From Flagellimonas sp. MMG031 (lineage in GTDB: Bacteria > Bacteroidota > Bacteroidia > Flavobacteriales > Flavobacteriaceae), in contig NZ_CP157804.1 in assembly GCF_040112705.1 (NCBI RefSeq), forward strand, positions 1,490,501 to 1,554,500: DNA of 64,000 bases. The letters are read 5' to 3'. The position numbers were made by a program, and so were the translations under genes. Each line of letters starts with the position of its first letter. Positions within the stretch are counted from its first letter, which is position 1. This document shows positions 1 through 64,000 of the stretch, one piece after another. Below the pieces are notes generated by a model. It saw nothing but the letters and a program-made list of their open reading frames with translations, searched no databases and was not told the origin of the DNA.

Positions 1-463
1 CGAGCGCCGTGCTGTCCACTTCAAAATTGCCGGAGTCCACATCAAAACTGATCGGGGAGCCGCCATAAATATTCCCGTCGAATTCCCTTGCGGCCTTGTC
101 CAAACCCGTAAAATTATTGTTGTAAGTAAACATCAAAAAGTAGAGAAAGGCCAAGCTCAACAAAAAGCGGAAAGGATTGGTGTAGGTGATCCGTTTGCCA
201 TTTACATAGTCCTTTGTGATGCTACCCGGCCTAAGTAAAAGAGCGGAAAGGGTTTTTAGCAGTTTGGAGTCGTAGTTGATCAGCCCGGAGAAGAACTCGT
301 CCAAGAAATCCTTAAGCGTTAGTTTTTTGGTGCTGTTGGCCTGGGAGCAATTGGGGCAGTACCTGTCACTAATGTCCAATGGGTGGCCGCAGTTTAAGCA
401 CTCCACGCCACGGAACTTCAGTTCGTACCGTCCTTTGGTAATCAACCCACCCTTTTTGGCCAT
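1..463 (-). CDS. DUF3667 domain-containing membrane protein (3' end outside window)
   Basis: The gene reads leftward from an ATG at 463 and runs off the window, leaving about 154 residues. Near the N-terminus is a CxxC...CxxC zinc ribbon (Cys22, 25, 36, 39), followed by a DEFFSGLINYDSK-type segment, a LLRPGSITKDYVNGKR motif and the first hydrophobic helix (LLSLAFLYFLMF). That order is characteristic of the DUF3667 family of Bacteroidota, whose function is unknown. The zinc ribbon should be cytoplasmic and the rest membrane-embedded. It is separated by about 30 bp from the Plug-like gene, which is on the same strand upstream of it, so the two may be co-transcribed. Confidence 0.85.
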   Translation of the reverse strand, partial: MAKKGGLITKGRYELKFRGVECLNCGHPLDISDRYCPNCSQANSTKKLTLKDFLDEFFSGLINYDSKLLKTLSALLLRPGSITKDYVNGKRITYTNPFRFLLSLAFLYFLMFTYNNNFTGLDKAAREFDGNIYGGSPISFDVDSGNFEVDSTAL

Positions 464-493
464 ATAGTTTAGATAAGGATAGGGTAAAGATAA

Positions 494-1747
494 TTAATTG
501 CTGATATTTTGAGAGTTTACGGAGCCTATACCTATTATACTATCGTACATTTCACCAAAATCACGGTAGTACACCAAGATGAGATAGTTGTTTTCGGTAA
601 AATGGAAATTGCCGCTGACCAAATTGGGTTCTAGGGTTCCGTCTTCGCGCTGCACTACATATTTATAATTGTAAAACCCTTGTTTAATGGGCAGGGTCAC
701 TTCAAATTTCCCGCTTTCTTCATTAAAGGTCATCTTGTTCTCCTCGGAAAGTGCGTAGTTGTTGAACTTTCCGATGACGTACACATCATCCAATCCAATC
801 AAGTTACTGTAGGGTAGACTAAAGTGCACTTTGGAATATTCCGCTTCGCGGGAAACATCCTCTCCTTGCATTGTCCTGACCACAAAATCCCCATTGATAT
901 CAGGAAAGTAGGTGTATTCCTGGTCGAAACGATATTGATTCGTGAACAGGTAGTGGTGGTACACCTCCCTCATTTCAATCTTGGAAATGGCAAAAGTGGG
1001 CGACCTGAGGTCTTTTGTGTCAAAATTCAGGTATTCATTGCCCCCGAAAAAACTGGTTTCTTCATTGTAACGATACACGAGTTCGGTACCAATGGTGAAT
1101 TGGGGTGGAATGTTGTAGAGTGCCGTGGGCCATTGGTGGTTCTGGATGATGGCCACCTTGATTTCCCGCTTTGGATTGACCACGTTGAAACCAGCGGTGT
1201 TGATGGTAAATTGCACCACTTGCTTGGTGTTGATGAAATTGAAGTCCCTTGACCTTTTTACCACACCGGCCACATTCACCACATTTCGGTATACCACAAA
1301 CCTTCTGGAAAACTGAAGGTCGCCATAACTGTTGTATACCTCCAGTACGTAGTTGCCGCTAACCCTTAACCTCACGTTTTGATTGGGAATGGTGAGTCGA
1401 TAGTTGGAATAGGGCTGTAGTGTGGTATAGCTGTTTTCGTAGTCGATAATACGCTGGTTGTCCGCCCCGTCCAGATATTGGGATTTTAACAATTGGGATG
1501 GTGTCCAATCGTAATCGCAATGAAAGATTTTGTAATAGTAGTCCTGTTCATTGGCCATCAGGTCGTCGAACTCCAAGGTGATGGGCTCGCCCAGTTGGAT
1601 GACGGGAAATTGATCTTCCGTCGGCCCCTTGAAAACAATCGATTTGATATTCTCCGGTGGCTCCACCTCCTCCATCACTTGGCCAAAAGTTGGCTGGGCC
1701 ATCAAACCGAAAAGAACTAAAATGTAGGTTAAACGCATCTGGGACAC
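494..1747 (-). CDS. DUF5103 protein, type IX secretion system Plug-like protein
   Basis: This 417-residue protein starts with a cleavable signal peptide ending near FGQ (residues 1-23), so it is exported. Its length and content, an N-terminal beta-rich domain (about 40-160) and a C-terminal carbohydrate-binding-like domain (YVIGKFNNYALSEENKM, then FYNYKYVV), fit the DUF5103 family. Family knowledge: a DUF5103 protein was identified as the periplasmic Plug that closes the SprA translocon of the T9SS in Flavobacterium johnsoniae. Which paralogue this is cannot be told from sequence alone, and no sprA or porV lies in the window. The start could also be the internal ATG three codons downstream (MRL...). 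It is divergent from the nqr operon. Confidence 0.8.
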   Translation of the reverse strand: MSQMRLTYILVLFGLMAQPTFGQVMEEVEPPENIKSIVFKGPTEDQFPVIQLGEPITLEFDDLMANEQDYYYKIFHCDYDWTPSQLLKSQYLDGADNQRIIDYENSYTTLQPYSNYRLTIPNQNVRLRVSGNYVLEVYNSYGDLQFSRRFVVYRNVVNVAGVVKRSRDFNFINTKQVVQFTINTAGFNVVNPKREIKVAIIQNHQWPTALYNIPPQFTIGTELVYRYNEETSFFGGNEYLNFDTKDLRSPTFAISKIEMREVYHHYLFTNQYRFDQEYTYFPDINGDFVVRTMQGEDVSREAEYSKVHFSLPYSNLIGLDDVYVIGKFNNYALSEENKMTFNEESGKFEVTLPIKQGFYNYKYVVQREDGTLEPNLVSGNFHFTENNYLILVYYRDFGEMYDSIIGIGSVNSQNISN

Positions 1748-1847
1748 TATTTTGTGGTAAAGTTAAACAAAAACTGTGCTCGATGAAGTAAGCTCGTTAT
1801 AATCCCAATTTTATAGTTAATTATTATGAAAACAATCCTTTTAGTGC

Positions 1848-1855
1848 TATTTTTG
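1848..1855 (+). promoter_or_regulatory. Bacteroidota -7 box (TATTTTTG) upstream of nqrA
   Basis: TATTTTTG fits the TAnnTTTG -7 consensus of Bacteroidota and lies 34 bp before the nqrA start in the divergent spacer. No good -33 TTG is visible at the expected spacing, so this is a partial promoter match. Confidence 0.4.
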
Positions 1856-1889
1856 CGTTCGATTTTGATAACCTAAGGTCTACAATAAT

Positions 1890-3245
1890 ATGTCTAAAGA
1901 CATCCGGATTAAAAAGGGGTTGAACATCAACCTCGTCGGGGCAGCAGAGCAGACTATAGCCAATGCCGTTGCGAGTAACGTATATGCCCTGAACTTAGAT
2001 GATTTCCACGGAATCACTCCAAAAATGTTGATTAAGGAAGGCGAAGAGATAAAAGCGGGCGAGCCCATCTTTTATAACAAGAACAACGAAGACATGCACT
2101 TCGTTTCCCCTGTCAGCGGAGAACTTGTGGAAATCGTTAGGGGGGCTAGGAGGCGAATCTTAACGCTAAAGATTCTTGCCGATAAGGAACAGCAATACAT
2201 GATCAACAAGGTGCCGGATTTGGATACGGCCGATGGTGAGGCCATTAAATCCTACCTTTTACAGTGTGGTGGATGGCCCTTTATCAAGCAAAGACCTTAC
2301 GATGTGATCGCTGATCCCAATGCCACTCCCAAAGCTATTTTTATTTCCGCCTATTCCACGGCTCCTTTGGAGGCCGACCCGGATTTTGCCTTAAGGGGCA
2401 AGGAGCAGGAAATCCAAGCTGCAATAATGGGATTGAGTAAAATGACCCCTGGAAAAATCCATGTTACAGTTGGGAAGGGCAATGCAAGGTCACCTTTTGT
2501 TGATTTAAAAGGAGTTGAGCTTCATAGAATCACAGGTCCACACCCAGCAGGATTGGTAGGTACACAAATAAATAAAATAGACCCCATCAACAAGGGTGAG
2601 GTGGTTTGGACCCTTTCACCACAGGACGTTGTGATGTTGGGTGAGCTTTTGCTGACCGGTAAATTCAATGCTGAGCGAATAGTTGCGTTGGTTGGTTCCG
2701 TAATCAAAGCACCGAAATACTACAGGACCAAGATCGGGGCTGAAATCTCTACCTTTTTATATGCCAGCGGCGTAACGGAAGATAGGTTCAGGTTGATCAA
2801 TGGCGATGTGCTGACAGGTACCAAAACCAATACTGAAGGATATTTGGGCTTCTACAATAATACGGTTACGGCCATTCCAGAAGGCGACGATTATGAGTTT
2901 TTTGGATGGAACAAGCCGGTTTTCGATAAAATATCGTCCACAAGGGCACTGACCTTTTCTTGGTTGCAGCCCAAAAAGAAATACGATTTAGATACCAATA
3001 CCAATGGCGAGCACAGGGCTTTCGTGGTAACGGGAAGGTATGAGGAGGTTTTTCCAATGGATATCTACCCGCTTCAATTGTTAAAGGCCTGCATGGTAAA
3101 GGATTTGGACGAAATGGAACAATTGGGCCTTTATGAAGTGGCCCCTGAGGATTTCTCTTTGACGGAATTCATCTGTATTTCAAAACAACCGCACCAACAA
3201 ATAATCAGGGAAGGATTGGATTTGTTACAAAAAGAATTAGGATAA
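1890..3245 (+). CDS. nqrA: Na(+)-translocating NADH:quinone reductase subunit A
   Basis: First gene of a complete nqrABCDEF operon. At 451 residues it matches the usual NqrA length. NqrA is the cytoplasmic, membrane-associated subunit of Na+-NQR and takes part in quinone reduction. The N-terminal KDIRIKKGLNINLVGAAEQ segment, the GHPAGLVGTQI-like motif (PHPAGLVGTQINKIDP) and the C-terminal FICISKQPHQQIIREGLD tail are typical. The complex oxidises NADH, reduces ubiquinone or menaquinone and pumps Na+ outward, which suits a marine organism. nqrB starts one base after the stop. The start follows a spacer with a -7 promoter box. Confidence 0.98.
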   Translation: MSKDIRIKKGLNINLVGAAEQTIANAVASNVYALNLDDFHGITPKMLIKEGEEIKAGEPIFYNKNNEDMHFVSPVSGELVEIVRGARRRILTLKILADKEQQYMINKVPDLDTADGEAIKSYLLQCGGWPFIKQRPYDVIADPNATPKAIFISAYSTAPLEADPDFALRGKEQEIQAAIMGLSKMTPGKIHVTVGKGNARSPFVDLKGVELHRITGPHPAGLVGTQINKIDPINKGEVVWTLSPQDVVMLGELLLTGKFNAERIVALVGSVIKAPKYYRTKIGAEISTFLYASGVTEDRFRLINGDVLTGTKTNTEGYLGFYNNTVTAIPEGDDYEFFGWNKPVFDKISSTRALTFSWLQPKKKYDLDTNTNGEHRAFVVTGRYEEVFPMDIYPLQLLKACMVKDLDEMEQLGLYEVAPEDFSLTEFICISKQPHQQIIREGLDLLQKELG

Positions 3246-3246
3246 T

Positions 3247-4497
3247 ATGGCTTTGAAAGAAAAATTACATCAGTTAAAACTTAAGTATCAGGGCAAAAAA
3301 ATGGCCCCGGCCTTTAACGCACTGCATACTTTTCTTTATACTCCCAATGAAACGACCCATTCGGGGGCTCACGTTCGTGCTGCTGACGATTTGAAACGTA
3401 CCATGAACACCGTTATTTTGTCGTTGGTGCCCTGTTTGTTGTTCGGAATGTTCAACGCAGGATATCAACATTATTCGGCAATCAACGGTTTTCCTGAGAA
3501 TTTCTCCCTTTTCGAGCATTTCTTGACTTGGGACAATTTCTGGGTTGGAGTTACTACCGTATTGCCGTTGGTCATTGTTTCTTACGGTGTCGGTTTGGCC
3601 ATCGAATTCTTGTTTGCCGTAATCAAGGGACACGAAGTAGAGGAAGGATACTTGGTAACAGGTATGTTGGTTCCTTTGATCGTGCCGGTTGATACTCCAC
3701 TTTGGATGTTGGCCGTCGCCGTTGTATTTGGCGTTGTTATCGGTAAGGAAGTGTTCGGAGGCACCGGAATGAATATTTTAAATCCCGCTTTGACGATTAG
3801 GGCCTTTTTGTTCTTCGCCTATCCAACTTGGATGAGTGGTGACAAAGTTTGGGTGCACGAAGCTGTGGAAAGAGCAGGTACTGCCGACGCCATTTCTGGA
3901 GAGACCATTCTTGGGTCCTTGGCGCAAGGCTCGGACTATTCCTATTCCTTGGCTGATATGTTCTACGGATTTATCCCAGGTTCAGTGGGTGAAACATCTA
4001 CCTTGTTGATTCTTTTGGGAGGACTCTTCTTGATTTTTTCCAAGATAGCGTCATGGCGCATCATGGTGAGTGCCGTAATCGGTGCCTTGGCCATGGGACT
4101 TATCTTTAATGGTATCGTGGACGCTGGATGGCTTCCCGAGTACAGCAAGTTCTACACTTTGATGAGCTTCCCCTTCTGGCAGCATTTGATTGTAGGAGGT
4201 TTGGCTTTCGGTATCGTTTTCATGGCAACCGACCCGGTAACGGGTTCACAGACCAATAAAGGAAAATGGTACTACGGATTCTTCATCGGATTCCTGTCCG
4301 TCATGATTAGGGTGTTCAACCCAGGATATCCAGAAGGCGTATTCTTGGCCATCCTATTGATGAACGTATTTGCACCTACCATCGACCACTACGTGGTCAA
4401 GGGCAATATCAAAAAGAGATTGAAGAGATTGAAAACTGCAACCATCTATCCCAAAGCTTCGGATGAGGTTGATTCACTAAAAACGGAAACAGCGTAA
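3247..4497 (+). CDS. nqrB: Na(+)-translocating NADH:quinone reductase subunit B
   Basis: A 416-residue polytopic membrane protein with about ten hydrophobic helices. It has the RnfD/NqrB family signature and the helix GGTGMNILNPALTIRAFLFF. NqrB carries FMN covalently bound to a threonine. The modification motif appears as D-A-I-S-G-E-T with Thr220 as the expected acceptor; the usual form is SGAT, so Glu replaces Ala here. Riboflavin and quinone sites are also known in this subunit. It lies between nqrA and nqrC with 1-2 bp spacers, so translation is probably coupled. ApbE, which attaches the FMN, is encoded downstream. Confidence 0.98.
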   Translation: MALKEKLHQLKLKYQGKKMAPAFNALHTFLYTPNETTHSGAHVRAADDLKRTMNTVILSLVPCLLFGMFNAGYQHYSAINGFPENFSLFEHFLTWDNFWVGVTTVLPLVIVSYGVGLAIEFLFAVIKGHEVEEGYLVTGMLVPLIVPVDTPLWMLAVAVVFGVVIGKEVFGGTGMNILNPALTIRAFLFFAYPTWMSGDKVWVHEAVERAGTADAISGETILGSLAQGSDYSYSLADMFYGFIPGSVGETSTLLILLGGLFLIFSKIASWRIMVSAVIGALAMGLIFNGIVDAGWLPEYSKFYTLMSFPFWQHLIVGGLAFGIVFMATDPVTGSQTNKGKWYYGFFIGFLSVMIRVFNPGYPEGVFLAILLMNVFAPTIDHYVVKGNIKKRLKRLKTATIYPKASDEVDSLKTETA

Positions 4498-4499
4498 TT

Positions 4500-5249
4500 A
4501 TGGCAGTCAATACAGAAAAGAATGGCTATACTGTAATTTTTGCAGTGCTAATGGTTGTTGTTGTCGGATCGCTCCTTGCTTTTGTTGCGTCCGGCCTTAA
4601 GCCAATGATAGATGAGAACGTGCGCTTTGAAAAGCAACAGAACATCCTTTATGCCATGGGTGTCAATGAGAATGAAGGCGATGGAGATGTTTCTTTTGTG
4701 CCTACTTCCGAGGTAGAGGGCGCATTTTCAAAATACATCACCCAACAATTGGTATGGGACGGTTCCCAAGTGGTTGAAAGGGACAACGCCTATTTGATCA
4801 ACGTAGAGAAGGCACTCGCTGAAGCCAAAAGCGGTGGAAACGCAGAACTTCCGCTCTTGGTCGGAGAAAAGGACGGTGAGAAATATTATATCATCCCTAT
4901 GTACGGTAAAGGACTTTGGGATGCTATTTGGGGATATATGTCCGTTGGTGAGAATATGGAAATCAAAGGGGTCTTTTTTGATCACAAAGGAGAAACACCC
5001 GGACTCGGTTCCAACATTAACCAACGTTTCTTTATGGATGACTTTAAAGGAGAATCCGTAATGGACGGGGACACTTATGAAGGTGTACAGGTGGCCAAAG
5101 GAAACAATGACCCCCTTAACGAAAATAAAGAAGACAATGAAGTGGATGCTTTGGCAGGTGCTACCATTACCGGAAACGGGGTAAGCGCCATGATCAAAGA
5201 GAGCTTGAAGCTTTACAAACCTTATTTACAAACTATTAGATCCAATTAA
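4500..5249 (+). CDS. nqrC: Na(+)-translocating NADH:quinone reductase subunit C
   Basis: A 249-residue subunit with one N-terminal membrane helix (about residues 11-31) and a periplasmic FMN-binding domain. The C-terminal motif D-A-L-A-G-A-T places the phosphoester-linked FMN on Thr222, followed by ITGNGVSAM; the common form is SGAT. In the complex the NqrC FMN passes electrons between the NqrD/E iron-sulfur centre and NqrB. The segment GKGLWDAIWGYM and the HKGETPGLG motif are typical of the family. It starts two bases after nqrB stops. Confidence 0.97.
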   Translation: MAVNTEKNGYTVIFAVLMVVVVGSLLAFVASGLKPMIDENVRFEKQQNILYAMGVNENEGDGDVSFVPTSEVEGAFSKYITQQLVWDGSQVVERDNAYLINVEKALAEAKSGGNAELPLLVGEKDGEKYYIIPMYGKGLWDAIWGYMSVGENMEIKGVFFDHKGETPGLGSNINQRFFMDDFKGESVMDGDTYEGVQVAKGNNDPLNENKEDNEVDALAGATITGNGVSAMIKESLKLYKPYLQTIRSN

Positions 5250-5250
5250 T

Positions 5251-5898
5251 ATGGCGCTACTATCAAAAAAAGATGCAAATCTTATAAAAGACCCGTTGGC
5301 CGATAACAACCCCATTACCATTCAGGTATTGGGTATCTGTTCTGCCTTGGCGATTACCGCAGAATTGAAAGCTTCGGTAGTGATGGCGATATCCGTATTG
5401 TTTGTAATGGGAGTAGGTAACGTGGTCATATCATTGATCAGGAATATTATCCCTTCCAAAATCAGGATTATTGTCCAGTTGGTGGTTGTTGCCGCCTTGG
5501 TAATTATTGTGGATCAAGTGTTGAAGGCATTCGCTTACGACCTTAGTAAAACCTTGTCCGTATTTATTGGACTTATCATTACCAACTGTATCATCATGGG
5601 ACGTTTTGAGGCATTCGCACTCGGAAACGGACCAAGAAGAGCTTTTCTTGATGGGATCGGAAACGCGTTGGGATATGGAGTTATCCTTGTAATTGTTGGT
5701 TTCTTTAGGGAACTTTTAGGTTCCGGGACATTGTTCGGAATCAAAGTTCTTGGAGACCCCATCGCCAAAACCGGATTGTACTCCATCGGATACGAGAACA
5801 ACGGTTTTATGATCATACCGCCTGCAGCGCTGATTGTCGTAGGAATCATTATATGGGTGCAACGTTCCAGAAACAGGGCATTAATTGAAGAAGCATAA
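5251..5898 (+). CDS. nqrD: Na(+)-translocating NADH:quinone reductase subunit D
   Basis: A 215-residue integral membrane protein of the NqrD/RnfE family with about six helices. Cys30 (VLGICSALAIT) and Cys113 (IITNCIIMGR) match the conserved cysteines that, with those of NqrE, hold the intramembrane iron-sulfur centre of Na+-NQR. The charged loop GRFEAFALGNGPRRAFLDG is also family-typical. The gene follows nqrC by one base. Confidence 0.97.
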   Translation: MALLSKKDANLIKDPLADNNPITIQVLGICSALAITAELKASVVMAISVLFVMGVGNVVISLIRNIIPSKIRIIVQLVVVAALVIIVDQVLKAFAYDLSKTLSVFIGLIITNCIIMGRFEAFALGNGPRRAFLDGIGNALGYGVILVIVGFFRELLGSGTLFGIKVLGDPIAKTGLYSIGYENNGFMIIPPAALIVVGIIIWVQRSRNRALIEEA

Positions 5899-5909
5899 AC
5901 TGAGGAAGC

Positions 5910-6650
5910 ATGTTAGAGCATTTAGAATTATTTTTTAGATCAATCTTCGTAGACAATATGGTGTTTGCGGTCTTTTTGGGCATGTGCTCCTATTTGGCCG
6001 TATCCAAAAAAGTGACCACAGCTGTAGGTTTGGGGGCAGCCGTAATATTCGTATTGGGTGTTACCGTACCATTGAACTGGTTGTTGGACAAATATTTGCT
6101 TCAAGATGGAGCTTTGGTATGGTTGGGTCCTGAATATGCCGATTATGACCTAAGCTTTTTGTCCTTCATTCTTTTTATTGCAACTATCGCGACGATGGTT
6201 CAGCTGGTAGAAATTGTAGTGGAGAAATTTTCTCCATCCTTGTACAACTCCTTGGGTATCTTTTTGCCATTGATTGCGGTAAACTGTGCCATTCTTGGGG
6301 GGTCTTTGTTCATGCAGACCAGGGATATCCCTAACATCGGTTTGGCATTGAACTACGGAATCAGTTCCGGTATTGGTTGGTTCTTGGCTATTTTGGCCAT
6401 TGCCGCCATCCGTGAAAAGATTCGTTACTCCAATGTGCCCGCACCCTTGCGCGGATTGGGCATTACCTTTATCATAACAGGTTTGATGGGAATCGGGTTC
6501 CAAAGCTTCGGTGGTATGCTTACCGGGGATAACGAACCACCAGAGGAGACCCAAAACACCACTGTGGAGACCCAAAAGGAAAAAGAAATTAAAAAAGAGA
6601 TTGATGAAGACGAAAAAGCAATCTCTTATAACGAAGCCTTAAACAAATAA
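5910..6650 (+). CDS. nqrE: Na(+)-translocating NADH:quinone reductase subunit E
   Basis: A 246-residue NqrE/RnfA-family membrane protein with about six helices. Cys26 (LGMCSYLAVS) and Cys126 (AVNCAILGG) correspond to the ligands shared with NqrD for the intramembrane iron-sulfur centre. It is longer than the roughly 200 residues of well-studied proteobacterial NqrE: after the last helix there is a strongly charged tail of about 40 residues (from GDNEPPEETQN to the C-terminus), predicted to be soluble and possibly helical. The tail's role is unknown. It starts 11 bp after nqrD and ends 3 bp before nqrF. Confidence 0.97.
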   Translation: MLEHLELFFRSIFVDNMVFAVFLGMCSYLAVSKKVTTAVGLGAAVIFVLGVTVPLNWLLDKYLLQDGALVWLGPEYADYDLSFLSFILFIATIATMVQLVEIVVEKFSPSLYNSLGIFLPLIAVNCAILGGSLFMQTRDIPNIGLALNYGISSGIGWFLAILAIAAIREKIRYSNVPAPLRGLGITFIITGLMGIGFQSFGGMLTGDNEPPEETQNTTVETQKEKEIKKEIDEDEKAISYNEALNK

Positions 6651-6653
6651 AAG

Positions 6654-7964
6654 ATGATATTAGCCGCAAGTACCGGAGGTACTATCTTAATAACAGTAGT
6701 TGCATTTCTTGTTTTGTTGTTAGTGTTGGTGGCATTGTTGCTGTTCACTAAGGAAAAATTATCACCATCTGGCCCCGTAACCATTACCATTAATGGCGAA
6801 AAGGAGTTGGAAGTGGGTTCTGGTGGATCGTTGTTGTCCACTTTGGGTAATCAAAAAATATTCTTGCCATCCGCTTGTGGTGGTGGTGGAACCTGTATCC
6901 AGTGCGAGTGCCATGTGCTATCCGGTGGAGGAGAGGCGCTTCCTACGGAAACTCCTCATTTTTCCAAAAAGGAATTGCAAGAAGGAGCGCGTTTGGCCTG
7001 TCAGGTCAAAGTAAAGCAGGATATGGAAATTACGATTCCAGAAGAGGTGTTCGGTATCAAAAAATGGGATGCCAAAGTAGTGCGTAATTATAACGTAGCC
7101 TCTTTCATCAAAGAATTCGTAGTGGAAATCCCAGAGGATATGAACTACAAGGCTGGTGGATATATCCAAATTGAAATTCCTCCATGTGAGGTCAAATATT
7201 CGGATATCGATATCACCGCTCACCCGGAGGAGCATGAAACTCCAGACAAGTTCCAAGCGGAGTGGGATAAATTCAATTTGTGGCCATTGGTCATGAAGAA
7301 CCCTGAGACGGTTGAGAGAGCCTATTCCATGGCTTCTTACCCTGCGGAAGGAAGAGAAATTATGTTGAATGTCCGTATCGCGACCCCACCATGGGATCGT
7401 AACAAAAACGGATGGATGGACGTAAACCCAGGTATTGCATCCTCTTACATCTTTAGTTTGAAAGAAGGTGATCCTGTAACCATTTCTGGTCCGTTCGGTG
7501 AATTCTTTATCAACGAATCCGAAGCAGAGATGCTATACGTAGGTGGTGGTGCCGGTATGGCCCCGATGCGTTCCCACTTGTACCATTTGTTCAAGACTTT
7601 GAAAACGGATAGAAAAGTGACCTATTGGTACGGAGGACGTTCCAAGAGAGAGCTGTTTTACATCGACCACTTTAAGCAATTGGAGAAGGAATTCCCCAAC
7701 TTTAAATTCTATATGGCACTTTCTGAGCCATTGGAAGAGGATAACTGGAAGGTGAAGAAAGATATCAATGATGAGGAAGGCGACGGATTTGTTGGATTTA
7801 TCCACAACTGCGTTATCGATAACTACCTGAACCATCACGAAACCCCTGAGGACATCGAATTGTATTTCTGTGGACCTCCATTGATGAACAAGGCCGTTCA
7901 AAAAATGGGCGAGGACTTTGGTATTCCAGATGAGAATATCAGATTTGATGACTTTGGTGGATAA
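6654..7964 (+). CDS. nqrF: Na(+)-translocating NADH:quinone reductase subunit F
   Basis: The NADH-oxidising entry subunit, 436 residues. An N-terminal membrane anchor (about 8-31) is followed by a ferredoxin-type 2Fe-2S domain with Cys75, Cys81, Cys84 and Cys116. Then come a FAD-binding domain ([10 protein letters not shown] motif) and an NAD-binding domain ([15 protein letters not shown], and the C-terminal [12 protein letters not shown]). The ending FDDFGG is typical. It is the last gene before a strong terminator. Confidence 0.98.
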
Positions 7965-8015
7965 AAACCAAGAAAATATACCACCTCGAGCATTGTCGAG
8001 AGGTAAAGTGAAACC

Positions 8016-8045
8016 AAACCGATGCTCCCAGCATCGGTTTTTTTT
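8016..8045 (+). terminator. Intrinsic terminator after nqrF
   Basis: An 11-bp perfect stem (AAACCGATGCT / AGCATCGGTTT) with a CCC loop runs into a T tract of eight (counting the last stem bases). It ends the nqr operon. The next gene starts only 8 bp downstream, so that gene is transcribed by read-through or from a promoter close to or inside the hairpin. Confidence 0.9.
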
Positions 8046-8052
8046 GTTAGGT

Positions 8053-8412
8053 ATGGGAAGAGAATTAACAGAGCAGGAACTTCATAACTTGGCCATGAAC
8101 ATTGTGGGCCGGGAACTGGAAGCGGATGGATTTGAGTTTATGGCCATCAACAGTAAACTCAAAAAAAATCCTCAATATGTGTGTCTTAAAGAAAAGATAC
8201 TACACTTCATTGTAGTGCGTAATGTGGAATTTCCATTCAATCCCAGGGAATATGATAAGGAATTGATGCAGAAAGTCAAGAACCATGCAGAAAAGTTCGA
8301 GGCAAGAACCTACTTTGCGGGCGTGGGCCTTTCCAATGCGGCGGATAGGACCGAGCCGTTGTATCTGAACGAGGAATATGTGGTGGATTATCAAGGATTA
8401 ATTGAAATATAG
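8053..8412 (+). CDS. Small Nqr-associated protein (often annotated as 'NqrF'-like in Flavobacteriia)
   Basis: A soluble 119-residue protein without signal peptide or membrane helix, starting MGRELTEQELHNLAMNIVG. It lacks ferredoxin cysteines and any FAD or NAD motif, so it is not NqrF, although I recall such proteins being named after NqrF in databases because of their position. An open frame extends upstream through the terminator into nqrF, but the ATG at 8053 is the sensible start. It abuts apbE exactly (stop at 8412, ATG at 8413), which suggests a role in Na+-NQR assembly or flavinylation. That role is inferred from context only. Confidence 0.75.
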   Translation: MGRELTEQELHNLAMNIVGRELEADGFEFMAINSKLKKNPQYVCLKEKILHFIVVRNVEFPFNPREYDKELMQKVKNHAEKFEARTYFAGVGLSNAADRTEPLYLNEEYVVDYQGLIEI

Positions 8413-9420
8413 ATGAAGCATAAACCGATTACTTTAGTGTTGATGGTGCTTTTTTTGGCAAGTTGTACACCCAAAGAGCACATCAAAAACCAATCGTGGG
8501 GCAATGCCTTGGGAACCACCTACTCCATCATCTATATTGCGGATGAGGAGTTGGACTACCAACAAGAAATTGATTCGGTGTTTCAGGTGCTTAACCAGTC
8601 CATGTCCACCTATATTCCTGATTCTGATATTTCAAAAATCAATGCTGGGGACTCCACCATTCAGGTAGATGATATGTTTAGGGAGGTTTTTGAGGTATCT
8701 AGCGAGGTCCATAAGGCTTCAAACGGTTATTTTGACCCTACCATCGGTGTTTTGGCAAACGCATGGGGCTTTGGACCAGGGGAGCAGATAGAGCTCGATA
8801 GCCTTCGTGTGGACAGCTTGTTGCAATATGTAGGATGGGAAAAAGTGAAACTGAATACAGATAATACCATAACTAAGGAACATCCATCCATTCGTTTCGA
8901 CTTCAACGCAGTAGCTAAGGGCTATGCCATTGATCGATTGGGGGCTATGCTCGACCAAAAAGGCATTAAGAATTATCTCGTTGAAGTTGGCGGCGAAGTC
9001 TTGGCCAAGGGAACCAATTTGGTGTCCGGAAAGCAATGGACCGTAGGTATTGATGACCCACAAGTGGAGACAGGACGCCAGCTCAAGCAAATCGTTTCCC
9101 TAAAGGATGTGGCCATGGCATCATCTGGAAACTATCGAAAATTTAGGGTAGACCCGGCAACGGGCGAGAAGTTTGTGCATACCATTAACCCAAAAACGGG
9201 ATATACCAAAAATTCCAATGTATTGGCCACAAGCGTTGTTGCTAAGACCTGTGCCATGGCCGATGCTTATGCCACTACTTTTATGGCGTTGGATCTGGAA
9301 GAATCAAAGGATGTACTTCAGAATCATGACGAACTTGAAGCCTATATCATCTATTTGGACAAAAATGGGGCAACACAAGAGTTTTTTACCCCTGGCTTTG
9401 AAGCCTTGGTCAAGCAATAA
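8413..9420 (+). CDS. apbE: FAD:protein FMN transferase (lipoprotein)
   Basis: A 335-residue ApbE-family enzyme. A lipoprotein signal ends in L-A-S-C with Cys18 as the lipidated residue, placing it on the periplasmic side of a membrane. Typical blocks are WGNALGTTYSI, STYIPDSDISKIN, the substrate-binding segment FDFNAVAKGYAIDRL and VEVGGEVLAKG, and a C-terminal TSVVAKTCAMADAYATTFMAL. It transfers FMN from FAD to threonine in NqrB and NqrC, whose acceptor motifs are encoded upstream. It ends exactly where the convergent methyltransferase gene ends. Confidence 0.96.
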   Translation: MKHKPITLVLMVLFLASCTPKEHIKNQSWGNALGTTYSIIYIADEELDYQQEIDSVFQVLNQSMSTYIPDSDISKINAGDSTIQVDDMFREVFEVSSEVHKASNGYFDPTIGVLANAWGFGPGEQIELDSLRVDSLLQYVGWEKVKLNTDNTITKEHPSIRFDFNAVAKGYAIDRLGAMLDQKGIKNYLVEVGGEVLAKGTNLVSGKQWTVGIDDPQVETGRQLKQIVSLKDVAMASSGNYRKFRVDPATGEKFVHTINPKTGYTKNSNVLATSVVAKTCAMADAYATTFMALDLEESKDVLQNHDELEAYIIYLDKNGATQEFFTPGFEALVKQ

Positions 9421-10185
9421 TCACTTTTTTACCAGCGGGATGATTTCCCCCTTGGCCAAACGGTACTTTTCTACATCTTCCTTTGGAAGTGTATTGGTGT
9501 AATCCACTTCTTCAACGCTGAAGCCTACACTACGAAGCTTATCAAAATAATCCCTTCCGTAAATGCGTACATGGTCGTACTGACCGAAAATCCGTGCCCG
9601 CTCCTTTCGGTCGGTAATGGTATTGTCCTCAAAGGTTTGCTCTCTTTTCAGGTCCTGCGGAATTTGGAATATGCCCCAACCTCCCGGTTTCATCACACGG
9701 TAAAGCTCCTGCATGGCTTTGGTGTCATCGGGGATATGCTCCAGCACATGGTTGCATAAGATGACATCAAACGTGTCCTCATCAAAAGGTAAGTGGCAAA
9801 TATCAGCTTTTACATCGGCCAAAGGCGAATTCAGATCAGTAGTAGTGTAGGTAATATGGTCCAACTTTTTAAAGCGCTGATAAAAGGCCTGCTCGGGTGC
9901 AAAGTGTAACAGCTTTATGGGCCTGGTAAAGAAGTCTGTCTCATTTTTGAGATAGAGCCACAAGAGTCGATGCCTTTCCAGGGATAAGGTAGAGGGGGAG
10001 AGGACGTTTTCACGAGGATTTTCGTATCCGTAAGGCAAAAACTTCCTGAAACTTTTTCCATCGATGGGGTCGGTATATGTTTTTCCCTTTAGGGAAAGGG
10101 CAATCAACGGCCGCACCCAATAGCTTAATCGGATGAGTAAAGGACGAGGGATTAGATTCAGAAAATATTTAAAGATGTTTGACAC
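9421..10185 (-). CDS. Class I SAM-dependent methyltransferase
   Basis: A 254-residue methyltransferase of the Methyltransf_11 type. The SAM-binding region is LLHFAPEQAF (motif I-like, about 89-98), ADICHLPFDEDTFDVILCNHVLEHIPDD (post-I to motif II) and VMKPGGWGIFQIP (motif III). Substrate unknown. The only available upstream start is GTG at 10185, preceded by an in-frame TAA two codons earlier. That GTG lies inside the GACAC of the inverted repeat bordering the GxxExxY element, so the original 5' end may have been altered by the element's arrival. Confidence 0.85.
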   Translation of the reverse strand: MSNIFKYFLNLIPRPLLIRLSYWVRPLIALSLKGKTYTDPIDGKSFRKFLPYGYENPRENVLSPSTLSLERHRLLWLYLKNETDFFTRPIKLLHFAPEQAFYQRFKKLDHITYTTTDLNSPLADVKADICHLPFDEDTFDVILCNHVLEHIPDDTKAMQELYRVMKPGGWGIFQIPQDLKREQTFEDNTITDRKERARIFGQYDHVRIYGRDYFDKLRSVGFSVEEVDYTNTLPKEDVEKYRLAKGEIIPLVKK

Positions 10186-10211
10186 GAATTACACGAATTT
10201 CCTCTAATTGG
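10178..10211 (+). repeat. Left inverted repeat of the GxxExxY element
   Basis: Starts TTTGACACGAATTACACGAA and continues to TCTAATTGG. Compared base for base with the copy at 42244, 29 of 34 positions agree. It contains the GTG start of the methyltransferase at one side and the stop codon of the GxxExxY gene at the other. Confidence 0.8.
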
Positions 10212-10587
10212 ATTGTAATATTACTCTTTTATAGGTTAAACTATCTTCACCAAAGTTTATAATTAATCCTAGTTTCATTTTTGATGCTGCCAAGTAATTC
10301 AATGTTTGTTTGATATGTCCACTGGTGATTTTTTCGACGGCCTTAAGCTCTAAGATGATTTTACCGTCCACCAAATAATCTGCATAATAGTGATGCATTA
10401 GCTTTTCACCTTTGTAGATGATGTCAAATTTTACTTCTTTTTGGAATGGAACGCCATTGGACTTTAATTCAATTTCAAGGGCATCGCAATAAACTGCTTC
10501 ACTGAATCCTTTGCCTAGCTCACTGTGAACATCCATGCACAAACCAATCAAAAAGTAGGATTCGTTTTTATAAATGATTTGGGACAT
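10204..10587 (-). CDS. GxxExxY protein, PD-(D/E)xK nuclease-like
   Basis: An intact 127-residue protein. The name-giving motif is present as Gly27-x-x-Glu30-x-x-Tyr33 (KGFSEAVY). A nuclease-type core follows: Asp70 and Asp74 (ADYLVDG), then Glu80-Leu81-Lys82 in IILELKA, and a downstream HIKQTLNYL helix with Gln94. This pattern matches RecB-like PD-(D/E)xK folds. The family is widespread and multicopy in several phyla (known); its function is unknown. The stop codon overlaps the left inverted repeat and the right repeat lies a few bases upstream of the ATG, so coding region and repeats form one compact unit. It could be a selfish nuclease or a domesticated repair protein. Confidence 0.9.
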   Translation of the reverse strand: MSQIIYKNESYFLIGLCMDVHSELGKGFSEAVYCDALEIELKSNGVPFQKEVKFDIIYKGEKLMHHYYADYLVDGKIILELKAVEKITSGHIKQTLNYLAASKMKLGLIINFGEDSLTYKRVILQSN

Positions 10588-10593
10588 TTATTT

Positions 10594-10620
10594 GAGAAAT
10601 TGGTGAAATTCGTGTCAATA
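10594..10620 (-). repeat. Right inverted repeat of the GxxExxY element
   Basis: Read on the minus strand it is TATTGACACGAATTTCACC followed by AATTTCTC. It matches the start of the solo copy at 23422 almost perfectly over about 20 bases. It is inverted relative to the repeat at 10178. Confidence 0.8.
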
Positions 10621-10636
10621 TAAAGATTACTGATCA

Positions 10637-11455
10637 CTACAGCACCAACTTCTTACTGCGAAACTCATCCTCTTCATCACTGGTGATGCCCAAAGCTTCG
10701 TAAATGTATTGGAAAGTGGACAGCAGTTCTGGTTTTCCGTCAATCAGGGCAACATCGTGTTCAAAGTGGGCACTTGGTTTGCCATCGGCAGTCAAAATGG
10801 TCCAGCCATCCCTTAATTGCTTAATACGTTTGGTCCCCATGTTGATCATGGGCTCAATGGCAACCACCATTCCGTTGACAAATTTTTTGCCTCGTCCTCT
10901 TTTGCCATAATTGGGCATTTGGGGGTCTTCATGCAGTTCACGGCCCAAACCATGACCCACCAATTCCCGGACAACACCATAGCCGTGGTCTTCGGTATAT
11001 TTTTGAATAGCATAGGCCACATCGCCCACGCGGTTCCCCAATTTGAATTCCCTTATTCCCAAGTAAAGCGATTCTTTGGTGACTTTGAGCAGTTTTTTGG
11101 TTTCTTCTGCTACCTCGCCTACTTCAAAGGTATAGGCATGGTCTCCATAAAAGCCATTTTTTAGGGCACCGCAATCCACAGAAATGATATCACCTTCCTT
11201 GAGGGGCTCATTTCCGGGAATACCATGTACCACTTGGGCATTAGGGCTCCAGTTGAGCGTGTTCGGAAAATCGTACATCCCTAAAAAGCCAGGTTCAGCT
11301 CCTTGTTCCCGAATGAAGTCCTCGGCCATTTTATCCAACTTCAAGGGGTTGGCACCGGGCTTTATTTCTTTGGCCAACATACCCAAGGTACGGGATACGA
11401 CCAATGCGCTTTCGCGCATCAACTCAATTTCCTCTGCTGTTTTTACTTTGATCAT
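10637..11455 (-). CDS. map: Methionine aminopeptidase, type I
   Basis: A 272-residue cytoplasmic M24 peptidase that removes the initiator methionine. The metal-binding residues are visible: the two Asp in ISVDCGALKNGFYGDHAYTF, His in LVGHGLGRELHE, Glu in AIEPMIN and Glu in AHFEHDVALI. No SH3-like N-terminal extension is present, so it is the type Ia form. A -7 box (TATCTTTG) ends only a few bases before the ATG, implying a very short leader. gpmI lies upstream in the same direction with a 43-bp gap. Confidence 0.97.
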   Translation of the reverse strand: MIKVKTAEEIELMRESALVVSRTLGMLAKEIKPGANPLKLDKMAEDFIREQGAEPGFLGMYDFPNTLNWSPNAQVVHGIPGNEPLKEGDIISVDCGALKNGFYGDHAYTFEVGEVAEETKKLLKVTKESLYLGIREFKLGNRVGDVAYAIQKYTEDHGYGVVRELVGHGLGRELHEDPQMPNYGKRGRGKKFVNGMVVAIEPMINMGTKRIKQLRDGWTILTADGKPSAHFEHDVALIDGKPELLSTFQYIYEALGITSDEEDEFRSKKLVL

Positions 11456-11459
11456 GCGG

Positions 11460-11467
11460 CAAAGATA
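11460..11467 (-). promoter_or_regulatory. -7 box (TATCTTTG) for map
   Basis: A TAnnTTTG match on the minus strand, 4 bp from the map start codon. A start site about 4 nt downstream would give a leaderless or nearly leaderless transcript. No clear -33 element. Confidence 0.4.
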
Positions 11468-11498
11468 AATTGATTCTATCGATTTAAAGGTATTTGAC

Positions 11499-13016
11499 CT
11501 AAACCAATGGTTTTTGGGTCATGGCTTCGGGTTGTGGAACGTTCAACATTTTTAGTATGGTCGGGGCAATATCCCCCAGAACGCCATTTTGTACTTCCTT
11601 GATGTCCTTGTCCACCAAAATCAGAGGAACTGGATTGGTGGTATGTGCCGTATTGGGGCTGCCATCAGGATTGATCATGGTGTCGCAGTTACCGTGGTCG
11701 GCAATTACAATGGTGGAATAACCGTTTTCCAATCCGGCCGTAATAACGTCCTTCGCGCATTCATCAACCGTTTCACACGCTTTGATGGCTGCTTCCATAA
11801 CCCCGGTGTGGCCTACCATGTCAGGATTCGCAAAATTGAGGCATACAAAGTCGGCTTCCCCTTTTTTGAGCTCGGGAATGATGGCATCCCGAATGTCATA
11901 AGCGCTCATCTCTGGCTGAAGGTCGTATGTGGCTACCTTGGGTGATGGGCAAAGAATCCGTTGTTCGCCCTCGAAAGGCTCCTCGCGTCCACCATTAAAG
12001 AAGAAGGTAACGTGCGGATATTTTTCGGTCTCGGCTATTCGAATCTGCTTTTTGCCATGCTTGGCAAGGGTTTCACCGAGAGTGTCCTTAATGTTCTCTT
12101 TGTTGAAAATGATTTTGATGCCCTTGAAGGATTCATCATAATTGGTCATGGTCACATAATACAAGTCCAATTTGTGCATGTTCTGCTCGTGAAAATCCAT
12201 CTGGCTCAGGGCCTGCGTGAGTTCACGGCCCCTATCGGTCCTGAAATTAAAGAAAATAATGACATCACCATCCTTGATTTTGGCAAGCGGTTCATTGTTT
12301 GAATCGGTCATGACCAAGGGCTTGATAAATTCATCGGTTACCCCTTCATCATAGCTCTTTTGCACGGCTTTCCCAATGTTTTGGGTTTTTTCGCCTTCGG
12401 CGTTTACGACCACATCGTAGGCCATTTTTACCCGCTCCCAACGTTTGTCACGATCCATGGCGTAGTATCTTCCGATTACAGAAGCCAGTTTGGTCTTTTT
12501 GTCCGCGCAAAATTGGTCCAAGTCCACCAAAAAGCCCTTTCCGCTTTTGGGATCCACATCACGGCCATCGGTAAAGGCATGAATATAGGCGTGCTCTACC
12601 CCGCTTTCATCGGCAGCTGTGATCAAAGCCTTTAAATGGTCGATATGGCTATGCACCCCACCATCGCTCACCAATCCCAAAAAGTGCACGGGTTTGTTGT
12701 TGGTTTTGGCGTAGTCGAATGCATCTTTAAGGACCTGTTCGTTTTTTAAGGTGTCTTCTTTTACGGCTTTGTTGATTTTTGCCAGATCTTGATATACGAT
12801 ACGTCCAGCTCCCAAATTCATGTGCCCCACCTCGCTGTTTCCCATCTGTCCTTCAGGTAGCCCTACGTTCATGCCATCGGTGAGCAAGTCTGCATCTGGG
12901 TAGTTTTTATAGAGTGAATCAACGAATGGTGTGTTTGCTTTTTCAATGGCCGAAACATTTGGATCGGGAGATTTTCCCCATCCATCCAAAATCATAAGAA
13001 TAACCTTTTTGTTCAT
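11499..13016 (-). CDS. gpmI: 2,3-bisphosphoglycerate-independent phosphoglycerate mutase
   Basis: A 505-residue cytoplasmic glycolytic enzyme of the alkaline-phosphatase superfamily that interconverts 3- and 2-phosphoglycerate with two Mn2+. The N-terminal LMILDGWG metal site, the catalytic serine in MGNSEVGHMNLGAGR, HSHIDHLKAL in the transferase domain, and the C-terminal metal motifs NPDMVGHTG and ADHGNCD are all present. Length is normal for the family. A TACTTTTG -7 box lies 17 bp before the ATG. Confidence 0.98.
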   Translation of the reverse strand: MNKKVILMILDGWGKSPDPNVSAIEKANTPFVDSLYKNYPDADLLTDGMNVGLPEGQMGNSEVGHMNLGAGRIVYQDLAKINKAVKEDTLKNEQVLKDAFDYAKTNNKPVHFLGLVSDGGVHSHIDHLKALITAADESGVEHAYIHAFTDGRDVDPKSGKGFLVDLDQFCADKKTKLASVIGRYYAMDRDKRWERVKMAYDVVVNAEGEKTQNIGKAVQKSYDEGVTDEFIKPLVMTDSNNEPLAKIKDGDVIIFFNFRTDRGRELTQALSQMDFHEQNMHKLDLYYVTMTNYDESFKGIKIIFNKENIKDTLGETLAKHGKKQIRIAETEKYPHVTFFFNGGREEPFEGEQRILCPSPKVATYDLQPEMSAYDIRDAIIPELKKGEADFVCLNFANPDMVGHTGVMEAAIKACETVDECAKDVITAGLENGYSTIVIADHGNCDTMINPDGSPNTAHTTNPVPLILVDKDIKEVQNGVLGDIAPTILKMLNVPQPEAMTQKPLV

Positions 13017-13033
13017 AGTTGAAAGTTGTACTA

Positions 13034-13041
13034 CAAAAGTA
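13034..13041 (-). promoter_or_regulatory. -7 box (TACTTTTG) for gpmI
   Basis: A minus-strand TAnnTTTG match 17 bp upstream of the gpmI ATG. The -33 element is not evident. Confidence 0.4.
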
Positions 13042-13223
13042 AAATGATCTCCTTGGATGCCCTAGCTTTTTGTTAAAATTATAATTGCGGAATTGTTAAT
13101 TATTTTATGTTAAAATTGAAGGATAGTTAAAATTTAGTTATATAACTGTTAATCGTGTAACAGGACGGGTTTTTGAAAGTCTATTTTTATAACAAGTAAA
13201 TTCATTAATCAAAAACATTCATC

Positions 13224-13616
13224 ATGAAAAAAACAATTTTCACAGTGGCCGCATTTTCCATGTTGGCCCTAAGCGGCATTACTGCCAACGAACCTGTTGC
13301 CACTAACAACACGGTCAACCTTGAAATGGTAGCTCCCGATGAACTCAGCGCTTTCTGCAAGGCGGTGATGCAAGGGGATGTGGACACTGTAAAAAAGTTT
13401 ATCGAACTGGGGGAGGATGTCAACCAAAAATCTTTGGGAAGGGCTCCTATCCATTATGCCGCTAGGTACAACAAGGCGGAAGTTTTGAAGGTACTCATCG
13501 AAAATGGGGCCAACCTGAAAATGCGCTGCGATGGGGGAATGACCGCCATGAAGTACGCAAAAATGTCCAATGCAACTGAAGCTCAGTCCGTTTTGGAAAC
13601 TGCTATGAAAAAATAG
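13224..13616 (+). CDS. Secreted ankyrin repeat protein
   Basis: A 130-residue protein with a signal peptide (MKKTIFTVAAFSMLALSGITA). The mature part carries ankyrin repeats: AFCKAVMQGDVDTVKKFIELGEDVN, then GRAPIHYAARYNKAEVLKVLIENGANL, then a capping repeat with MTAMKYAKMSNATEAQSVLE. Ankyrin repeats bind proteins; the partner is unknown. The gene is alone, preceded by about 200 bp of AT-rich spacer and followed by a hairpin. Confidence 0.88.
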   Translation: MKKTIFTVAAFSMLALSGITANEPVATNNTVNLEMVAPDELSAFCKAVMQGDVDTVKKFIELGEDVNQKSLGRAPIHYAARYNKAEVLKVLIENGANLKMRCDGGMTAMKYAKMSNATEAQSVLETAMKK

Positions 13617-13641
13617 AAAAGGAGTTTATTCGTCGAACGAA

Positions 13642-13671
13642 AAAGGCCCTATCCAAACGGATGGGGCCTTT
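13642..13671 (+). terminator. Hairpin after the ankyrin gene
   Basis: AAAGGCCCTATCC, loop AAAC, GGATGGGGCCTTT forms a long stem with one G-U pair. It lacks an immediate T tract on the plus strand (GCTCATTTT follows). It lies between two convergent genes and may serve both. Confidence 0.65.
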
Positions 13672-13721
13672 GCTCATTTTACATAATTATAGTGTCCTTG
13701 CAAAAGAGTGTGTCTCGCGGC

Positions 13722-13889
13722 TTAGAATTCAAAGCCTGTAAAAGCTCTGTACAAAAATGCGTAAAAGGCCATGAACAACATGACCGCGCAAAATATCGAA
13801 TATCCCTTCAAGAAATATACGACAAAGCTAGGTTTGCAATCGTCAAACGCCTCTAAATAGAGATCTTTAAAGTGTACTAGTGTTCCCAT
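13722..13889 (-). CDS. Small membrane protein, DUF6747-like
   Basis: A 55-residue reading frame with an ATG at 13889 and TAA at 13722-13724. It begins MGTLVHFKDLYLEAFDD, has one hydrophobic helix (about residues 30-48, YSIFCAVMLFMAFYAFLYR) and ends RAFTGFEF. The LYLEAF start and YRAFTGFEF end match my memory of small single-helix flavobacterial proteins filed as DUF6747; that assignment is from memory. The function is unknown. It faces the ankyrin gene convergently across the hairpin at 13642. Confidence 0.7.
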   Translation of the reverse strand: MGTLVHFKDLYLEAFDDCKPSFVVYFLKGYSIFCAVMLFMAFYAFLYRAFTGFEF

Positions 13890-14003
13890 ATGTTCTCTCT
13901 TTTTACCGCATAAAAAGATTAAGAGAACGTAGGTAGGATTCGGGTTTACTCAAAGATAAGGAATAAAAGACAGAATGCCTTTTTTATCGATAAACAGCCA
14001 ATT

Positions 14004-14768
14004 CTATCGACCGGAATATTTTTCGATGGCCTCTTTTATTTTTTCTATCCTGTTTTCGGGGTCGGGATGGGTACTTTGGAACTCTGGCACCCTGTTTGGG
14101 CCTGTGGCCGATTTCAGGATTTCCATAACCGTGATCATCTCGGTGGGGTCGTACCCGGATTCAATCATAAAAAGGACACCCAGTTCATCACTTTCTAGCT
14201 CGTCGCCCCTTCCATTTTTCAGTAAGGTGTTCTGCCCAATCCCAGCGACCAGGTTCCCCATGTCTCCTCCAACGGAGGCTCCTGTGGCCAAGGTCTGCCA
14301 AAAACTGCTCTCAGCGATACGTTCCGCGGAATGCCTTCCCAGTACATGGCCTATCTCATGCCCCAAAACGCCAGCTAGTTGTGGTTCGTTCAGTTGGGAA
14401 AAAAGGGCGTAAGTGATAAAAATCTGTCCGCCCGGAAGTGCGAATGCATTGATGGTGCTGTCATCGGCCAAAAGATGGAATTCGTACTGGTAGGGAGTCT
14501 CACGGGCCACACTGTTGTTTACCAGTTTGTTGCCAACGGCGTCCACCAATGCCTGTAGCTGTTCATCGGGGTAGAGCCCTCCGTGCTGTTGTGCCATTTG
14601 GGGTGCACTTTGTAGCCCTATGGCAATCTCTTGCTCGGCCGTCATGTCAATGTTCTGCGTTCTACCGGTATAGGGGTTTTCCTCTTGGTTGCTGCAGCGG
14701 CGAATAAAGGCAAAGGCTACGATGGCCAAGCCGATAAGGATGCGTATCCTCCAACTTCCTCTTCTCAT
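14004..14768 (-). CDS. M48 family metallopeptidase
   Basis: A 254-residue envelope protease with an N-terminal membrane anchor (about 8-22) ending near a Cys. The zinc site is H-E-x-x-H in GVLGHEIGHVLGRH, with the third ligand Glu in RGDELESDELG, as in the BepA/HtpX-type M48 families. There is no C-terminal TPR domain, so it is a short M48C-type enzyme. It probably degrades or helps fold envelope proteins. The M15 gene is 39 bp upstream in the same direction, so the two may be one transcript. Confidence 0.92.
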   Translation of the reverse strand: MRRGSWRIRILIGLAIVAFAFIRRCSNQEENPYTGRTQNIDMTAEQEIAIGLQSAPQMAQQHGGLYPDEQLQALVDAVGNKLVNNSVARETPYQYEFHLLADDSTINAFALPGGQIFITYALFSQLNEPQLAGVLGHEIGHVLGRHSAERIAESSFWQTLATGASVGGDMGNLVAGIGQNTLLKNGRGDELESDELGVLFMIESGYDPTEMITVMEILKSATGPNRVPEFQSTHPDPENRIEKIKEAIEKYSGR

Positions 14769-14807
14769 GGTGTAGTGTTCTAGCTAACGGAAGATACAAA
14801 AAAACGG

Positions 14808-15542
14808 TTATAGCAATACGGGGTTGATGTCCAAAATATTGTCCTGTATGTAGGTGCGTACAAACCTATTGGTAAAGTGTTCGATACCGAAGAAATCCTC
14901 TTTTTGGAGCAATTTCAGAATGTTCAACTTTCGGTATTCGGTGAGCATGGGAATGGAAAGAGGCGCATAGCTATAATGCCATGGCTCATATTTGAAGCCC
15001 CTTCGTCTAGGATTGTTGGTGTATACCAGATAGAACCCATATTTGGTCGAATTTTCATCCAACCAGTGTTTTAAGCCTTCAAAAGGACCGCCTGCCTCAA
15101 ACTTATCGGCCTCAAGTACATCTCCGGATACTTCAGGGAAGCCATCAATAATGTCGATATCCGTACCCCAATGATGCCTGCTCGTACCTGGAATAGTGGA
15201 GTACTCTATAATTTTGTCGATGGCATCCAAGGGTGTCATGCCATCTTCCTCGGTAAAGGCCAGATATTTCCGTTCCCAAATGGTCCGCTGCCGGAAGAAA
15301 TCGCGGTAACTGGATACCATTTTGATGTCAAATCCGTCCGAATAGGCAGCTTTTTTCATTTCCAAGAAGGACTCATAAGCCTCTTTTCTAAGGTTGATGC
15401 CCTCACCAAACAACTCGATTTTGGCTTTCCCCATTAATTCTTCTGTGGAATAAATTGGGTCGAAAATCGTGGGAAACAGGGGAGGGAGGGCACAGGCCAA
15501 TCCCGAAGCCGAGGTGGTTTTGATAAAGTTTCTTCTTTTCAT
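14808..15542 (-). CDS. M15 family D-alanyl-D-alanine carboxypeptidase
   Basis: A 244-residue VanY-type peptidase of the M15 family. The N-terminus has a twin-arginine-like signal (RRNFIKTTSASG, then a hydrophobic run). Zinc-binding and catalytic positions are visible in SRHHWGTDIDII (His and Asp) and EPWHYSY (Glu and His). It should trim D-Ala from peptidoglycan stem peptides in the periplasm. The next gene downstream is the M48 protease. Confidence 0.92.
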   Translation of the reverse strand: MKRRNFIKTTSASGLACALPPLFPTIFDPIYSTEELMGKAKIELFGEGINLRKEAYESFLEMKKAAYSDGFDIKMVSSYRDFFRQRTIWERKYLAFTEEDGMTPLDAIDKIIEYSTIPGTSRHHWGTDIDIIDGFPEVSGDVLEADKFEAGGPFEGLKHWLDENSTKYGFYLVYTNNPRRRGFKYEPWHYSYAPLSIPMLTEYRKLNILKLLQKEDFFGIEHFTNRFVRTYIQDNILDINPVLL

Positions 15543-15613
15543 GAAAACGAATTTTGCACCAAGTTAAGAAGTATTTTTAATTCGTCTTTTGAAATATTTA
15601 GGACCTGTTCAAA

Positions 15614-16801
15614 CTATCGGGCGATGTAAATATAACCGTTTACCTTACTGCCCGTATCTTTTAGGGTAAGGATGTAAAAATATACGCCACTGGGCAGTCC
15701 CTTATTCCGCTTAAAAACGGAGTTAACGTTCGAGATTCCATCAAATTCGTTGCGATAGTTGATTTTTGAGTAGACGAGTATCCCGTTTCTATTGTAAATA
15801 TTTAGAATGTTATTAGGGCTGTTTTCCGCATCAATAGGTCTAAAAGAATCGTTGGCGCCATCACCATTGGGTGTTAGTAAGTAGTTCTTGGATGCTAATG
15901 AAAGTGTTTCCAGGGCGTTCTCCATACCGGCCAAAGTGACCACGGCATATTGATTGGGAACAAATAGATCCGAAGTGATACTGCCGGATTCCAAATTACC
16001 CGTCACCGCGGTGTTCCCAAGATCTTCCCATTGTTGCGTACTTTTATTCCACCCAACAATCCGAAGTTTTTGGGCATTATCGGAAAGCAGGCTTAGAAAA
16101 CTGTCAGGGAACCACTTGATGGTGACTGTGGATGGGTACTCGCTTTCTACGGCCCAAAATTCAACATTGCTGATTTCGAGTTCTTCATTTTCTTTGCTGT
16201 TGGTGTTGAATTGTGCATTAACGGATAAGGGATTGTTTGGGTCTTCGTGGAAGTAGGCGGATTTTGCCATAGCATTGGTTTGTGAAGACGCCAAGGTCAA
16301 ACTCCTTAATCGAGTTCCATCACCTATGGGAAAGGTAAATAGCTCTTTATTGGTTATGCTGGCATACCCATTTATGTGGGAAGTGTTTGCTGCGCCAATG
16401 TAGAATGCATCGTCCACAAAACCAATGGCAATGTTTGAGCTGTTTTTTGCGGTAATCAAGTCCCCTATCACAAAGTTGATATTGTTTCTCACCTGTAGTC
16501 CATTGGATAGCAATAATCCATTTTCAGCAAAGATTTCAAAATCAAAAAACGCAACAGGCTCCGTGCCCGAAACTTCCAGCTCTTGGTTACCATAAAAACC
16601 CACTAACCCCAGGTTTTGGTCAAATGGTCCATTGTTGATGAGGTTTGTATGAAAACCGACCATACCATTTTCATGAACACGAAGGTTCCCAAAATTTTGA
16701 AGCGCATCCTGTGCCAGGCCTTTTTGAAATATCAGAAGCAAAAAAAGCATCACCCAGTTGTGGAGGGAGTAAGATTTGGTATGAACGATTATCGCCCTCA
16801 T
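15614..16801 (-). CDS. T9SS type-B sorting domain (gliding motility-associated C-terminal) surface protein, copy 1
   Basis: A 395-residue exported protein. After a signal peptide (to about residue 30, ending LAQ) there is a beta-rich region with the pattern GNLRVHENGMVGFHTNLINNG and LVGFYGNQELEVSG. It ends in a gliding-motility-type C-terminal domain: LLTPNGDGANDSFRP, LNIYNRNGILVYS, GLPSGVYFYILTLKD. That domain directs export through the T9SS and surface attachment or release (known). Its start overlaps the stop of the fibre-like gene by 4 bp (ATGA). The same gene pair occurs again at 18108-21608, with recognisable similarity along the whole protein. Confidence 0.85.
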   Translation of the reverse strand: MRAIIVHTKSYSLHNWVMLFLLLIFQKGLAQDALQNFGNLRVHENGMVGFHTNLINNGPFDQNLGLVGFYGNQELEVSGTEPVAFFDFEIFAENGLLLSNGLQVRNNINFVIGDLITAKNSSNIAIGFVDDAFYIGAANTSHINGYASITNKELFTFPIGDGTRLRSLTLASSQTNAMAKSAYFHEDPNNPLSVNAQFNTNSKENEELEISNVEFWAVESEYPSTVTIKWFPDSFLSLLSDNAQKLRIVGWNKSTQQWEDLGNTAVTGNLESGSITSDLFVPNQYAVVTLAGMENALETLSLASKNYLLTPNGDGANDSFRPIDAENSPNNILNIYNRNGILVYSKINYRNEFDGISNVNSVFKRNKGLPSGVYFYILTLKDTGSKVNGYIYIAR

Positions 16802-17970
16802 AAATCCAAAAGCGTAAACATAAATTCAGAATCAAATCTTCCTGTATCCGTTCCTCCGTTGTCGTTATCCCCTATGATTACTTCAAAGCTTGAAACCGAT
16901 TGATTGAGATAGGCAATGCTGGGGTCATCGTTTCCTGCGCCTTCGCGACTGGGTTGTGCAATTTGTATGATGTAGTTGGCATCGGACATCATACCCGGAA
17001 GATTGACTCGATAATGTCCGGCACCTGCCAGTTTGGTAATGGTTATTCCTGCAGTGGCACGCAATATGGTTCCGTTTGGTGCAATCTTTCCAAAAGCCTT
17101 GATGGGGCTTTCGTAATAGGCGCCGCCATCACTTCCGACCGTAATATGATTGTTGGCGTCAATGGAAATGATTTCTATTGTCTGGTCTACGGCGGATTCG
17201 TTGGTATAGGTCACCACTCCGGTCATATTGTCCTGGACCAAGTTGGTTACCGTATTTTGATCCCCATCGGCAATATCAGCGGGTATGTTGGTGAGGGAGG
17301 ACCAATCGCCATCAAAATCGTCCGTGGCGTCACTATCATAATTGCTGAGGTCAATTTGGGTGTTCCCAGGATCATCGGAGAGGCTTATAATGCCTCCGTT
17401 GAACTCTAGGTTTTGAATTTCATTTTGATTGTCAGCATCTGCATCCTCAACGTTCAGTACTACACTATTGCCATTTGAAATTTCGATATGGCCTGGATTT
17501 CCATTGGTGCCCAAGGTCTGTTCATCGGTATTCAGGATGTTGATGACGGTCTCATTTCCGGCTTCATTCGTGTAGGTGAAAGTGCCATCCATGTTATTGA
17601 CAAGGGTGGTTACCGTCTCCGGAGCACCATTAAAGGTGGTTTCGTTTCCTTGCCCGTCTTCCAAGGTAATGCTGCCATCACCGTTATCCGTAAACGTGAG
17701 GCCGGTCAGCGCTGTACAAAGATTTATCCATTGGATTCCATTGTGATAGTGCAAACAGGCTGTGTCCGAATTATAGATTAAAGCCCCACGTAGTGGATTT
17801 AAACCCAGCATTTGTTCATTATTGAGCCTGGTAAGCACGAGGGCCTTATTGGAACTTTCCAGTTCGAGGATGGAGCCCGCGTCTATGGACTCTGGATGGG
17901 CACCGATCTTGACCTGTGCCAAAAGTATGGTAGGACCAAGCAGCGCCAACAAAAAAAGAAACTTTTTCAT
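16798..17970 (-). CDS. Secreted fibre-like repeat protein, copy 1
   Basis: A 390-residue exported protein with a signal peptide ending LLAQ (about residue 19). The N-terminal module VKIGAHPESIDAGSILELES...LTRLNNEQM, then YNSDTACLHYHNGIQWINLC, is shared with the 776-residue paralogue at 19278. The middle holds Thr/Asn/Asp-rich repeats such as TLVNNMDGTFTYTNEAGN and NLVQDNMTGVVTYTNESAV. The C-terminal beta domain (about 290-390) resembles a fibre tip. There is no T9SS domain on this protein itself. It overlaps the type-B cargo gene by 4 bp, so the two are probably made together. Function unknown; a surface fibre or adhesin is inference. Confidence 0.75.
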   Translation of the reverse strand: MKKFLFLLALLGPTILLAQVKIGAHPESIDAGSILELESSNKALVLTRLNNEQMLGLNPLRGALIYNSDTACLHYHNGIQWINLCTALTGLTFTDNGDGSITLEDGQGNETTFNGAPETVTTLVNNMDGTFTYTNEAGNETVINILNTDEQTLGTNGNPGHIEISNGNSVVLNVEDADADNQNEIQNLEFNGGIISLSDDPGNTQIDLSNYDSDATDDFDGDWSSLTNIPADIADGDQNTVTNLVQDNMTGVVTYTNESAVDQTIEIISIDANNHITVGSDGGAYYESPIKAFGKIAPNGTILRATAGITITKLAGAGHYRVNLPGMMSDANYIIQIAQPSREGAGNDDPSIAYLNQSVSSFEVIIGDNDNGGTDTGRFDSEFMFTLLDL

Positions 17971-18107
17971 TGAACCATAATTTTAGTTCTAATGACTACT
18001 GCAAAAGTGTTTGGGAAAGAAGAGGTGGTCTTGCGTGAGGTATTATCTTAGGACCAGCACAAATTTATGAAAAAGAATAAAACGGAAAGAAATAATGTTC
18101 AATGGCT

Positions 18108-19274
18108 TTATCTGTCCAGAAAAAGGAAGCCCGTGTACTGCAACTCTAGGTCGTCCAACGAAACCAAGTAAAAATAGACACCTTCGGGTAGCCCAGCATC
18201 TTGGCTCACCACAAAACTTCCCGTGTTGGATACCCCATTAAATTCGTTGATGTAGTTGAACTTTTCAAACACTTTTTGACCAAAGCGGTTAAAGATGCGC
18301 AAGCTATTGTTCGGTGATTCTTCCATCCCATCGATGACCAAAAAATCGTTGATGCCATCCCCGTTTGGACTCAAAAAATAATTGCCAAGGGTCGGGTTTT
18401 CCACGGCAAAAGTATCTGTGGGCAATGGAATGGTACCAAAGGTAATGGCCGCATAATCGCTCGGAACAAAGGTTTGCGAGGTGATAAACCCCTGTGCAAG
18501 GTCGCCACTTATAGCCGAATTTCCTATAATGACCCATTGGTTGGACGCTTTGCTCCAGCCTACCACAATGATGGACTCCAGTGTGGCATTGGGTATAGTG
18601 GCCAAGGAGCTTCGGCTGTTCCAAGAAATGGTGACCTGTGCAGGCACATCACTTTGGATGATCCAAAATTCACGGTCCGATACCGTTCCAATATCCCTGA
18701 CTTTTTGTTCGGTATCGAAACCCTGCAAAATGGTCTCTGGATTGGAAGGGTCCTCAAAAAAATAAGCGCAAACCGCCAAGGGCGTATTGCCTTGAGAATT
18801 TAGGATCAGTGGTCTGAGCTGCGCCGAATCGCCCACAGGAAAGGAAAAAACATCCTGATTGGTGATGGCTGCAAAGCCGGTGACTTTTGAGGCATCGCTT
18901 TCCCCGGTAAAAAATCCGGTGTCCATAAAATTTAGGTTCACCGCAGCTATGTTGGTTGGGCTCAAAAAGTCCCCATCAATAAAATTGACATTGTTGCGTA
19001 CCAAGAGGGTGTTTTGTAAAAAGACGTTGCCGCTCATCAAAATCTCGGTGTCCCATAGGGTGGGGGGAATGCTTCCGGAAACGATGATGGGCCTATTGCC
19101 ATAAAACCCGACGAGTCCGGTGGTCTGATCAAAATTGCCATCGTTGATAAAATCGGTATGCAACCCTATTTGGGCATTGTTTTGCACCGTAAAGTTACCA
19201 CTATTGTACAGCCCGCTCTGGGCCAAGGTAAACGAGACGGAAAGAAGGGCGATTATGTGGAGGAGGGGTTTCAA
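18108..19274 (-). CDS. T9SS type-B sorting domain surface protein, copy 2
   Basis: A 388-residue paralogue of the protein at 15614. It has a signal peptide (to SFTLAQ, about residue 19), then SGLYNSGNFTVQNNAQIGLH and LVGFYGNRPIIVSG, which align with copy 1. It ends in a type-B C-terminal domain (FLSPNGDGINDFLVIDG, LRIFNRFGQKVFEK, GLPEGVYFYLVSLDD). It follows the 776-residue fibre-like gene by 3 bp and is separated from copy 1 of the cassette by 137 bp. It should be exported through the T9SS. Confidence 0.85.
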   Translation of the reverse strand: MKPLLHIIALLSVSFTLAQSGLYNSGNFTVQNNAQIGLHTDFINDGNFDQTTGLVGFYGNRPIIVSGSIPPTLWDTEILMSGNVFLQNTLLVRNNVNFIDGDFLSPTNIAAVNLNFMDTGFFTGESDASKVTGFAAITNQDVFSFPVGDSAQLRPLILNSQGNTPLAVCAYFFEDPSNPETILQGFDTEQKVRDIGTVSDREFWIIQSDVPAQVTISWNSRSSLATIPNATLESIIVVGWSKASNQWVIIGNSAISGDLAQGFITSQTFVPSDYAAITFGTIPLPTDTFAVENPTLGNYFLSPNGDGINDFLVIDGMEESPNNSLRIFNRFGQKVFEKFNYINEFNGVSNTGSFVVSQDAGLPEGVYFYLVSLDDLELQYTGFLFLDR

Positions 19275-19277
19275 AAT

Positions 19278-21608
19278 TTAAAAAGCTATTACTGTGTAAT
19301 TCCAATCAGAATCAGAAACCGCACCAGTTCCGTCATAAACTTGAACATTGAATTGAGCTCCTGTTTGAGTTGTTACCTGAATGGTTCTTGCTCCTATCCC
19401 ACCAATTGTGGTAAGTTGGACAACATAATTTGTAGGTGTGACACTGAGGTCTACTGTATATGAACCACCCCCATTATTAGTTACAATTGCTCCAGTGGAG
19501 TTGTCCACTCCACCAATAACGGTTCCTACTGCTATAACAGGATTGGTCACAGCTACATTAAATTCTTGGACAGCGGGATTTGTGACTGTAATCCCATCTC
19601 CCGAAGAAACATTAATTCCATCCACGTATGCCTTTGTAGCTGCGTCGCTTGCTGCTGTCGGTGTGCCGAGTCCAGTTATCACGGCTCCGTTGGCGTTGTT
19701 TCCATCGGCGAGCACTTCCTCGATGTTCTGTATTTCGTTGGTTATATCGGAATCCGCATCACGGATGTCTATTGTAGTGCTTGCTCCATCCGTTATGGTC
19801 AGCTCGATGCTCTCATTTGGAGTACCGCCAGTTCCGGTTCCAAGGTCTTGGTCGTCCGTTCCGTCCAGTGCGTCGACATAGGCTTTTGTAGCCGCGTCGC
19901 TTGCTGCTGTCGGTGTGCCGAGTCCGGTTATCACGGCTCCGTTGGCGTTGTTTCCATCGGCAAGCACTTCCTCGATGTTCTGTATTTCGTTGGTTATATC
20001 GGAATCCGCATCACGGATGTCTATTGTAGTGCTTGCCCCATCCGTTATGGTCAGCTCGACGCTCTCATTTGGAGTGCCACCGGTTCCGGTTCCAAGGTCT
20101 TGGTCGTCCGTTCCGTCCAGTGCGTCGACATAGGCTTTTGTAGCTGCGTCGCTTGCTGCTGTCGGTGTGCCGAGTCCGGTTATCACGGCTCCGTTGGCGT
20201 TGTTTCCATCGGCGAGCACTTCCTCGATGTTCTGTATTTCGTTGGTTATATCGGAATCCGCATCACGGATGTCTATTGTCGTGCTTGCTCCATCCGTTAT
20301 GGTCAGCTCGACGCTCTCATTTGGAGTGCCGCCGGTTCCGGTTCCAAGGTCTTGGTCGTCCGTTCCGTCCAGTGCGTCGACATAGGCTTTTGTAGCTGCG
20401 TCGCTTGCTGCTGTCGGTGTGCCGAGTCCGGTTATCACGGCTCCGTTGGCGTTGTTTCCATCGGCTAGAACCTCCTCGATGTTCTGTATTTCGTTGGTTA
20501 TATCGGAATCCGCATCACGGATGTCTATTGTCGTGCTTGCTCCATCCGTTATGGTCAGCTCGACGCTCTCATTTGGAGTACCGCCAGTTCCGGTTCCAAG
20601 GTCTTGGTCGTCCGTTCCGTCCAGTGCGTCGACATAGGCTTTGGTCGCGGCATCTTGGGCATCCGCAGGATTACCGACATCAATAATCCTATTGCTATCC
20701 AAATCAACATTCGCTGCGGCTGCAGCAAATCCACTTAAAGGAATATTCGCTTTATCAAGTTTGGCGTTGGTCACCGCCCCGTCAAAAATCTTTGCGGTGG
20801 TCACCGCATCATCCGAAATATCTTCTGTAAGTATGTTGCCATTTAAAATTTCATCCGTGGTCACTGCATCGGTCGCAATCTCAAAAGCGGTGATTCCGCC
20901 TTCGGCCACATCCAAAGTCAACGGGTCGGCTTGACTCCCAGCACCATTTAAAAGAAGAGTAGCATCGGTGGGACCAACCACCTCGTTCCCCACAATACTG
21001 TCCAACTGGGTGTTCAGCAGGTCCGTACGGTTCACAAAGTTCCATGCGGTTCCATTGTACATCAACAGGTCGCCGGTATTGGTGGCATCGGCCAAATTCC
21101 GTAGTCCTACGGACTTTTCGGCCAGTTTGTTGTTGGTCACGGATTCGTTTTGCAGTTTGGTGGAACCGTTGATGGACGTATCCACAATGTTCGCGCCCGT
21201 AATTCGGTTGACCTCAAAATTATAATTGGTGCTCCCATCTGGGTTGATGGACTCCAAAATGGCAATAGTGTTGTCCCTTGCATTGGGATTTACCTGTTGC
21301 AGGGAATCAGCTCTTGTACTTACGGTAAACGAATTGTCCAACTCCTCACAGATATTGATCCATTCCGTTCCATTGTAATAGTGCAAACAGCCTTGGTCCG
21401 TATTGTAGACCACGGCACCGGGCAGTGGGGAAATACCGCTCATTTGGGCATCGGTAACCCGGGTAATGACCAAAACACGATTGGAGCTCTGCAATTCCAA
21501 TAACGATGCGGGGTTCAAGTTCTGCGGGTTGTCACCGATTTTTACCTGCGCGCTCAGGGAGTTGATCGCCACTAGGCCAATGACCAAATAGACAATGTAA
21601 GTTTTCAC
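19278..21608 (-). CDS. Secreted fibre-like protein with four 84-residue tandem repeats, copy 2
   Basis: A 776-residue exported protein (signal peptide ending LSAQ, about residue 20). The N-terminal module VKIGDNPQNLNPASLLELQ...YNTDQGCLHYYNGTEWINIC is paralogous to copy 1. Residues about 230-310 hold shorter Ala/Thr/Asp repeats (AVTTDEILNGNILTED). Residues about 324-660 are four nearly identical 84-residue units beginning with a TKAYVDALDG segment. TKAYVD is a hallmark of trimeric phage tail-fibre repeats (known), so a fibrous, probably trimeric structure is likely. A beta-rich domain of about 85 residues closes the protein. It is upstream of a T9SS cargo gene and preceded by a -7 promoter box. 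It may be a surface adhesin; this is inference. Confidence 0.8.
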   Translation of the reverse strand: MKTYIVYLVIGLVAINSLSAQVKIGDNPQNLNPASLLELQSSNRVLVITRVTDAQMSGISPLPGAVVYNTDQGCLHYYNGTEWINICEELDNSFTVSTRADSLQQVNPNARDNTIAILESINPDGSTNYNFEVNRITGANIVDTSINGSTKLQNESVTNNKLAEKSVGLRNLADATNTGDLLMYNGTAWNFVNRTDLLNTQLDSIVGNEVVGPTDATLLLNGAGSQADPLTLDVAEGGITAFEIATDAVTTDEILNGNILTEDISDDAVTTAKIFDGAVTNAKLDKANIPLSGFAAAAANVDLDSNRIIDVGNPADAQDAATKAYVDALDGTDDQDLGTGTGGTPNESVELTITDGASTTIDIRDADSDITNEIQNIEEVLADGNNANGAVITGLGTPTAASDAATKAYVDALDGTDDQDLGTGTGGTPNESVELTITDGASTTIDIRDADSDITNEIQNIEEVLADGNNANGAVITGLGTPTAASDAATKAYVDALDGTDDQDLGTGTGGTPNESVELTITDGASTTIDIRDADSDITNEIQNIEEVLADGNNANGAVITGLGTPTAASDAATKAYVDALDGTDDQDLGTGTGGTPNESIELTITDGASTTIDIRDADSDITNEIQNIEEVLADGNNANGAVITGLGTPTAASDAATKAYVDGINVSSGDGITVTNPAVQEFNVAVTNPVIAVGTVIGGVDNSTGAIVTNNGGGSYTVDLSVTPTNYVVQLTTIGGIGARTIQVTTQTGAQFNVQVYDGTGAVSDSDWNYTVIAF
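19630..20637 (-). repeat. Four tandem 252-bp in-frame repeats
   Basis: Four copies of a 252-bp unit (about 19630-19881, 19882-20133, 20134-20385, 20386-20637), differing at only a few bases, for example GTA/GTG and CCA/CCG third positions and one Val/Ile change. The unit is an exact multiple of three, so copy number can change without breaking the frame. The near identity points to recent expansion or homogenisation by recombination. Confidence 0.95.
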
Positions 21609-21633
21609 AGTGTTAGTTATTTGAGGATTTCAC

Positions 21634-21641
21634 CAAACGTA
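21634..21641 (-). promoter_or_regulatory. -7 box (TACGTTTG) for the fibre operon
   Basis: A minus-strand TAnnTTTG match 25 bp before the 776-residue fibre gene. It probably drives the whole leftward run of four surface-protein genes. A -33 TTG is present only at a longer than usual spacing. Confidence 0.4.
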
Positions 21642-21726
21642 AAAAGCAAAACTAAACTTATGTTCCAATTTTTATCATAAATACCGTCCAAACACGAAAT
21701 TTACGGGTGAACGGAAAGCACTTTCC

Positions 21727-21734
21727 TATATTTG
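21727..21734 (+). promoter_or_regulatory. -7 box (TATATTTG) for the 21823 gene
   Basis: A plus-strand TAnnTTTG match about 89 bp before the ATG, divergent from the fibre operon promoter. No clear -33 element. Confidence 0.35.
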
Positions 21735-21822
21735 GCAACGCAGAATTAACAAAAGTTTAGAACCACTTAATTTTTTATATCGGTGTCAAGGTTTTTCTTT
21801 AACTTGTAGTAAACACGTATAC

Positions 21823-22563
21823 ATGAAAAATACATTTTTGATAGTGTTCTCTTTGCTCCTGAGCGGCTGGTGCTTAGCACAGGATTCACGCACCATGCTG
21901 AGGGGAAAGGTGTTGTATAGGAGTTCCAACGTGCCCAATGAGAATGTTATCAACTCCACTAGTGGGCGGGCGACCATTACCAACGATAACGGTGAGTTTA
22001 TGATTGAAGTGAAGGAAGGCGATCAGTTGGTATTTACCGCCATCAACTATCAGCTCAAAGTAGTGGATGTCACCCCGGAAATTTTGGCCAATAACCGTTT
22101 GGTGGTCGAAGTGGACGAAAAGGTGCAGGAGTTGGACGAGGTGATTGTTACCCCAGAAAACCAAGAACGTTTCCTAGAGGTCAAGAACGAAGACTTTAAA
22201 CAGTTTGAATACGAAATAGATCGTGGCACAGAGGTAGAAAATGTGGCCAATTCCCGGATTACCCGAGGGATGCGGGACGGTATCAACTTCGTAAACATTT
22301 TCAAGGCGCTGTTCAAGTCGCAGGATGAGAGCGGACAGGAAAGGGAGCCTTTAAAGGTAAGCGAGGTGCTTCGCCAAGTGTACGATGATGAATTTTTTGT
22401 CGTAGATCTTCGACTTCCACAGGATAAAATAGATGCTTTTCTACTATACTGCGACGATAAGGTACCTTCACAGACGCTCCTTAAAAAGGAGAACGAATTT
22501 CAGTTGATCGATTTTCTAGTGACCCAGAGCAAAGAATATCTGGCAACCTTGAACGAAGAATGA
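21823..22563 (+). CDS. Carboxypeptidase-like regulatory domain protein
   Basis: A 246-residue exported protein (signal peptide ending CLAQ, about residue 20). Residues about 25-100 form a carboxypeptidase-D-like regulatory (beta-sandwich) domain: MLRGKVLYRSSNVPNENVIN, TITNDNGEFMIEVKEGDQLVFTAINYQ. That domain is also the N-terminal part of SusC/TonB receptors, but no receptor follows. The rest is a charged helical region with a conserved end. The next gene overlaps by 4 bp and encodes a paralogue, so the two products may act together in the periplasm or outer membrane. Confidence 0.8.
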   Translation: MKNTFLIVFSLLLSGWCLAQDSRTMLRGKVLYRSSNVPNENVINSTSGRATITNDNGEFMIEVKEGDQLVFTAINYQLKVVDVTPEILANNRLVVEVDEKVQELDEVIVTPENQERFLEVKNEDFKQFEYEIDRGTEVENVANSRITRGMRDGINFVNIFKALFKSQDESGQEREPLKVSEVLRQVYDDEFFVVDLRLPQDKIDAFLLYCDDKVPSQTLLKKENEFQLIDFLVTQSKEYLATLNEE

Positions 22564-23369
22564 AAAACTGCTGGCTTGCGGTATTGTTTTTTGTAACCCA
22601 ATGGGGCTTTGCCCAATCTGGTGAGGAACAGGTATTGCGGGGAAGAGTGGTCAGCGAAGATAAGGATGTGGTCGGGGTGGTGGTCCAAAATCTAGGCACC
22701 CAAAATGCCGTTATCACCGATTTGGACGGGAATTTTGCCATCGAGGTCAGCGTGAACGATACCTTAGTGTTCTCTGCCGTACACTTTCTTAGGAAAATAG
22801 TACCTGTCACCGAAACCCTGTACAATTCTAACTTTGTTGAGGTTCCCATGCAGGAGTTTGTGAACGAATTGAAAGAAGTGGTGGTGACCCCTTATAATCT
22901 TACGGGAGACCTCACAAAGGACATAGACCGGGTGGTACTGGAAAAAGATGTGACTGCCGAGGCCTTGAATCTGCCCAATGCCCATCGTCGGATACCCACA
23001 CAGAGCGAACGAAAGCTGCAAGAAGCATCTGCCATGAGGGTAACCGCTGGGGGCGGACTTGGAGGAGCCGGTGGGGGTATGAGCCTGAATCCCATCATCA
23101 ATGCCATCACCGGACGTACAAAAATGCTCAAGAACCGGGTAAAAATTGATAGAACTTATGCCCAGACCCAAGAAGTGCAAGGATTTTATGGAGACTCCCT
23201 GTTTTTGACCACTTTGAAGATTCCCATGGAGCGCATTGACGATTTCATGTATTTCTGCGAAGTGGACGAAGCATTTCAAAATGCGATAGCTTCCGAGGAC
23301 AAACTGCAAATTTTGGATATCATGATTCGGAAAAGCAGGGCGTATCGGGAGAACAATGATTTGGATTGA
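22560..23369 (+). CDS. Carboxypeptidase-like regulatory domain protein, paralogue
   Basis: A 269-residue exported protein (signal peptide ending GFAQ) starting within the stop of the preceding gene (ATGA). It has the same regulatory domain (VLRGRVVSEDKDVVGVVVQNL, AVITDLDGNFAIEVSVNDTLVFSAVHF) and a similar C-terminal part (FYGDSLFLTTLKIPMERIDDFMYFCEVD) to its neighbour. A Gly-rich loop (GGGLGGAGGGMSLNP, about residues 163-177) is unusual. Function unknown. It is followed by a 302-bp spacer full of repeats. Confidence 0.8.
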   Translation: MKNCWLAVLFFVTQWGFAQSGEEQVLRGRVVSEDKDVVGVVVQNLGTQNAVITDLDGNFAIEVSVNDTLVFSAVHFLRKIVPVTETLYNSNFVEVPMQEFVNELKEVVVTPYNLTGDLTKDIDRVVLEKDVTAEALNLPNAHRRIPTQSERKLQEASAMRVTAGGGLGGAGGGMSLNPIINAITGRTKMLKNRVKIDRTYAQTQEVQGFYGDSLFLTTLKIPMERIDDFMYFCEVDEAFQNAIASEDKLQILDIMIRKSRAYRENNDLD

Positions 23370-23379
23370 TGTCTTAGGA

Positions 23380-23428
23380 ATCGGGAGTGGTAAGTTACGA
23401 GTTATGGGTCTCGTGTTGGGCGTTGACA
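23380..23428 (+). repeat. Degenerate 7-bp repeat array A
   Basis: Seven consecutive heptamers: ATCGGGA, GTGGTAA, GTTACGA, GTTATGG, GTCTCGT, GTTGGGC, GTTGACA. Six of the seven begin with GT. The last heptamer is also the start of the CACGAATT element at 23422. Confidence 0.6.
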
Positions 23429-23454
23429 CGAATTTCACGAATTAGCACCAATAG
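23422..23454 (+). repeat. Solo copy of the GxxExxY-element end
   Basis: GTTGACACGAATTTCACGAA then TTAGCACCAATAG. The first about 20 bases match the right inverted repeat of the GxxExxY element at 10594-10620. No gene is attached. Confidence 0.7.
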
Positions 23455-23460
23455 GGTTCT

Positions 23461-23513
23461 TGTCATTTCGAGCTGTCACCCTGAGCGCAGTCGAAGGGGC
23501 AGTAGAGAAATCT
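23461..23513 (+). repeat. Nested REP-like palindromes
   Basis: An outer element TGTCATTTCGAGC ... GCAGTAGAGAAATCT is split at its centre by a complete inner element (23474-23498: TGTCACCCTGAGC then GCAGTCGAAGGG). Both belong to the GTCA-GAGCGCAGTCGA type of dispersed palindrome that I recall as common in Flavobacteriia. Confidence 0.7.
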
Positions 23514-23521
23514 TTGTTGGA

Positions 23522-23598
23522 GTCAAAAGTCAAAAGTCGGGAGTCGGGAGTCAGCAATAGAATATCTAACATCTAAAGTCTAAATTCTGTTATCTAAA
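23522..23598 (+). repeat. Degenerate 7-bp repeat array B
   Basis: Eleven consecutive heptamers: GTCAAAA, GTCAAAA, GTCGGGA, GTCGGGA, GTCAGCA, ATAGAAT, ATCTAAC, ATCTAAA, GTCTAAA, TTCTGTT, ATCTAAA. The rest of the 302-bp spacer (23370-23671) between the two genes is array A, the solo repeat, the nested REP and AT-rich promoter DNA. Confidence 0.65.
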
Positions 23599-23671
23599 CG
23601 AATTTGGCAAGTTAATTGCGTTAGCTAGCATAAAAACGTAACATTGTTTCCCAATTAAAGATTATGATACG

Positions 23672-24190
23672 ATGATGAAATTCAAGAAATCAAAAATGGT
23701 ATTGCTTCCCATGGTACTTTTTCTAATGGTATCTTTTGCAACAGCCCATAAATTCTACGTCAGCGTTACCAATATTAACTATTCCGAGGATGATGCCGCC
23801 TTTCAGATTACAAGCCGGATATTTATTGATGATTTGGATAAACTTCTTAAAGAACGCTATGGAATTGAAGCCAAATTGGCGACACCGAATGAATCCAAGG
23901 TGGCAGATGAGTATATCGAAAAATACTTCAGGACAAAATTTTTGGTGGAACTCGACGGGGAACCTGCCAATTATACTTTTCTTGGAAAGCGGTACGACAC
24001 CGATGTCGTAATCTGCTATTTGGAAATTTCCAATGTCAATTTATCGGAAACCAAAACCATGTCCGTACAGAACGAAATCCTTACCGATCTGTTCGATGAG
24101 CAAAAGAACATCGTGCATGTCAAATGGAAGGAAAACAAAAAAAGTTTTGTGCTCATTCGGGAAAACAATAAAGGAATGTTAAACTTATAA
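23672..24190 (+). CDS. DUF6702 family protein
   Basis: A 172-residue exported protein (signal peptide to about residue 26, FATAHKFYVS). The pattern HKFYVSVTNINYSE...AFQITSRIFIDDLDKLL and a C-terminal VHVKWKENKKSFVLIREN are typical of DUF6702, a family I recall sitting next to M1 peptidases in Flavobacteriia. Its role is unknown. There are two adjacent ATGs (23672 and 23675), either of which may be used. The M1 peptidase gene follows after 60 bp, probably in the same transcript. Confidence 0.85.
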   Translation: MMKFKKSKMVLLPMVLFLMVSFATAHKFYVSVTNINYSEDDAAFQITSRIFIDDLDKLLKERYGIEAKLATPNESKVADEYIEKYFRTKFLVELDGEPANYTFLGKRYDTDVVICYLEISNVNLSETKTMSVQNEILTDLFDEQKNIVHVKWKENKKSFVLIRENNKGMLNL

Positions 24191-24250
24191 CCTATTCTTA
24201 ACAATTGGTTAAAATTAGTTATTTTTCACCCTTATAAAATCAGATAGAAA

Positions 24251-26566
24251 ATGAACAGATTTAAGTATTGCTTTGCTTCCGTGTTGTTCCTTTTTGGTGC
24301 CATGGTCATGGCGCAGGAAGAGGGCGAAGTGAAACAGGAACGGGAGCCCGGTCATTACAACCAGAGTAAATTCAAACAATTGTATGAGGAGTTTTCAACT
24401 CCCAACACCTATCGGTCCGCCTCCGGGGCACCAGGTCCCGATTATTACCAGCAGCAGGCCGATTATGTAATGGACATCCAATTGGACGATAAGAACGCCA
24501 GAATCAGTGGAGAGGAAACCATTACCTATCATAACAATTCGCCAGACGACCTAGAGTTCCTTTGGGTGCAGTTGGACCAAAATGTACGTGCCAAGGATTC
24601 CAAATCCCCATTGCGTGATGGAAACGGTGTGAACATTGCCTACACTGCCGATAATTTTGCACAAACCTATATCAGCGAACCTTTTGATGGCGGGTTCAAT
24701 ATCGAATCCGTAACCGATGCCAATGGAAGGCCATTGTCGTACACCATCAACCAAACCATGATGCGAGTGAACATTCCGCAGGCTTTAAAAAGCGGTGAGA
24801 AGATTTCATTTTCCATCAAATGGTGGTACAACATTCCAGACCACACTGTAAATAGAGCCCGTTCGGGATATGAATATTTCCCAAAAGACGGAAACCGTGC
24901 GTATGTGATCGCCCAGTTCTTTCCAAGAATGGCGGTTTACAGCGATGTGGAAGGATGGCAGAACCACCAGTTCTGGGGAAGCGGCGAGTTCGCTTTGCCT
25001 TTTGGTAACTATGAGGTAAGTATCACGGTACCTGCCGACCACGTGCTGGATGCGACAGGGGAACTTCAGAACCGTGACGAAGTTTTCTCCAAAGAAATGA
25101 TGAAGCGTTACAAGCAAGCTACCAAGTCGTACGACAAGCCTGTGCTCATTGTAACCCAAGAAGAGGCCGAAGCTGCCGAAAAAGGATTTTCCAACGATAC
25201 CAAGACTTGGAAGTTTAAGGCAACCAATGTAAGGGACTACGCCTTTGCTACCTCCAGAAAATTTATCTGGGACATGCAGGCCGTTAAAATAGGAAATAAG
25301 GATGTGATGGCCGTATCGCTTTACCCCAAAGAAGGAAACCCCCTTTGGGAAGAGCAGTCTACAAAAGCCGTGGCACAGACCCTAAAGACCTATTCAAAAC
25401 ACACCTTTGATTATCCATACCATAAAGCCATATCCGTTCATGCCAAGAACCAAGGAATGGAATATCCAATGATTTGTTGGAACTATGGTCGTCCTAACGA
25501 GGATGGTACCTATTCCGATAGGGTAAAGTACGGGATGATCAGTGTGATTATCCACGAAGTAGGACACAACTTCTTCCCGATGATCGTCAACTCCGATGAG
25601 CGTCAGTGGGGTTGGATGGACGAAGGATTGGATACCTTTATGCAGTATTTGGCCGAGCAAGAATTCGGCGAAAACTATCCAGATGTTATCGCTCCAAACG
25701 AAAAATACCCATCCCGAAGAGGGGAGCCATCCAAGATTGTTCCCTACATGGCAGGAGACCAAAGTTATATTTCTCCCATCATGTCCAATCCGGAGAACGT
25801 GTACCAGCTTGGTCCAAATGCCTACGCTAAGCCAGCTACGGCCCTCAACATTCTTAGGGAGACCGTAATGGGCAAGGAGCTTTTTGACCATGCCTTTAAA
25901 ACCTATGCGCAACGTTGGATGTTCAAGCACCCAACACCTGAGGATTTCTTCCGCACCATGGAAGATGCATCCGCAGTGGATTTGGATTGGTTCTGGAGAG
26001 GATGGTTCTACACTACTGATTATGTAGACATCGGCGTGAAGGGCGTTAAAAAGTACTACGTATCCAACAAGCCTACCAAGGAAATGGAAAAATATATGGC
26101 CGATAGAAATCTTACTGAAGCCGACCTACCACCTTTGGTGTACTTGGCCGAGGAAGACAGCGAGGACTTTGAGCCTGAACTGAAAGGAAAGTCGCCAACA
26201 GAGACTTCCCAAAACTTGAAGGCATTTATGATGGACAATATGACCGAAGCCGAAAGGTCTCAGGTAAAAGAGCCTAAGTATTTCTACGAAATCACTTTTG
26301 ATAAGCCAGGAGGTATCCCGATGCCATTGATCGTGGAGTATACCTACGCAGATGGCACCACCGAAAGCGTAACCTATCCACCAGAAATCTGGAGAAAGAA
26401 CGATGCTGAGGTGAAAAGAGTAATGGCCACCCAAAAGGAGATTGTTGGCATTGTGGTAGACCCCAAATTGGAGACTGCCGATATCGATACCACCAACAAC
26501 TCATGGCCCAAGAAAGAAGAGAAGTCCGACTTTGATAAGTTCAAGGAGAACATCAAAGGAAAATAA
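24251..26566 (+). CDS. M1 family metallopeptidase
   Basis: A 771-residue secreted zinc aminopeptidase of the M1 (gluzincin) clan. A signal peptide ends near MVMAQ (about residue 21). The beta-sandwich N-terminal domain is followed by the catalytic site HEVGHNFFP with the third ligand Glu in WMDEGLDTFMQYLAE, and by the substrate amino-end motif region GMEYPMI. A C-terminal domain of about 200 residues ends in a Lys/Asp-rich tail. Length fits the Bacteroidota subgroup. It probably degrades peptides in the periplasm or outside. A strong terminator follows. Confidence 0.95.
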   Translation: MNRFKYCFASVLFLFGAMVMAQEEGEVKQEREPGHYNQSKFKQLYEEFSTPNTYRSASGAPGPDYYQQQADYVMDIQLDDKNARISGEETITYHNNSPDDLEFLWVQLDQNVRAKDSKSPLRDGNGVNIAYTADNFAQTYISEPFDGGFNIESVTDANGRPLSYTINQTMMRVNIPQALKSGEKISFSIKWWYNIPDHTVNRARSGYEYFPKDGNRAYVIAQFFPRMAVYSDVEGWQNHQFWGSGEFALPFGNYEVSITVPADHVLDATGELQNRDEVFSKEMMKRYKQATKSYDKPVLIVTQEEAEAAEKGFSNDTKTWKFKATNVRDYAFATSRKFIWDMQAVKIGNKDVMAVSLYPKEGNPLWEEQSTKAVAQTLKTYSKHTFDYPYHKAISVHAKNQGMEYPMICWNYGRPNEDGTYSDRVKYGMISVIIHEVGHNFFPMIVNSDERQWGWMDEGLDTFMQYLAEQEFGENYPDVIAPNEKYPSRRGEPSKIVPYMAGDQSYISPIMSNPENVYQLGPNAYAKPATALNILRETVMGKELFDHAFKTYAQRWMFKHPTPEDFFRTMEDASAVDLDWFWRGWFYTTDYVDIGVKGVKKYYVSNKPTKEMEKYMADRNLTEADLPPLVYLAEEDSEDFEPELKGKSPTETSQNLKAFMMDNMTEAERSQVKEPKYFYEITFDKPGGIPMPLIVEYTYADGTTESVTYPPEIWRKNDAEVKRVMATQKEIVGIVVDPKLETADIDTTNNSWPKKEEKSDFDKFKENIKGK

Positions 26567-26588
26567 GACTCCAAAAAACTATGTTAAG

Positions 26589-26616
26589 AGCCCCGTGATT
26601 TCACGGGGCTTTTTTT
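26589..26616 (+). terminator. Intrinsic terminator after the M1 peptidase
   Basis: AGCCCCGTGA, loop TT, TCACGGGGCT, then six T. A textbook Rho-independent terminator. Confidence 0.93.
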
Positions 26617-26637
26617 ATTTTGAACCTAAGATCTGAT

Positions 26638-26645
26638 TATATTTG
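26638..26645 (+). promoter_or_regulatory. -7 box (TATATTTG) immediately before tatA
   Basis: A perfect TAnnTTTG match ending 4 bp before the tatA ATG, which would put transcription start at or next to the start codon. TTTTG occurs upstream but at only 15 bp, so the -33 match is imperfect. Confidence 0.5.
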
Positions 26646-26649
26646 TGCC

Positions 26650-26922
26650 ATGCAATTTTTATTCATCAGCGGAGCCGAGATATTTTTCATCCTATTTGTA
26701 GTGGTGATGGTGTTTGGTGCGGATAAAATCCCTGGAATAGCCAGGGGGCTCGGCAAAGGAATGCGCCAACTCAGGGATGCCACCGACGATATTAAGCGCG
26801 AAATCCAAAAAAGCGCCGACGTGGATACCGACTTTACCAAGAATATCCGAAAGGAAATTGACGATGTCAAGAAGAATGTGAACGAAGTTTCCGGTTCCAT
26901 CAAACGAGATCTCAATAAATAA
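26650..26922 (+). CDS. tatA: Twin-arginine translocase TatA/TatE-type subunit
   Basis: A 90-residue protein with a single N-terminal membrane helix (ISGAEIFFILFVVVMVFGADKIPGIAR), then an amphipathic helix and a charged coiled tail. The F-G-A-D-K-I-P-G-I-A-R hinge is the TatA/B signature. TatA forms the pore for folded proteins with twin-arginine signals; candidate substrates in this window are the M15 peptidase and the GH109-like protein. The ATG at 26650 was chosen because upstream in-frame ATG 26620 lies before the -7 box. The PAP2 gene follows after 6 bp. Confidence 0.93.
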   Translation: MQFLFISGAEIFFILFVVVMVFGADKIPGIARGLGKGMRQLRDATDDIKREIQKSADVDTDFTKNIRKEIDDVKKNVNEVSGSIKRDLNK

Positions 26923-26928
26923 ATATCC

Positions 26929-27501
26929 ATGTGGGAAAGACTGCTCAAATGGGATAGGGACACTTTTATTTATCTCAATGGGCTGGGTATAGAACAATAC
27001 GATGTTTTCTGGTCCACGGTCACCCAATTCACCACTTGGATTCCCCTTTTTCTGTTATTTATAGCGCTATTTTTTCTGAAGTTCCCCAAAAAGGAAGCTT
27101 GGTATAGGTTTCTGATGGTTTTGGGCCTAGCTGTTTTCATCGGATTGATAACACATGTCACCAAAATTTCGGTAGCGCGGCTACGTCCCAACAATACGGA
27201 AGAAATCAATACCCTTATCCGAATACTAAAAACACCCACGGACTATAGTTTTTTCTCCGGACACGCCTCCAGTTCGTTTTCGATTACCATGTTGGTGTTC
27301 CTCTTCCTGAGGCACAAAGTAAAATGGGCGATTTTGTTTTTTATCTGGCCCATACTGTTTGCGATGAGCCGAATTTATGTCGGGGTACACTTTCCCATCG
27401 ATATTTTGGTTGGAATGCTGGTTGGACTATTGTCTGGCTGGTTGTTTTATGTGCTGTACGAACGAATTATAGCACCCGGCTCAAGGTCAGTCCGTCCCTA
27501 A
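26929..27501 (+). CDS. PAP2-family phosphatase
   Basis: A 190-residue membrane protein with about five helices and the acid-phosphatase signature in three parts: KISVARLRP, FFSGHASSSF, and SRIYVGVHFPIDILVG (catalytic His in the last two). Enzymes of this family dephosphorylate undecaprenyl pyrophosphate, phosphatidate or lipid A; the substrate here is not determined. It follows tatA by 6 bp. Its last 35 bp overlap the convergent O-methyltransferase gene. Confidence 0.93.
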   Translation: MWERLLKWDRDTFIYLNGLGIEQYDVFWSTVTQFTTWIPLFLLFIALFFLKFPKKEAWYRFLMVLGLAVFIGLITHVTKISVARLRPNNTEEINTLIRILKTPTDYSFFSGHASSSFSITMLVFLFLRHKVKWAILFFIWPILFAMSRIYVGVHFPIDILVGMLVGLLSGWLFYVLYERIIAPGSRSVRP

Positions 27502-28108
27502 TGGGCAAAAGAACGGTCTCCACCCTGTTATCCTCTTTCAGTTTTTGATTGTAAGCCAGTAAAGCTTCCGTGGCCTTGTCCGATTTTTGCAAGGGTTCCA
27601 CCACCTTTCCCGACCAAAGTACATTGTCCGAAAGAATGATGCTGCCCGGTCTTGTTTTTTGGATGACCGCCTCAAAATAGGCATCGTAGTTGACCTTTTG
27701 TGCATCTATAAAAACAAGGTCAAAAGTTTGGGGCAAGTTGGGAACAATATCCAGTGCATCACCAATATGTTGATGGATTTGGGAACCATGCCCGCTTTTG
27801 TCAAAATACCTCCGCTGCATGGGATAGAGTTCTTCGTTGACCTCAATGGTGTGCAATTCCCCATCTTTTTGAAGCCCCTCCGCCAAACAAAGCGCCGAAT
27901 AGCCCGTATAGGTGCCGATTTCCAAAATATACTTTGGGTGGATGATCTTGGATAACATACTCAAGACCCTCCCTTGAAAATGTCCCGTGATCATTCTGGG
28001 CTGGATTACCTTTAAATGGGTTTCACGGGTGAGTTCCTGCAACAGTTCCGGTTCGTCCTCCGAATGGTTGGCAATATATGTTTCCAATATGGGCGATAGG
28101 AAATGCAT
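27467..28108 (-). CDS. O-methyltransferase family 3
   Basis: A 213-residue cytoplasmic SAM- and metal-dependent O-methyltransferase of the catechol/caffeoyl-CoA type. SAM motif: ILEIGTYTGYSALCLAEGL; acidic residue in HTIEVNEE; metal site in FDLVFIDAQKVNYDAYFE and LSDNVLWSG. The natural substrate is unknown. The gene is transcribed from a -7 box about 14 bp upstream and overlaps the PAP2 gene tail to tail. Confidence 0.93.
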   Translation of the reverse strand: MHFLSPILETYIANHSEDEPELLQELTRETHLKVIQPRMITGHFQGRVLSMLSKIIHPKYILEIGTYTGYSALCLAEGLQKDGELHTIEVNEELYPMQRRYFDKSGHGSQIHQHIGDALDIVPNLPQTFDLVFIDAQKVNYDAYFEAVIQKTRPGSIILSDNVLWSGKVVEPLQKSDKATEALLAYNQKLKEDNRVETVLLPIRDGLTLSRVL

Positions 28109-28121
28109 GTGATATTTTTCG

Positions 28122-28129
28122 CAAAAATA
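28122..28129 (-). promoter_or_regulatory. -7 box (TATTTTTG) for the O-methyltransferase
   Basis: A minus-strand TAnnTTTG match ending 14 bp before the ATG at 28108, in the short divergent spacer with the GNAT gene. No clear -33 element. Confidence 0.45.
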
Positions 28130-28173
28130 GGGAAAACAACTACATTGGTGTACCTATTAAACAAAACAACTTC

Positions 28174-28638
28174 ATGACATTACCAAAGGTAACGATTCGG
28201 GCGGCGACTATGGACGACCTCCCCGTATTGCTCAATTTTGAACAGGAAATCATTAAGTCGGAACGCCCATTCGATGTGACCATAAAAAGTGGAACCATCA
28301 GTTACTACGATATTGGTGCTATGATTCAAAATAGCGAATCCCATGTCGTGGTAGCCGAAGTTGAAGGGAAGATAGTCGCTTCAGGCTATGCCATTTCCAA
28401 ACGGGCTAGGCATTATCTTAATCATGAACGGTACGCTTATTTGGGTTTTATGTATACCGATGTAGCCTATCGCGGCAGGGGAATCAATGCCCAAATCGTG
28501 GAAGAGCTCAAACAATGGTCGCATGCCAAAGGGTTTCAGGAGATTCGGCTTACCGTTTACAATGACAATACTTCGGCCATTAAAGCCTACGAAAAGGTGG
28601 GCTTTAAAAAACATATCATCGAAATGCGGTTGGAATAG
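28174..28638 (+). CDS. GNAT family N-acetyltransferase
   Basis: A 154-residue acetyltransferase. It begins LPKVTIRAATMDDLPVLLNFE and carries the acetyl-CoA loop in YRGRGINAQIVEELKQW (motif A) and NTSAIKAYEKVGFK (motif B). The target is unknown. The open frame extends upstream to 28078, but that part overlaps the divergent gene and its promoter, so the ATG at 28174 is preferred. Confidence 0.9.
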   Translation: MTLPKVTIRAATMDDLPVLLNFEQEIIKSERPFDVTIKSGTISYYDIGAMIQNSESHVVVAEVEGKIVASGYAISKRARHYLNHERYAYLGFMYTDVAYRGRGINAQIVEELKQWSHAKGFQEIRLTVYNDNTSAIKAYEKVGFKKHIIEMRLE

Positions 28639-28670
28639 TTTTCTTTTCGCCACATTACCCCCACAAGTTG

Positions 28671-28678
28671 TATTTTTG
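28671..28678 (+). promoter_or_regulatory. -7 box (TATTTTTG) for kynU
   Basis: A TAnnTTTG match 18 bp before the kynU ATG at 28697. This rules out a longer kynureninase start upstream. Confidence 0.5.
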
Positions 28679-28696
28679 GGACAAACCAAAAGAAAA

Positions 28697-29965
28697 ATGA
28701 CGTTCCAAAATACACTTGAATTCGCCAAACAATTAGACGCTTCCGATGCCTTGGCCCCGTATCGAAATGAGTTCCACTACCCTCAGGTCAACGGAAAGGA
28801 TGTGATTTATTTTACCGGGAATTCCCTTGGGTTGCAACCCAAACGAACCCAACGGTTTGTGGACGAAGTGATGAAGGATTGGCGGGAACTCGCCGTGGAA
28901 GGACATTTTTATGCCGATAAACCTTGGTGGGATTACCACGAGCGGCTTGCCGAAGGATTGGGTAAGGTGGTGGGGGCCAAACCCAAAGAGATTTCGGTGA
29001 TGAACACGCTCACCGTAAACCTTCATTTATTGATGGTTTCCTTTTACCGGCCCACAGCTAAGCGATTCAAGATAATTTGTGAGGAGAAGGCCTTTCCATC
29101 CGACCAATATATGCTCCAAAGTCAGGTGCGTTTTCATGGATTGAATCCCGAAGAAACAATTGTAGAGGTAAAAAAGCGGGAAGGGGAGCACGCATGGCGT
29201 ACGGAAGATATCATCCAAAAAATCCAAGAAGTGGGCGATGAGCTTGCCTTGGTGTTGATGGGTGGCGTGAACTATTACAATGGCCAGGTTTTGGATATGG
29301 AAGCCATTACCAAGGCAGGAAAAGATGCTGGCGCCTTTGTGGGTTGGGATTTGGCCCATGGCGTGGGGAACATCAAACTGCACTTGCATGATTGGGGCGC
29401 CGATTTTGCCGCTTGGTGCAGCTACAAGTATATGAACAGCGGGCCTGGTAACGCATCTGGAATATTTATTCATGAAACCCACTTGGGCAAGGAGGATATT
29501 CCCCGTTTTGAAGGTTGGTGGGGCAACAAAAAGGAAACCCGTTTTTTGATGAAGCCCGAGTTTGACCCCATTGAGAGTGCCGACGCATGGCAGTTGAGCA
29601 ATCCGCCCATACTTTCCGTAGCACCCTACTTGGCCTCCTTGGAGCTTTTTGATGAAGTGGGTATGGATGCGCTAATCGAAAAACAAAAGACCATTGTGGC
29701 CTATTTGGAGTTTGTACTGCACGAAATCGATAAGGAGGTGGATAGTACCTTCGAGATTATCACGCCCCAAGATAGAGGGTGCCAGCTTTCAGTGTTTTTG
29801 CATGGAGAGGGCAGGTCCCTTTTTGATTATTTGATGAAGCACGGTGTAATCACGGATTGGAGGGAGCCCAACGTCATTCGATTGGCCCCAGCACCCTTTT
29901 ATTGTTCCTTTGAGGATATGTACCGTTTTGGACAGATATTAAAACAAGGCATCCAAACCAAATAA
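28697..29965 (+). CDS. kynU: Kynureninase
   Basis: A 422-residue PLP enzyme that cleaves kynurenine to anthranilate, or 3-hydroxykynurenine to 3-hydroxyanthranilate. Substrate and cofactor segments are FTGNSLGLQPKRTQ, MNTLTVNLHLLMVSFY, VGWDLAHGVGN and the PLP-lysine motif WCSYKYMNSGPGN. The next enzyme upstream in the pathway, kynurenine 3-monooxygenase, is encoded about 11 kb away, so the window suggests tryptophan breakdown or de novo NAD synthesis. The start was chosen at the ATG after the -7 box. The MFS gene 40 bp downstream may be co-transcribed. Confidence 0.97.
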   Translation: MTFQNTLEFAKQLDASDALAPYRNEFHYPQVNGKDVIYFTGNSLGLQPKRTQRFVDEVMKDWRELAVEGHFYADKPWWDYHERLAEGLGKVVGAKPKEISVMNTLTVNLHLLMVSFYRPTAKRFKIICEEKAFPSDQYMLQSQVRFHGLNPEETIVEVKKREGEHAWRTEDIIQKIQEVGDELALVLMGGVNYYNGQVLDMEAITKAGKDAGAFVGWDLAHGVGNIKLHLHDWGADFAAWCSYKYMNSGPGNASGIFIHETHLGKEDIPRFEGWWGNKKETRFLMKPEFDPIESADAWQLSNPPILSVAPYLASLELFDEVGMDALIEKQKTIVAYLEFVLHEIDKEVDSTFEIITPQDRGCQLSVFLHGEGRSLFDYLMKHGVITDWREPNVIRLAPAPFYCSFEDMYRFGQILKQGIQTK

Positions 29966-30005
29966 CTTCTTACTTTTACATGAATCCAACCAACCAACTC
30001 CATTT

Positions 30006-31154
30006 ATGAAGTCCTTACAACTGATTTTGTCCAACCCAAGATATTTTGGGCCAGCCTGGGTGTTTACCAGTATCAATATTTGGTTCGGTACATGGGCCAT
30101 TTATATTCCTACGGTAAAGGAAAATCTGGGTATTAACAAAGCTGATCTGGGCATAGCCCTGTTTTGTTTGTCCCTTGGGGTTTTTACCATTATTCCAGTG
30201 GCATCCAAATTGATCAACCGGATTGGGGTGGGCAGGGCTTCTTGGCTTGGGGTCATCTTTGTGTCTGCCACCGCCATGCTACCACTCATGGCCCCCAATT
30301 ATTATCTGTTGATGGCAGCGCTCTACCTGTTTGGTGCGGGCAACGGTTTTATCGATATTGCCATAAATACCTTGGTCACTGAGATTGAGAAAGAGGATAA
30401 GCAAAACTTCATGTCTGCGGCCCACGGGTTTTTCAGTTTAGGCGGTATTCTGGTGGGGCTGGGCAGCTTTTTGATTCCCGTAATCGGAAGTCCTGTCCTG
30501 CACATGGGCATAACGGTGGTGTTGGTGTTCATCATCAACCTATATTTTAGAAAGCATTACATCCACATTGTAGCAGCGCCCGTGGAAAAGGAACCGTTCA
30601 GCTTCAAACTTTTTAAACCCTTGCTGTTGTTGGGAATCATTGGGTTTGTTTCCTTTGGTAGCGAAGGGGCCATTATCGACTGGAGTGCCCTTTATCTCAA
30701 GGAAATGACCAAGGCTCCGGAAATGCTCATTGGAGCTGGATTTTTGGCCTTTTCCACCACTATGACGGTGGGTCGGTTTTTAGGTGATGGCATCAGCGCC
30801 CGGATGGGCTCCATTAAGTTGGTGGGGTTGGGTGCGCTGATTGCGGCCTGTGGATATTTTTTGGTGCTGACCCAACAAACCACTTGGTCCATAATTGGTT
30901 TTGCCCTCAACGGATTGGGATTTTCGGTGATTGTTCCCGAATTGTTCCGTATTGGCGGCAACGTGAAGGGCGTGGATTCCTCCCAAGGTGTGGCCTTTAT
31001 CGCTGGTTTTGGGTATATCGGGTTTTTGTTGGGCCCGGTAATTCTCGGTTTTATTGCGGAAAGCGCCTCGCTCAATTATAGCTTTATGTTGCTCTTGTGC
31101 ATGGCCCTGTTGGTTTTTGGGATTACGTTTTTCCTAAGGAGAAGGGGGAAGTAA
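30006..31154 (+). CDS. MFS transporter
   Basis: A 382-residue protein with about twelve hydrophobic helices in two halves. The loop KLINRIGVGRAS and the second-half loop GDGISARMGSIK fit the MFS motif between helices 2-3 and 8-9. The closest feel is the FucP/YbjJ-like group (FSTTMTVGRFLGDGI, GSEGAIIDWSALYL), but the substrate cannot be read from sequence. It follows kynU by 40 bp in the same direction, so transport of a kynurenine-related compound is possible but unproven. Confidence 0.9.
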   Translation: MKSLQLILSNPRYFGPAWVFTSINIWFGTWAIYIPTVKENLGINKADLGIALFCLSLGVFTIIPVASKLINRIGVGRASWLGVIFVSATAMLPLMAPNYYLLMAALYLFGAGNGFIDIAINTLVTEIEKEDKQNFMSAAHGFFSLGGILVGLGSFLIPVIGSPVLHMGITVVLVFIINLYFRKHYIHIVAAPVEKEPFSFKLFKPLLLLGIIGFVSFGSEGAIIDWSALYLKEMTKAPEMLIGAGFLAFSTTMTVGRFLGDGISARMGSIKLVGLGALIAACGYFLVLTQQTTWSIIGFALNGLGFSVIVPELFRIGGNVKGVDSSQGVAFIAGFGYIGFLLGPVILGFIAESASLNYSFMLLLCMALLVFGITFFLRRRGK

Positions 31155-31199
31155 TTTATGACTTAAGTTTTCCTCTATTTAATCATGACATAGGTATCG

Positions 31200-31595
31200 C
31201 TATAGCTCCTGTACCAACTGAATGTAATTCCCACAAGTATCGTTAAGAATTGCATATGTTACATTTCCGGCCATAGTTGGCTTGGTCGTAAACTCGACTC
31301 CAAGCTTGCTTAACCGCTCATACTCGGCATCCACATTAACAACATCAAACTGTGTCCAAGGGATTCCTGCTTCCATAAGCGCATTTTGGTACACTTTTGA
31401 TGGTTCAAAATGATTGGGGGCTGGTTCCAATAGGAGTTCTGGTCCATCTTGCCAATCTTTGGAAACTAGGGTGAGCCATCGGTTGCCTCCTCCCAAGGGT
31501 TCATCTTTCTTTTTAATGAACCCCAGTTTTTTTGTGTAAAACTGTAACGCTTTTTCTTGGTCCTGGACAGGAATGCTCATCAATGTTACCTTCAT
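31200..31595 (-). CDS. VOC family protein (glyoxalase/bleomycin resistance type)
   Basis: A 131-residue protein of two beta-alpha-beta-beta-beta modules: SIPVQDQEKALQFYTKKLGF, GNRWLTLVSKDWQDGPELLLEP, and ILNDTCGNYIQLVQ. The last motif supplies the usual metal-binding Glu position as Gln, so metal binding is uncertain. Function unknown. It is transcribed alone, convergent with the MFS gene. Confidence 0.88.
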   Translation of the reverse strand: MKVTLMSIPVQDQEKALQFYTKKLGFIKKKDEPLGGGNRWLTLVSKDWQDGPELLLEPAPNHFEPSKVYQNALMEAGIPWTQFDVVNVDAEYERLSKLGVEFTTKPTMAGNVTYAILNDTCGNYIQLVQEL

Positions 31596-31672
31596 TTTTT
31601 CAGTTTTTTTAAAATTACTTTAAGGTATTGTGAAAATTGGTTTTTTGGGATGCAAACCTATAGCAACAAAGG

Positions 31673-32074
31673 TTAATCAATGACACCTTTTACTTCCCAA
31701 AAGGAAATTTCAGGTGGTCCGGTCAAAAAATTGACAGAGTTGGCCATAAACGATTGTAAATGGGCCGTGTTCATATGCTCATTATTATAATAGGATTGGT
31801 CTTCCCATTCCTCATAGAGCATAATGTTTGTATGGTCCACTGGATCAATATGGAGTTTGATGGAAACAAAATTGGGCTCCTCTTTTACCTTTTCAAATAG
31901 TTTGTTCAATGCCGATATGGCTTGATCACTTTTGTTGGGTTGGGCTTTAAACTTGAGCACAACAATGGTTGTTGGTTCTGTAGTAACCGTGTCTTGTTCC
32001 ACACCCCATCCGATTAAAAAAACGGTCACTATTAATAAGGTTGCCACTGAGGCAATGTGTTTAGGTGTCTTCAT
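31673..32074 (-). CDS. Antibiotic biosynthesis monooxygenase (ABM) domain protein, exported
   Basis: A 133-residue protein. A hydrophobic N-terminal segment (ASVATLLIVTVFLIGWG) acts as signal or anchor. The rest is an ABM-type ferredoxin-like fold: TIVVLKFKAQPNKSDQAISALNKLFEKVKEEPNFVSIKLHID, MLYEEWEDQSYYNNEHMNTAHLQSFM. Such proteins include quinol monooxygenases; an envelope location is unusual. Activity is unproven. Confidence 0.82.
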   Translation of the reverse strand: MKTPKHIASVATLLIVTVFLIGWGVEQDTVTTEPTTIVVLKFKAQPNKSDQAISALNKLFEKVKEEPNFVSIKLHIDPVDHTNIMLYEEWEDQSYYNNEHMNTAHLQSFMANSVNFLTGPPEISFWEVKGVID

Positions 32075-32246
32075 AATTCATAATTTTTGCGGTTGGTTTT
32101 TGTTGGATGATTTTGGACATACTTATTGATTATCGTTGACAGATGTCATCCTCTCAGAAATATGCTGGTCGCAACTACGCCAGCAAGAACCATTGATATA
32201 ATCGTATAGTTCTAATTTACAATGAATTATGGGTTATTTTTAGATA

Positions 32247-33638
32247 TTATTTGATTTTTTTACCTAAAAAGTCCAGTGCCCTGTCCAAAGCAGGATCCTT
32301 GTTCTCCATATAATCGGATAAGGTTTTACGTACCTCAATGTCAGGTTGGATACCCACGCCAACAAATTCCTTACCGTTTGGATAGGTATCCTTTTTGGTG
32401 CAAATCCGCGCTTGTCCACCATTGGGTAGGTCAAACAACATGGGTTGCCCTGTACTGCCAAAGGTTGGCTCGCCAATTTTGGTCATATGTTTTTGGTTAT
32501 CGGCAAATATGAGGAAGTCCTCGGCCGCAGAAGCTGTATTGTGGCCTATCAAAAGGACTGTGGGCACAATGATTCTTTTGTCTTTGAGGAATTCCTTCTC
32601 GGCTACACTCAGGGTGTCAGGACCATAAGGAAAATCATGATAGTATTCGTCACGAAACGATAAATAAGCCTGTTTGGCCCAGGAATTATTTAAGGTATCT
32701 TTTTCTTCCGTCCAACGCCCCCAAGCTTTAAAACTGGGAACATGAAGCCTGCTTCGGAATTTTGAACCGTATAAAATGGTATCGTTGGTGAGGTGATTAA
32801 AGATTTCCTGTCCAATTCCAGTACTTCCCCCACCGTTATTTCTAAGGTCTACAATAAGGGCTTTCGCTTTTTTTAGTTCAGGTATCCTTTCAAAAAACAG
32901 GCTGTCTATTTTTGGGTCGGAAAAGGAATTCAGCGCTACATAGGCAATGTTCTTGTCATACCATTTCATATCCAATAATTCCCTTTCCTCAAAAGGTGGG
33001 TAGACCTCTTCTTCCTCGGTTATGGTGTGGGTCAAGGTCAAGTTTTTGATTTTGCCATTGGGCAGTTTTAGCTCCAAATCGTAGGAGGTCCCAACGTAGC
33101 CTTCCAAAAGCCTCCAAATGCCCCAATCTTGCAGTATGTAATCCGTGGATGAAGAAATGTAGGGAAGCACATGCTCTTTTAGATAAATATGGGTTGGGTT
33201 TCCGTTTACCTTGGTGATTTCGGTTCCGATGGGGATTTCCTTTTTCTTGCTTTCGTTCACTCTTGTGATGATGGCCTTACCTTCTATATTCGTCAAAAAC
33301 AGACGGTATTCCCCGAAATTTGTATTGAAAATGCTGTCTTGGATGCTTTCCGGAAAGTAAACATTGGTATGTCCATCTTTTAGAAAGGCGCAGAACCGCT
33401 GCAGCAAGCGATAGTATTCATAATCGTTTTTGGTTTCTTGGACCTTTGGGATATAGGTTCTGTACAGCGAATCCCACTCCGCCTTGTCCACTTTGTTCAG
33501 GTAGATGAAGTTGTAATTGGCCTCTTGCCAAAACTTAGACAGTCCGTACACTTTTTCGGCATTGGACAAGTGATTGGGCATTTGGGCAGACATGGAGCTA
33601 GTAAAGATTGCCCAAAGCATGAAAATTAGTTTTTTCAT
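32247..33638 (-). CDS. S41 family peptidase
   Basis: A 463-residue exported protease (signal peptide ending MSAQ, about residue 19). A PDZ-like region (GTEITKVNGNPTHIYLKEHVLP) precedes the tail-specific protease core: KALIVDLRNNGGGSTGIGQEIFNHL, the catalytic Ser segment GHNTASAAEDFLIFADNQ, and GEPTFGSTGQPMLFDLPNGG. It lacks the long helical part of CtpA, so it is nearer the Tricorn-like peptidases of Bacteroidota. Substrate unknown. It is preceded by a 59-bp spacer and the CPBP gene in the same direction. Confidence 0.92.
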   Translation of the reverse strand: MKKLIFMLWAIFTSSMSAQMPNHLSNAEKVYGLSKFWQEANYNFIYLNKVDKAEWDSLYRTYIPKVQETKNDYEYYRLLQRFCAFLKDGHTNVYFPESIQDSIFNTNFGEYRLFLTNIEGKAIITRVNESKKKEIPIGTEITKVNGNPTHIYLKEHVLPYISSSTDYILQDWGIWRLLEGYVGTSYDLELKLPNGKIKNLTLTHTITEEEEVYPPFEERELLDMKWYDKNIAYVALNSFSDPKIDSLFFERIPELKKAKALIVDLRNNGGGSTGIGQEIFNHLTNDTILYGSKFRSRLHVPSFKAWGRWTEEKDTLNNSWAKQAYLSFRDEYYHDFPYGPDTLSVAEKEFLKDKRIIVPTVLLIGHNTASAAEDFLIFADNQKHMTKIGEPTFGSTGQPMLFDLPNGGQARICTKKDTYPNGKEFVGVGIQPDIEVRKTLSDYMENKDPALDRALDFLGKKIK

Positions 33639-33697
33639 AATAAAGCTGTTTTTACTAGAGACTCCAAATTTTTGAATTGGTTACAGCTCTAGTTTTA

Positions 33698-34282
33698 TTA
33701 CCAATAATTCAAAGTATTGTTCTTGGCCGCGATCAATAAACCAGGCTCAATTAGGCCAGTGATAGCAAAGTGGGCAACAATACAAGGGGCTAAACTACGA
33801 TTGGAAGCCAAGTAAACAATGGCAAGCGCAAAACCCAATATGGCGGTAGATATAAAAGCATTCACACCAGCTTTAAGGTTTTTTATTCCCCATATCAAAT
33901 GGACGACCCCAAAAGCTAAACCGGACAGTATAACCTGTACTGCGTAAGAATAATCGTGTGTGGCCAAATAGTCCATAATCCATTTTCTATAAATCACCTC
34001 CTCCATGATTCCAGCAAAAACGGCTGCGATGATCGCGGTAAGCTTTAATTTATCCAATTTGAACATATAGTTCCATACCTCGGATAGTTTTGCTGCGCTG
34101 CCACAATATATGACAACGGTAAGAAGGGCCAATACCCACCCTAGAGGGGTCCCGCTATTACTATCGGAAAATCCCAAATAGGATATAAACCCTTTAGGGT
34201 TGGAATAAAGGTTCACCATAACCAAGGAACCCCAAATAAAAATCATCGAAAATAATATAACATGGATTGACTTATTTTTCAT
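33698..34282 (-). CDS. CPBP family intramembrane glutamic endopeptidase
   Basis: A 194-residue membrane protein with about six helices and the Abi/Rce1 motifs in order: MEEVIYRKW (Glu-Glu...Arg), FGVVHLIWG (Phe...His) and CIVAHFAITG (His). Family members cleave membrane proteins or confer bacteriocin immunity. The frame opens four codons earlier with a TTG; the ATG at 34282 is preferred. Upstream (34283-34509) is about 225 bp in which I see no gene. Confidence 0.88.
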   Translation of the reverse strand: MKNKSIHVILFSMIFIWGSLVMVNLYSNPKGFISYLGFSDSNSGTPLGWVLALLTVVIYCGSAAKLSEVWNYMFKLDKLKLTAIIAAVFAGIMEEVIYRKWIMDYLATHDYSYAVQVILSGLAFGVVHLIWGIKNLKAGVNAFISTAILGFALAIVYLASNRSLAPCIVAHFAITGLIEPGLLIAAKNNTLNYW

Positions 34283-34509
34283 AGCACTACTCAATTAGAA
34301 CCACTACTTTAAATCTATAGAGATTGGTTTACGGGCTAATCAAGGGCCCTAATCAACATCACGAGCCAGATCATTACCATATGATTTTACCAACTTCCAT
34401 TCCACATCTTTCCGTATCTGTGTGACTTTAACAAATTGATATCATCTTGTTCAATGATGACCAAGACTGTTCAATTTCCGTTTTTGCTTTAGTAAATCAT
34501 CCGTTGAGG

Positions 34510-35199
34510 TTATTCCTTACTTACAGAAAGCCCTGTAAAGTAAAGACTGGTTCCACCCTCCGGTCGGTTGTGCTGTTGTGCCAATTGTAGGCCTTCCATA
34601 TCCACATAATCTTCCCAAGTGGATACCAAATTCGGCTCCTCTTGGTTGGATTTTCGATAGGCCCACTCCCTAATAACGTAATCATCCTTGAAATAAAAGT
34701 CGTAGGCATCACCAGGAGTGTAGCCACCTTCATTAGCATATACAATGGTCAGCTTTTGCATAGGTTCTTGGCTAATGGGGGCAGTTGCCTCTGCTGTATG
34801 CTCAAAGGTATAATTATTGGCATCCCACATGAGATTAAAGGGGGCCATCAACCAATATCTGTCATTGATAAAACCACCATTGGTCTTTAGTGCAATACTA
34901 TCCATCGCATTCCGGTCGTACCTTAAGGTGTCCGCACCCGAAATGGCCGTTACCATATTGGTTTTGGGTTCCCAATCCCAGCTACGCTCAAAGTGCATGG
35001 AATCCCTGTCCACATTGAACGTAAAAGTTATTCGTTCCACATCCTTCCAATGCTCAAAACCATGGGCCTCCGCAATCCGTTCGGGAACGGTTTTTTCGGT
35101 TTCGGTAGTTTCGGCCGCAGTTTCGGTTTTCTTCGGTTCCGTTTTACAAGCGGCAAAAAATAAAAAGGCAAGCAGTCCGGCGATGTAATAGGTCTTCAT
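34510..35199 (-). CDS. Lipoprotein of unknown function (DUF6503-like)
   Basis: A 229-residue lipoprotein: the signal ends F-F-A-A-C with Cys18 as the lipid site, followed by a Thr/Glu-rich linker. The body (AEAHGFEHWKDVERITFTFNV, RSWDWEPKTNMVT, LMAPFNLMWDANNY, DYVIREWAYRKS, TWEDYVDMEGLQLAQQHN) has the layout of a LolA/VioE-like beta half-barrel and matches my memory of DUF6503. Function unknown. The gene points away from the ECF sigma gene, with an 86-bp divergent spacer. Confidence 0.78.
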   Translation of the reverse strand: MKTYYIAGLLAFLFFAACKTEPKKTETAAETTETEKTVPERIAEAHGFEHWKDVERITFTFNVDRDSMHFERSWDWEPKTNMVTAISGADTLRYDRNAMDSIALKTNGGFINDRYWLMAPFNLMWDANNYTFEHTAEATAPISQEPMQKLTIVYANEGGYTPGDAYDFYFKDDYVIREWAYRKSNQEEPNLVSTWEDYVDMEGLQLAQQHNRPEGGTSLYFTGLSVSKE

Positions 35200-35285
35200 G
35201 TCTGGTTTTTAACCAAATATACTAGGAAAATCCGTTAATTTGCCCCCCATTTTAAAAAGCTGGGTCAAATAAATCTGTTTTTGGA

Positions 35286-35915
35286 GTGACTTTTTTAAAA
35301 AACCTGTTTCTCATACTTATAAGTAACCCCGACAAAGCGTTTTTGGAAAAGGAAGACTTATACGTGCAGCTATCTGATGAGGAATTGGTGAAACAGATTG
35401 TTGCGGACAACGACCCCATGCTTTTTGGAAAGTTGTACGACCGCTATGCTACAATGGTCTATAACAAATGTTACGGATTCGCAAAATCCGCGGACGAAGC
35501 GGAGGATCTCACCCAAGATGTGTTCCTTCAGCTTTTTATCAAACTTCGAACCTTTAAGGGCAAATCGAAGTTTTCTACATGGCTCTACTCATTTACCTAT
35601 AATTTTTGTGTCAATTATGTCAACCGGAACAAACAACTGAAAATACGGGACAAGTCCGTTCAGGTGGAAACTTCCGAACATAAGCTTACCGAAGAAGTGC
35701 CCGATGAGAGCTTGTTTGAAATGAAAGCGGACAAACTCAAAAAGGCATTGGAGCTGATTGCGGCAGAGGACAAATCGTTACTGCTGCTAAAATACCAAGA
35801 TGGGGCCAGCATCAAAGATCTGGTCTCCTTGTTGGAGATTGGGGAAAGTGCGGTGAAAATGCGCATTAAAAGAGCAAAGGAACGACTAGTGGAAATCTAT
35901 AATACCTTGGAATAG
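35286..35915 (+). CDS. ECF-type RNA polymerase sigma factor
   Basis: A 209-residue sigma-70-family protein. Region 2: LFGKLYDRYATMVYNKCYGFAKSADEAEDLTQDVFLQLF, KGKSKFSTWLYSFTYNFCVNYVNR. Region 4: ALELIAAEDKSLLLLKYQDGASIKDLVSLLEIGESAVKMRIKRAKERL. The start is a GTG at 35286; the residues that follow (FLKNLFLILISNPDKAFLEKEDLY) resemble the N-terminus of related flavobacterial factors, which supports it. The next gene begins directly after its stop codon and may encode a regulator, though no anti-sigma signature is seen. Confidence 0.92.
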   Translation: MTFLKNLFLILISNPDKAFLEKEDLYVQLSDEELVKQIVADNDPMLFGKLYDRYATMVYNKCYGFAKSADEAEDLTQDVFLQLFIKLRTFKGKSKFSTWLYSFTYNFCVNYVNRNKQLKIRDKSVQVETSEHKLTEEVPDESLFEMKADKLKKALELIAAEDKSLLLLKYQDGASIKDLVSLLEIGESAVKMRIKRAKERLVEIYNTLE

Positions 35916-36104
35916 ATGGCAAAGAAACACAAAAACCCATTTAAGGAACTGGAGGCCTCCCTACACGAGGCCCCTCCCGAAATGAAGCAAAAGGTCATGA
36001 ACGACATTGCGGCGGCAAAGTTGATCATGGATATGGCTTCACTCTTCTCCATCAATCTGGGGGGTGCTTTGCGCAAACTATTCAGAACCATGGGAAACAA
36101 CTAA
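35916..36104 (+). CDS. Small protein of unknown function, coupled to the sigma factor
   Basis: A 62-residue protein with its ATG immediately after the sigma-factor stop, so translation is probably coupled. It is helical and charged at the start (KNPFKELEASLHEAPPEMKQKVMNDIAAAKLI), with a weakly hydrophobic C-terminal segment (MASLFSINLGGALRKLF). I do not recognise a named family. Its position suggests it regulates the sigma factor, as a small anti-sigma or membrane tether. That is inference. Confidence 0.75.
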   Translation: MAKKHKNPFKELEASLHEAPPEMKQKVMNDIAAAKLIMDMASLFSINLGGALRKLFRTMGNN

Positions 36105-36139
36105 TCAACTTAACAGAACACTATAAATAAACAACAACT

Positions 36140-36967
36140 ATGGAGACTATTAACGAATGGAAAAATGTGACCCTTGATTCACTATCGGGGATGGGCAAAG
36201 AGATTGCATCGGCCTTTCCTAAAATCTTGGGGGCCTTGGTCATTTTGTGCCTAGGTTGGATCGTCATCAAAATTGTACTGTTCCTATTAAAGAAAATCCT
36301 AAAACTGGCCAAAGTTGACCTGCTCAACGACAAGATCAATGGAATGCAGGTCGCCGGTAAGGGCGAACTCAATGTGGATTTCATAAAAATCATATCGGGT
36401 TTTGTGCGATGGTTTTTGATTTTGGTCTTTTTGATCGTGGCGGCTGATATTTTGGATTGGAAGATCATTTCACAGGAAATAGGCAACCTTTTACATTACT
36501 TGCCACAATTCTTTAGTGCATTGGCCCTATTGATGCTCGGGTTTTATATTGGAAACTACGTGAAGAAGACCATCAAGCGGTTGTTCGATTCCCTTGAGTT
36601 TGGCGGTTCCAATATTGTGAGCAACCTGTTCTTTTACGTGATTGTCGTTTTTATGTCCATCACAGCGTTGAACCAAGCAGGGGTAGATACTACCATTATC
36701 ACCAACAACATTACCCTGATCATGGGTTCCTTCCTATTGGCATTCGCTTTGGGGGTAGGGTTGGGGTCCCGTGAGATCGTGGCCGATATCCTTAGGGCAT
36801 TCTACACCCGCAAGACGTATGTGGTGGGCGATAGAATTGTGATCAACGGAGATGAAGGGACTATAAAGGCCATTGAGAACAACAGCCTTACCCTAGAGAC
36901 CAAGGAGGGAAAATTTATCATTCCGATAAAGGATGTGGTTTCCCAAAAGGTGGAGATAAAATCATAA
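36140..36967 (+). CDS. Small-conductance mechanosensitive channel (MscS) family protein
   Basis: A 275-residue membrane protein. Four hydrophobic helices are followed by the pore-lining TM3-like segment (MGSFLLAFALGVGLGSREIVADILRAFY) and a short beta domain (YVVGDRIVINGDEGTIKAIENNSLTLETKEGKFIIPIKDV) that ends the protein. It lacks the large MscS C-terminal vestibule. It probably releases solutes on osmotic downshift. It lies 36 bp after the small sigma-associated gene and could share its transcript. Confidence 0.9.
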   Translation: METINEWKNVTLDSLSGMGKEIASAFPKILGALVILCLGWIVIKIVLFLLKKILKLAKVDLLNDKINGMQVAGKGELNVDFIKIISGFVRWFLILVFLIVAADILDWKIISQEIGNLLHYLPQFFSALALLMLGFYIGNYVKKTIKRLFDSLEFGGSNIVSNLFFYVIVVFMSITALNQAGVDTTIITNNITLIMGSFLLAFALGVGLGSREIVADILRAFYTRKTYVVGDRIVINGDEGTIKAIENNSLTLETKEGKFIIPIKDVVSQKVEIKS

Positions 36968-37014
36968 TCGGGTCATTGTGGCGAACAAGTGCCTCAACTT
37001 CCTTGGAATTTGAT

Positions 37015-37022
37015 TATTTTTG
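37015..37022 (+). promoter_or_regulatory. -7 box (TATTTTTG) for clpP
   Basis: A TAnnTTTG match that overlaps the upstream in-frame ATG at 37020. It therefore supports the later clpP start at 37044. No good -33 element. Confidence 0.45.
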
Positions 37023-37043
37023 AAGTCTTACAATAGCTATATA

Positions 37044-37592
37044 ATGAGTTCAAAAAAAGGAAAAGTTCAGGAATTGATCCAAGAAAAACTGTTAGAGGAC
37101 CGAAAAGTGTTCCTTTGGGGCCAAGTAGATGACGATTCTGCCAAGCATGTCATAGACAGATTGCTCTACTTGGATATGTTGAACCATAAGGAAATCCAAT
37201 TGATCATCAACAGCCCAGGGGGATACGTAACCTCCGGTTTTGCCATTTACGATACCATCAAGCAAATCAAAAGTCCGGTATCTACGGTATGTTCTGGTTT
37301 GGCAGCGTCCATGGGATCCATACTGTTATCGGTAGGGGAAAAGGGAAGAAGGTTTATACAGCCCCATGCCCGAGTGATGATCCACCAACCCAGTGGTGGC
37401 GCAAGGGGGCAAGCCTCCAATATCGAAATCCAAGCAAGGGAAATCATCAAGACCAAAGAATTGGGCGCCAAGATCCTTTCGGAAAACTGTGGCCAACCCT
37501 ATGAAAAGGTGATGAAGGATTTTGATCGTGATTACTGGATGAGTGCCGAAGAATCCGTGGAGTATGGGATCGTGGATGAAATCCTGAAATAA
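37044..37592 (+). CDS. clpP: ClpP family serine protease
   Basis: A 182-residue ClpP-type protease. The substrate-binding strand IINSPGGYVTSGFAIYDTI, the catalytic Ser in SGLAASMGSILLS, and the catalytic His in ARVMIHQPSGG are present; the third residue is Asp in the DRDYWMSAEESVEYGIVD segment. It forms the proteolytic barrel that works with ClpX or ClpA. It is shorter than typical ClpP (about 190-230), with a short N-terminus, so it may be a second, non-housekeeping ClpP. It is a single-gene unit with its own terminator. Confidence 0.92.
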   Translation: MSSKKGKVQELIQEKLLEDRKVFLWGQVDDDSAKHVIDRLLYLDMLNHKEIQLIINSPGGYVTSGFAIYDTIKQIKSPVSTVCSGLAASMGSILLSVGEKGRRFIQPHARVMIHQPSGGARGQASNIEIQAREIIKTKELGAKILSENCGQPYEKVMKDFDRDYWMSAEESVEYGIVDEILK

Positions 37593-37616
37593 GAAAACAA
37601 TAGTTCCAAAAAAGTG

Positions 37617-37651
37617 AAAAGTCCTTCGCAATGCATTGTGAAGGACTTTTT
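37617..37651 (+). terminator. Intrinsic terminator after clpP
   Basis: A 15-bp stem (AAAAGTCCTTCGCAA with TTGTGAAGGACTTTT, one G-U pair) with loop TGCA, ending in a T run. Convergent with the photolyase gene. Confidence 0.92.
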
Positions 37652-37729
37652 ATATATAGACGCCGAAGCGGAATATTTTAAAGATATACGGCAGGGCAGC
37701 TACTCTCGGATATTAAAGAATCGTTAAAA

Positions 37730-39262
37730 TCAAAATTCATCCGGATGGGCTATCACTTGCTGGGCCCTTTCCCTTAACTCATTCAATTCATCATTGCTTT
37801 TCTTTTCCAGCAAGCTCAACATCATCGACATGCGTTGGTTGCTTTTGAAATGAGCTTTTTTCTCATCCAAAAAATTCCAATATAGCGCATTGAAGGGGCA
37901 TGCTTTTTCACCTGTCTTTTTAGTATGGCTGTAGTGGCAATCCTTACAATAATTACCCATTTTGTTGATGTAGTTGGCACTGCTCACATAAGGTTTGGTG
38001 GCCACAATGCCTCCATCCGCAAATTGGCTCATCCCCCTGGTATTGGTAATTTCCACCCATTCAAGTGCATCTATGTACACTCCGAGATACCAGGCATCCA
38101 CTTGATCGGGGTGTATTTGGGTCAACAACGCATAATTGCCTATCACCATTAATCTTTGAATATGATGGGCGTAGGCATCGTCCAAACTTTGGGAAATCGA
38201 CTTCTGCAGACAGTTCATTTTGGTCTTGCCCGTCCAGAAAAAATCCGGTAGTGGATTATGGTTATCCAATTCGTTCAATTGGGCATATTGGGGCATCTCT
38301 TTCCAGTAAATTCCTCTCATATACTCGCGCCAGCCCAAAATCTGGCGAACAAATCCTTCCAATTGCGAAATATGGATATCGTTTTTATGGTTATGGTAAT
38401 GGTTTACAACAGCATCCACCACCTCTTTTGGGGAAAGCATTTTGCTGTTCATCGCAAAGGACAATCGGGAGTGGAACAGGTATTTTTGCTCGGTATGCAA
38501 AGCATCTTGATAATCCCCGAAGTAAGTCAGTAGATTGGAACAGAAAAAGTCCAACAGCTTTTTGCATTCCTCGTAGGTAGTAGGCCATGCAAAGTTTTTA
38601 GGGTCGATATTGCCGAAGGTCTCCACTTCGGCCTTTTTGATTTCTTCCAAAATAGCACTAACATCATTGTCGAAGGAAAGTTCCTTGGGAATGTTGGGCG
38701 AACCATCCCATTTTTTGCGGTTGCTCTGGTCAAAGTTCCATTTTCCGCCTTCGGGCTGGTCGTTTTCCATTAAAACATGGTGTTTTTTCCGCATCATGCG
38801 GTAAAAGCTTTCCATGATCAATTGTTTTTTGCCCTTGAAGTGATTTTTGAGTTCGCTGCGTGACGTATAAAAATGTTCGGTGTCAAAAGCCTCACTGGGA
38901 ATGGAAAGGGATTGGCAAATATCCTTTAGCTGCTCGTCCAATCGATATTCATCCGGTAATTGGTACTCAAATTTTTCTATCTGCCGCGTTTCGATTACTT
39001 GGTTGATGAGGTCGGGCAAGTTTTGCGGATTTTCCTTGTCGGTTATGGTGAAGTACATCACTTGATGGCCATTGTTTTCCAAAGTGTTTGCGAAATTTCG
39101 CATGGCACTAAAAAAGCCGACCACTTTCTGGATATGGTGCTTTACATAGTCGGTCTCCTGACGCATTTCCGCCATTAGGTATACATGGTCATCGCTTGTT
39201 TCGTGGAACCAGCTATGTGAAAGGTTGAGTTGATCTCCAAGGATCAGTCGAAGTTTTTTCAT
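37730..39262 (-). CDS. Cryptochrome/photolyase family protein (iron-sulfur, PhrB-like)
   Basis: A 510-residue member of the deoxyribodipyrimidine photolyase-related group. It starts LRLILGDQLNLSHSWF, as these proteins do. The FAD-binding half includes RQILGWREYMRGIYW and the C-terminal cysteine cluster NYCKDCHYSHTKKTGEKACPFN, which with an upstream Cys holds a [4Fe-4S] centre. Characterised members repair (6-4) photoproducts with FAD and a lumazine antenna (known). The gene starts 3 bp after the DASH cryptochrome stop, so the two are one operon with DUF2256. Confidence 0.93.
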   Translation of the reverse strand: MKKLRLILGDQLNLSHSWFHETSDDHVYLMAEMRQETDYVKHHIQKVVGFFSAMRNFANTLENNGHQVMYFTITDKENPQNLPDLINQVIETRQIEKFEYQLPDEYRLDEQLKDICQSLSIPSEAFDTEHFYTSRSELKNHFKGKKQLIMESFYRMMRKKHHVLMENDQPEGGKWNFDQSNRKKWDGSPNIPKELSFDNDVSAILEEIKKAEVETFGNIDPKNFAWPTTYEECKKLLDFFCSNLLTYFGDYQDALHTEQKYLFHSRLSFAMNSKMLSPKEVVDAVVNHYHNHKNDIHISQLEGFVRQILGWREYMRGIYWKEMPQYAQLNELDNHNPLPDFFWTGKTKMNCLQKSISQSLDDAYAHHIQRLMVIGNYALLTQIHPDQVDAWYLGVYIDALEWVEITNTRGMSQFADGGIVATKPYVSSANYINKMGNYCKDCHYSHTKKTGEKACPFNALYWNFLDEKKAHFKSNQRMSMMLSLLEKKSNDELNELRERAQQVIAHPDEF

Positions 39263-39265
39263 GGA

Positions 39266-40567
39266 TTAAAATAAAGAGTGTTGCAGCCAAAGCCGTTGGA
39301 ATTTTCCATTGGGATCGTACATCTCCGCTTGCCGTTTGGTATTGAAGGTCCGATTTCTAGGGTCGTTTCCCACGCCGCTATTGTACATCCAGTTGCCCCA
39401 ATTGCTGTGTACATCGTAATCGATGAGCATTGCTTCAAAATAGGAGGCACCGATACGCCAGTCTTGTTGCAGGTGTTTGGACCAGTAGCTGGCCACGTTC
39501 TGTCGGCCACGGTTGCTCATCCAACCCGTTTCCTTCAGCTCTATCATATTGGCGTTGACAAAATCATCATCCGTTTGCCCATTGATCCAATCATGTTGGG
39601 CAGCTTTGTTGTTGTTGTGCCAATCATAATCATTTCCGAGGATACCATCAATTTTAAAGATTTGGTTCCCGTGTTTTAAGGATACATATTTAAAGTAATC
39701 ACGCCAAATCAGCTCAAAGATGAGCCAATAGGTGTCCTGGTTTTTCTTTATCTCTTTTTCAAAACGCTTTACTTCCCAATAGATCGTTCGAGCGGAAATA
39801 CTACCATTGGCCAACCAAGGGGAAAACTTGGAGCTGTAATCCGTGCCTACCAGCCCATTTCTGGTTTTTTTGTAGTAAGCCAGTTTTCGGGTATCCCAAA
39901 AATAATGTTGTAAGCGTTTGAGTGCCTCCTCCTCACCACCTTTAAAAGGAAAGGCTGACCTCTGGTCCATTTCAAAGTGGGGAAAACCGAGTTCTTCCAA
40001 AGTAGGTGTTTTAGGAGTTTCTTCAACGAGGTTAGCCATTGGGAATGGTTGTGGAGCGTCAAAACAAGGCCTTACTTCGCAGTGTTTTTCGCACTTTTTA
40101 CGGAAAACCGTAAATACCTGAGGAATCTTTTCGTAGGCGTCAAAAGGAATATCTTCTGGATGAAACAGAAATTGGTCAAAGGTTTCATAGAATTGGATAT
40201 TTTCCGGAACCTTTCGCTTTACGTTTGTTATAACATTCGTTTCCTCTGAAGTCCATTCCTTTTGCAGATAAATGGTATCGATTTGAAAGCGTTCCACCAA
40301 CTCTGGAATACCCTTCTCTGGTTTGTCTTGGTAAACGAGTAAAGTAATATTCAGGTCTTCCAGTTTCTTTTGAAGCTGTTGTACTGTTTCCAAAAGAAAT
40401 TTGGCCCGAAATCGCTCTGTCTTCTTAAAGCCAAATGGACCGATTTCATAATGTTTAGGGTCAAAAAAGTAGACCGCTATCAGTCTGTCGGCCTTTGAAG
40501 CCAAATGCAAGGCCTCGTTGTCCGATACCCGTAAATTATTTCCAAACCAAAGCAGGCTAGTGTTCAT
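39266..40567 (-). CDS. DASH-type cryptochrome
   Basis: A 433-residue photolyase/cryptochrome. The N-terminal antenna domain begins [21 protein letters not shown]. The FAD domain carries [51 protein letters not shown] and [20 protein letters not shown], the last being a hallmark of cry-DASH. Such proteins repair cyclobutane dimers in single-stranded or looped DNA and may sense light. A longer open frame runs upstream to 40843, but that part belongs to the DUF2256 gene in another frame and lacks the family fold; the ATG at 40567 is the true start. Confidence 0.94.
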
Positions 40568-40706
40568 TTTTATGCTTGTTTTTTCTGCAACGCTCGCTAC
40601 AGTACACCACTTGGTCCCAATCCTTTTCCCATTTTTTTCTCCAGGCAAAGGGCCGTTGGCAAACGGGACAGATCTTGGTGGGAAGGTGCATTTTTTTGTG
40701 TGCCAC
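40557..40706 (-). CDS. DUF2256 small zinc-binding protein
   Basis: A 49-residue frame from GTG at 40706 (or ATG at 40691) to TAG at 40557-40559. The sequence has [18 protein letters not shown] and [12 protein letters not shown]: four cysteines in CxxC...CxxxC form a compact zinc finger. This is the DUF2256 signature, a family commonly encoded beside photolyases or cryptochromes (known). Its stop overlaps the start of cry-DASH by 11 bp, so the two are translationally linked. Its role in the photolyase pathway is unknown. Confidence 0.9.
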
Positions 40707-40845
40707 GGCTCATAATTGTTTAACAAACATACATAAAAATTAAACAAAAATATATAGATGTAATGGAAAGCTTGGAATCGCCCCGTCGTAACGACCAAAA
40801 TGCTTATTTTTATCGTTTTAATCAGAATTCGCCCACTGGGCATTT

Positions 40846-42192
40846 ATGGCACAGACTCCAAAAAATATAGCCATCATCGGTTCCGGATTGGTGGGTTCCC
40901 TGTTAGCAATTTATCTACGAAGAATTGGTCACACGGTGACCGTGTTCGATAGAAGACCGGATATTCGAACCATTAAGTTTTCAGGAAGATCCATTAACCT
41001 TGCCATGAGCAATAGGGGATGGCGTTCCTTGGATGAGGTTGGTATCGGTGACCGAATTAAGGATATTGCCATTCCGTTGGACAAACGGGCAATGCATGTG
41101 AATGACAAGCCTGTTTACTTTCAAAAGTACGGAAAGGAAGGGGAGGCCATTTGGTCCATTTCCAGAGGGATATTGAACAAACGGATGATCGATTTGGCCG
41201 AAGAGGCCGGTGCGCAGTTCCGTTTTAATGAAAAGGTTTGGGATGTTGACTTGCCCGAAGCAAAGATTTTTACCGGGGAATCCGAAAAAAGTGAATGGAC
41301 GGAGTACAATTTTGATTTGATTTTTGGTTGCGATGGTGCTTTCTCAAGGGTACGGCACAAAATGCAGCGACGAAGTCGCTATAATTATTCCCAGGAGTTT
41401 ATTGATGTGGGCTATAAGGAGCTCACAATTCCCGCCAATGAAGATGGCACGCACAAACTGGATAAAAATTCATTTCATATTTGGCCAAGGGGCGAGTTTA
41501 TGCTCATTGCTATGCCCAATATTGATGGAAGCTTCACCTGTACCTTATTTTTACCTTTTGAGGGCAAGGTTTCTTTTGAAAGCCTCCAAACCGAAGAGCA
41601 GGCCAGGGAATTCTTTAAAACGTACTTTCCCAACGTGCGCAAGGTGATTGAGGACCTCACCAAAGACTTTTTCAATAACCCTACCAGTGCCATGGTCACC
41701 ATGAAATGCTACCCATGGACGTATTGGGACAAAGTGGCTCTAGTGGGTGATTCTGCCCACGCCATTGTACCCTTTTATGGGCAGGGCATGAATGCCGGGT
41801 TCGAGGATATTTACGTACTCGATCAACTCATGCGGCAACACGGTGATGATTGGGAGACCATTTTCTCCAAATACCAAGAGGAGCGAAAGCCGAATGCCGA
41901 TGCCATTGCGGAATTGAGCTATCGGAACTTTGTAGAGATGAGCAGTAAAACGGCCGACCCTAAATTCCTATTGCAAAAGAAGATTGAAAAGCACTTTGCA
42001 GCAAAATATCCCGATAAGTGGATTCCGGTGTACAGCCGTGTAACATTTTCGGACAGGCCCTACGCCGAGGCCTTGGCCATTGGGGACCAACAGGAGGAGA
42101 TAATGCAAAAGGTGATGCAAATGCCCAAAATTGAGGAAAAATGGGATTCTCAAGAAGTGGAGAATAAAATCCTGGAGTTTTTGGAACAGTAG
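40846..42192 (+). CDS. kmo: Kynurenine 3-monooxygenase
   Basis: A 448-residue flavoprotein hydroxylase. FAD-binding GxGxxG in IIGSGLVGSLLAIYL, the family motif RSINLAMSNRGWRSL, and GDSAHAIVPFYGQGMNAGFED (FAD and substrate site) are present. It hydroxylates kynurenine with NADPH and O2 to 3-hydroxykynurenine, the substrate of KynU at 28697. Eukaryotic versions have a membrane C-terminus; here the C-terminal part is soluble and charged. It is a single gene divergent from the DUF2256-photolyase operon, and is followed by a repeat-filled spacer. Confidence 0.97.
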   Translation: MAQTPKNIAIIGSGLVGSLLAIYLRRIGHTVTVFDRRPDIRTIKFSGRSINLAMSNRGWRSLDEVGIGDRIKDIAIPLDKRAMHVNDKPVYFQKYGKEGEAIWSISRGILNKRMIDLAEEAGAQFRFNEKVWDVDLPEAKIFTGESEKSEWTEYNFDLIFGCDGAFSRVRHKMQRRSRYNYSQEFIDVGYKELTIPANEDGTHKLDKNSFHIWPRGEFMLIAMPNIDGSFTCTLFLPFEGKVSFESLQTEEQAREFFKTYFPNVRKVIEDLTKDFFNNPTSAMVTMKCYPWTYWDKVALVGDSAHAIVPFYGQGMNAGFEDIYVLDQLMRQHGDDWETIFSKYQEERKPNADAIAELSYRNFVEMSSKTADPKFLLQKKIEKHFAAKYPDKWIPVYSRVTFSDRPYAEALAIGDQQEEIMQKVMQMPKIEEKWDSQEVENKILEFLEQ

Positions 42193-42243
42193 GATGTCAG
42201 CTATTCCATCTTGAGCACAGTCGATAATCTCTTTCTTCTGTTG

Positions 42244-42280
42244 TTTGACACAAATAGCACGAATTTCCACTAATTAGCGC
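42244..42280 (+). repeat. Solo copy of the GxxExxY-element end
   Basis: TTTGACACAAATAGCACGAA then TTTCCACTAATTAG. It agrees with the left end of the GxxExxY element (10178-10211) at 29 of 34 positions. No gene is attached. Confidence 0.7.
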
Positions 42281-42281
42281 G

Positions 42282-42307
42282 GGATGCCGAAACTAGTTCG
42301 GCATGAC
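42282..42307 (+). repeat. REP-like palindrome
   Basis: ATGCCGAA, loop ACTAG, TTCGGCAT, flanked by GGG and GACG. It resembles the dispersed GTCATGCTGAACT-type palindromes I recall from Flavobacteriia. Confidence 0.65.
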
Positions 42308-42335
42308 GTTTTTCTTGGAACGTTTTTTCTATGGG

Positions 42336-42366
42336 TTGTCATGTCGAGCGCAGTCGAGACATCTTT
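42336..42366 (+). repeat. REP-like palindrome of the GAGCGCAGTCGA type
   Basis: TTGTCATGTCGAGCG then CAGTCGAGACATCTTT. Same central motif as the nested element at 23461-23513. A degraded relative (TTGAGCACAGTCGATAATCT) lies nearby around 42203-42222. Confidence 0.65.
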
Positions 42367-42397
42367 TATAACGGTCGTGTTATACTAATTTCACATT

Positions 42398-42519
42398 TTT
42401 TTGAGAGATGAAAGGATTTAAGATTTCCTGCGGTACTTCGAATTCGTTCGGCACTGGACCGGGCATTGCCTGCTTTGTATTTCTCAAAGGTGGCCCTCAT
42501 TTCGAAATGACTGTGCCAA
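42398..42519. other. Unexplained conserved-looking intergenic segment
   Basis: About 120 bp between the REP elements and the terminator of the zinc-ribbon-like gene, part of the 379-bp gap 42193-42571. It is open in more than one frame: plus strand ISCGTSNSFGTGPGIACF, minus strand MRATFEKYKAGNARSSAERI. I recall similar translations from other flavobacterial intergenic regions, which would make it a dispersed repeat. That is memory, not evidence from this window. Confidence 0.35.
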
Positions 42520-42546
42520 CAAAAAAAGCCACCCGAAAGGTGGCTC
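42520..42546 (-). terminator. Intrinsic terminator of the zinc-ribbon-like gene
   Basis: On the minus strand: AGCCACC, loop TTTCG, GGTGGCT, then six T. It lies 26 bp past the stop codon of the 42572 gene. Confidence 0.9.
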
Positions 42547-42571
42547 ATTATTGGTATGGAAATATTTTGGA

Positions 42572-43351
42572 TTATAGCTTAGTAAAAAGCTTTTCCATGC
42601 GTTCTTGTTCTTCTTCGGCCAATAACGGGTCTACCAAAATTCGACCACTGTGCTCATCGGTAATGATTTTTTTGCGGGATGCAATCTCTACCTGAACCTG
42701 TGGTGGAATGGTGAAAAAGGAACCTCCAGAAGCTCCACGCTCTACGGGAACTACGGCCAGACCATTTTTTACGTTCTGACGGATTCTTTTATAAGCCTGG
42801 ATCAAACGCTCCTCAATCTTGTCCTCGTATTCCTCGGACTTTTTCAAAAGGGCCTTTTCTTCTTTTTCCGTTTCGGCAAGAATGGCGTCCAACTCACCTT
42901 TTTTGTGTTTTAGGTGACCTTCGCGCTCGGATAATTTTTCCTTAGTGGCAGCGATGACCTCTTTCTTCTGCTCGATTTGCGCCTTGAATTCCTTGATGTT
43001 CTTCTCAGCTAGTTGAATCTCCAATTCCTGGAACTCTACTTCCTTGGTCAGCGAGTTGAATTCTCGGCTATTCCTTACGTTTTTCTGCTGCTCGCTATAT
43101 TTTTTGATAAGCGCTTTGGCCTCGTCGATCAGGTTTTTCTTGGCAGTGATTTCGTAGTTGATGGTCTCAACATCCGTTTTCAATTTGTCCATTCTGGTCT
43201 TAAGACCAAGAACTTCGTCTTCCAAGTCTTGTACCTCCAAAGGCAATTCGCCTCTAACGTTGCGGATTTCATCCACTCTGGAATCAATGAGCTGTAAGTC
43301 GTACAATGCTCTCAACTTGTCTTCCACAGTGCTTTCTTTCTTGTTCGCCAT
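42572..43351 (-). CDS. C4-type zinc ribbon family protein with lost cysteines
   Basis: A 259-residue protein. Residues about 20-185 form a long coiled coil (KTRMDKLKTDVETINYEI, EFQELEIQLAEKNIKEFKAQIEQKK). The C-terminal domain aligns with the COG1579/C4-type zinc ribbon (GASGGSFFTIPPQVQVEIASRKKIITDEHSGRILVDP), but positions expected to be CxxC (CGGC) and CxxC (CxxCGR) read S-G-G-S and D-E-H-S. All four zinc ligands are therefore missing. Function unknown. The Nif3-like gene precedes it by 5 bp in the same transcript, a pairing I recall as conserved in Bacteroidota. Confidence 0.9.
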   Translation of the reverse strand: MANKKESTVEDKLRALYDLQLIDSRVDEIRNVRGELPLEVQDLEDEVLGLKTRMDKLKTDVETINYEITAKKNLIDEAKALIKKYSEQQKNVRNSREFNSLTKEVEFQELEIQLAEKNIKEFKAQIEQKKEVIAATKEKLSEREGHLKHKKGELDAILAETEKEEKALLKKSEEYEDKIEERLIQAYKRIRQNVKNGLAVVPVERGASGGSFFTIPPQVQVEIASRKKIITDEHSGRILVDPLLAEEEQERMEKLFTKL

Positions 43352-43356
43352 ATATG

Positions 43357-44451
43357 TTATAAATACTTGATGGGATTCGTTATACTCTCCGATAAAGAGA
43401 CTGCAAAATTAGGAATTTTTTTCGTAAGATAATCAACCAATAAATCTTTTGTAAACTGCTCAGTTTCAAAGTGCCCCATATCGGCGATTACCAATTGGTT
43501 TTCGGCTTGGTAAAAATCGTGGTATTTCATGTCGGCTGAGATGAAAATATCCGCTCCAGCCTTCTTGGCGGCACCAATGGCAAAAGCACCACTACCGCCC
43601 AACACGGCCACTTTGTTGACTTTTTTGCCCAATAATTCGGAGTGGCGGACCACTTTGGCATTCAAGCGTTCTTTGGTACGTATCAAAAACTCTTTCTCGT
43701 CCATTTCGGTATCCAAGGTACCGATCATTCCCATGCCCAAATCCTGATTGCTATTTTCCAGCGTCAATACTTCGTAGGCCACTTCTTCGTAAGGGTGGGC
43801 TTCAAAAAGGGCGTTTAAAATGGGTTTTTCCCTTTCAAAGGAGTAAATAACATTGATTTGCATCTCCTTTTCAAAATGGACCTCACCTAATTTGCCAATG
43901 GTCGGGTTGGCCCCGTTACCTGCTTTAAAGCTGCCGGTGCCTTCCAAGCTGAAACTGCAGTTGCTGTAGTTGCCGATTTCTCCAGCGCCAGCTTTGAAGA
44001 GTGCCCGTTTAATGTTTTCTGCATCGGCAACAGGTGCGTAGGTCGTCAATTTTTTGATGCTCTTGGATCTTGGAATCAAAATTTGTGGATTTTTGATGCC
44101 CAATACTTCACAAATTTTGGCATTGACCCCCATTTTGCTGTTGTCCAATGCCGTATGCATACTGTAAATGGCAATATTGTTGGCAACGGCCTTTAGTACT
44201 ACCCGTTCCACATAGGTGGCACCTGTTAATCTTTTAAGTCCCTTAAAAATGATGGGATGGAAGCTGATGATCAGATTACATTCTTTAGCTATGGCCTCAT
44301 CGACCACATTTTCCAAGGTATCTAGTGATACCAATGCCCCTTCCACCTTCATGTTGGGGTCGCCGACGAGCAGCCCTACGTTGTCAAAATCTTCGGCGTG
44401 GGCCAAAGGAGCCAGTTCTTCAAGCACTTTTGCGATGTCGTTAACGGTCAT
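43357..44451 (-). CDS. Nif3-like dinuclear metal centre hexameric protein
   Basis: A 364-residue NIF3 (YbgI/YqfO) family protein. The N-terminal half has VGLLVGDPNMKVEGALVSLD and LIISFHPIIFKGLKRL; the C-terminal half has YAPVADAENIKRALFKAGA (the inserted domain) and VAVLGGSGAFAIGAAKKAGADIFISADMKYHDFYQAEN with MGHFETEQF. His, Asp and Glu residues in these segments bind two metals. The biochemical role is not settled. It is 5 bp from the zinc-ribbon-like gene and divergent from lpxK with a 48-bp spacer. Confidence 0.95.
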   Translation of the reverse strand: MTVNDIAKVLEELAPLAHAEDFDNVGLLVGDPNMKVEGALVSLDTLENVVDEAIAKECNLIISFHPIIFKGLKRLTGATYVERVVLKAVANNIAIYSMHTALDNSKMGVNAKICEVLGIKNPQILIPRSKSIKKLTTYAPVADAENIKRALFKAGAGEIGNYSNCSFSLEGTGSFKAGNGANPTIGKLGEVHFEKEMQINVIYSFEREKPILNALFEAHPYEEVAYEVLTLENSNQDLGMGMIGTLDTEMDEKEFLIRTKERLNAKVVRHSELLGKKVNKVAVLGGSGAFAIGAAKKAGADIFISADMKYHDFYQAENQLVIADMGHFETEQFTKDLLVDYLTKKIPNFAVSLSESITNPIKYL

Positions 44452-44499
44452 TTTAAAATTGTTAAGTGGCCTAAAGATAAAATATTATATTTTCGTCCA

Positions 44500-45498
44500 A
44501 TGCTTCCATTGCTCCGGAAAATAGCGTTCCCCATTTCGTTGGTATATGCCGCGGTCGTTTACTTGAGGAACTATTTGTATGATGTGGGGATGTTATCATC
44601 CAAATCTTACGGTATACCCACCATTTGCATCGGGAATTTGAGTGTGGGCGGTACGGGAAAAACACCAATGACAGAATATATATTGAGGTTGCTGTCCAAT
44701 CATCGTGTAGCCGTTCTAAGCCGGGGATACAAGCGAAAGTCAAAGGGGTTTTATTTGGCCGGGCCAACAAGTACGGTGTTGGAGCTTGGCGACGAACCAT
44801 ACCAAATCCATCAAAAATTTCCCGAAGTTCCTATCGCAGTGGATGCTGATAGGCGCAACGGTATTGAACAATTGGAGCGTTTGGTCCGACCGGATATGAT
44901 TGTTTTGGATGACGCTTTTCAGCATAGAAAGGTAAAACCGACCTTTTCCATTTTGCTCACTACCTATCAAAAGCCTTATAGGGATGATTGGTATTTGCCC
45001 ACTGGGGATTTGCGGGATTCCAAAAGGGAAGCTAAACGAGCAGATGTGATCATTGTAACCAAATGTCCTGATAAACTTTCGGAAAAGGATAGGATGGACA
45101 TGGTTGCAAAACTAAAACCAAATGCGGATCAGAAGGTATTGTTCGCAGCTTTTGCCTATAAAGATGTTGTATCCAACGGTGGCCAAAAAAAGATTCCATT
45201 GTCCCATCTCAAGAACAAAAAGTTTGCTTTGGTCACAGGAATAGCGGAACCTGGTCCGTTGGTTCAATTTTTAAAGTCGCAAGGGTTGGATTTCAATCAT
45301 TTTAAATTTGGAGACCACCACCCATTTACGGAGAGGGAGATTGAAGGTTTTAAGGGTAGCGAGTTGATTGTGACCACGGAAAAGGATTTTGTCCGCTTGC
45401 AGGGCAAAGTAGAAAATCTATACTATTTGGAAGTGGCCCATAGTTTTTCTTCCGAAGATGAAGCTTATTTGGCGAATGCTGTTCGAGCATTGCTCTAA
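44500..45498 (+). CDS. lpxK: Tetraacyldisaccharide 4'-kinase
   Basis: A 332-residue inner-membrane kinase of lipid A synthesis that phosphorylates the 4' position of the disaccharide precursor. An N-terminal membrane-associated helix precedes the Walker A motif GNLSVGGTGKTPMTEY. DDAFQHRKV is the characteristic LpxK segment. The frame extends upstream to 44398, overlapping the divergent Nif3 gene; the ATG at 44500 gives the family-typical N-terminus (MLPLLRKIAFPISLVYAAVV). Confidence 0.96.
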   Translation: MLPLLRKIAFPISLVYAAVVYLRNYLYDVGMLSSKSYGIPTICIGNLSVGGTGKTPMTEYILRLLSNHRVAVLSRGYKRKSKGFYLAGPTSTVLELGDEPYQIHQKFPEVPIAVDADRRNGIEQLERLVRPDMIVLDDAFQHRKVKPTFSILLTTYQKPYRDDWYLPTGDLRDSKREAKRADVIIVTKCPDKLSEKDRMDMVAKLKPNADQKVLFAAFAYKDVVSNGGQKKIPLSHLKNKKFALVTGIAEPGPLVQFLKSQGLDFNHFKFGDHHPFTEREIEGFKGSELIVTTEKDFVRLQGKVENLYYLEVAHSFSSEDEAYLANAVRALL

Positions 45499-45561
45499 AC
45501 AGAACCTTCCATTTTGCTTCTAAAAATGTTTTCCCCAATTTTTTGATAAAACACTTCAGGC

Positions 45562-47718
45562 TTAAAGGGGTTTGGTGACCACGTCGTTGCAGCCGGCTTC
45601 ATAAAAGCTATCCAAACTATCATCCAAAGAAATGGCGGTCAAGGCGATTATAGGAATGTTTTTATCGAACTTGCGTATTTGTCTCGTAGCCTCCTCACCG
45701 CTGATGCCGGGCATGTGGATGTCCATCAGAATGGCATCGTAGGTGTTATTTTTTGCCATATCAATGGCTTCGTTACCATTGTTAGCAATGTCGCAGGTAA
45801 TCTCTTTTTTGGTGAGCATTTTTTTGGTGATTACCTGATTGATTTTATTGTCTTCCACGACCAATACATGCAGTCCCTTAAATTGGAATTCCTCAACATT
45901 CAGTTCAAATGGGACCTCTTCGCCATCCTTGGCCTCGTAATCCACATCGAGTTCAAAATAGAATGAGCTTCCATGGCCCAATTCGCTTTCCAATTGGATG
46001 GTAGTGCCGAACAATCCCAATAGGCTTTTTACAATGGTTAGGCCGAGCCCTGTTCCACCATATTCCCTGTTGATCTGAATAGATCCCTGCTCAAAACTTT
46101 CAAAGATATTTTTCTGTTGGTCTTCCGAAATACCTATTCCGTTGTCGCGGACCTCAAAATATAATTTTACTTGGTCCTCATCTTTTTTCAGCATTTTGGC
46201 AATGACTTCCACCTTACCATTTTTAGTGAACTTCAATGCGTTCCCAACAAGATTCATGAAGATTTGTGAGAGCTTGATGGGGTCGCCCATCAACTTTTTT
46301 GGAATGGTGGGGTCATAATCCAAAATAAGCTCCGTCTTCTTTTCATTGGCATTCTGTTGCAGCGATTCCACTACATCTTCGAGCACTTTGTGCAGTTTAA
46401 ACTCAATATTGAGCGGTTCCAATTTTTCTGCATCAATCTTGTTGATCTGTAAAATGTCGTTGATGAAATTTAGCAGGTATTCCCCTGAAAACTTGAGCGA
46501 CTTCAGATGTTCTTTTTGGTGTTCCGAAGGATTTTCTTCCAACAACAGGTGCGTAAGCCCTGTTACGGCGTAGAGTGGTGTTCGAAGTTCGTGCGTTACC
46601 GTGGACAAAAAGTTGGTCTTGGCTTCCATGGCCGATACCGCTGCATCCCTCGCCAACTCTAATTCCTTGTTCTTGGTATAAAGCAGGTCGTTGGTCTTTA
46701 ACTTGATTTGGTTGTTCCTAAAGAGCGAAACGGCCAATAGGGAAATGATTGTCAAAAAAGCAGAGGTTAATATCGCTGTTATCTCAGAGCGGTTTTTGGA
46801 CTCGCTCAACTCCTCGTTTTTGGCCTGCAGTTTGTTGAGTTCGTTCATCTGGTGGTCGAAACGGACTTTGTCGGCCGTATCTGCATCCAATTTTGCCTTT
46901 TCGATATTGAAAACGGAGTCCTTCAGTTTTGCCAACGCCTTTGTGTAGACCAAGGATTCCCCGTAGTTCCCCTTTTTTTCGTAGATATTGGACAATTGCT
47001 CGTAGGCGTTTTTGATTTCTTTGGAGTAGCCATGTTTTTGGGCCAGCTCCAAGGCGGCTTTGGAATGGATGATTCCTTCATCAAGGTCATTTAAGGTCAC
47101 ACTGATCTTGGCCAATTCCAGATTGGCCATCGTGGCCAAATAGGCCCTTTCCTCTTCATCTGAGTTGACAATTAGGGCATGTAAGTTTTTGACCGCATCA
47201 TCATATTTTTCGATGTTGGAATAGATTCGTGCTTCCAGCAATAAAATATTGTTGGTGAGGTTTCGGTTGTTACTTACTTTTCTTGACTCCTCAAGTTGTT
47301 TTAACGCCTGAAAATTGTTTCCCTCGCCATAGCGAAGTGCGGCATCCAAATACAAGTGGAATGCCTCTCCATAGGAATAAGAGGTGTCCTTGAGCAGAAT
47401 ACTTGCCCTATCCCAGTAAAATATGGCCGTTTCTGGGTCTCCTTCTTCCAAAAAAAGGCGGGCGTACTGATGATAGGTGTCCAGCAGGAGCTTGGAATCT
47501 TCATTGGTCTCGGCAACATTGGCGGCTTCGCTAAGAGATTCCAGGGCTTTCTCTACATTGTTTTCATGGCGATACTTCATGAAATCGTCGAAAATGGTCT
47601 TCACGCCGGATGCTGAATTACCAATACTTTGGGCATAAAAAGGCTGTGTGCAAAACCAAATGCACAGTAGAAGTAGCGTGGTAACGCTTATCCTTTTGTT
47701 GGCCAAGGTTGAAATCAA
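45562..47718 (-). CDS. TPR-containing hybrid sensor histidine kinase, C-terminus frameshifted
   Basis: A 718-residue hybrid kinase. A signal peptide is followed by periplasmic TPR repeats (about 40-290), a membrane helix (about 310-330), a HisKA domain with His in TVTHELRTPL, and a HATPase with NALKFTKNGKV, RDNGIGIS and GGTGLGLTI. The C-terminal receiver has the phospho-Asp in DAILMDIHMPG and the conserved Lys in VVTKP. The frame stops right after KPL. Dropping one C from the run of four (plus-strand GGGG 45567-45570) restores 23 residues, FKPEVFYQKIGENIF and onward, ending at 45495. That is the expected final helix of a receiver. The gene overlaps the gap stop by 4 bp. Signal unknown. Confidence 0.9.
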   Translation of the reverse strand: MISTLANKRISVTTLLLLCIWFCTQPFYAQSIGNSASGVKTIFDDFMKYRHENNVEKALESLSEAANVAETNEDSKLLLDTYHQYARLFLEEGDPETAIFYWDRASILLKDTSYSYGEAFHLYLDAALRYGEGNNFQALKQLEESRKVSNNRNLTNNILLLEARIYSNIEKYDDAVKNLHALIVNSDEEERAYLATMANLELAKISVTLNDLDEGIIHSKAALELAQKHGYSKEIKNAYEQLSNIYEKKGNYGESLVYTKALAKLKDSVFNIEKAKLDADTADKVRFDHQMNELNKLQAKNEELSESKNRSEITAILTSAFLTIISLLAVSLFRNNQIKLKTNDLLYTKNKELELARDAAVSAMEAKTNFLSTVTHELRTPLYAVTGLTHLLLEENPSEHQKEHLKSLKFSGEYLLNFINDILQINKIDAEKLEPLNIEFKLHKVLEDVVESLQQNANEKKTELILDYDPTIPKKLMGDPIKLSQIFMNLVGNALKFTKNGKVEVIAKMLKKDEDQVKLYFEVRDNGIGISEDQQKNIFESFEQGSIQINREYGGTGLGLTIVKSLLGLFGTTIQLESELGHGSSFYFELDVDYEAKDGEEVPFELNVEEFQFKGLHVLVVEDNKINQVITKKMLTKKEITCDIANNGNEAIDMAKNNTYDAILMDIHMPGISGEEATRQIRKFDKNIPIIALTAISLDDSLDSFYEAGCNDVVTKPL

Positions 47719-48725
47719 ACGTAGTTTTTCTTTATGAGCAAATCTATTAAATCAATAATCCTGGAACAATATCCAGTCTCGTTATCGTACCATCCAATGA
47801 TCTTTACCATTTTGCCGATCACCGATGTCATCAAAGAATCAAACGTACAAGAGTGACAACTATTGTTTATATCGATAGAAACAATAGGGTCTTCGGTATA
47901 GTTGAGTATGCCTTTTAGGGTACTTTCCGCTTGCTCCTTAAAGGTAGCATTTATTTCTTCAATAGAGGTTTCTTGGACCACATTAAAGGTAATGTCGGTC
48001 AAGGAGCCGTTGGGAACCGGGACCCTTATTCCGCATCCGCCTATCACATCAGACAGCTCGGGGAAAATACTGGTAAGGGCCTTTGCGGCTCCTGTGGTGG
48101 TAGGAATTATGGATTGTCCTGCCGCTCTTGACCGTCTTAGGTCGCGGTGCGGGCTATCGTGCAAACTTTGGTCCGAAGTGTAGGAGTGTACTGTAGTGAT
48201 GTAGGCCTGCTCTATTCCGCATAGCTCATTGATGATTTTGATCATGGGAGCGGCATTGTTGGTAGTACAAGAGGCGTTGGATATAATATCGTCGTCTGGA
48301 GCTATAATTTTTTCGTTTACGCCCAATACCACCATTTTAATGGAATCGTCCATCGGTGGTACGGAGAGAATCACTTTTTTGGCTCCATTTTTTAAATGGT
48401 GACCCAAGTCCTCTCTGGTCTTGAACTTTCCCGTGGATTCCACCACAATATCCACACCATGTGATTTCCAGTCGATTTCTTTGGCATGATGGTGGTTGAG
48501 CACAGGAATTTCCTGATTATCCACTATAATATGGTTGCCCTTGTAGGTTACCGCGGTATTCAGTACCCCATGTATGCTGTCATATTTGAGCAGATGTGAC
48601 AGGGTTTCGGCATTCGCCATGTCGTTGATGGCGACTACCTGTATATTTGGATGCTGCCGCAGGAGCCTGAATAGGGTTCTCCCTATGCGCCCAAAGCCAT
48701 TTATTCCAACCGTAATGTTTTTCAT
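47715..48725 (-). CDS. gap: Type I glyceraldehyde-3-phosphate dehydrogenase
   Basis: A 336-residue glycolytic/gluconeogenic enzyme. The NAD-binding GINGFGRIGRTLFRL start, the catalytic Cys in SNASCTTNNAAPM, the conserved His/Arg segment and SWYDNE-like WYDNETGYCSR are present. The pattern of the loop after FGRIGR does not decide between NAD and NADP preference. Its product precedes a hybrid histidine kinase gene with a 4-bp overlap, an unusual partner. Confidence 0.97.
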   Translation of the reverse strand: MKNITVGINGFGRIGRTLFRLLRQHPNIQVVAINDMANAETLSHLLKYDSIHGVLNTAVTYKGNHIIVDNQEIPVLNHHHAKEIDWKSHGVDIVVESTGKFKTREDLGHHLKNGAKKVILSVPPMDDSIKMVVLGVNEKIIAPDDDIISNASCTTNNAAPMIKIINELCGIEQAYITTVHSYTSDQSLHDSPHRDLRRSRAAGQSIIPTTTGAAKALTSIFPELSDVIGGCGIRVPVPNGSLTDITFNVVQETSIEEINATFKEQAESTLKGILNYTEDPIVSIDINNSCHSCTFDSLMTSVIGKMVKIIGWYDNETGYCSRIIDLIDLLIKKNYV

Positions 48726-48745
48726 AGGCGGGGGAGGCGGATGGG

Positions 48746-49621
48746 CTAGTGGATGTGCTTGTGTGCTTTGTAGGAGGATCGCACCAAGGCCCCGCTCTCT
48801 ACGTGTCTAAAGCCCATTTCCAAGCCTATTTCCTCATATTTTTTAAACTGTTCCGGTAAAATAAACCGTTTTACGGGCAGATGTTTTTTTGATGGTTGCA
48901 AATATTGTCCAATCGTTACAACATCCACATTGGCCTTTCGCAGGTCTTCCATGGTTGCGATAACCTCGTGCTCTTCTTCTCCCAAACCGAGCATAATTCC
49001 GGACTTGGTCCTATTGGCACCGTTTTTCTTCAAATAGTCCAGTACTTCCAAGCTTCTTTCGTATTTGGCTTGGATTCGGACCTCACGGGTCAGCCTTTTC
49101 ACGGTTTCCATGTTGTGGGAAATCACCTCTGGAGCCACTTTAAGGATTCGGTCCAAATGGGTAGAAATGCCTTGGAAATCGGGAATCAAAGTTTCCATGG
49201 TGGTATCGGGATTCATTCGTCGCACGGCCTTTACGGTCTCCGCCCAAATAATCGAACCCATATCCTTCAAATCATCTCGGTCTACGGAGGTGAGCACCGC
49301 ATGTTTGATCTGCATGATTTTTATGGAACGGGCCACTTTTTCGGGTTCTGCCCAGTCCACGGTTTCCGGACGGCCTGTTTTTACCCCGCAAAAGCCGCAA
49401 GAACGCGTACAGATATTACCCAAAATCATAAAGGTGGCCGTACCCTCTCCCCAACATTCGCCCATATTTGGGCAGCTGCCTGAGGTGCAGATGGTATGCA
49501 GATTGTACTTGTCCACAAGTCCCCTAAGCTGGGTGTACTTCTTGCCTGTGGGCAATTTTACCCTAAGCCATTTTGGTTTTCCTTTAGGTGGATGAACGTT
49601 TTCTGCTACGCTTGTGCTCAT
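48746..49621 (-). CDS. lipA: Lipoyl synthase
   Basis: A 291-residue radical-SAM enzyme that inserts two sulfurs into octanoylated lipoyl domains. It has the auxiliary cluster motif [13 protein letters not shown] and the radical-SAM motif [10 protein letters not shown]. The C-terminal Ser of the LipA family ([10 protein letters not shown]) is present. It lies 20 bp upstream of gap on the same strand and next to an ECF sigma factor, an arrangement I recall as common in Flavobacteriaceae. Confidence 0.97.
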
Positions 49622-49683
49622 ACGATTAATTTTGGTTTACAAAGATACGAAACTGGTGAGGAAACTTAATAGTGGTGAAGGGG

Positions 49684-50244
49684 TCACTTTTTTTTGATGA
49701 TTTCGGCCAAAAGCTTTTTGGCCCGGAGCAGTTTCACTTTCACATTATTAACGGGTTCATTGAGTTCTTTGGCGATATCGGCATAGCTCATTTCGTGAAA
49801 GTACCTTAGGTTGATGACCTCTTGATAGTGCGGTTTTAGTTTTTTGATGTCCCTTAGCAGGTTGGCCAGGTTTTGTTCCGTGATGAGTCGATCCTCGACG
49901 GATGGGGTTTCGTCCAAGACCTTTTTTACCTCATCTCCACGGGATTCCATGTCATTGATCAGGCTTCTCTTGCGCTTTCGAAGCAGGTCTACATGCAAGT
50001 TTTTGGAAATGGTGATGAGCCACGTCTTAAATTCGTAGTTCTCGTCGTAGGTGTCAATTTTGTCAAAAGCTCTGGAAAATGTGCGGATGGTAATGTCCTC
50101 CGCGTCGTTCTCATTTTTGGTGCGAAGCACTTGAAAGCCGTAAACATCGTTCCAAAAAGTATCAACGAGGTTGCTAAAGGCAATTTGGTTTCCTTCTTTT
50201 GCCTTTTGGATAATCTCCTGAATGGAATCGTCGGTTTTTTCCAA
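49684..50244 (-). CDS. ECF-type RNA polymerase sigma factor
   Basis: A 186-residue sigma-70 family protein. Region 2: FSNLVDTFWNDVYGFQVLRTKNENDAEDITIRTFSRAFDKI, FKTWLITISKNLHVDLLRKRKR. Region 4: LKPHYQEVINLRYFHEMSYADIAKELNEPVNNVKVKLLRAKKLL. The frame has no upstream ATG; the TTG at 50244 gives an N-terminus (MEKTDDSIQEIIQKAKEGNQ) like that of related factors. No anti-sigma gene is adjacent. The next gene upstream encodes a small membrane protein. Confidence 0.92.
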   Translation of the reverse strand: MEKTDDSIQEIIQKAKEGNQIAFSNLVDTFWNDVYGFQVLRTKNENDAEDITIRTFSRAFDKIDTYDENYEFKTWLITISKNLHVDLLRKRKRSLINDMESRGDEVKKVLDETPSVEDRLITEQNLANLLRDIKKLKPHYQEVINLRYFHEMSYADIAKELNEPVNNVKVKLLRAKKLLAEIIKKK

Positions 50245-50277
50245 AAAATGAATCTTGTATCTCTGTACGGATGGGGA

Positions 50278-50487
50278 TTATTGGGTCTGGGTCACCGTAT
50301 CTTTTTTGCAGTCCTGCTCCTCGGGAAGTTTTCCGCAAAATCCACATGCTTCTCCATCTTTGTTCAAAAAAGGGCTTTGACTTGCACAGGTTCCGGCAAA
50401 TTCTCCGTCTTTTTTACCCCAAATCTTAATGGCGATACCTGCAAAAGCAAGTGCTAAAAGTCCAATGGTAACCAATACTAACTTCAT
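50278..50487 (-). CDS. Small cysteine-rich membrane or secreted protein
   Basis: A 69-residue protein with one N-terminal helix (LVLVTIGLLALAFAGIAIKIWG), then KKDGEFAGTCASQSPF, and four cysteines in all (CASQ, CGFCG, DCKK). The pattern could bind a metal cluster or form disulfides outside the membrane. I recall close homologues annotated only as 'membrane or secreted protein'. An in-frame ATG six codons earlier exists; the ATG at 50487 is preferred because the helix starts there. It precedes the sigma factor gene by 33 bp. Confidence 0.82.
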   Translation of the reverse strand: MKLVLVTIGLLALAFAGIAIKIWGKKDGEFAGTCASQSPFLNKDGEACGFCGKLPEEQDCKKDTVTQTQ

Positions 50488-50561
50488 AATCCATCTTTTG
50501 CACAAAGGTACAAAATAGCTGATTAAGAAAAGCGGATTTAGAGTTTCTTTAGCCCTTTAGC

Positions 50562-51323
50562 TTAGTTGTATTTGATGTTCGCCACAATGTTGTCCACCGA
50601 TGGTGTGGTGTTTCCACCTTCTGGCTCAATGGTGATATAGCCTACGGCATTGTCTGCGTAGGGTAGGGCAAGGAGTTTGTCCTTTTCATCAAAATTTTTG
50701 ATTACGCCCAAGTTGACCAACTCACCGTTCACCTCGGCCCACATCTGGAAGCACTTGTTCTCGGGAAGCTCTGGCACATTGCTCACATTGATGTAGGAAA
50801 GTTTTTTTACCGGATTTATATATGCTATGGCCTTAAGTTCCTTGGCTTCGCGTTCACCTCTCACGGCATATTTTTTGGTGGCCGGGTTGTTCAGGACAAT
50901 AAATTGGTTCCTCATATCGGCCAATTGGTCCTTCATGTTGTTTTCCAAATACTTGATTTGGTTCGTCACCATGGTGTTTTCCTCTTGCAGGGTTTTGTTT
51001 TGGTTCCAGAAGAAGATGGAAGATCCGGCAAAAATCATGATGGCGATACTTGCTGCCGCAGCATAGCGCCAGAACCTTTTGCTGACCATGGTCTCTTTCT
51101 TGGCACTTGCCATTATAATTTCCCTCAGGCCTTCTGGAGTTTTTCGCGCATACATATTGGCGAACGTCTCCAGATTTTTTTGAAGCTCGTCGTAGGTTTC
51201 CCTGACCTCGGGGTACATGGCAATATAGCGTTCTGCCTTTTGGGATTCCTCCTTGGTGGTGTCGTCCAAAAGGTATTTCTCCAAAATGTCGGATTCCAAA
51301 AATAGTTTTACTTTCTCCTTCAT
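50562..51323 (-). CDS. Anti-sigma factor (RskA-type)
   Basis: A 253-residue membrane protein. The N-terminal cytoplasmic part (LFLESDILEKYLLDDTTKEESQKAERYIAMYPEVRETYDEL) is a zinc-less anti-sigma fold. A membrane helix (about 85-108) is followed by a coiled coil and a C-terminal RskA domain (ECRA: AIAYINPVKKLSYINVSNVPELPENKCFQMWAEV). It starts inside the stop codon of the ECF sigma factor gene (4-bp ATGA overlap), its target. The signal that releases the sigma factor is unknown. Confidence 0.93.
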   Translation of the reverse strand: MKEKVKLFLESDILEKYLLDDTTKEESQKAERYIAMYPEVRETYDELQKNLETFANMYARKTPEGLREIIMASAKKETMVSKRFWRYAAAASIAIMIFAGSSIFFWNQNKTLQEENTMVTNQIKYLENNMKDQLADMRNQFIVLNNPATKKYAVRGEREAKELKAIAYINPVKKLSYINVSNVPELPENKCFQMWAEVNGELVNLGVIKNFDEKDKLLALPYADNAVGYITIEPEGGNTTPSVDNIVANIKYN

Positions 51324-51886
51324 GACAATAGATTTAAGATAAAGAGCAAGGACATGGTGGTACCGTAAATCTTTCCAAGTTCCCTAAGTCCGATTTTTAG
51401 TCTAGACTTTATGGTCCCAAGAGGGATATCCAATTCATCACTTGCCTCCTGCTGCGTCATTCCCTCAAAAAATAGGGCCTCTAAAACAATTCTGTACTTA
51501 TCTTCGATTTTATCCAAATTTTCTTGGATGTCCAGATGTTCCGGATTAATGGCCTTCACTCCAACATTATATACGTCCGAAACGTCGATTTGGATTTCCT
51601 TATCGGATTTATTGTTGATGCTTCGCAATTTATCGATGGCCGTGTTGCGGACAATACGGAACAACCATGTAAAAAGCTTTGCTTTGGAGGCATCGTAGGT
51701 ATCTGCCTTTTTCCAAATTTTTATAAAACTTTCCTGAAGCACATCTTGGGCCAGATCCTCATCCTTTACCACTTTAAAGGCGACACCAAACAAGGTATCC
51801 CCATAATTTTCGTAAAGTAGGGAAATCGCCTTGTCGTCTTTCTCCGCAAGGAGCGAAACAATATGTCTCTCGATCAGTGTGCTCAT
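51320..51886 (-). CDS. ECF-type RNA polymerase sigma factor (SigK-like)
   Basis: A 188-residue ECF factor. Region 2: SLLYENYGDTLFGVAFKVVKDEDLAQDVLQESFIKIW, AKLFTWLFRIVRNTAIDKLR. Region 4: YRIVLEALFFEGMTQQEASDELDIPLGTIKSRLKIGLRELGKI. Coupled with a downstream RskA-type anti-sigma factor. Upstream (51887-52057) are two direct TTATCTCGTA repeats and other dyads that could hold an autoregulated promoter. Confidence 0.95.
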   Translation of the reverse strand: MSTLIERHIVSLLAEKDDKAISLLYENYGDTLFGVAFKVVKDEDLAQDVLQESFIKIWKKADTYDASKAKLFTWLFRIVRNTAIDKLRSINNKSDKEIQIDVSDVYNVGVKAINPEHLDIQENLDKIEDKYRIVLEALFFEGMTQQEASDELDIPLGTIKSRLKIGLRELGKIYGTTMSLLFILNLLS

Positions 51887-51937
51887 TTATGGTGGTTTTG
51901 GTAATTTTTTTTGAACGCCCAAAATCTAAAATAGGAT

Positions 51938-51989
51938 TTATCTCGTATATAAGACAAAGCTACGACGGAAAAAGCGTTTTTATCTCGTA
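51938..51989. promoter_or_regulatory. Direct repeat TTATCTCGTA x2 upstream of the sigma/anti-sigma operon
   Basis: Two identical 10-bp copies (51938-51947 and 51980-51989) start 42 bp apart, about four helical turns. A partial inverse (TACGA) lies between them at 51961. This could be an operator or part of an ECF-type promoter; it is not matched to a known consensus. Confidence 0.35.
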
Positions 51990-52057
51990 GGACTTTGGAA
52001 ACATAAAGGGTGAACAACCCTTTTCGATATACATAAGTTTGGTTAGTTTGGTTTGGT

Positions 52058-52092
52058 ATAACCCTCGTTATTGTCTTCAATGCGAGGGTTAT
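52058..52092 (-). terminator. Hairpin at the end of murB (weak terminator)
   Basis: ATAACCCTCG and CGAGGGTTAT form a 10-bp stem around a 15-nt loop; the murB stop codon lies in one arm. There is no T tract in the murB direction, so termination is uncertain. It isolates murB from the sigma operon promoter region. Confidence 0.45.
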
Positions 52093-53105
52093 TTTATGAT
52101 ATTGACCTCCGGTTGTATTTTTATCTTGAACTTCTTGTATACTTCTTCCTGAATCTTTTTGCTGAGGTCAAGGATTTCCTGCCCGGTGGCATTCCCATGA
52201 TTGACCAGTACCAAGGCCTGTTTGTCGTGCACACCAGCATCACCGAACCGTTTTCCCTTAAACCCACATTGCTCTACCAGCCAACCAGCAGGTATCTTGA
52301 ATCCGTTGTCATCGACCTCATAAAAAGGGGCGTCGGGATGTTTTTTGATGAATCGGTCGAAGGCCTTCTTTGAAATGACCGGGTTTTTGAAAAAACTTCC
52401 GCTGTTTCCAATTTCTTTGGGGTCCGGCAGTTTGCTCCTTCGGATGGCGATCACTGCTTCCGAAATATCCTGAATAGTGGGGTGTACAATGCCCTTTTCC
52501 TTGAGCTCGTTCTCGATGGAGCCGTATCCCGTGTGCAGTACATGGTTCGTTTTGGTCAGTTTTAGGACCACCGAGGTGATGATGTATTTGTCCTTGGCCT
52601 CGTTTTTGAAAATAGAATCCCTATATCCAAAGGCGCAGGCCTCGTTATCAAAGCCTTCCAACTCTCCGGTTGTTACATCCATGGCCGCACAGCTCACGAA
52701 TACATCCTTGAGTTCAACCCCATAGGCACCTATATTCTGAATTGGTGCTGTTCCCACATTACCGGGAATCAACGAAAGGTTTTCCAGTCCGCCGTAACCT
52801 CGCTCCAAGCTCCATAGCACCAGTTCGTGCCAATTTTCGCCTGCCATCACTTTAACCTCTACGCTGTTTTCGTACTCCTCGACTACCGTGATACCCTTGA
52901 GGGCAATATGCATGACCAAGGCATCGATATCCTTGGTGAGCAGCATATTGCTTCCACCGCTAATAATGAATTTCTTGGGATAGGCCTTTAGTTCCAGTAC
53001 TTTCTGGAGCTGTACCAGACCGGTTATTTCAACAAAGAACCGTGCCTTAACGTCAATACCAAAGGTATTGTAGTTTTTTAAGGATATGTTTTCCTGTATG
53101 TTCAC
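52089..53105 (-). CDS. murB: UDP-N-acetylenolpyruvoylglucosamine reductase
   Basis: A 338-residue flavoprotein that completes UDP-N-acetylmuramate for peptidoglycan. NTFGIDVKA start, FAD segment FIISGGSNMLL, the signature LENLSLIPGNVGTAPIQNIGAYGVE, and the catalytic Ser in GNSGSFFKNP are present. It is the long type I MurB. Its start overlaps the stop of the upstream aminotransferase gene by 4 bp (ATGA), so the two are coupled. Confidence 0.97.
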   Translation of the reverse strand: MNIQENISLKNYNTFGIDVKARFFVEITGLVQLQKVLELKAYPKKFIISGGSNMLLTKDIDALVMHIALKGITVVEEYENSVEVKVMAGENWHELVLWSLERGYGGLENLSLIPGNVGTAPIQNIGAYGVELKDVFVSCAAMDVTTGELEGFDNEACAFGYRDSIFKNEAKDKYIITSVVLKLTKTNHVLHTGYGSIENELKEKGIVHPTIQDISEAVIAIRRSKLPDPKEIGNSGSFFKNPVISKKAFDRFIKKHPDAPFYEVDDNGFKIPAGWLVEQCGFKGKRFGDAGVHDKQALVLVNHGNATGQEILDLSKKIQEEVYKKFKIKIQPEVNIIK

Positions 53106-54295
53106 TGTTTGTTGTACTCGGTTAAGGCCTTGCCCAAAATTTGGACGGCCTTTACAAGTTGCTCTTTTTCGAGCACATAGGCAATTCTTATTTGGTTTTT
53201 TCCAAGGCCTGGTGTTGCATAAAAGCCTGCGGCCGGTGCCACCATCACGGTGTTCCCGTTTACTTCAAAGCTTTCCAGCAACCATTGGGCAAAGTGGTCG
53301 GCATCTGCAATGGGCAGTTCGGCAACGCAGTAAAAGGCACCCTGTGGAGTGGCCACTTTTACTCCTTCCAATTTATTGAGCTCGGTAATCAATAGATTTC
53401 TTCGGGCAACGTACTCATCGATGACCTCCTCGAAGTAGGATTGCGGTGTTTCCAAAGCCGCCTCGCTCGCAATCTGTGCAAAGGTGGGAGGGGACAAACG
53501 GGCCTGCGCAAATTTCATCGCTGTGTCGATTACAGCTTTGTTTTTCGAAATCAAACATCCGATTCGTGCTCCGCACATGCTGTATCTTTTGGAAACGGAA
53601 TCCACTACAATGGCATGTTGCTCCAGTCCCGCTACCTGGAGAATGGAGTAGTGCTCCCTTCCGTCATAGGTGAATTCGCGGTACACTTCATCGGCCACCA
53701 AAAAAAGGTCGTGTTTTTTTACTAGTTCTGCCAGTTGATGGATTTCTTCCCTACTGTATAGGTATCCCGTAGGATTCCCCGGATTACAGATAAGGATTGC
53801 CTTTGTTTTTGGAGTGATAAGCTCCTCGAACTTTGAAATAGGGGGAAGTGCAAAATTATTGTCGATGGATGAAGCAATCGGTTTGACCTTTACACCTGCA
53901 GCCGTCGCAAAACCGTTATAGTTGGCGTAAAAGGGTTCTGGAATGATGATTTCGTCATCGTTGTCCATAATGGTTCCCATGGCAAAGGACAAAGCTTCCG
54001 AACCACCTGTGGTCACAATAATGTCCTCGGAGTCCATAAAAATATCCTGTTTGGCATAGTAGCCAGCAATTTTTTTTCGATAGGCCTCGGAGCCTTGGGT
54101 CATACTGTATTCAAGTACTTCAATGGTGTGGTTTCTCACCGCATCGAGCGCCACTTTGGGGGTTTTGATATCGGGTTGTCCAATATTGAGATGAATAACA
54201 TGTGTTCCCCTTTTTTTGGCAGCCTCGGCGTAGGGCACCAATTTACGGATGGGTGATGCGGGCATCTGTACCCCTTTGTTCGAAATACTTGGCAT
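53102..54295 (-). CDS. Pyridoxal phosphate-dependent aminotransferase (class I)
   Basis: A 397-residue fold-type I aminotransferase. Motifs: YSMTQGSEAYRKKIAGYY, TTGGSEALSFAMGTIMDNDDEIIIPEPFYANY, the NPTG box LICNPGNPTGYLYS, the Asp/Tyr segment FLVADEVYREFTYDG, and the PLP lysine in VDSVSKRYSMCGARIGC. This fits the aspartate/aromatic group, specificity unknown. It is coupled to murB by a 4-bp overlap. Confidence 0.95.
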   Translation of the reverse strand: MPSISNKGVQMPASPIRKLVPYAEAAKKRGTHVIHLNIGQPDIKTPKVALDAVRNHTIEVLEYSMTQGSEAYRKKIAGYYAKQDIFMDSEDIIVTTGGSEALSFAMGTIMDNDDEIIIPEPFYANYNGFATAAGVKVKPIASSIDNNFALPPISKFEELITPKTKAILICNPGNPTGYLYSREEIHQLAELVKKHDLFLVADEVYREFTYDGREHYSILQVAGLEQHAIVVDSVSKRYSMCGARIGCLISKNKAVIDTAMKFAQARLSPPTFAQIASEAALETPQSYFEEVIDEYVARRNLLITELNKLEGVKVATPQGAFYCVAELPIADADHFAQWLLESFEVNGNTVMVAPAAGFYATPGLGKNQIRIAYVLEKEQLVKAVQILGKALTEYNKQ

Positions 54296-54442
54296 GTACT
54301 AAAGTTTTCGCAAAAATGAGAAAACCTAGTATCGAAAACAACAAGTTTGAGGATAATTTGCTTGTCTACTAAAATGTTAAAGTATAGCAAGTTATGGAGC
54401 TTTATTTGTATATTTCTTAATGGAGATGCAATAAGGTTGCTT

Positions 54443-55786
54443 ATGTGGAAAAGAATTGCTCTAATTTTTACGCTTCTTTTAGTTGTGCCGAATTTTATTT
54501 GGGCACAGGGGTTTACCTTGCCCAGCAATAAAAAACATCAAAAAATTCGGTTTGAGCTCATCAATAACCTAATTATTATCCCAGTGGAGATCAATGGGGT
54601 GGAGCTTACTTTTATTTTGGATTCTGGGGTGAGCAAACCCATCCTTTTCAATCTTTCCCAATCCGATTCCGTTCCCATCAATAATGTATCGGAAGTAACC
54701 ATACGTGGGCTCGGTGATGGCGAACCGATGAAGGCACTGAGTTCCAAAGGAAACAGATTTACCTTGGGCGATGCCAAAAACTATTCGCAAGACTTATATG
54801 TGGTGATGGATAGGGGCATTGACTTTTCTACCAGTTTGGGAATACCTGTACACGGTATTATGGGCTATGACCTTTTTAGGGATTTTATTGTTGAGGTTAA
54901 TTACAATAGCAAGAAGCTAAAACTGCACAACCCTGAACTTTATACTCACAAGGAACGACGCAATAGGCAAACCATTCCATTAAAGGTAGAACGTCGAAAA
55001 GCCTATGTGGAAGGAACCGTGCTCATGAAGGACACGGCCAATATTCCCGTAAAATTATTGGTGGATACGGGCAGTAGCGATGCCTTATGGCTGTTTCCTG
55101 AGCCTGAAAAAGGTTTGGAAATCCCTGAGAAAAACTACGAAGATCACTTGGGGCGGGGCCTTAGCGGTGACATTTACGGAAAACGGAGTAAGATCGATGG
55201 GGTCCAGATAGGTGGCTTTAAGTTGGATGAAGCCAAAGTGGCCTTTCCTTATCGGGAATCTTTCCAAGGATTGGATAGCCTTGGTGATCGGAACGGAAGT
55301 CTTGGAGGCGAAGTACTCAAGCGGTTCAATATGGTTTTTGATTATGCCCGAGGTAAGGTCACCCTAAAAAAGAATGGAAATTTTAAAGAACCCTTTCAGT
55401 ATAATTTGGCGGGAATAGATTTGCAGCACAACGGATTACGGTACATAGCAGAGCGTATTGCAGATGCCAATGGGATTGTCAAAGAGGACAATGCAGATAC
55501 TTTTGGAAATGTCCAGATTTTATTGGAAAACAAAACAAGACTGAGCTTGGTCCCCGAAATCGTGGTATCCGGTATCCGTGCCGGAAGTCCGGCCGCCGAA
55601 GCCGGACTCCGTGAGGGTGATGTGATATTGGCCGTAAACGGGAAAAGGGTACACCAATATAAATTGCAGGAAATCCTTAAAATGATCAACGAAAAAGAAG
55701 GGAAACGGATAAAAGTCCTCATCGAACGATACAATCAGGATCTGTTGTTCACCTTTGTCCTCAAAAAGATGTTTGACGACGATTAA
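54443..55786 (+). CDS. Aspartyl protease family protein with PDZ domain
   Basis: A 447-residue exported protein (signal peptide ending IWAQ). It has two retropepsin-like halves: F-I-L-D-S-G-V-S-K-P (about residue 60, Asp-Ser-Gly in place of Asp-Thr-Gly) and LLVDTGSSDALWLFP (about 195). A PDZ domain follows (VSGIRAGSPAAEAGLREGDVILAVNGKRV, about 370-410). This is the Bacteroidota layout of periplasmic aspartyl proteases. An earlier in-frame ATG (54347) gives an implausible N-terminus, so 54443 is chosen. A bidirectional terminator follows. Confidence 0.9.
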   Translation: MWKRIALIFTLLLVVPNFIWAQGFTLPSNKKHQKIRFELINNLIIIPVEINGVELTFILDSGVSKPILFNLSQSDSVPINNVSEVTIRGLGDGEPMKALSSKGNRFTLGDAKNYSQDLYVVMDRGIDFSTSLGIPVHGIMGYDLFRDFIVEVNYNSKKLKLHNPELYTHKERRNRQTIPLKVERRKAYVEGTVLMKDTANIPVKLLVDTGSSDALWLFPEPEKGLEIPEKNYEDHLGRGLSGDIYGKRSKIDGVQIGGFKLDEAKVAFPYRESFQGLDSLGDRNGSLGGEVLKRFNMVFDYARGKVTLKKNGNFKEPFQYNLAGIDLQHNGLRYIAERIADANGIVKEDNADTFGNVQILLENKTRLSLVPEIVVSGIRAGSPAAEAGLREGDVILAVNGKRVHQYKLQEILKMINEKEGKRIKVLIERYNQDLLFTFVLKKMFDDD

Positions 55787-55792
55787 AAATAA

Positions 55793-55821
55793 AAAGCCCC
55801 GAACCAATGGTTCGGGGCTTT
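55793..55821. terminator. Bidirectional intrinsic terminator
   Basis: AAAGCCCCGAACC and GGTTCGGGGCTTT with loop AAT, flanked by A and T runs, between the convergent aspartyl protease and DUF1573 genes. Confidence 0.92.
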
Positions 55822-55843
55822 ATTCATCTTTATTTCTTAACGC

Positions 55844-56230
55844 TTACTTTGCGCCAGGAGTTTTTACATTACCCTTGATCTTCAACACTTTTGTAGGTGT
55901 GTCGGCATTCGAGGTTACCGTAATGGCCTTACGAATGGGGCCAACCCTGTTGGTATCATATTTCACTTCGATTTTACCAGTTTTACCGGGCATAATGGGC
56001 TCTTCAGGCTTTTTGGGGATAGTACATCCACAGCTAGATCTAACGTTGCTGATCACCAAAGGCGCATCACCTGTGTTGGTAAATTCAAAAACACGGACAC
56101 CATCACTACCTCTTTCAATTTCTCCGTAATCAATGGTCTCGCTTTTAAATTCGATTTTAGCGGTCTCTTGAGCATATACCCCTAAGGATAAGAGCCCTAC
56201 AAACAGCATGAGTACAGTTTTTTTCATCAT
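55844..56230 (-). CDS. DUF1573 domain-containing exported protein
   Basis: A 128-residue secreted protein (signal peptide ending GVYAQ). The mature part is a single Ig-like/ASH-type beta-sandwich: IEFKSETIDYGEIERGSDGVRVFEFTNTGDAPLVI, NVRSSCGCTIP, GKIEVKYDTNRVGPI. The SSCGCT motif is a DUF1573 hallmark. Function unknown, possibly envelope structural. An upstream in-frame start at 56278 overlaps the promoter; the ATG at 56230 is right. Confidence 0.9.
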   Translation of the reverse strand: MMKKTVLMLFVGLLSLGVYAQETAKIEFKSETIDYGEIERGSDGVRVFEFTNTGDAPLVISNVRSSCGCTIPKKPEEPIMPGKTGKIEVKYDTNRVGPIRKAITVTSNADTPTKVLKIKGNVKTPGAK

Positions 56231-56251
56231 TTTTGGTTTTTGGGTGAACTT

Positions 56252-56284
56252 CAAATGTAGATGTTTTGATACCTGCATCCAAAA
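56252..56284 (-). promoter_or_regulatory. Promoter for the DUF1573 gene (TTTTG-N20-TACATTTG)
   Basis: On the minus strand, TTTTG (56284-56280) and TACATTTG (56259-56252) are 20 bp apart, a full match to the Bacteroidota consensus. It ends 21 bp before the ATG at 56230. Confidence 0.8.
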
Positions 56285-56287
56285 TTC

Positions 56288-56318
56288 TTTTGTTATAGAA
56301 TAACGTTACTTATTTTTG
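56288..56318 (+). promoter_or_regulatory. Promoter for valS (TTTTG-N18-TATTTTTG)
   Basis: TTTTG at 56288-56292 and TATTTTTG at 56311-56318, 18 bp apart, match the Bacteroidota consensus closely. The leader to the valS ATG would be about 107 nt. It stands back to back with the DUF1573 promoter. Confidence 0.7.
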
Positions 56319-56428
56319 TTTCGTATTTCTGGATTGGCCCTCATCCGAAGAATAGCGTAAAATTAACATTTAGCTTTCCCTTCAAAAAAACCAATCACAG
56401 TCCAATTAAACAAAAACTGTACCGAAAC

Positions 56429-59059
56429 ATGGAAATTCCATCAAAATATGACCCAAAACGGGTGGAAGAGCACTGGTATGCCTACTGGTCGGAGCATAAG
56501 TACTTCAGTTCCAAGCCCGATGATAGGGAGCCCTATACCATCGTAATCCCCCCGCCCAACGTAACGGGCGTGCTTCATATGGGCCATATGCTCAACAATA
56601 CCATTCAAGATGTCTTGATTCGCAGGGCAAGGCTCTTGGGTAAAAACGCCTGCTGGGTTCCCGGGATGGACCATGCATCCATTGCTACCGAAGCCAAGGT
56701 GGTTGCCAAATTGAAGGCTGATGGTATCGATAAGTCAAAACTGTCGCGCGATGAATTTTTGAAACACGCCTGGGACTGGACCAACGAGTACGGAGGGGTT
56801 ATTTTGCAACAGTTAAAAAAACTGGGGTGTTCCTGCGATTGGGATCGCACCAAATTCACCATGGATGACGATATGTCAGCATCGGTGATCAAAGTTTTTG
56901 TTGATTTATATAATAAAGGTTTGATTTACAGGGGGTACCGAATGGTGAACTGGGATCCCGAAGCCAAGACCACCCTATCGGATGAGGAGGTCATTTATGA
57001 AGAACGACAAGGCAACCTGTATTATTTGTCCTATGCCATTGAAGGTTCTGACGAGAAAGTGACCATTGCCACTACGCGTCCAGAAACCATTTTGGGAGAT
57101 ACCGCCATCTGCATCAACCCCAATGATGAAAGATATCGTCATTTACGGGGCAAAAAGGCCATTGTGCCCATTTGCGACCGAGTCATACCTATCATTGAGG
57201 ACGAGTACGTCGATGTTGAGTTTGGAACCGGATGTCTCAAGGTTACTCCGGCTCATGATGAAAACGATAAAAACCTTGGGGACAAGCACAATTTGGAGGT
57301 TATCGATATCTTTAATGAAGATGCTACGCTAAATTCCTTTGGACTACACTACGAGGGGAAGGACCGTTTTGAGGTACGAAAGGAGATTGTGAAAGAGCTA
57401 CAGGAAAAGGGATATTTGGTGAAGACCGAACAACATACCAATAAAGTGGGTACTTCCGAACGGACCAAAGCGGTAATCGAGCCCCGACTGTCCGATCAAT
57501 GGTTCTTGAAAATGGAAAATTTGGCCAAACCCGCCTTAGAAGGCGTTTTGGAAACAAAGGATGTCAAATTATACCCGTCTAAGTTCGATAACACCTATCG
57601 CCATTGGATGGAAAATATCCGCGACTGGAACATTTCCCGACAATTATGGTGGGGTCAGCAGATTCCTGCCTATTATTACGGTGATGGAAAAGAGGATTTT
57701 GTCGTGGCCGAAACTCCAGAAGAAGCACTTAAACTGGCACAGGAAAAAACTTCGGACCTCGGACTTCGGGCTTCAGACTTGAAACAGGACCCAGATGTAT
57801 TGGATACCTGGTTCTCCTCTTGGTTATGGCCCATCAGCGTGTTTGGAGGTATTTTGGAGCCAGAAAATGAGGAGGTCAATTATTATTATCCGACCAGCGA
57901 CCTGGTTACCGGACCCGATATTTTGTTCTTTTGGGTGGCCAGAATGATCATGGCTGGCTATGAGTATAGAGGAAAACGACCCTTTGAAAATGTTTACCTC
58001 ACAGGATTGGTTCGCGATAAGCAACGTCGAAAAATGTCCAAATCCTTGGGGAACTCCCCCGATGCACTCCAATTGATAGATGATTTTGGTGCTGATGGAG
58101 TCCGTGTGGGCCTTTTATTGAGTTCCGCCGCTGGTAACGATTTGTTGTTTGATGAAGCCCTTTGCCAGCAAGGAGCCAACTTTGCCAATAAAATATGGAA
58201 CGCCTTTCGATTGGTTCGTGGATGGGAAGTGGCCGACATGCCTCAGCCCGAAGCCGCAGCTAAAGGAATCGAATGGTACAAGGCCAAATTCAATCAGACT
58301 TTGGTTGAAATCGAGGACCATTTTTCCAAATACCGAATTTCCGATGCCCTTATGGCCATTTATAAATTGGTTTGGGACGATTTCTGCTCGTGGTTGTTGG
58401 AAATTGTAAAACCGGAATACCAGAAACCCATCGATCGGAAAACATACGACGAGGTATTGCATCTTTTTGAGGAAAACCTAAAACTGTTGCACCCCTTTAT
58501 GCCATTCTTGACCGAGGAGGTTTGGCAGCATATTGCCGAACGCAGTCCGGAGGAGGCACTTATCGTTTCCCAATGGCCAAAGGCAGAAAAGGTGAATACC
58601 CAGTTGATCTCAGATTTTGATTTTGCTGCGGAGGTCATTTCCGGAGTGAGAACCATCAGAAAAGAGAAAAACATCCCGCAGAAAGATGCGTTGGAGCTTT
58701 TTATGTTGAATGCCGAAGGCGTAAGTTCCCAAATGGATGCCATCATCATCAAATTGGGCAACCTCTCGACCATGGAAACCATAGATGCCAGTTTGGATGG
58801 TGCCCTGACATTTCGGGTGAAAAGTAACGAGTACTTTATCCCCATAAGCGGAGCTATTGATGTGGAGGCGGAAATAGCCAAGATTACGGAGGAGCTTAAC
58901 TATACCAAAGGATTTTTGAAGTCCGTCGAAAAAAAGTTAAGCAACGAACGCTTTGTAAACAATGCACCCGAGCAAGTCGTGGCCATGGAACGCAAAAAAG
59001 CGGCCGACGCCGAGGCCAAAATCGAGACCTTGGAAAAAAGCCTAGCCAGTTTAAAATAA
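56429..59059 (+). CDS. valS: Valine--tRNA ligase
   Basis: An 876-residue class I aminoacyl-tRNA synthetase, normal length for ValRS. HIGH motif as [17 protein letters not shown], editing domain with [18 protein letters not shown] motif as [15 protein letters not shown], anticodon-binding domain, and a C-terminal coiled coil with basic residues (LEKSLASLK). A short linker before [13 protein letters not shown] (residues about 442-453, [11 protein letters not shown]) is encoded by a run of 7-bp repeats. Long 5' leader; its own promoter and terminator. Confidence 0.98.
57749..57783 (+). repeat. In-frame 7-bp repeat array inside valS
   Basis: Five consecutive heptamers ACTTCGG, ACCTCGG, ACTTCGG, GCTTCAG, ACTTGAA. 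On the other strand they read GTCTGAA, GCCCGAA, GTCCGAG, GTCCGAA, similar in period and GTC start to the intergenic arrays at 23380 and 23522. Confidence 0.7.
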
Positions 59060-59084
59060 CTTTGGCTGTCATATCATGAGTTTG

Positions 59085-59120
59085 AGAAGGGAAGTCTGCT
59101 TCCCTTTTCTTTTTATTTTT
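59085..59120 (+). terminator. Intrinsic terminator after valS
   Basis: AGAAGGGAAG, loop TCTG, CTTCCCTTTTCT, then TTTTATTTTT. It separates valS from the GH109-like gene. Confidence 0.88.
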
Positions 59121-59159
59121 CATACTTTGGACGAACAATAACCAACGTCTTTTGCACTT

Positions 59160-60548
59160 ATGAAAAACCTCGATAGACGAAGTTTTATCCAAAAAACTTC
59201 ACTTTCTGCTGCCGCGATAACCATTGCTCCATCGTATTTAAAAGCCAATCCGGAACGCCCTTTGGCATCAACCTATATGGGTGGATTTGCAGCGCCTAAA
59301 TTGGAAAAGGTTCGCGCCGCTTTCATTGGTGTAGGAGCCAGAGGGGGAACACATGCCAAGTTCTTTGCTGCGCTGGAAGGTACCGAGGTGGTCGCTATCT
59401 GTGATTTGTATGAAGATTTGGTAAAAGAAAAGACCCAATGGGTAAAAGAGGCGGCCGGGGAAAATCGGCATAAAAACATCAAACCGTACTGGGGTGATGA
59501 GGATGCATGGCGAACCATGCTGAAAGAAGTGCAACCAGATATTGTTTTTATTGCCACTAATTGGGCCAATCATGCCCCAATGGCCATCGGTGCCATGGAA
59601 CACGGGGCACATGCCTTTGTTGAGGTACCCATCGCAACCACCATTCAGGAGATGTGGGATATTGTGGATGCGAGCGAACGCACCCAAAAACACTGTATGA
59701 TGTTGGAAAACGTCAATTACAGTCGGGATGAGTTAATGTTCCTAAATATGTGCCGACAAGGGGTGATTGGTGAAATCTTGCACGGGGAAGCAGCGTACAT
59801 TCACGAATTACGCTGGCAAATGGAAAAGCAGGAGCGAGGTACGGGCTCATGGCGGACCTACCACTATGCCAAAAGAAATGGAAATTTATATCCGACCCAT
59901 GGTCTGGGACCAGTGGCCCAATATATGAACCTCGCACGGCAAGATGATACTTTTGGCAGCTTGGTTTCCTTCTCCACGCCAGCGAGGGGGCGTGAATTAT
60001 ATGCCGAGAAAAATTATCCATCCGACCATAAATGGAATCAACTCGATTTTAAAGGTGGAGATTTAAATACATCCATCGTTAAAACCGCTATGGGAAAAAC
60101 CATTATGGTGCAGTGGGACGAAACCAGTCCAAGACCTTATTCTCGATTGAACTTGGTGCAAGGAACCAAAGGAATTTTGGCTGGCTTCCCAACCCGTGTT
60201 GCATTGGAAGGTGGGGTGGAAGGGCTTACCAAAGACCATCACTCTTGGGTGCAAGGAGAACAACTTCAAAAATTATACGAGAAATACGACCATCCTCTTT
60301 ATAAAAGACTGAACAAGGCCGCCAAGGGCAGTGGACATGGAGGCATGGATGGCATCATGGTGTACCGTATCGTGGAATGCCTCCAAAAAGGGCTTCCTTT
60401 GGACCAAAATGTGTACGAGGGTTGTTTGTGGAGTGCAGTTTCTCCATTGAGTGAACGTTCCGTGGCCAGCGGTGGAGCGCCCCAGCCTTTCCCTGATTTT
60501 ACGAGGGGCAACTGGAAAGAAACTGCACCTTTGGGAATTGTTGATTAA
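59160..60548 (+). CDS. Gfo/Idh/MocA family oxidoreductase, GH109-like
   Basis: A 462-residue protein with a twin-arginine signal (RRSFIQKTSLSAAA), so exported folded with bound NAD. Rossmann motif GVGARGGTHAKFF, dinucleotide acid in VVAICDLYEDL. The segments HAFVEVPIATTIQEMW, MLENVNYSRDELMFLNMCRQGVIGE, AYIHELRW and LYPTHGLGPVAQYMN match the GH109 alpha-N-acetylgalactosaminidase subgroup, which uses a NAD-dependent elimination mechanism (known). The likely substrate is a terminal alpha-GalNAc. It begins a cassette with a GHMP kinase (12 bp on) and a nucleotidyltransferase. Confidence 0.85.
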   Translation: MKNLDRRSFIQKTSLSAAAITIAPSYLKANPERPLASTYMGGFAAPKLEKVRAAFIGVGARGGTHAKFFAALEGTEVVAICDLYEDLVKEKTQWVKEAAGENRHKNIKPYWGDEDAWRTMLKEVQPDIVFIATNWANHAPMAIGAMEHGAHAFVEVPIATTIQEMWDIVDASERTQKHCMMLENVNYSRDELMFLNMCRQGVIGEILHGEAAYIHELRWQMEKQERGTGSWRTYHYAKRNGNLYPTHGLGPVAQYMNLARQDDTFGSLVSFSTPARGRELYAEKNYPSDHKWNQLDFKGGDLNTSIVKTAMGKTIMVQWDETSPRPYSRLNLVQGTKGILAGFPTRVALEGGVEGLTKDHHSWVQGEQLQKLYEKYDHPLYKRLNKAAKGSGHGGMDGIMVYRIVECLQKGLPLDQNVYEGCLWSAVSPLSERSVASGGAPQPFPDFTRGNWKETAPLGIVD

Positions 60549-60560
60549 TAGAGGAAATTG

Positions 60561-61613
60561 ATGATTGACATAAAAGTTCCGGCCCGAATCTGTTTTTACG
60601 GCGACCATCAAGATTATTTAGGTCTGCCCGTTATTGCGGGAACCATAGACCGTTACATCAAGATTAAGGGAACACCCAATTCCAATGGGAGGTACGCTAT
60701 AAAACTATTAGATCTGGATGAAGAGGTGTCCGTTGCTTTGCAAGATAGTTTGAAGGAGGTCAGATCAGGAGATTATTTTAGATCGGTGATGGCCGTTTTA
60801 AGACAGAACAACTTCCATTGGCAGCAAGGCTATGATGTGGAGATTACCGGAAACATACCACTGAATGCTGGCTTGTCCAGTTCTTCGGCCTTGGTGGTCG
60901 CTTGGATACGTTTTTTGGTCGAGGCAGCAGGCAAATCCCATCAAATCAGTGATGAACAAATTGGAAAGTGGGCCTATGAGGCCGAAGTTCTGTTCTTTGA
61001 TCAGCCCGGAGGACTCATGGACCAGTATACCATAGCTCAAAAAGGACTCATTTATATCGATACGGAAACAGGTGAAAGTACACGATTGAAGGCCGATTTG
61101 GGAAAATTGCTCGTGGCGGAATCGGGAGTACCCAAAAAAACATTGGAAGTACTCAAAAATGCACGGGTATATGCACAACAGGCGGTGGCATCGGTACAAA
61201 ATGAACATACCGACTTCAATTTGAAGCAAGCCACGCCAAAAGACTACGAAAAGTATATCGATTTGGTTCCCGAAGAACTTAAAGGGTATTGGTATGCCAC
61301 TATTTATAACTACCATATTACCTTGGAAGCAAAAAAGGAGCTGCTCCGACCAAATCCGAATATCCTGTTTTTGGGAGATTTGATGAACCAGCACCAGCGT
61401 ATCCTTGAAAATGAAATCAAGAACACCCCTTTGGAAATGGCGCAGATGATGAAGGCCGCACGCGAAGCCGGAGCCCTTGGGGCAAAGACCATTGGTTCGG
61501 GAGGGGGAGGCTGTATGGTAGCCATGGTAACGGAGGATACGGAGGAAAGGGTGAAACGCGCCTTTTTGGACCATGGGGCCAAAGCTGTTTATGCTGTGAA
61601 CCTAACGAATTGA
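60561..61613 (+). CDS. GHMP family sugar kinase
   Basis: A 350-residue cytoplasmic GHMP kinase of the galactokinase-like group. Motifs: VPARICFYGDHQDYLGLPVIAGTID, the ATP-binding PLNAGLSSSSALVVA, FDQPGGLMDQYT, and the C-terminal GSGGGGCMVAMV. The start GDHQDYLG is close to GDHTD of sugar kinases. Preceded by a GAGGAAA ribosome site, unusual in this phylum. It probably phosphorylates a sugar at C1 released by the GH109-like protein. Overlap is nil; the nucleotidyltransferase starts 5 bp later. Confidence 0.87.
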   Translation: MIDIKVPARICFYGDHQDYLGLPVIAGTIDRYIKIKGTPNSNGRYAIKLLDLDEEVSVALQDSLKEVRSGDYFRSVMAVLRQNNFHWQQGYDVEITGNIPLNAGLSSSSALVVAWIRFLVEAAGKSHQISDEQIGKWAYEAEVLFFDQPGGLMDQYTIAQKGLIYIDTETGESTRLKADLGKLLVAESGVPKKTLEVLKNARVYAQQAVASVQNEHTDFNLKQATPKDYEKYIDLVPEELKGYWYATIYNYHITLEAKKELLRPNPNILFLGDLMNQHQRILENEIKNTPLEMAQMMKAAREAGALGAKTIGSGGGGCMVAMVTEDTEERVKRAFLDHGAKAVYAVNLTN

Positions 61614-61618
61614 GAAAG

Positions 61619-62449
61619 ATGGAAAACACGAGTTTGATTGTAATGGTAGGGGGTGCATCCTCACGGATGAAGCGAAGTCTAAAAGCTAGGGAAGAAGGAA
61701 CCATTATGGACCACATTCCTCATAAAAGCTTGATTCCCGTAGGTAAGAAGGGGCATCCTTTTTTATATTATTTGGTACGGAATGCGGTGGAGGCAGGATA
61801 CACCAAACTGTATTTGATTACCAGCCCAGAAAATATGGCCTTTCAACAATTGAAAGATCAAGGAGTGTTTTCGAAAGGACTAGAAGTCCACCTGGCCGTG
61901 CAAGAAGTTCCCGTAGGACGCCAAAAACCATTGGGTACGGCTGATGCACTTCAGCAATGTTTGGATCAATACCCTGAATTGCAACGGACCACTTTTACGG
62001 TTTGTAATGGCGATAACCTTTATTCTGTTGGTGCCCTCAAGGATTTAAGGAAAGATAGAAAAGCGCCTCATGCGTTGATTAGCTACGGAAGTTCAGGTTT
62101 TGAGTATACCGAGGAGCGCATAGCCAAGTTTGCCGTAATGGATATTTCTTCGGATGGATTTTTACAGCAAATCATTGAAAAACCAAATGTGGAGGATGTG
62201 CCCCGATATAAAGATGCCATGGGCGAGCTTCGGGTAAGCATGAACATTTTTAGTTTTTTTGGAGCTAAGGTTTATCCATATTTGAAAAACTGTCCCATGG
62301 ACCCGGTTCGTAATGAAAAGGAACTCCCGAAAGCTGTTGGAATGTTAGTGGCCGACCACCCTAAAGCTGTACTTTGTATACCACGTTCCGAACATATTCC
62401 CGACTTGACCGATGCCAACGATATCCAATTATTTAAAAATTTGGACTAA
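61619..62449 (+). CDS. Nucleotidyltransferase (sugar-1-phosphate)
   Basis: A 276-residue nucleotidyltransferase. N-terminal phosphate loop VMVGGASSRMKRSLKA, then HKSLIPVGKKGHPFLYYLVRNAVEAGYTKLYLIT, VCNGDNLYSV (Asp for metal) and YKDAMGELRVSMNIFSF. It should make a UDP- or dTDP-sugar from the kinase product. The loop is GGASSRM rather than GGxGTRM, so the fold group is somewhat divergent and the nucleotide is not predictable. The start is the ATG at 61619, not the upstream TTG at 61610. Confidence 0.85.
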   Translation: MENTSLIVMVGGASSRMKRSLKAREEGTIMDHIPHKSLIPVGKKGHPFLYYLVRNAVEAGYTKLYLITSPENMAFQQLKDQGVFSKGLEVHLAVQEVPVGRQKPLGTADALQQCLDQYPELQRTTFTVCNGDNLYSVGALKDLRKDRKAPHALISYGSSGFEYTEERIAKFAVMDISSDGFLQQIIEKPNVEDVPRYKDAMGELRVSMNIFSFFGAKVYPYLKNCPMDPVRNEKELPKAVGMLVADHPKAVLCIPRSEHIPDLTDANDIQLFKNLD

Positions 62450-62501
62450 CTTATGGGCAGCAAATCCCATGTTTGCATCGGGTAACGTTTAAATTTTTGA
62501 A

Positions 62502-63770
62502 ATGGAATCGTATGCAACGGCATTGTTATATGCCACGCCATTTTTTATCGGTCTTGTACTTATCGAAATTTTGTATGGCCGATTTGTAAAGGATCAAAAA
62601 CACAACCTCATGGATACCGTGAGCAGTCTTAGCTCAGGTTTGACCAATGTGGTGAAGGATTCATTGGGCCTTGTGCTTATTTTGGTGAGCTATCCCTTTT
62701 TGTTGGAACATTTGGCACTTATCGAGATCAAGGCAACTTGGTTGGTCTGGGTGGTGGCTTTTATTGCTTTGGATTTTGCCGGTTATTGGAACCATAGGTT
62801 GAGCCATCACATCAATCTTTTTTGGAACCAGCATGTGATACATCATAGCAGTGAAGAGTTTAATTTGGCTTGCGCGCTACGCCAGCCTATTTCCAACTTG
62901 TTGGGGTACTATGCCCTTTTGTTGATTCCGGCCGCCCTATTGGGCGTTCCCAATCAAGTGATTGCCATATTGGCCCCGATACACCTGTTTGCACAGTTCT
63001 GGTACCACACCCAGTATATTGGCAAAATGGGGATTCTTGAATATGTTATCGTCACCCCTTCGCAACATCGGGTGCACCATGCCATCAATCCAGAGTATAT
63101 CGACAAAAACCTAGGACAGATTTTTTGTATTTGGGACCGCATGTTCGGCACCTTTCAAGAAGAGTTGGATGATGTGCCGCCACAATACGGTGTGCTGAAA
63201 CCAGCGAATACATGGAATCCCATCATCATCAATTTTCAACATATATGGCGATTGATGCAGGACGCATGGCGCACCCGAAGCTATTGGGACAAACTTCGGA
63301 TATGGTTTATGCCCACAGGATGGCGTCCGCAGGACGTGAAGGACAAATATCCCGTTGAGGTTATCCAAGATGTCTACAATTTCAAAAAATACCGTCCCGA
63401 AACTTCACCTTGGTTAAAGGGATATGCCCTTTTTCAATTGATCGCAACTACTTTTTTGATGCTTTTTATGTTCTACAGCTATTCGGAAATCGGATTTGAT
63501 GGCTTGCTGTTGTTTGGGGCGTTTATTTTTGTCGGGATTTATGGGTACACTACCCTAATGGACCGAAAATCGTATGCTGTTTGGATTGAGGTGATTCGGG
63601 GTGTGGCAGGATTGGTACTAATCTATTTGTCGGGCGATTGGTTTTGTATCGATACTTATATATCCATTGGGAGCTATCTGGTGGCCCTCTATTTCTTGAT
63701 TACTATTTTCGGTGGTGTTTACTTTACTTATGTGGAGAAATCCTTTGCGACGGCTGATTTGGCCTCTTAA
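62502..63770 (+). CDS. Fatty acid hydroxylase/sterol desaturase family membrane protein
   Basis: A 422-residue protein with about eight helices and the di-iron histidine boxes HRLSHH, HVIHHSSEEFN and HRVHHAINPEY. This superfamily hydroxylates or desaturates lipids with O2. Alternatives are alkylglycerol monooxygenase-like activity (length and C-terminal helices are similar). Substrate unknown. It lies 52 bp after the nucleotidyltransferase and ends with a 4-bp overlap with the convergent acyl-CoA-binding protein gene. Confidence 0.92.
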   Translation: MESYATALLYATPFFIGLVLIEILYGRFVKDQKHNLMDTVSSLSSGLTNVVKDSLGLVLILVSYPFLLEHLALIEIKATWLVWVVAFIALDFAGYWNHRLSHHINLFWNQHVIHHSSEEFNLACALRQPISNLLGYYALLLIPAALLGVPNQVIAILAPIHLFAQFWYHTQYIGKMGILEYVIVTPSQHRVHHAINPEYIDKNLGQIFCIWDRMFGTFQEELDDVPPQYGVLKPANTWNPIIINFQHIWRLMQDAWRTRSYWDKLRIWFMPTGWRPQDVKDKYPVEVIQDVYNFKKYRPETSPWLKGYALFQLIATTFLMLFMFYSYSEIGFDGLLLFGAFIFVGIYGYTTLMDRKSYAVWIEVIRGVAGLVLIYLSGDWFCIDTYISIGSYLVALYFLITIFGGVYFTYVEKSFATADLAS

Positions 63771-64000
63771 AGGCTTTTAAGCTCCTTCTCAACTATGTTC
63801 ACATAGTTTTCCATGGCCTCTTCCACACTGATGCTCTTGGCCTGAAAGAGTGCATTTGCCTTGAACGCATTGATTAGGGGAGTTCGACTGCCGGGATTTT
63901 CAAAATTTTTGTTGGCAATCTTAAAGTAGGCGTAGAGTTTTAATAAGAGGTCCGCAGGAAGCGGGTCCGTATAGTCGTTAACAAAGTTAACGGCATCCTC
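63767..64000 (-). CDS. Acyl-CoA-binding protein (5' end outside window)
   Basis: The last 77 residues, ending at TAA 63767-63769. They read VNDYTDPLPADLLLKLYAYFKIAN, then GSRTPLINAFKANALFQAKSISVEEAMENYVNIVEKELKSL. This is the helix 2-4 pattern of acyl-CoA-binding protein (LPADxLLKLYAxFKxA...K..AW). It carries acyl-CoA in the cytoplasm. The N-terminal helix lies outside the window. The neighbouring fatty acid hydroxylase faces it tail to tail. Confidence 0.85.
   Translation of the reverse strand, partial: EDAVNFVNDYTDPLPADLLLKLYAYFKIANKNFENPGSRTPLINAFKANALFQAKSISVEEAMENYVNIVEKELKSL

Follow-up and report, generated by a model that had tools for sequence, protein, structure and literature searches.

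GxxExxY nuclease genes between inverted iteron arrays: a candidate transposase-less nuclease-repeat element in Flagellimonas and other genomes

The window, a 64,000-nucleotide stretch of the Flagellimonas sp. MMG031 genome, contains a small nuclease gene between two short repeat arrays, its two neighbours and two further arrays that lack a gene:

9421..10185, minus strand: gene for what we take, from its sequence, to be a SAM-dependent methyltransferase; its start codon lies inside the 3' array, and it is one neighbour of the old GxxExxY site
10178..10211, plus strand: 3' array of the nuclease gene, TTTGACACGAATTACACGAATTTCCTCTAATTGG, in the opposite orientation to the 5' array
10204..10587, minus strand: GxxExxY/PDDEXK_3 nuclease gene, intact, 127 aa (profiles, alignment and structure model)
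10588..10618, minus strand: 5' array of the nuclease gene, reading TTGACACGAATTTCACCAATTTCTCAAATAA on the minus strand and ending at the nuclease start codon
10637..11455, minus strand: map, presumably encoding methionine aminopeptidase (named from its sequence); the other neighbour of the old GxxExxY site
23422..23454, plus strand: gene-less array within an intergenic repeat stretch; shared with G041, a genome of the same species, and missing from the corresponding place in the congener G019
42244..42280, plus strand: diverged gene-less array; present in G041, absent in G019

The nuclease was identified by profile searches with TIGR04256 (GxxExxY; E = 9.6e-40, 135.6 bits, curated cut-off 35) and PF13366 (PDDEXK_3; E = 2.3e-36, 125.2 bits, cut-off 22). 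On either side of the gene stands TTGACACGAATT(T/A)CAC, with both copies pointing inward, and the sequence and its open reading frames agree with the original prediction that the ends enclose one gene whose stop codon lies in the left end. That end (10178-10211) contains the nuclease stop codon (10204-10206) and provides the adjoining methyltransferase gene with its GTG start (10183-10185). The ends are not single repeats; they are arrays of about three 9-bp units, CACGAATTN, that decay inward. No transposase was found between the arrays, where the nuclease is the only gene among the open reading frames and PDDEXK_3 and GxxExxY are the sole matching profiles.

Exact matches to TTGACACGAATTWCAC occur in the window at 10179 (+), 10603 (-) and 23423 (+), and a further copy, at 42245, has 3 mismatches. 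The predicted gene-less copies at 23422-23454 and 42244-42280 therefore exist, the latter being identical to the 10178-10211 end at 29 of 34 bases. The window count alone is weak, since the four matches found at up to 3 mismatches, against 1.41 expected, were also reached in 6 of 100 shuffles. Across the 3.76-Mb genome, TTGACACGAATTNCAC at up to 2 mismatches gave 30 matches and the reversed control pattern 0, indicating that the repeat is not due to chance. The GxxExxY gene itself is single-copy in this genome; the expectation that such genes are multicopy holds for other genomes, with up to 11 matches, but not here.

The putative catalytic set of the window nuclease is complete (E30, D70, E80-x-K82 and Q94-x3-Y98). 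Alignment showed that E30, Y33, D70, E80, K82, Q94 and Y98 are invariant among 19 GxxExxY proteins and that E30, D70, E80, K82, Q94 and Y98 are invariant among 63. The structure model has a pLDDT of 94.5, and structural search returned Cas4 SSO0001 as the best PDB match of the predicted fold, with LHK-Exo, MGME1 and others behind it and the homing enzyme I-Bth0305I among the weaker Foldseek matches; sequence search returned no convincing relatives of solved structure. The fold is thus predicted to be Cas4/RecB-like. The protein shares with the Cas4/RecB (lambda-exonuclease-like) family this predicted fold and the invariant D, E-x-K and Q-x3-Y, which is the RecB-family motif. It differs from Cas4 in its size (~125 aa), its direct neighbours (map and the methyltransferase gene) and its position between iteron arrays. 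Cas4 carries a four-cysteine iron-sulphur cluster, which the window protein, with only two cysteines in 127 aa, lacks. For 25 of 30 nuclease genes of the genus (L010, three genes with stops and, by hand, L037 were left out), the median dN/dS was 0.05 over the 91 of 300 pairs with measurable synonymous distance. The window-type nuclease is under purifying selection.

We investigated the flanks of GxxExxY genes in a sample of 392 Bacteroidota genomes, 194 of which had a match at E <= 0.001 and 191 a match above the cut-off (0 to 11 matches per genome), which makes this a common nuclease family. Ninety loci were picked by high score, blind to repeats, and 84 were scored, six being without the motif regex. 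An inverted-repeat score of at least 14 between the 5' and 3' flanks was found in 54 of the 84 loci and in none of 84 distant windows from the same loci. Flanks paired across loci reached this score in 39 of 500 cases, and the direct orientation reached it in 25 of 84 loci, long direct repeats being present. A second set comprised 83 further loci, three of which were dropped at contig edges; the score was at least 14 in 53 of the 80 scored (77 from named genomes and 3 viral) versus 0 of 64 controls. Some high scorers are not iterons by eye (e.g., L209, L244, L250, L266, L280 and L281), and 30 of 84 phylum loci and 27 of 80 second-set loci, including two of four archaeal ones, are without a strong inverted repeat. 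Good array cases came from Planctomycetota, Chloroflexi, Acidobacteriota, Gammaproteobacteria and two of the four archaeal loci.

The units have the consensus C-R-C-N-R-A-G/T (~7 bp) and a period of 9-11 bp, with the variants CACAGAG, CACGGAG, CGCAAAG, CACAAAG, CGCAGAT and CACGAAT. Over 221 GxxExxY loci, found from 230 tried and including some places fetched twice, 988 units pointed inward versus 271 outward, and inward units stood on both sides in 169 loci, outward units in 28. The prediction that the window ends would flank other GxxExxY genes was borne out for inverted arrays as such, which occur at most sampled genes, but the CACGAATT type belongs mainly to one protein subfamily.

Unit type was compared with protein subfamily. 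Subfamily A (GPGLLE[SN]) had AG units at 143 loci, AT units at 8, mixed units at 4 and none at 5. Subfamily B, the window type, had AT units at 42 loci, none at one and AG at 0 (AT 14 and none 1 without Flagellimonas), and subfamily C (GNGF) had AT units at 5 loci and none at 6; seven loci outside these subfamilies were AG (3), AT (1) or mixed (3). On a tree of 190 proteins, built from a short alignment and with many weak forks, the AG/AT label changed 6 times, and AT treated as a group changed 9 times versus a shuffled mean of 29. Eleven genomes hold both A and B genes, and in these the A genes had AG units in 11 of 11 and the B genes AT units in 10 of 11 (none in one), so the unit tracks the gene and not the genome. 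As read from the sequences, these results show that the array unit is associated with the nuclease lineage, even within one genome.

Solo arrays, which lack a gene, were counted across genomes. At least 5 CACRGAG doublets were present in 45 of 194 genomes with a GxxExxY gene versus 1 of 198 without (Fisher 2.7e-14), a count that includes the genes' own ends; after subtraction of 4 doublets per gene copy, the numbers were 15 of 194 versus 1 of 198 (p = 1.9e-4). The reversed control pattern reached five doublets in one of the 392 genomes. At least 4 CACGAAT doublets, own ends included, were found in 14 of 19 genomes carrying a B-type gene versus 3 of 61 without (4e-9), and a weaker test, at least 2 doublets in genomes outside the family of Flagellimonas, gave 4 of 7 versus 4 of 56 (p = 0.003). 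These results show that solo arrays are enriched in gene-carrying genomes; relatedness inflates the p values, and part of the gene-repeat correlation may stem from shared ancestry. Twenty solo sites were fetched, and 11 in G319 and G425 were compared with hand-set arms, one G319 site being left out. The two arms of a palindrome fit each other better than the arms of other elements in the same genome (medians 29.5 vs. 20.75 in G319 and 37 vs. 18.5 in G425). Several solo sites in G343 are not palindromic. G425 (L289-L293) has 45 CACRGAG doublets, several of them in near-perfect palindromes, and a GxxExxY gene was not detected in it, while two relatives from its family have one; its arrays may be orphans or go with an undetected enzyme.

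The nuclease domain also occurs inside longer proteins. With a long query that contained RecG, 204 such proteins were retrieved, 120 of them among the matches listed; the retrieved proteins lean to RecG because the query itself included a RecG-type nuclease domain. Among 127 proteins, the domain is inserted in RecG between DEQHRFG and MTATP in 90 and in EF4/LepA before DTPGH in 6, and 31 fit neither anchor pair or the regex. The inserts are found in P0127, P0129 and most of P0130-P0247; several of the RecG-insert proteins are named as Patescibacteria, and the sole named LepA-insert protein is from a Nanoarchaeota bin. Flank peptides were back-translated with a relaxed three-unit pattern, which was designed after the peptides had been viewed, the inserts being known here from proteins alone. 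The RecG left flank was compatible with three inward units in 63 of 83 proteins and with outward units in 0 of 83 (background 58 of 1899 windows), and the right flank in 29 and 0 of 83 (background 19 of 1899). The LepA flanks (n = 5) were compatible in 2 cases inward and 0 outward on the left and in 5 inward and 1 outward on the right (background 2 and 3 of 96). A strict two-unit test was weak: 4 of 90 RecG left flanks were inward and 0 of 90 outward, 10 and 1 of 90 right flanks, and 8 and 3 of 436 controls, with LepA giving 0 on the left and 1 inward plus 1 outward of 6 on the right. Since most RecG cases may share one event, the in-frame cases count as few independent events. The peptides beside the RecG and LepA inserts could be translated iterons.

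A C-terminal ComB fusion (P0231) is also readable as an inward array, and a kinase insert (P0128) had no iteron-compatible flank peptide in the relaxed test. In G233, GxxExxY is fused N-terminally to a full RecQ helicase (L380:3295-5928; frame read and profiled); RecQ fusions also occur in proteins named Balneola, and G124 has an open frame of similar length. To take the nuclease for a helicase partner, a Rosetta-stone interpretation of its fusions to RecQ and RecG, is weakened: the inserts in RecG and LepA are internal and in frame, their flanks are iteron-compatible, and other hosts (the kinase and ComB) are unrelated.

We examined the history of the window locus in 71 genomes of the genus, close named proteins being from Flagellimonas/Allomuricauda. 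A GxxExxY gene above the cut-off was present in 33, and all 30 analysed loci sit between map and the methyltransferase gene. In the 27 loci covered by unit scoring (three were missed by the regex), inward CACNAAT units were found on both sides in 23, on one side in 3 and on neither in 1, and outward units on both sides in 1. At the locus without such units, L010, the same spot is taken by another GxxExxY type, whose arrays are of the CACAGAG kind. Forty genomes lacking an intact gene were classed by eye at the orthologous position: 14 showed no trace of the element, having a native gap of 22-39 bp and a methyltransferase gene starting ATGAAA, 17 retained a right end, clear or weak, that gives the GTG start, 7 had a decayed or partial gene, and 2 (G014 and G067) were not assignable to a class. 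Remnants alone thus occur in 24 of 71 genomes. The median repeat count was 10 where a full-length window-type frame is present (29 genomes, three of them with one stop in the frame), 4.5 in the 24 remnant genomes and 0.5 in the 14 with the native gap. With shared ancestry not removed, gene and native-gap genomes differed at p = 0.002 after subtraction of the gene's two ends, and remnant and native-gap genomes at p = 0.001.

In other genera, both neighbours were found by tblastn around GxxExxY in 15 of 203 loci; these include eight from genus g2 (inferred to be Flavobacterium) as well as loci of Gelidibacter, G268 and G296. Nucleases of the A and B types, each with its own kind of array, occupy this site across genera and, as L010 demonstrates, even within one genus. 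The window gene is stable, as all 30 genus loci are at one locus and it is present there in other genera. The Flagellimonas copy is an old, maintained and often lost resident, not a recent insertion. Recent transposition of the window copy is ruled out by the single place of all 30 genus loci and by the same place in other genera; what was found instead is a resident of several genera with decay, loss and native empty sites. The comparison of orthologous loci thus yielded native empty sites but not clean boundaries with a target duplication.

The long stay at one locus and the dN/dS of 0.05 would fit a domesticated regulator or genome-maintenance nuclease; the arrays would then serve as binding sites or as RNA hairpins (terminators or end protection), processed by the nuclease for the host and spread by ordinary recombination. 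As RNA, the 11 solo palindromes fold at -26 to -122 kcal/mol, as this reading would allow. We judge it quite improbable: 24 of the 71 genus genomes keep remnants alone, the number of matches per genome in the phylum ranges from 0 to 11, and the in-frame insertions in RecG and LepA are hard to read as regulation.

The gene-less arrays were compared base by base at four sites among the genome of the window, the same-species G041 and the congener G019. Like the two window arrays, the array at genome position 2429734 is present in G041 and absent in G019; the one at 1118857 is in all three genomes, with altered letters in G041. Empty and filled orthologous sites were therefore both found for gene-less arrays. 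No target-site duplication was found at the four sites, where boundaries are blurred by adjacent repeats and divergence. The window copies are not simple miniature elements, as they are embedded among larger repeats; palindromic miniatures do occur in other genomes (G319 and G425). At 23450-23600 and 42200-42380, other intergenic repeats (TGTCATTTCGAGC...GCAGTCGAG; AAAAGTCAAAAGTCGGGAGTC; CTAACATCTAAAGTCTAAATTC) directly adjoin the solo arrays. Elsewhere in the same genome, L302, L304, L305, L308 and L309 are clustered dispersed repeats, often ~200 bp apart, around 748-752 kb, 797-801 kb, 940 kb, 2785 kb and 2979-2982 kb; they hold a CACTAATTTCACGAATTAGCACGAAT array followed by AGGGTTCTTTGTCATTTCGA..., and the array looks as if it were carried along by a different repeat family. 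The repeats that surround the solo arrays of this genome may themselves move by other means.

Such an embedding, with many solo copies within larger repeats, is what would be expected if the association were passive: another system would move the arrays, which would be sequence-preferred hotspots for insertion or recombination, and GxxExxY would be along as a passenger or act as a toxin or defence nuclease; small nucleases frequently have defence roles. We consider this very improbable, since the unit tracks the nuclease lineage inside single genomes, the window protein has no clear PADLOC match (one weak match, 18.1 bits), and a type-A query had no match among 50,697 phage records and eight among 72,556 plasmid records. 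Carriage by phages or plasmids was rejected on these counts for a type-A query. Of two viral scans, the first was without relatives and the second had three contigs.

The position of the gene in the middle of an inverted array, together with similar palindromes without a gene, also recalls homing: the nuclease would cut gene-free arrays and the gene would be copied in by double-strand-break repair, the arrays being split targets and the solo palindromes empty ones. The in-frame residence in RecG and LepA, the A-type and B-type nucleases with their own arrays at the same map-methyltransferase site (L010) and the weaker structural match to I-Bth0305I are consistent with this. It is nevertheless unlikely. 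Three of the four solo arrays compared differ between congeners and are therefore unexplained by homing of the gene alone; moreover, no orthologous site was caught whose array is empty in one genome but filled in another, and the genus has clean native gaps without any array, its solo right ends resembling decay.

We think it rather probable that the window gene and its two inverted iteron arrays are a unit of a widespread, transposase-less, RAYT/REPIN-like nuclease-repeat element. The Cas4/RecB-like nuclease would recognise the iteron of its own lineage, CACGAATT here and CRCARAG in the larger subfamily, and would nick or trim DNA at the inverted arrays, acting either on double-stranded iterons spaced by roughly one turn of the helix or on an array folded back into a hairpin. 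The array would then be copied to new, mostly intergenic sites by the repair or replication of the host. The copy would mostly be gene-less, giving REP/REPIN-like palindromes, and would sometimes include the gene. We infer recognition, cleavage and copying from the sequence patterns, which point strongly to mobility of the gene-array unit over evolutionary time. The earlier suggestion of a selfish or REP-like nuclease stands in so far as a PD-(D/E)xK enzyme is paired with REP-like DNA (flanking arrays, solo arrays, subfamily-matched units and RecG/LepA inserts), but the window copy is not freshly inserted, and no target duplication was seen at the four array sites compared. A broader formulation, in which GxxExxY and its iteron arms form an autonomous transposase-free mobile class of bacteria and archaea, with a lineage-specific iteron code, gene-less palindromes mobilised in trans and whole in-frame insertion, seems to us evenly poised between right and wrong.

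As in RAYT (TnpA-REP)/REPIN systems, one maintained nuclease gene stands between short repeats in inverted orientation, copies without the gene, often palindromic, occur in the same genome, the location is mostly chromosomal and the repeat sequence tracks the nuclease lineage. The flanking inverted repeat is also dispersed without the gene, as in RAYT systems, but there is no HUH/Y1 transposase: RAYT is an HUH/Y1 (IS200/IS605-like) enzyme, whereas GxxExxY is a Cas4/RecB-like PD-(D/E)xK one. REPs are hairpins with a GTAG-type tag, whereas GxxExxY repeats are 7-bp iterons every 9-11 bp, and GxxExxY arrays also occur at two archaeal loci. Unlike an insertion sequence or MITE of a known transposase, the window element is without a transposase. 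Rickettsia palindromic elements likewise place palindromic repeat DNA in frame within protein genes, but the GxxExxY insert carries its own nuclease domain between two arms. PD-(D/E)xK homing endonucleases are also small nucleases resident in conserved genes, as in RecG and EF4/LepA (the window copy is intergenic); GxxExxY differs in the inverted iteron arrays at its ends and the gene-less array copies, and no intron or intein was seen.

A nuclease with matched inverted iteron arrays is thus a general, lineage-linked unit that is RAYT/REPIN-like in organisation, not in enzyme. In the open-access literature, GxxExxY was found named in two papers only (PMC8934634 and PMC12085832), neither of which, judging by title and passages, deals with repeats; its Pfam number is cited in one. 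The passage of the Caldithrix abyssi paper (PMC5317091) concerns a different palindrome. No description of these GxxExxY-linked repeats was found in the open-access literature; as this was the literature searched, a description elsewhere is possible. The link to a lineage-matched iteron provides a substrate on which the GxxExxY nuclease can be tested and, for the repeats, an enzyme that probably makes them. The pairing points to a type of selfish repeat element that has yet to be described and does without a transposase. If true, it would explain the CACAGAG- and CACGAATT-type repeats strewn through many genomes. It would, if confirmed, be a second, independently evolved counterpart of RAYT/REPIN using the Cas4 enzyme fold, and the idea that nuclease-repeat units insert in frame into housekeeping genes would become testable.

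Several other features of GxxExxY loci were observed. At L109, L111 and L115 the gene stands before what is presumably an arsC-like gene, and at L117, L124 and L136 before a gene starting MKIKLIDIAHGRSGDKGDAANIG; each place is common to different genera. L137 (G232:C30:42628-44139) has a long tandem CACAGAT run with a ~47-bp period on both sides of the gene, all in a single direction. Direct repeats with scores up to 146 surround the gene at L113, L152, L167, L175 and L188, and those at L113 contain a right-end, spacer and left-end cassette, as if there had once been tandem elements.
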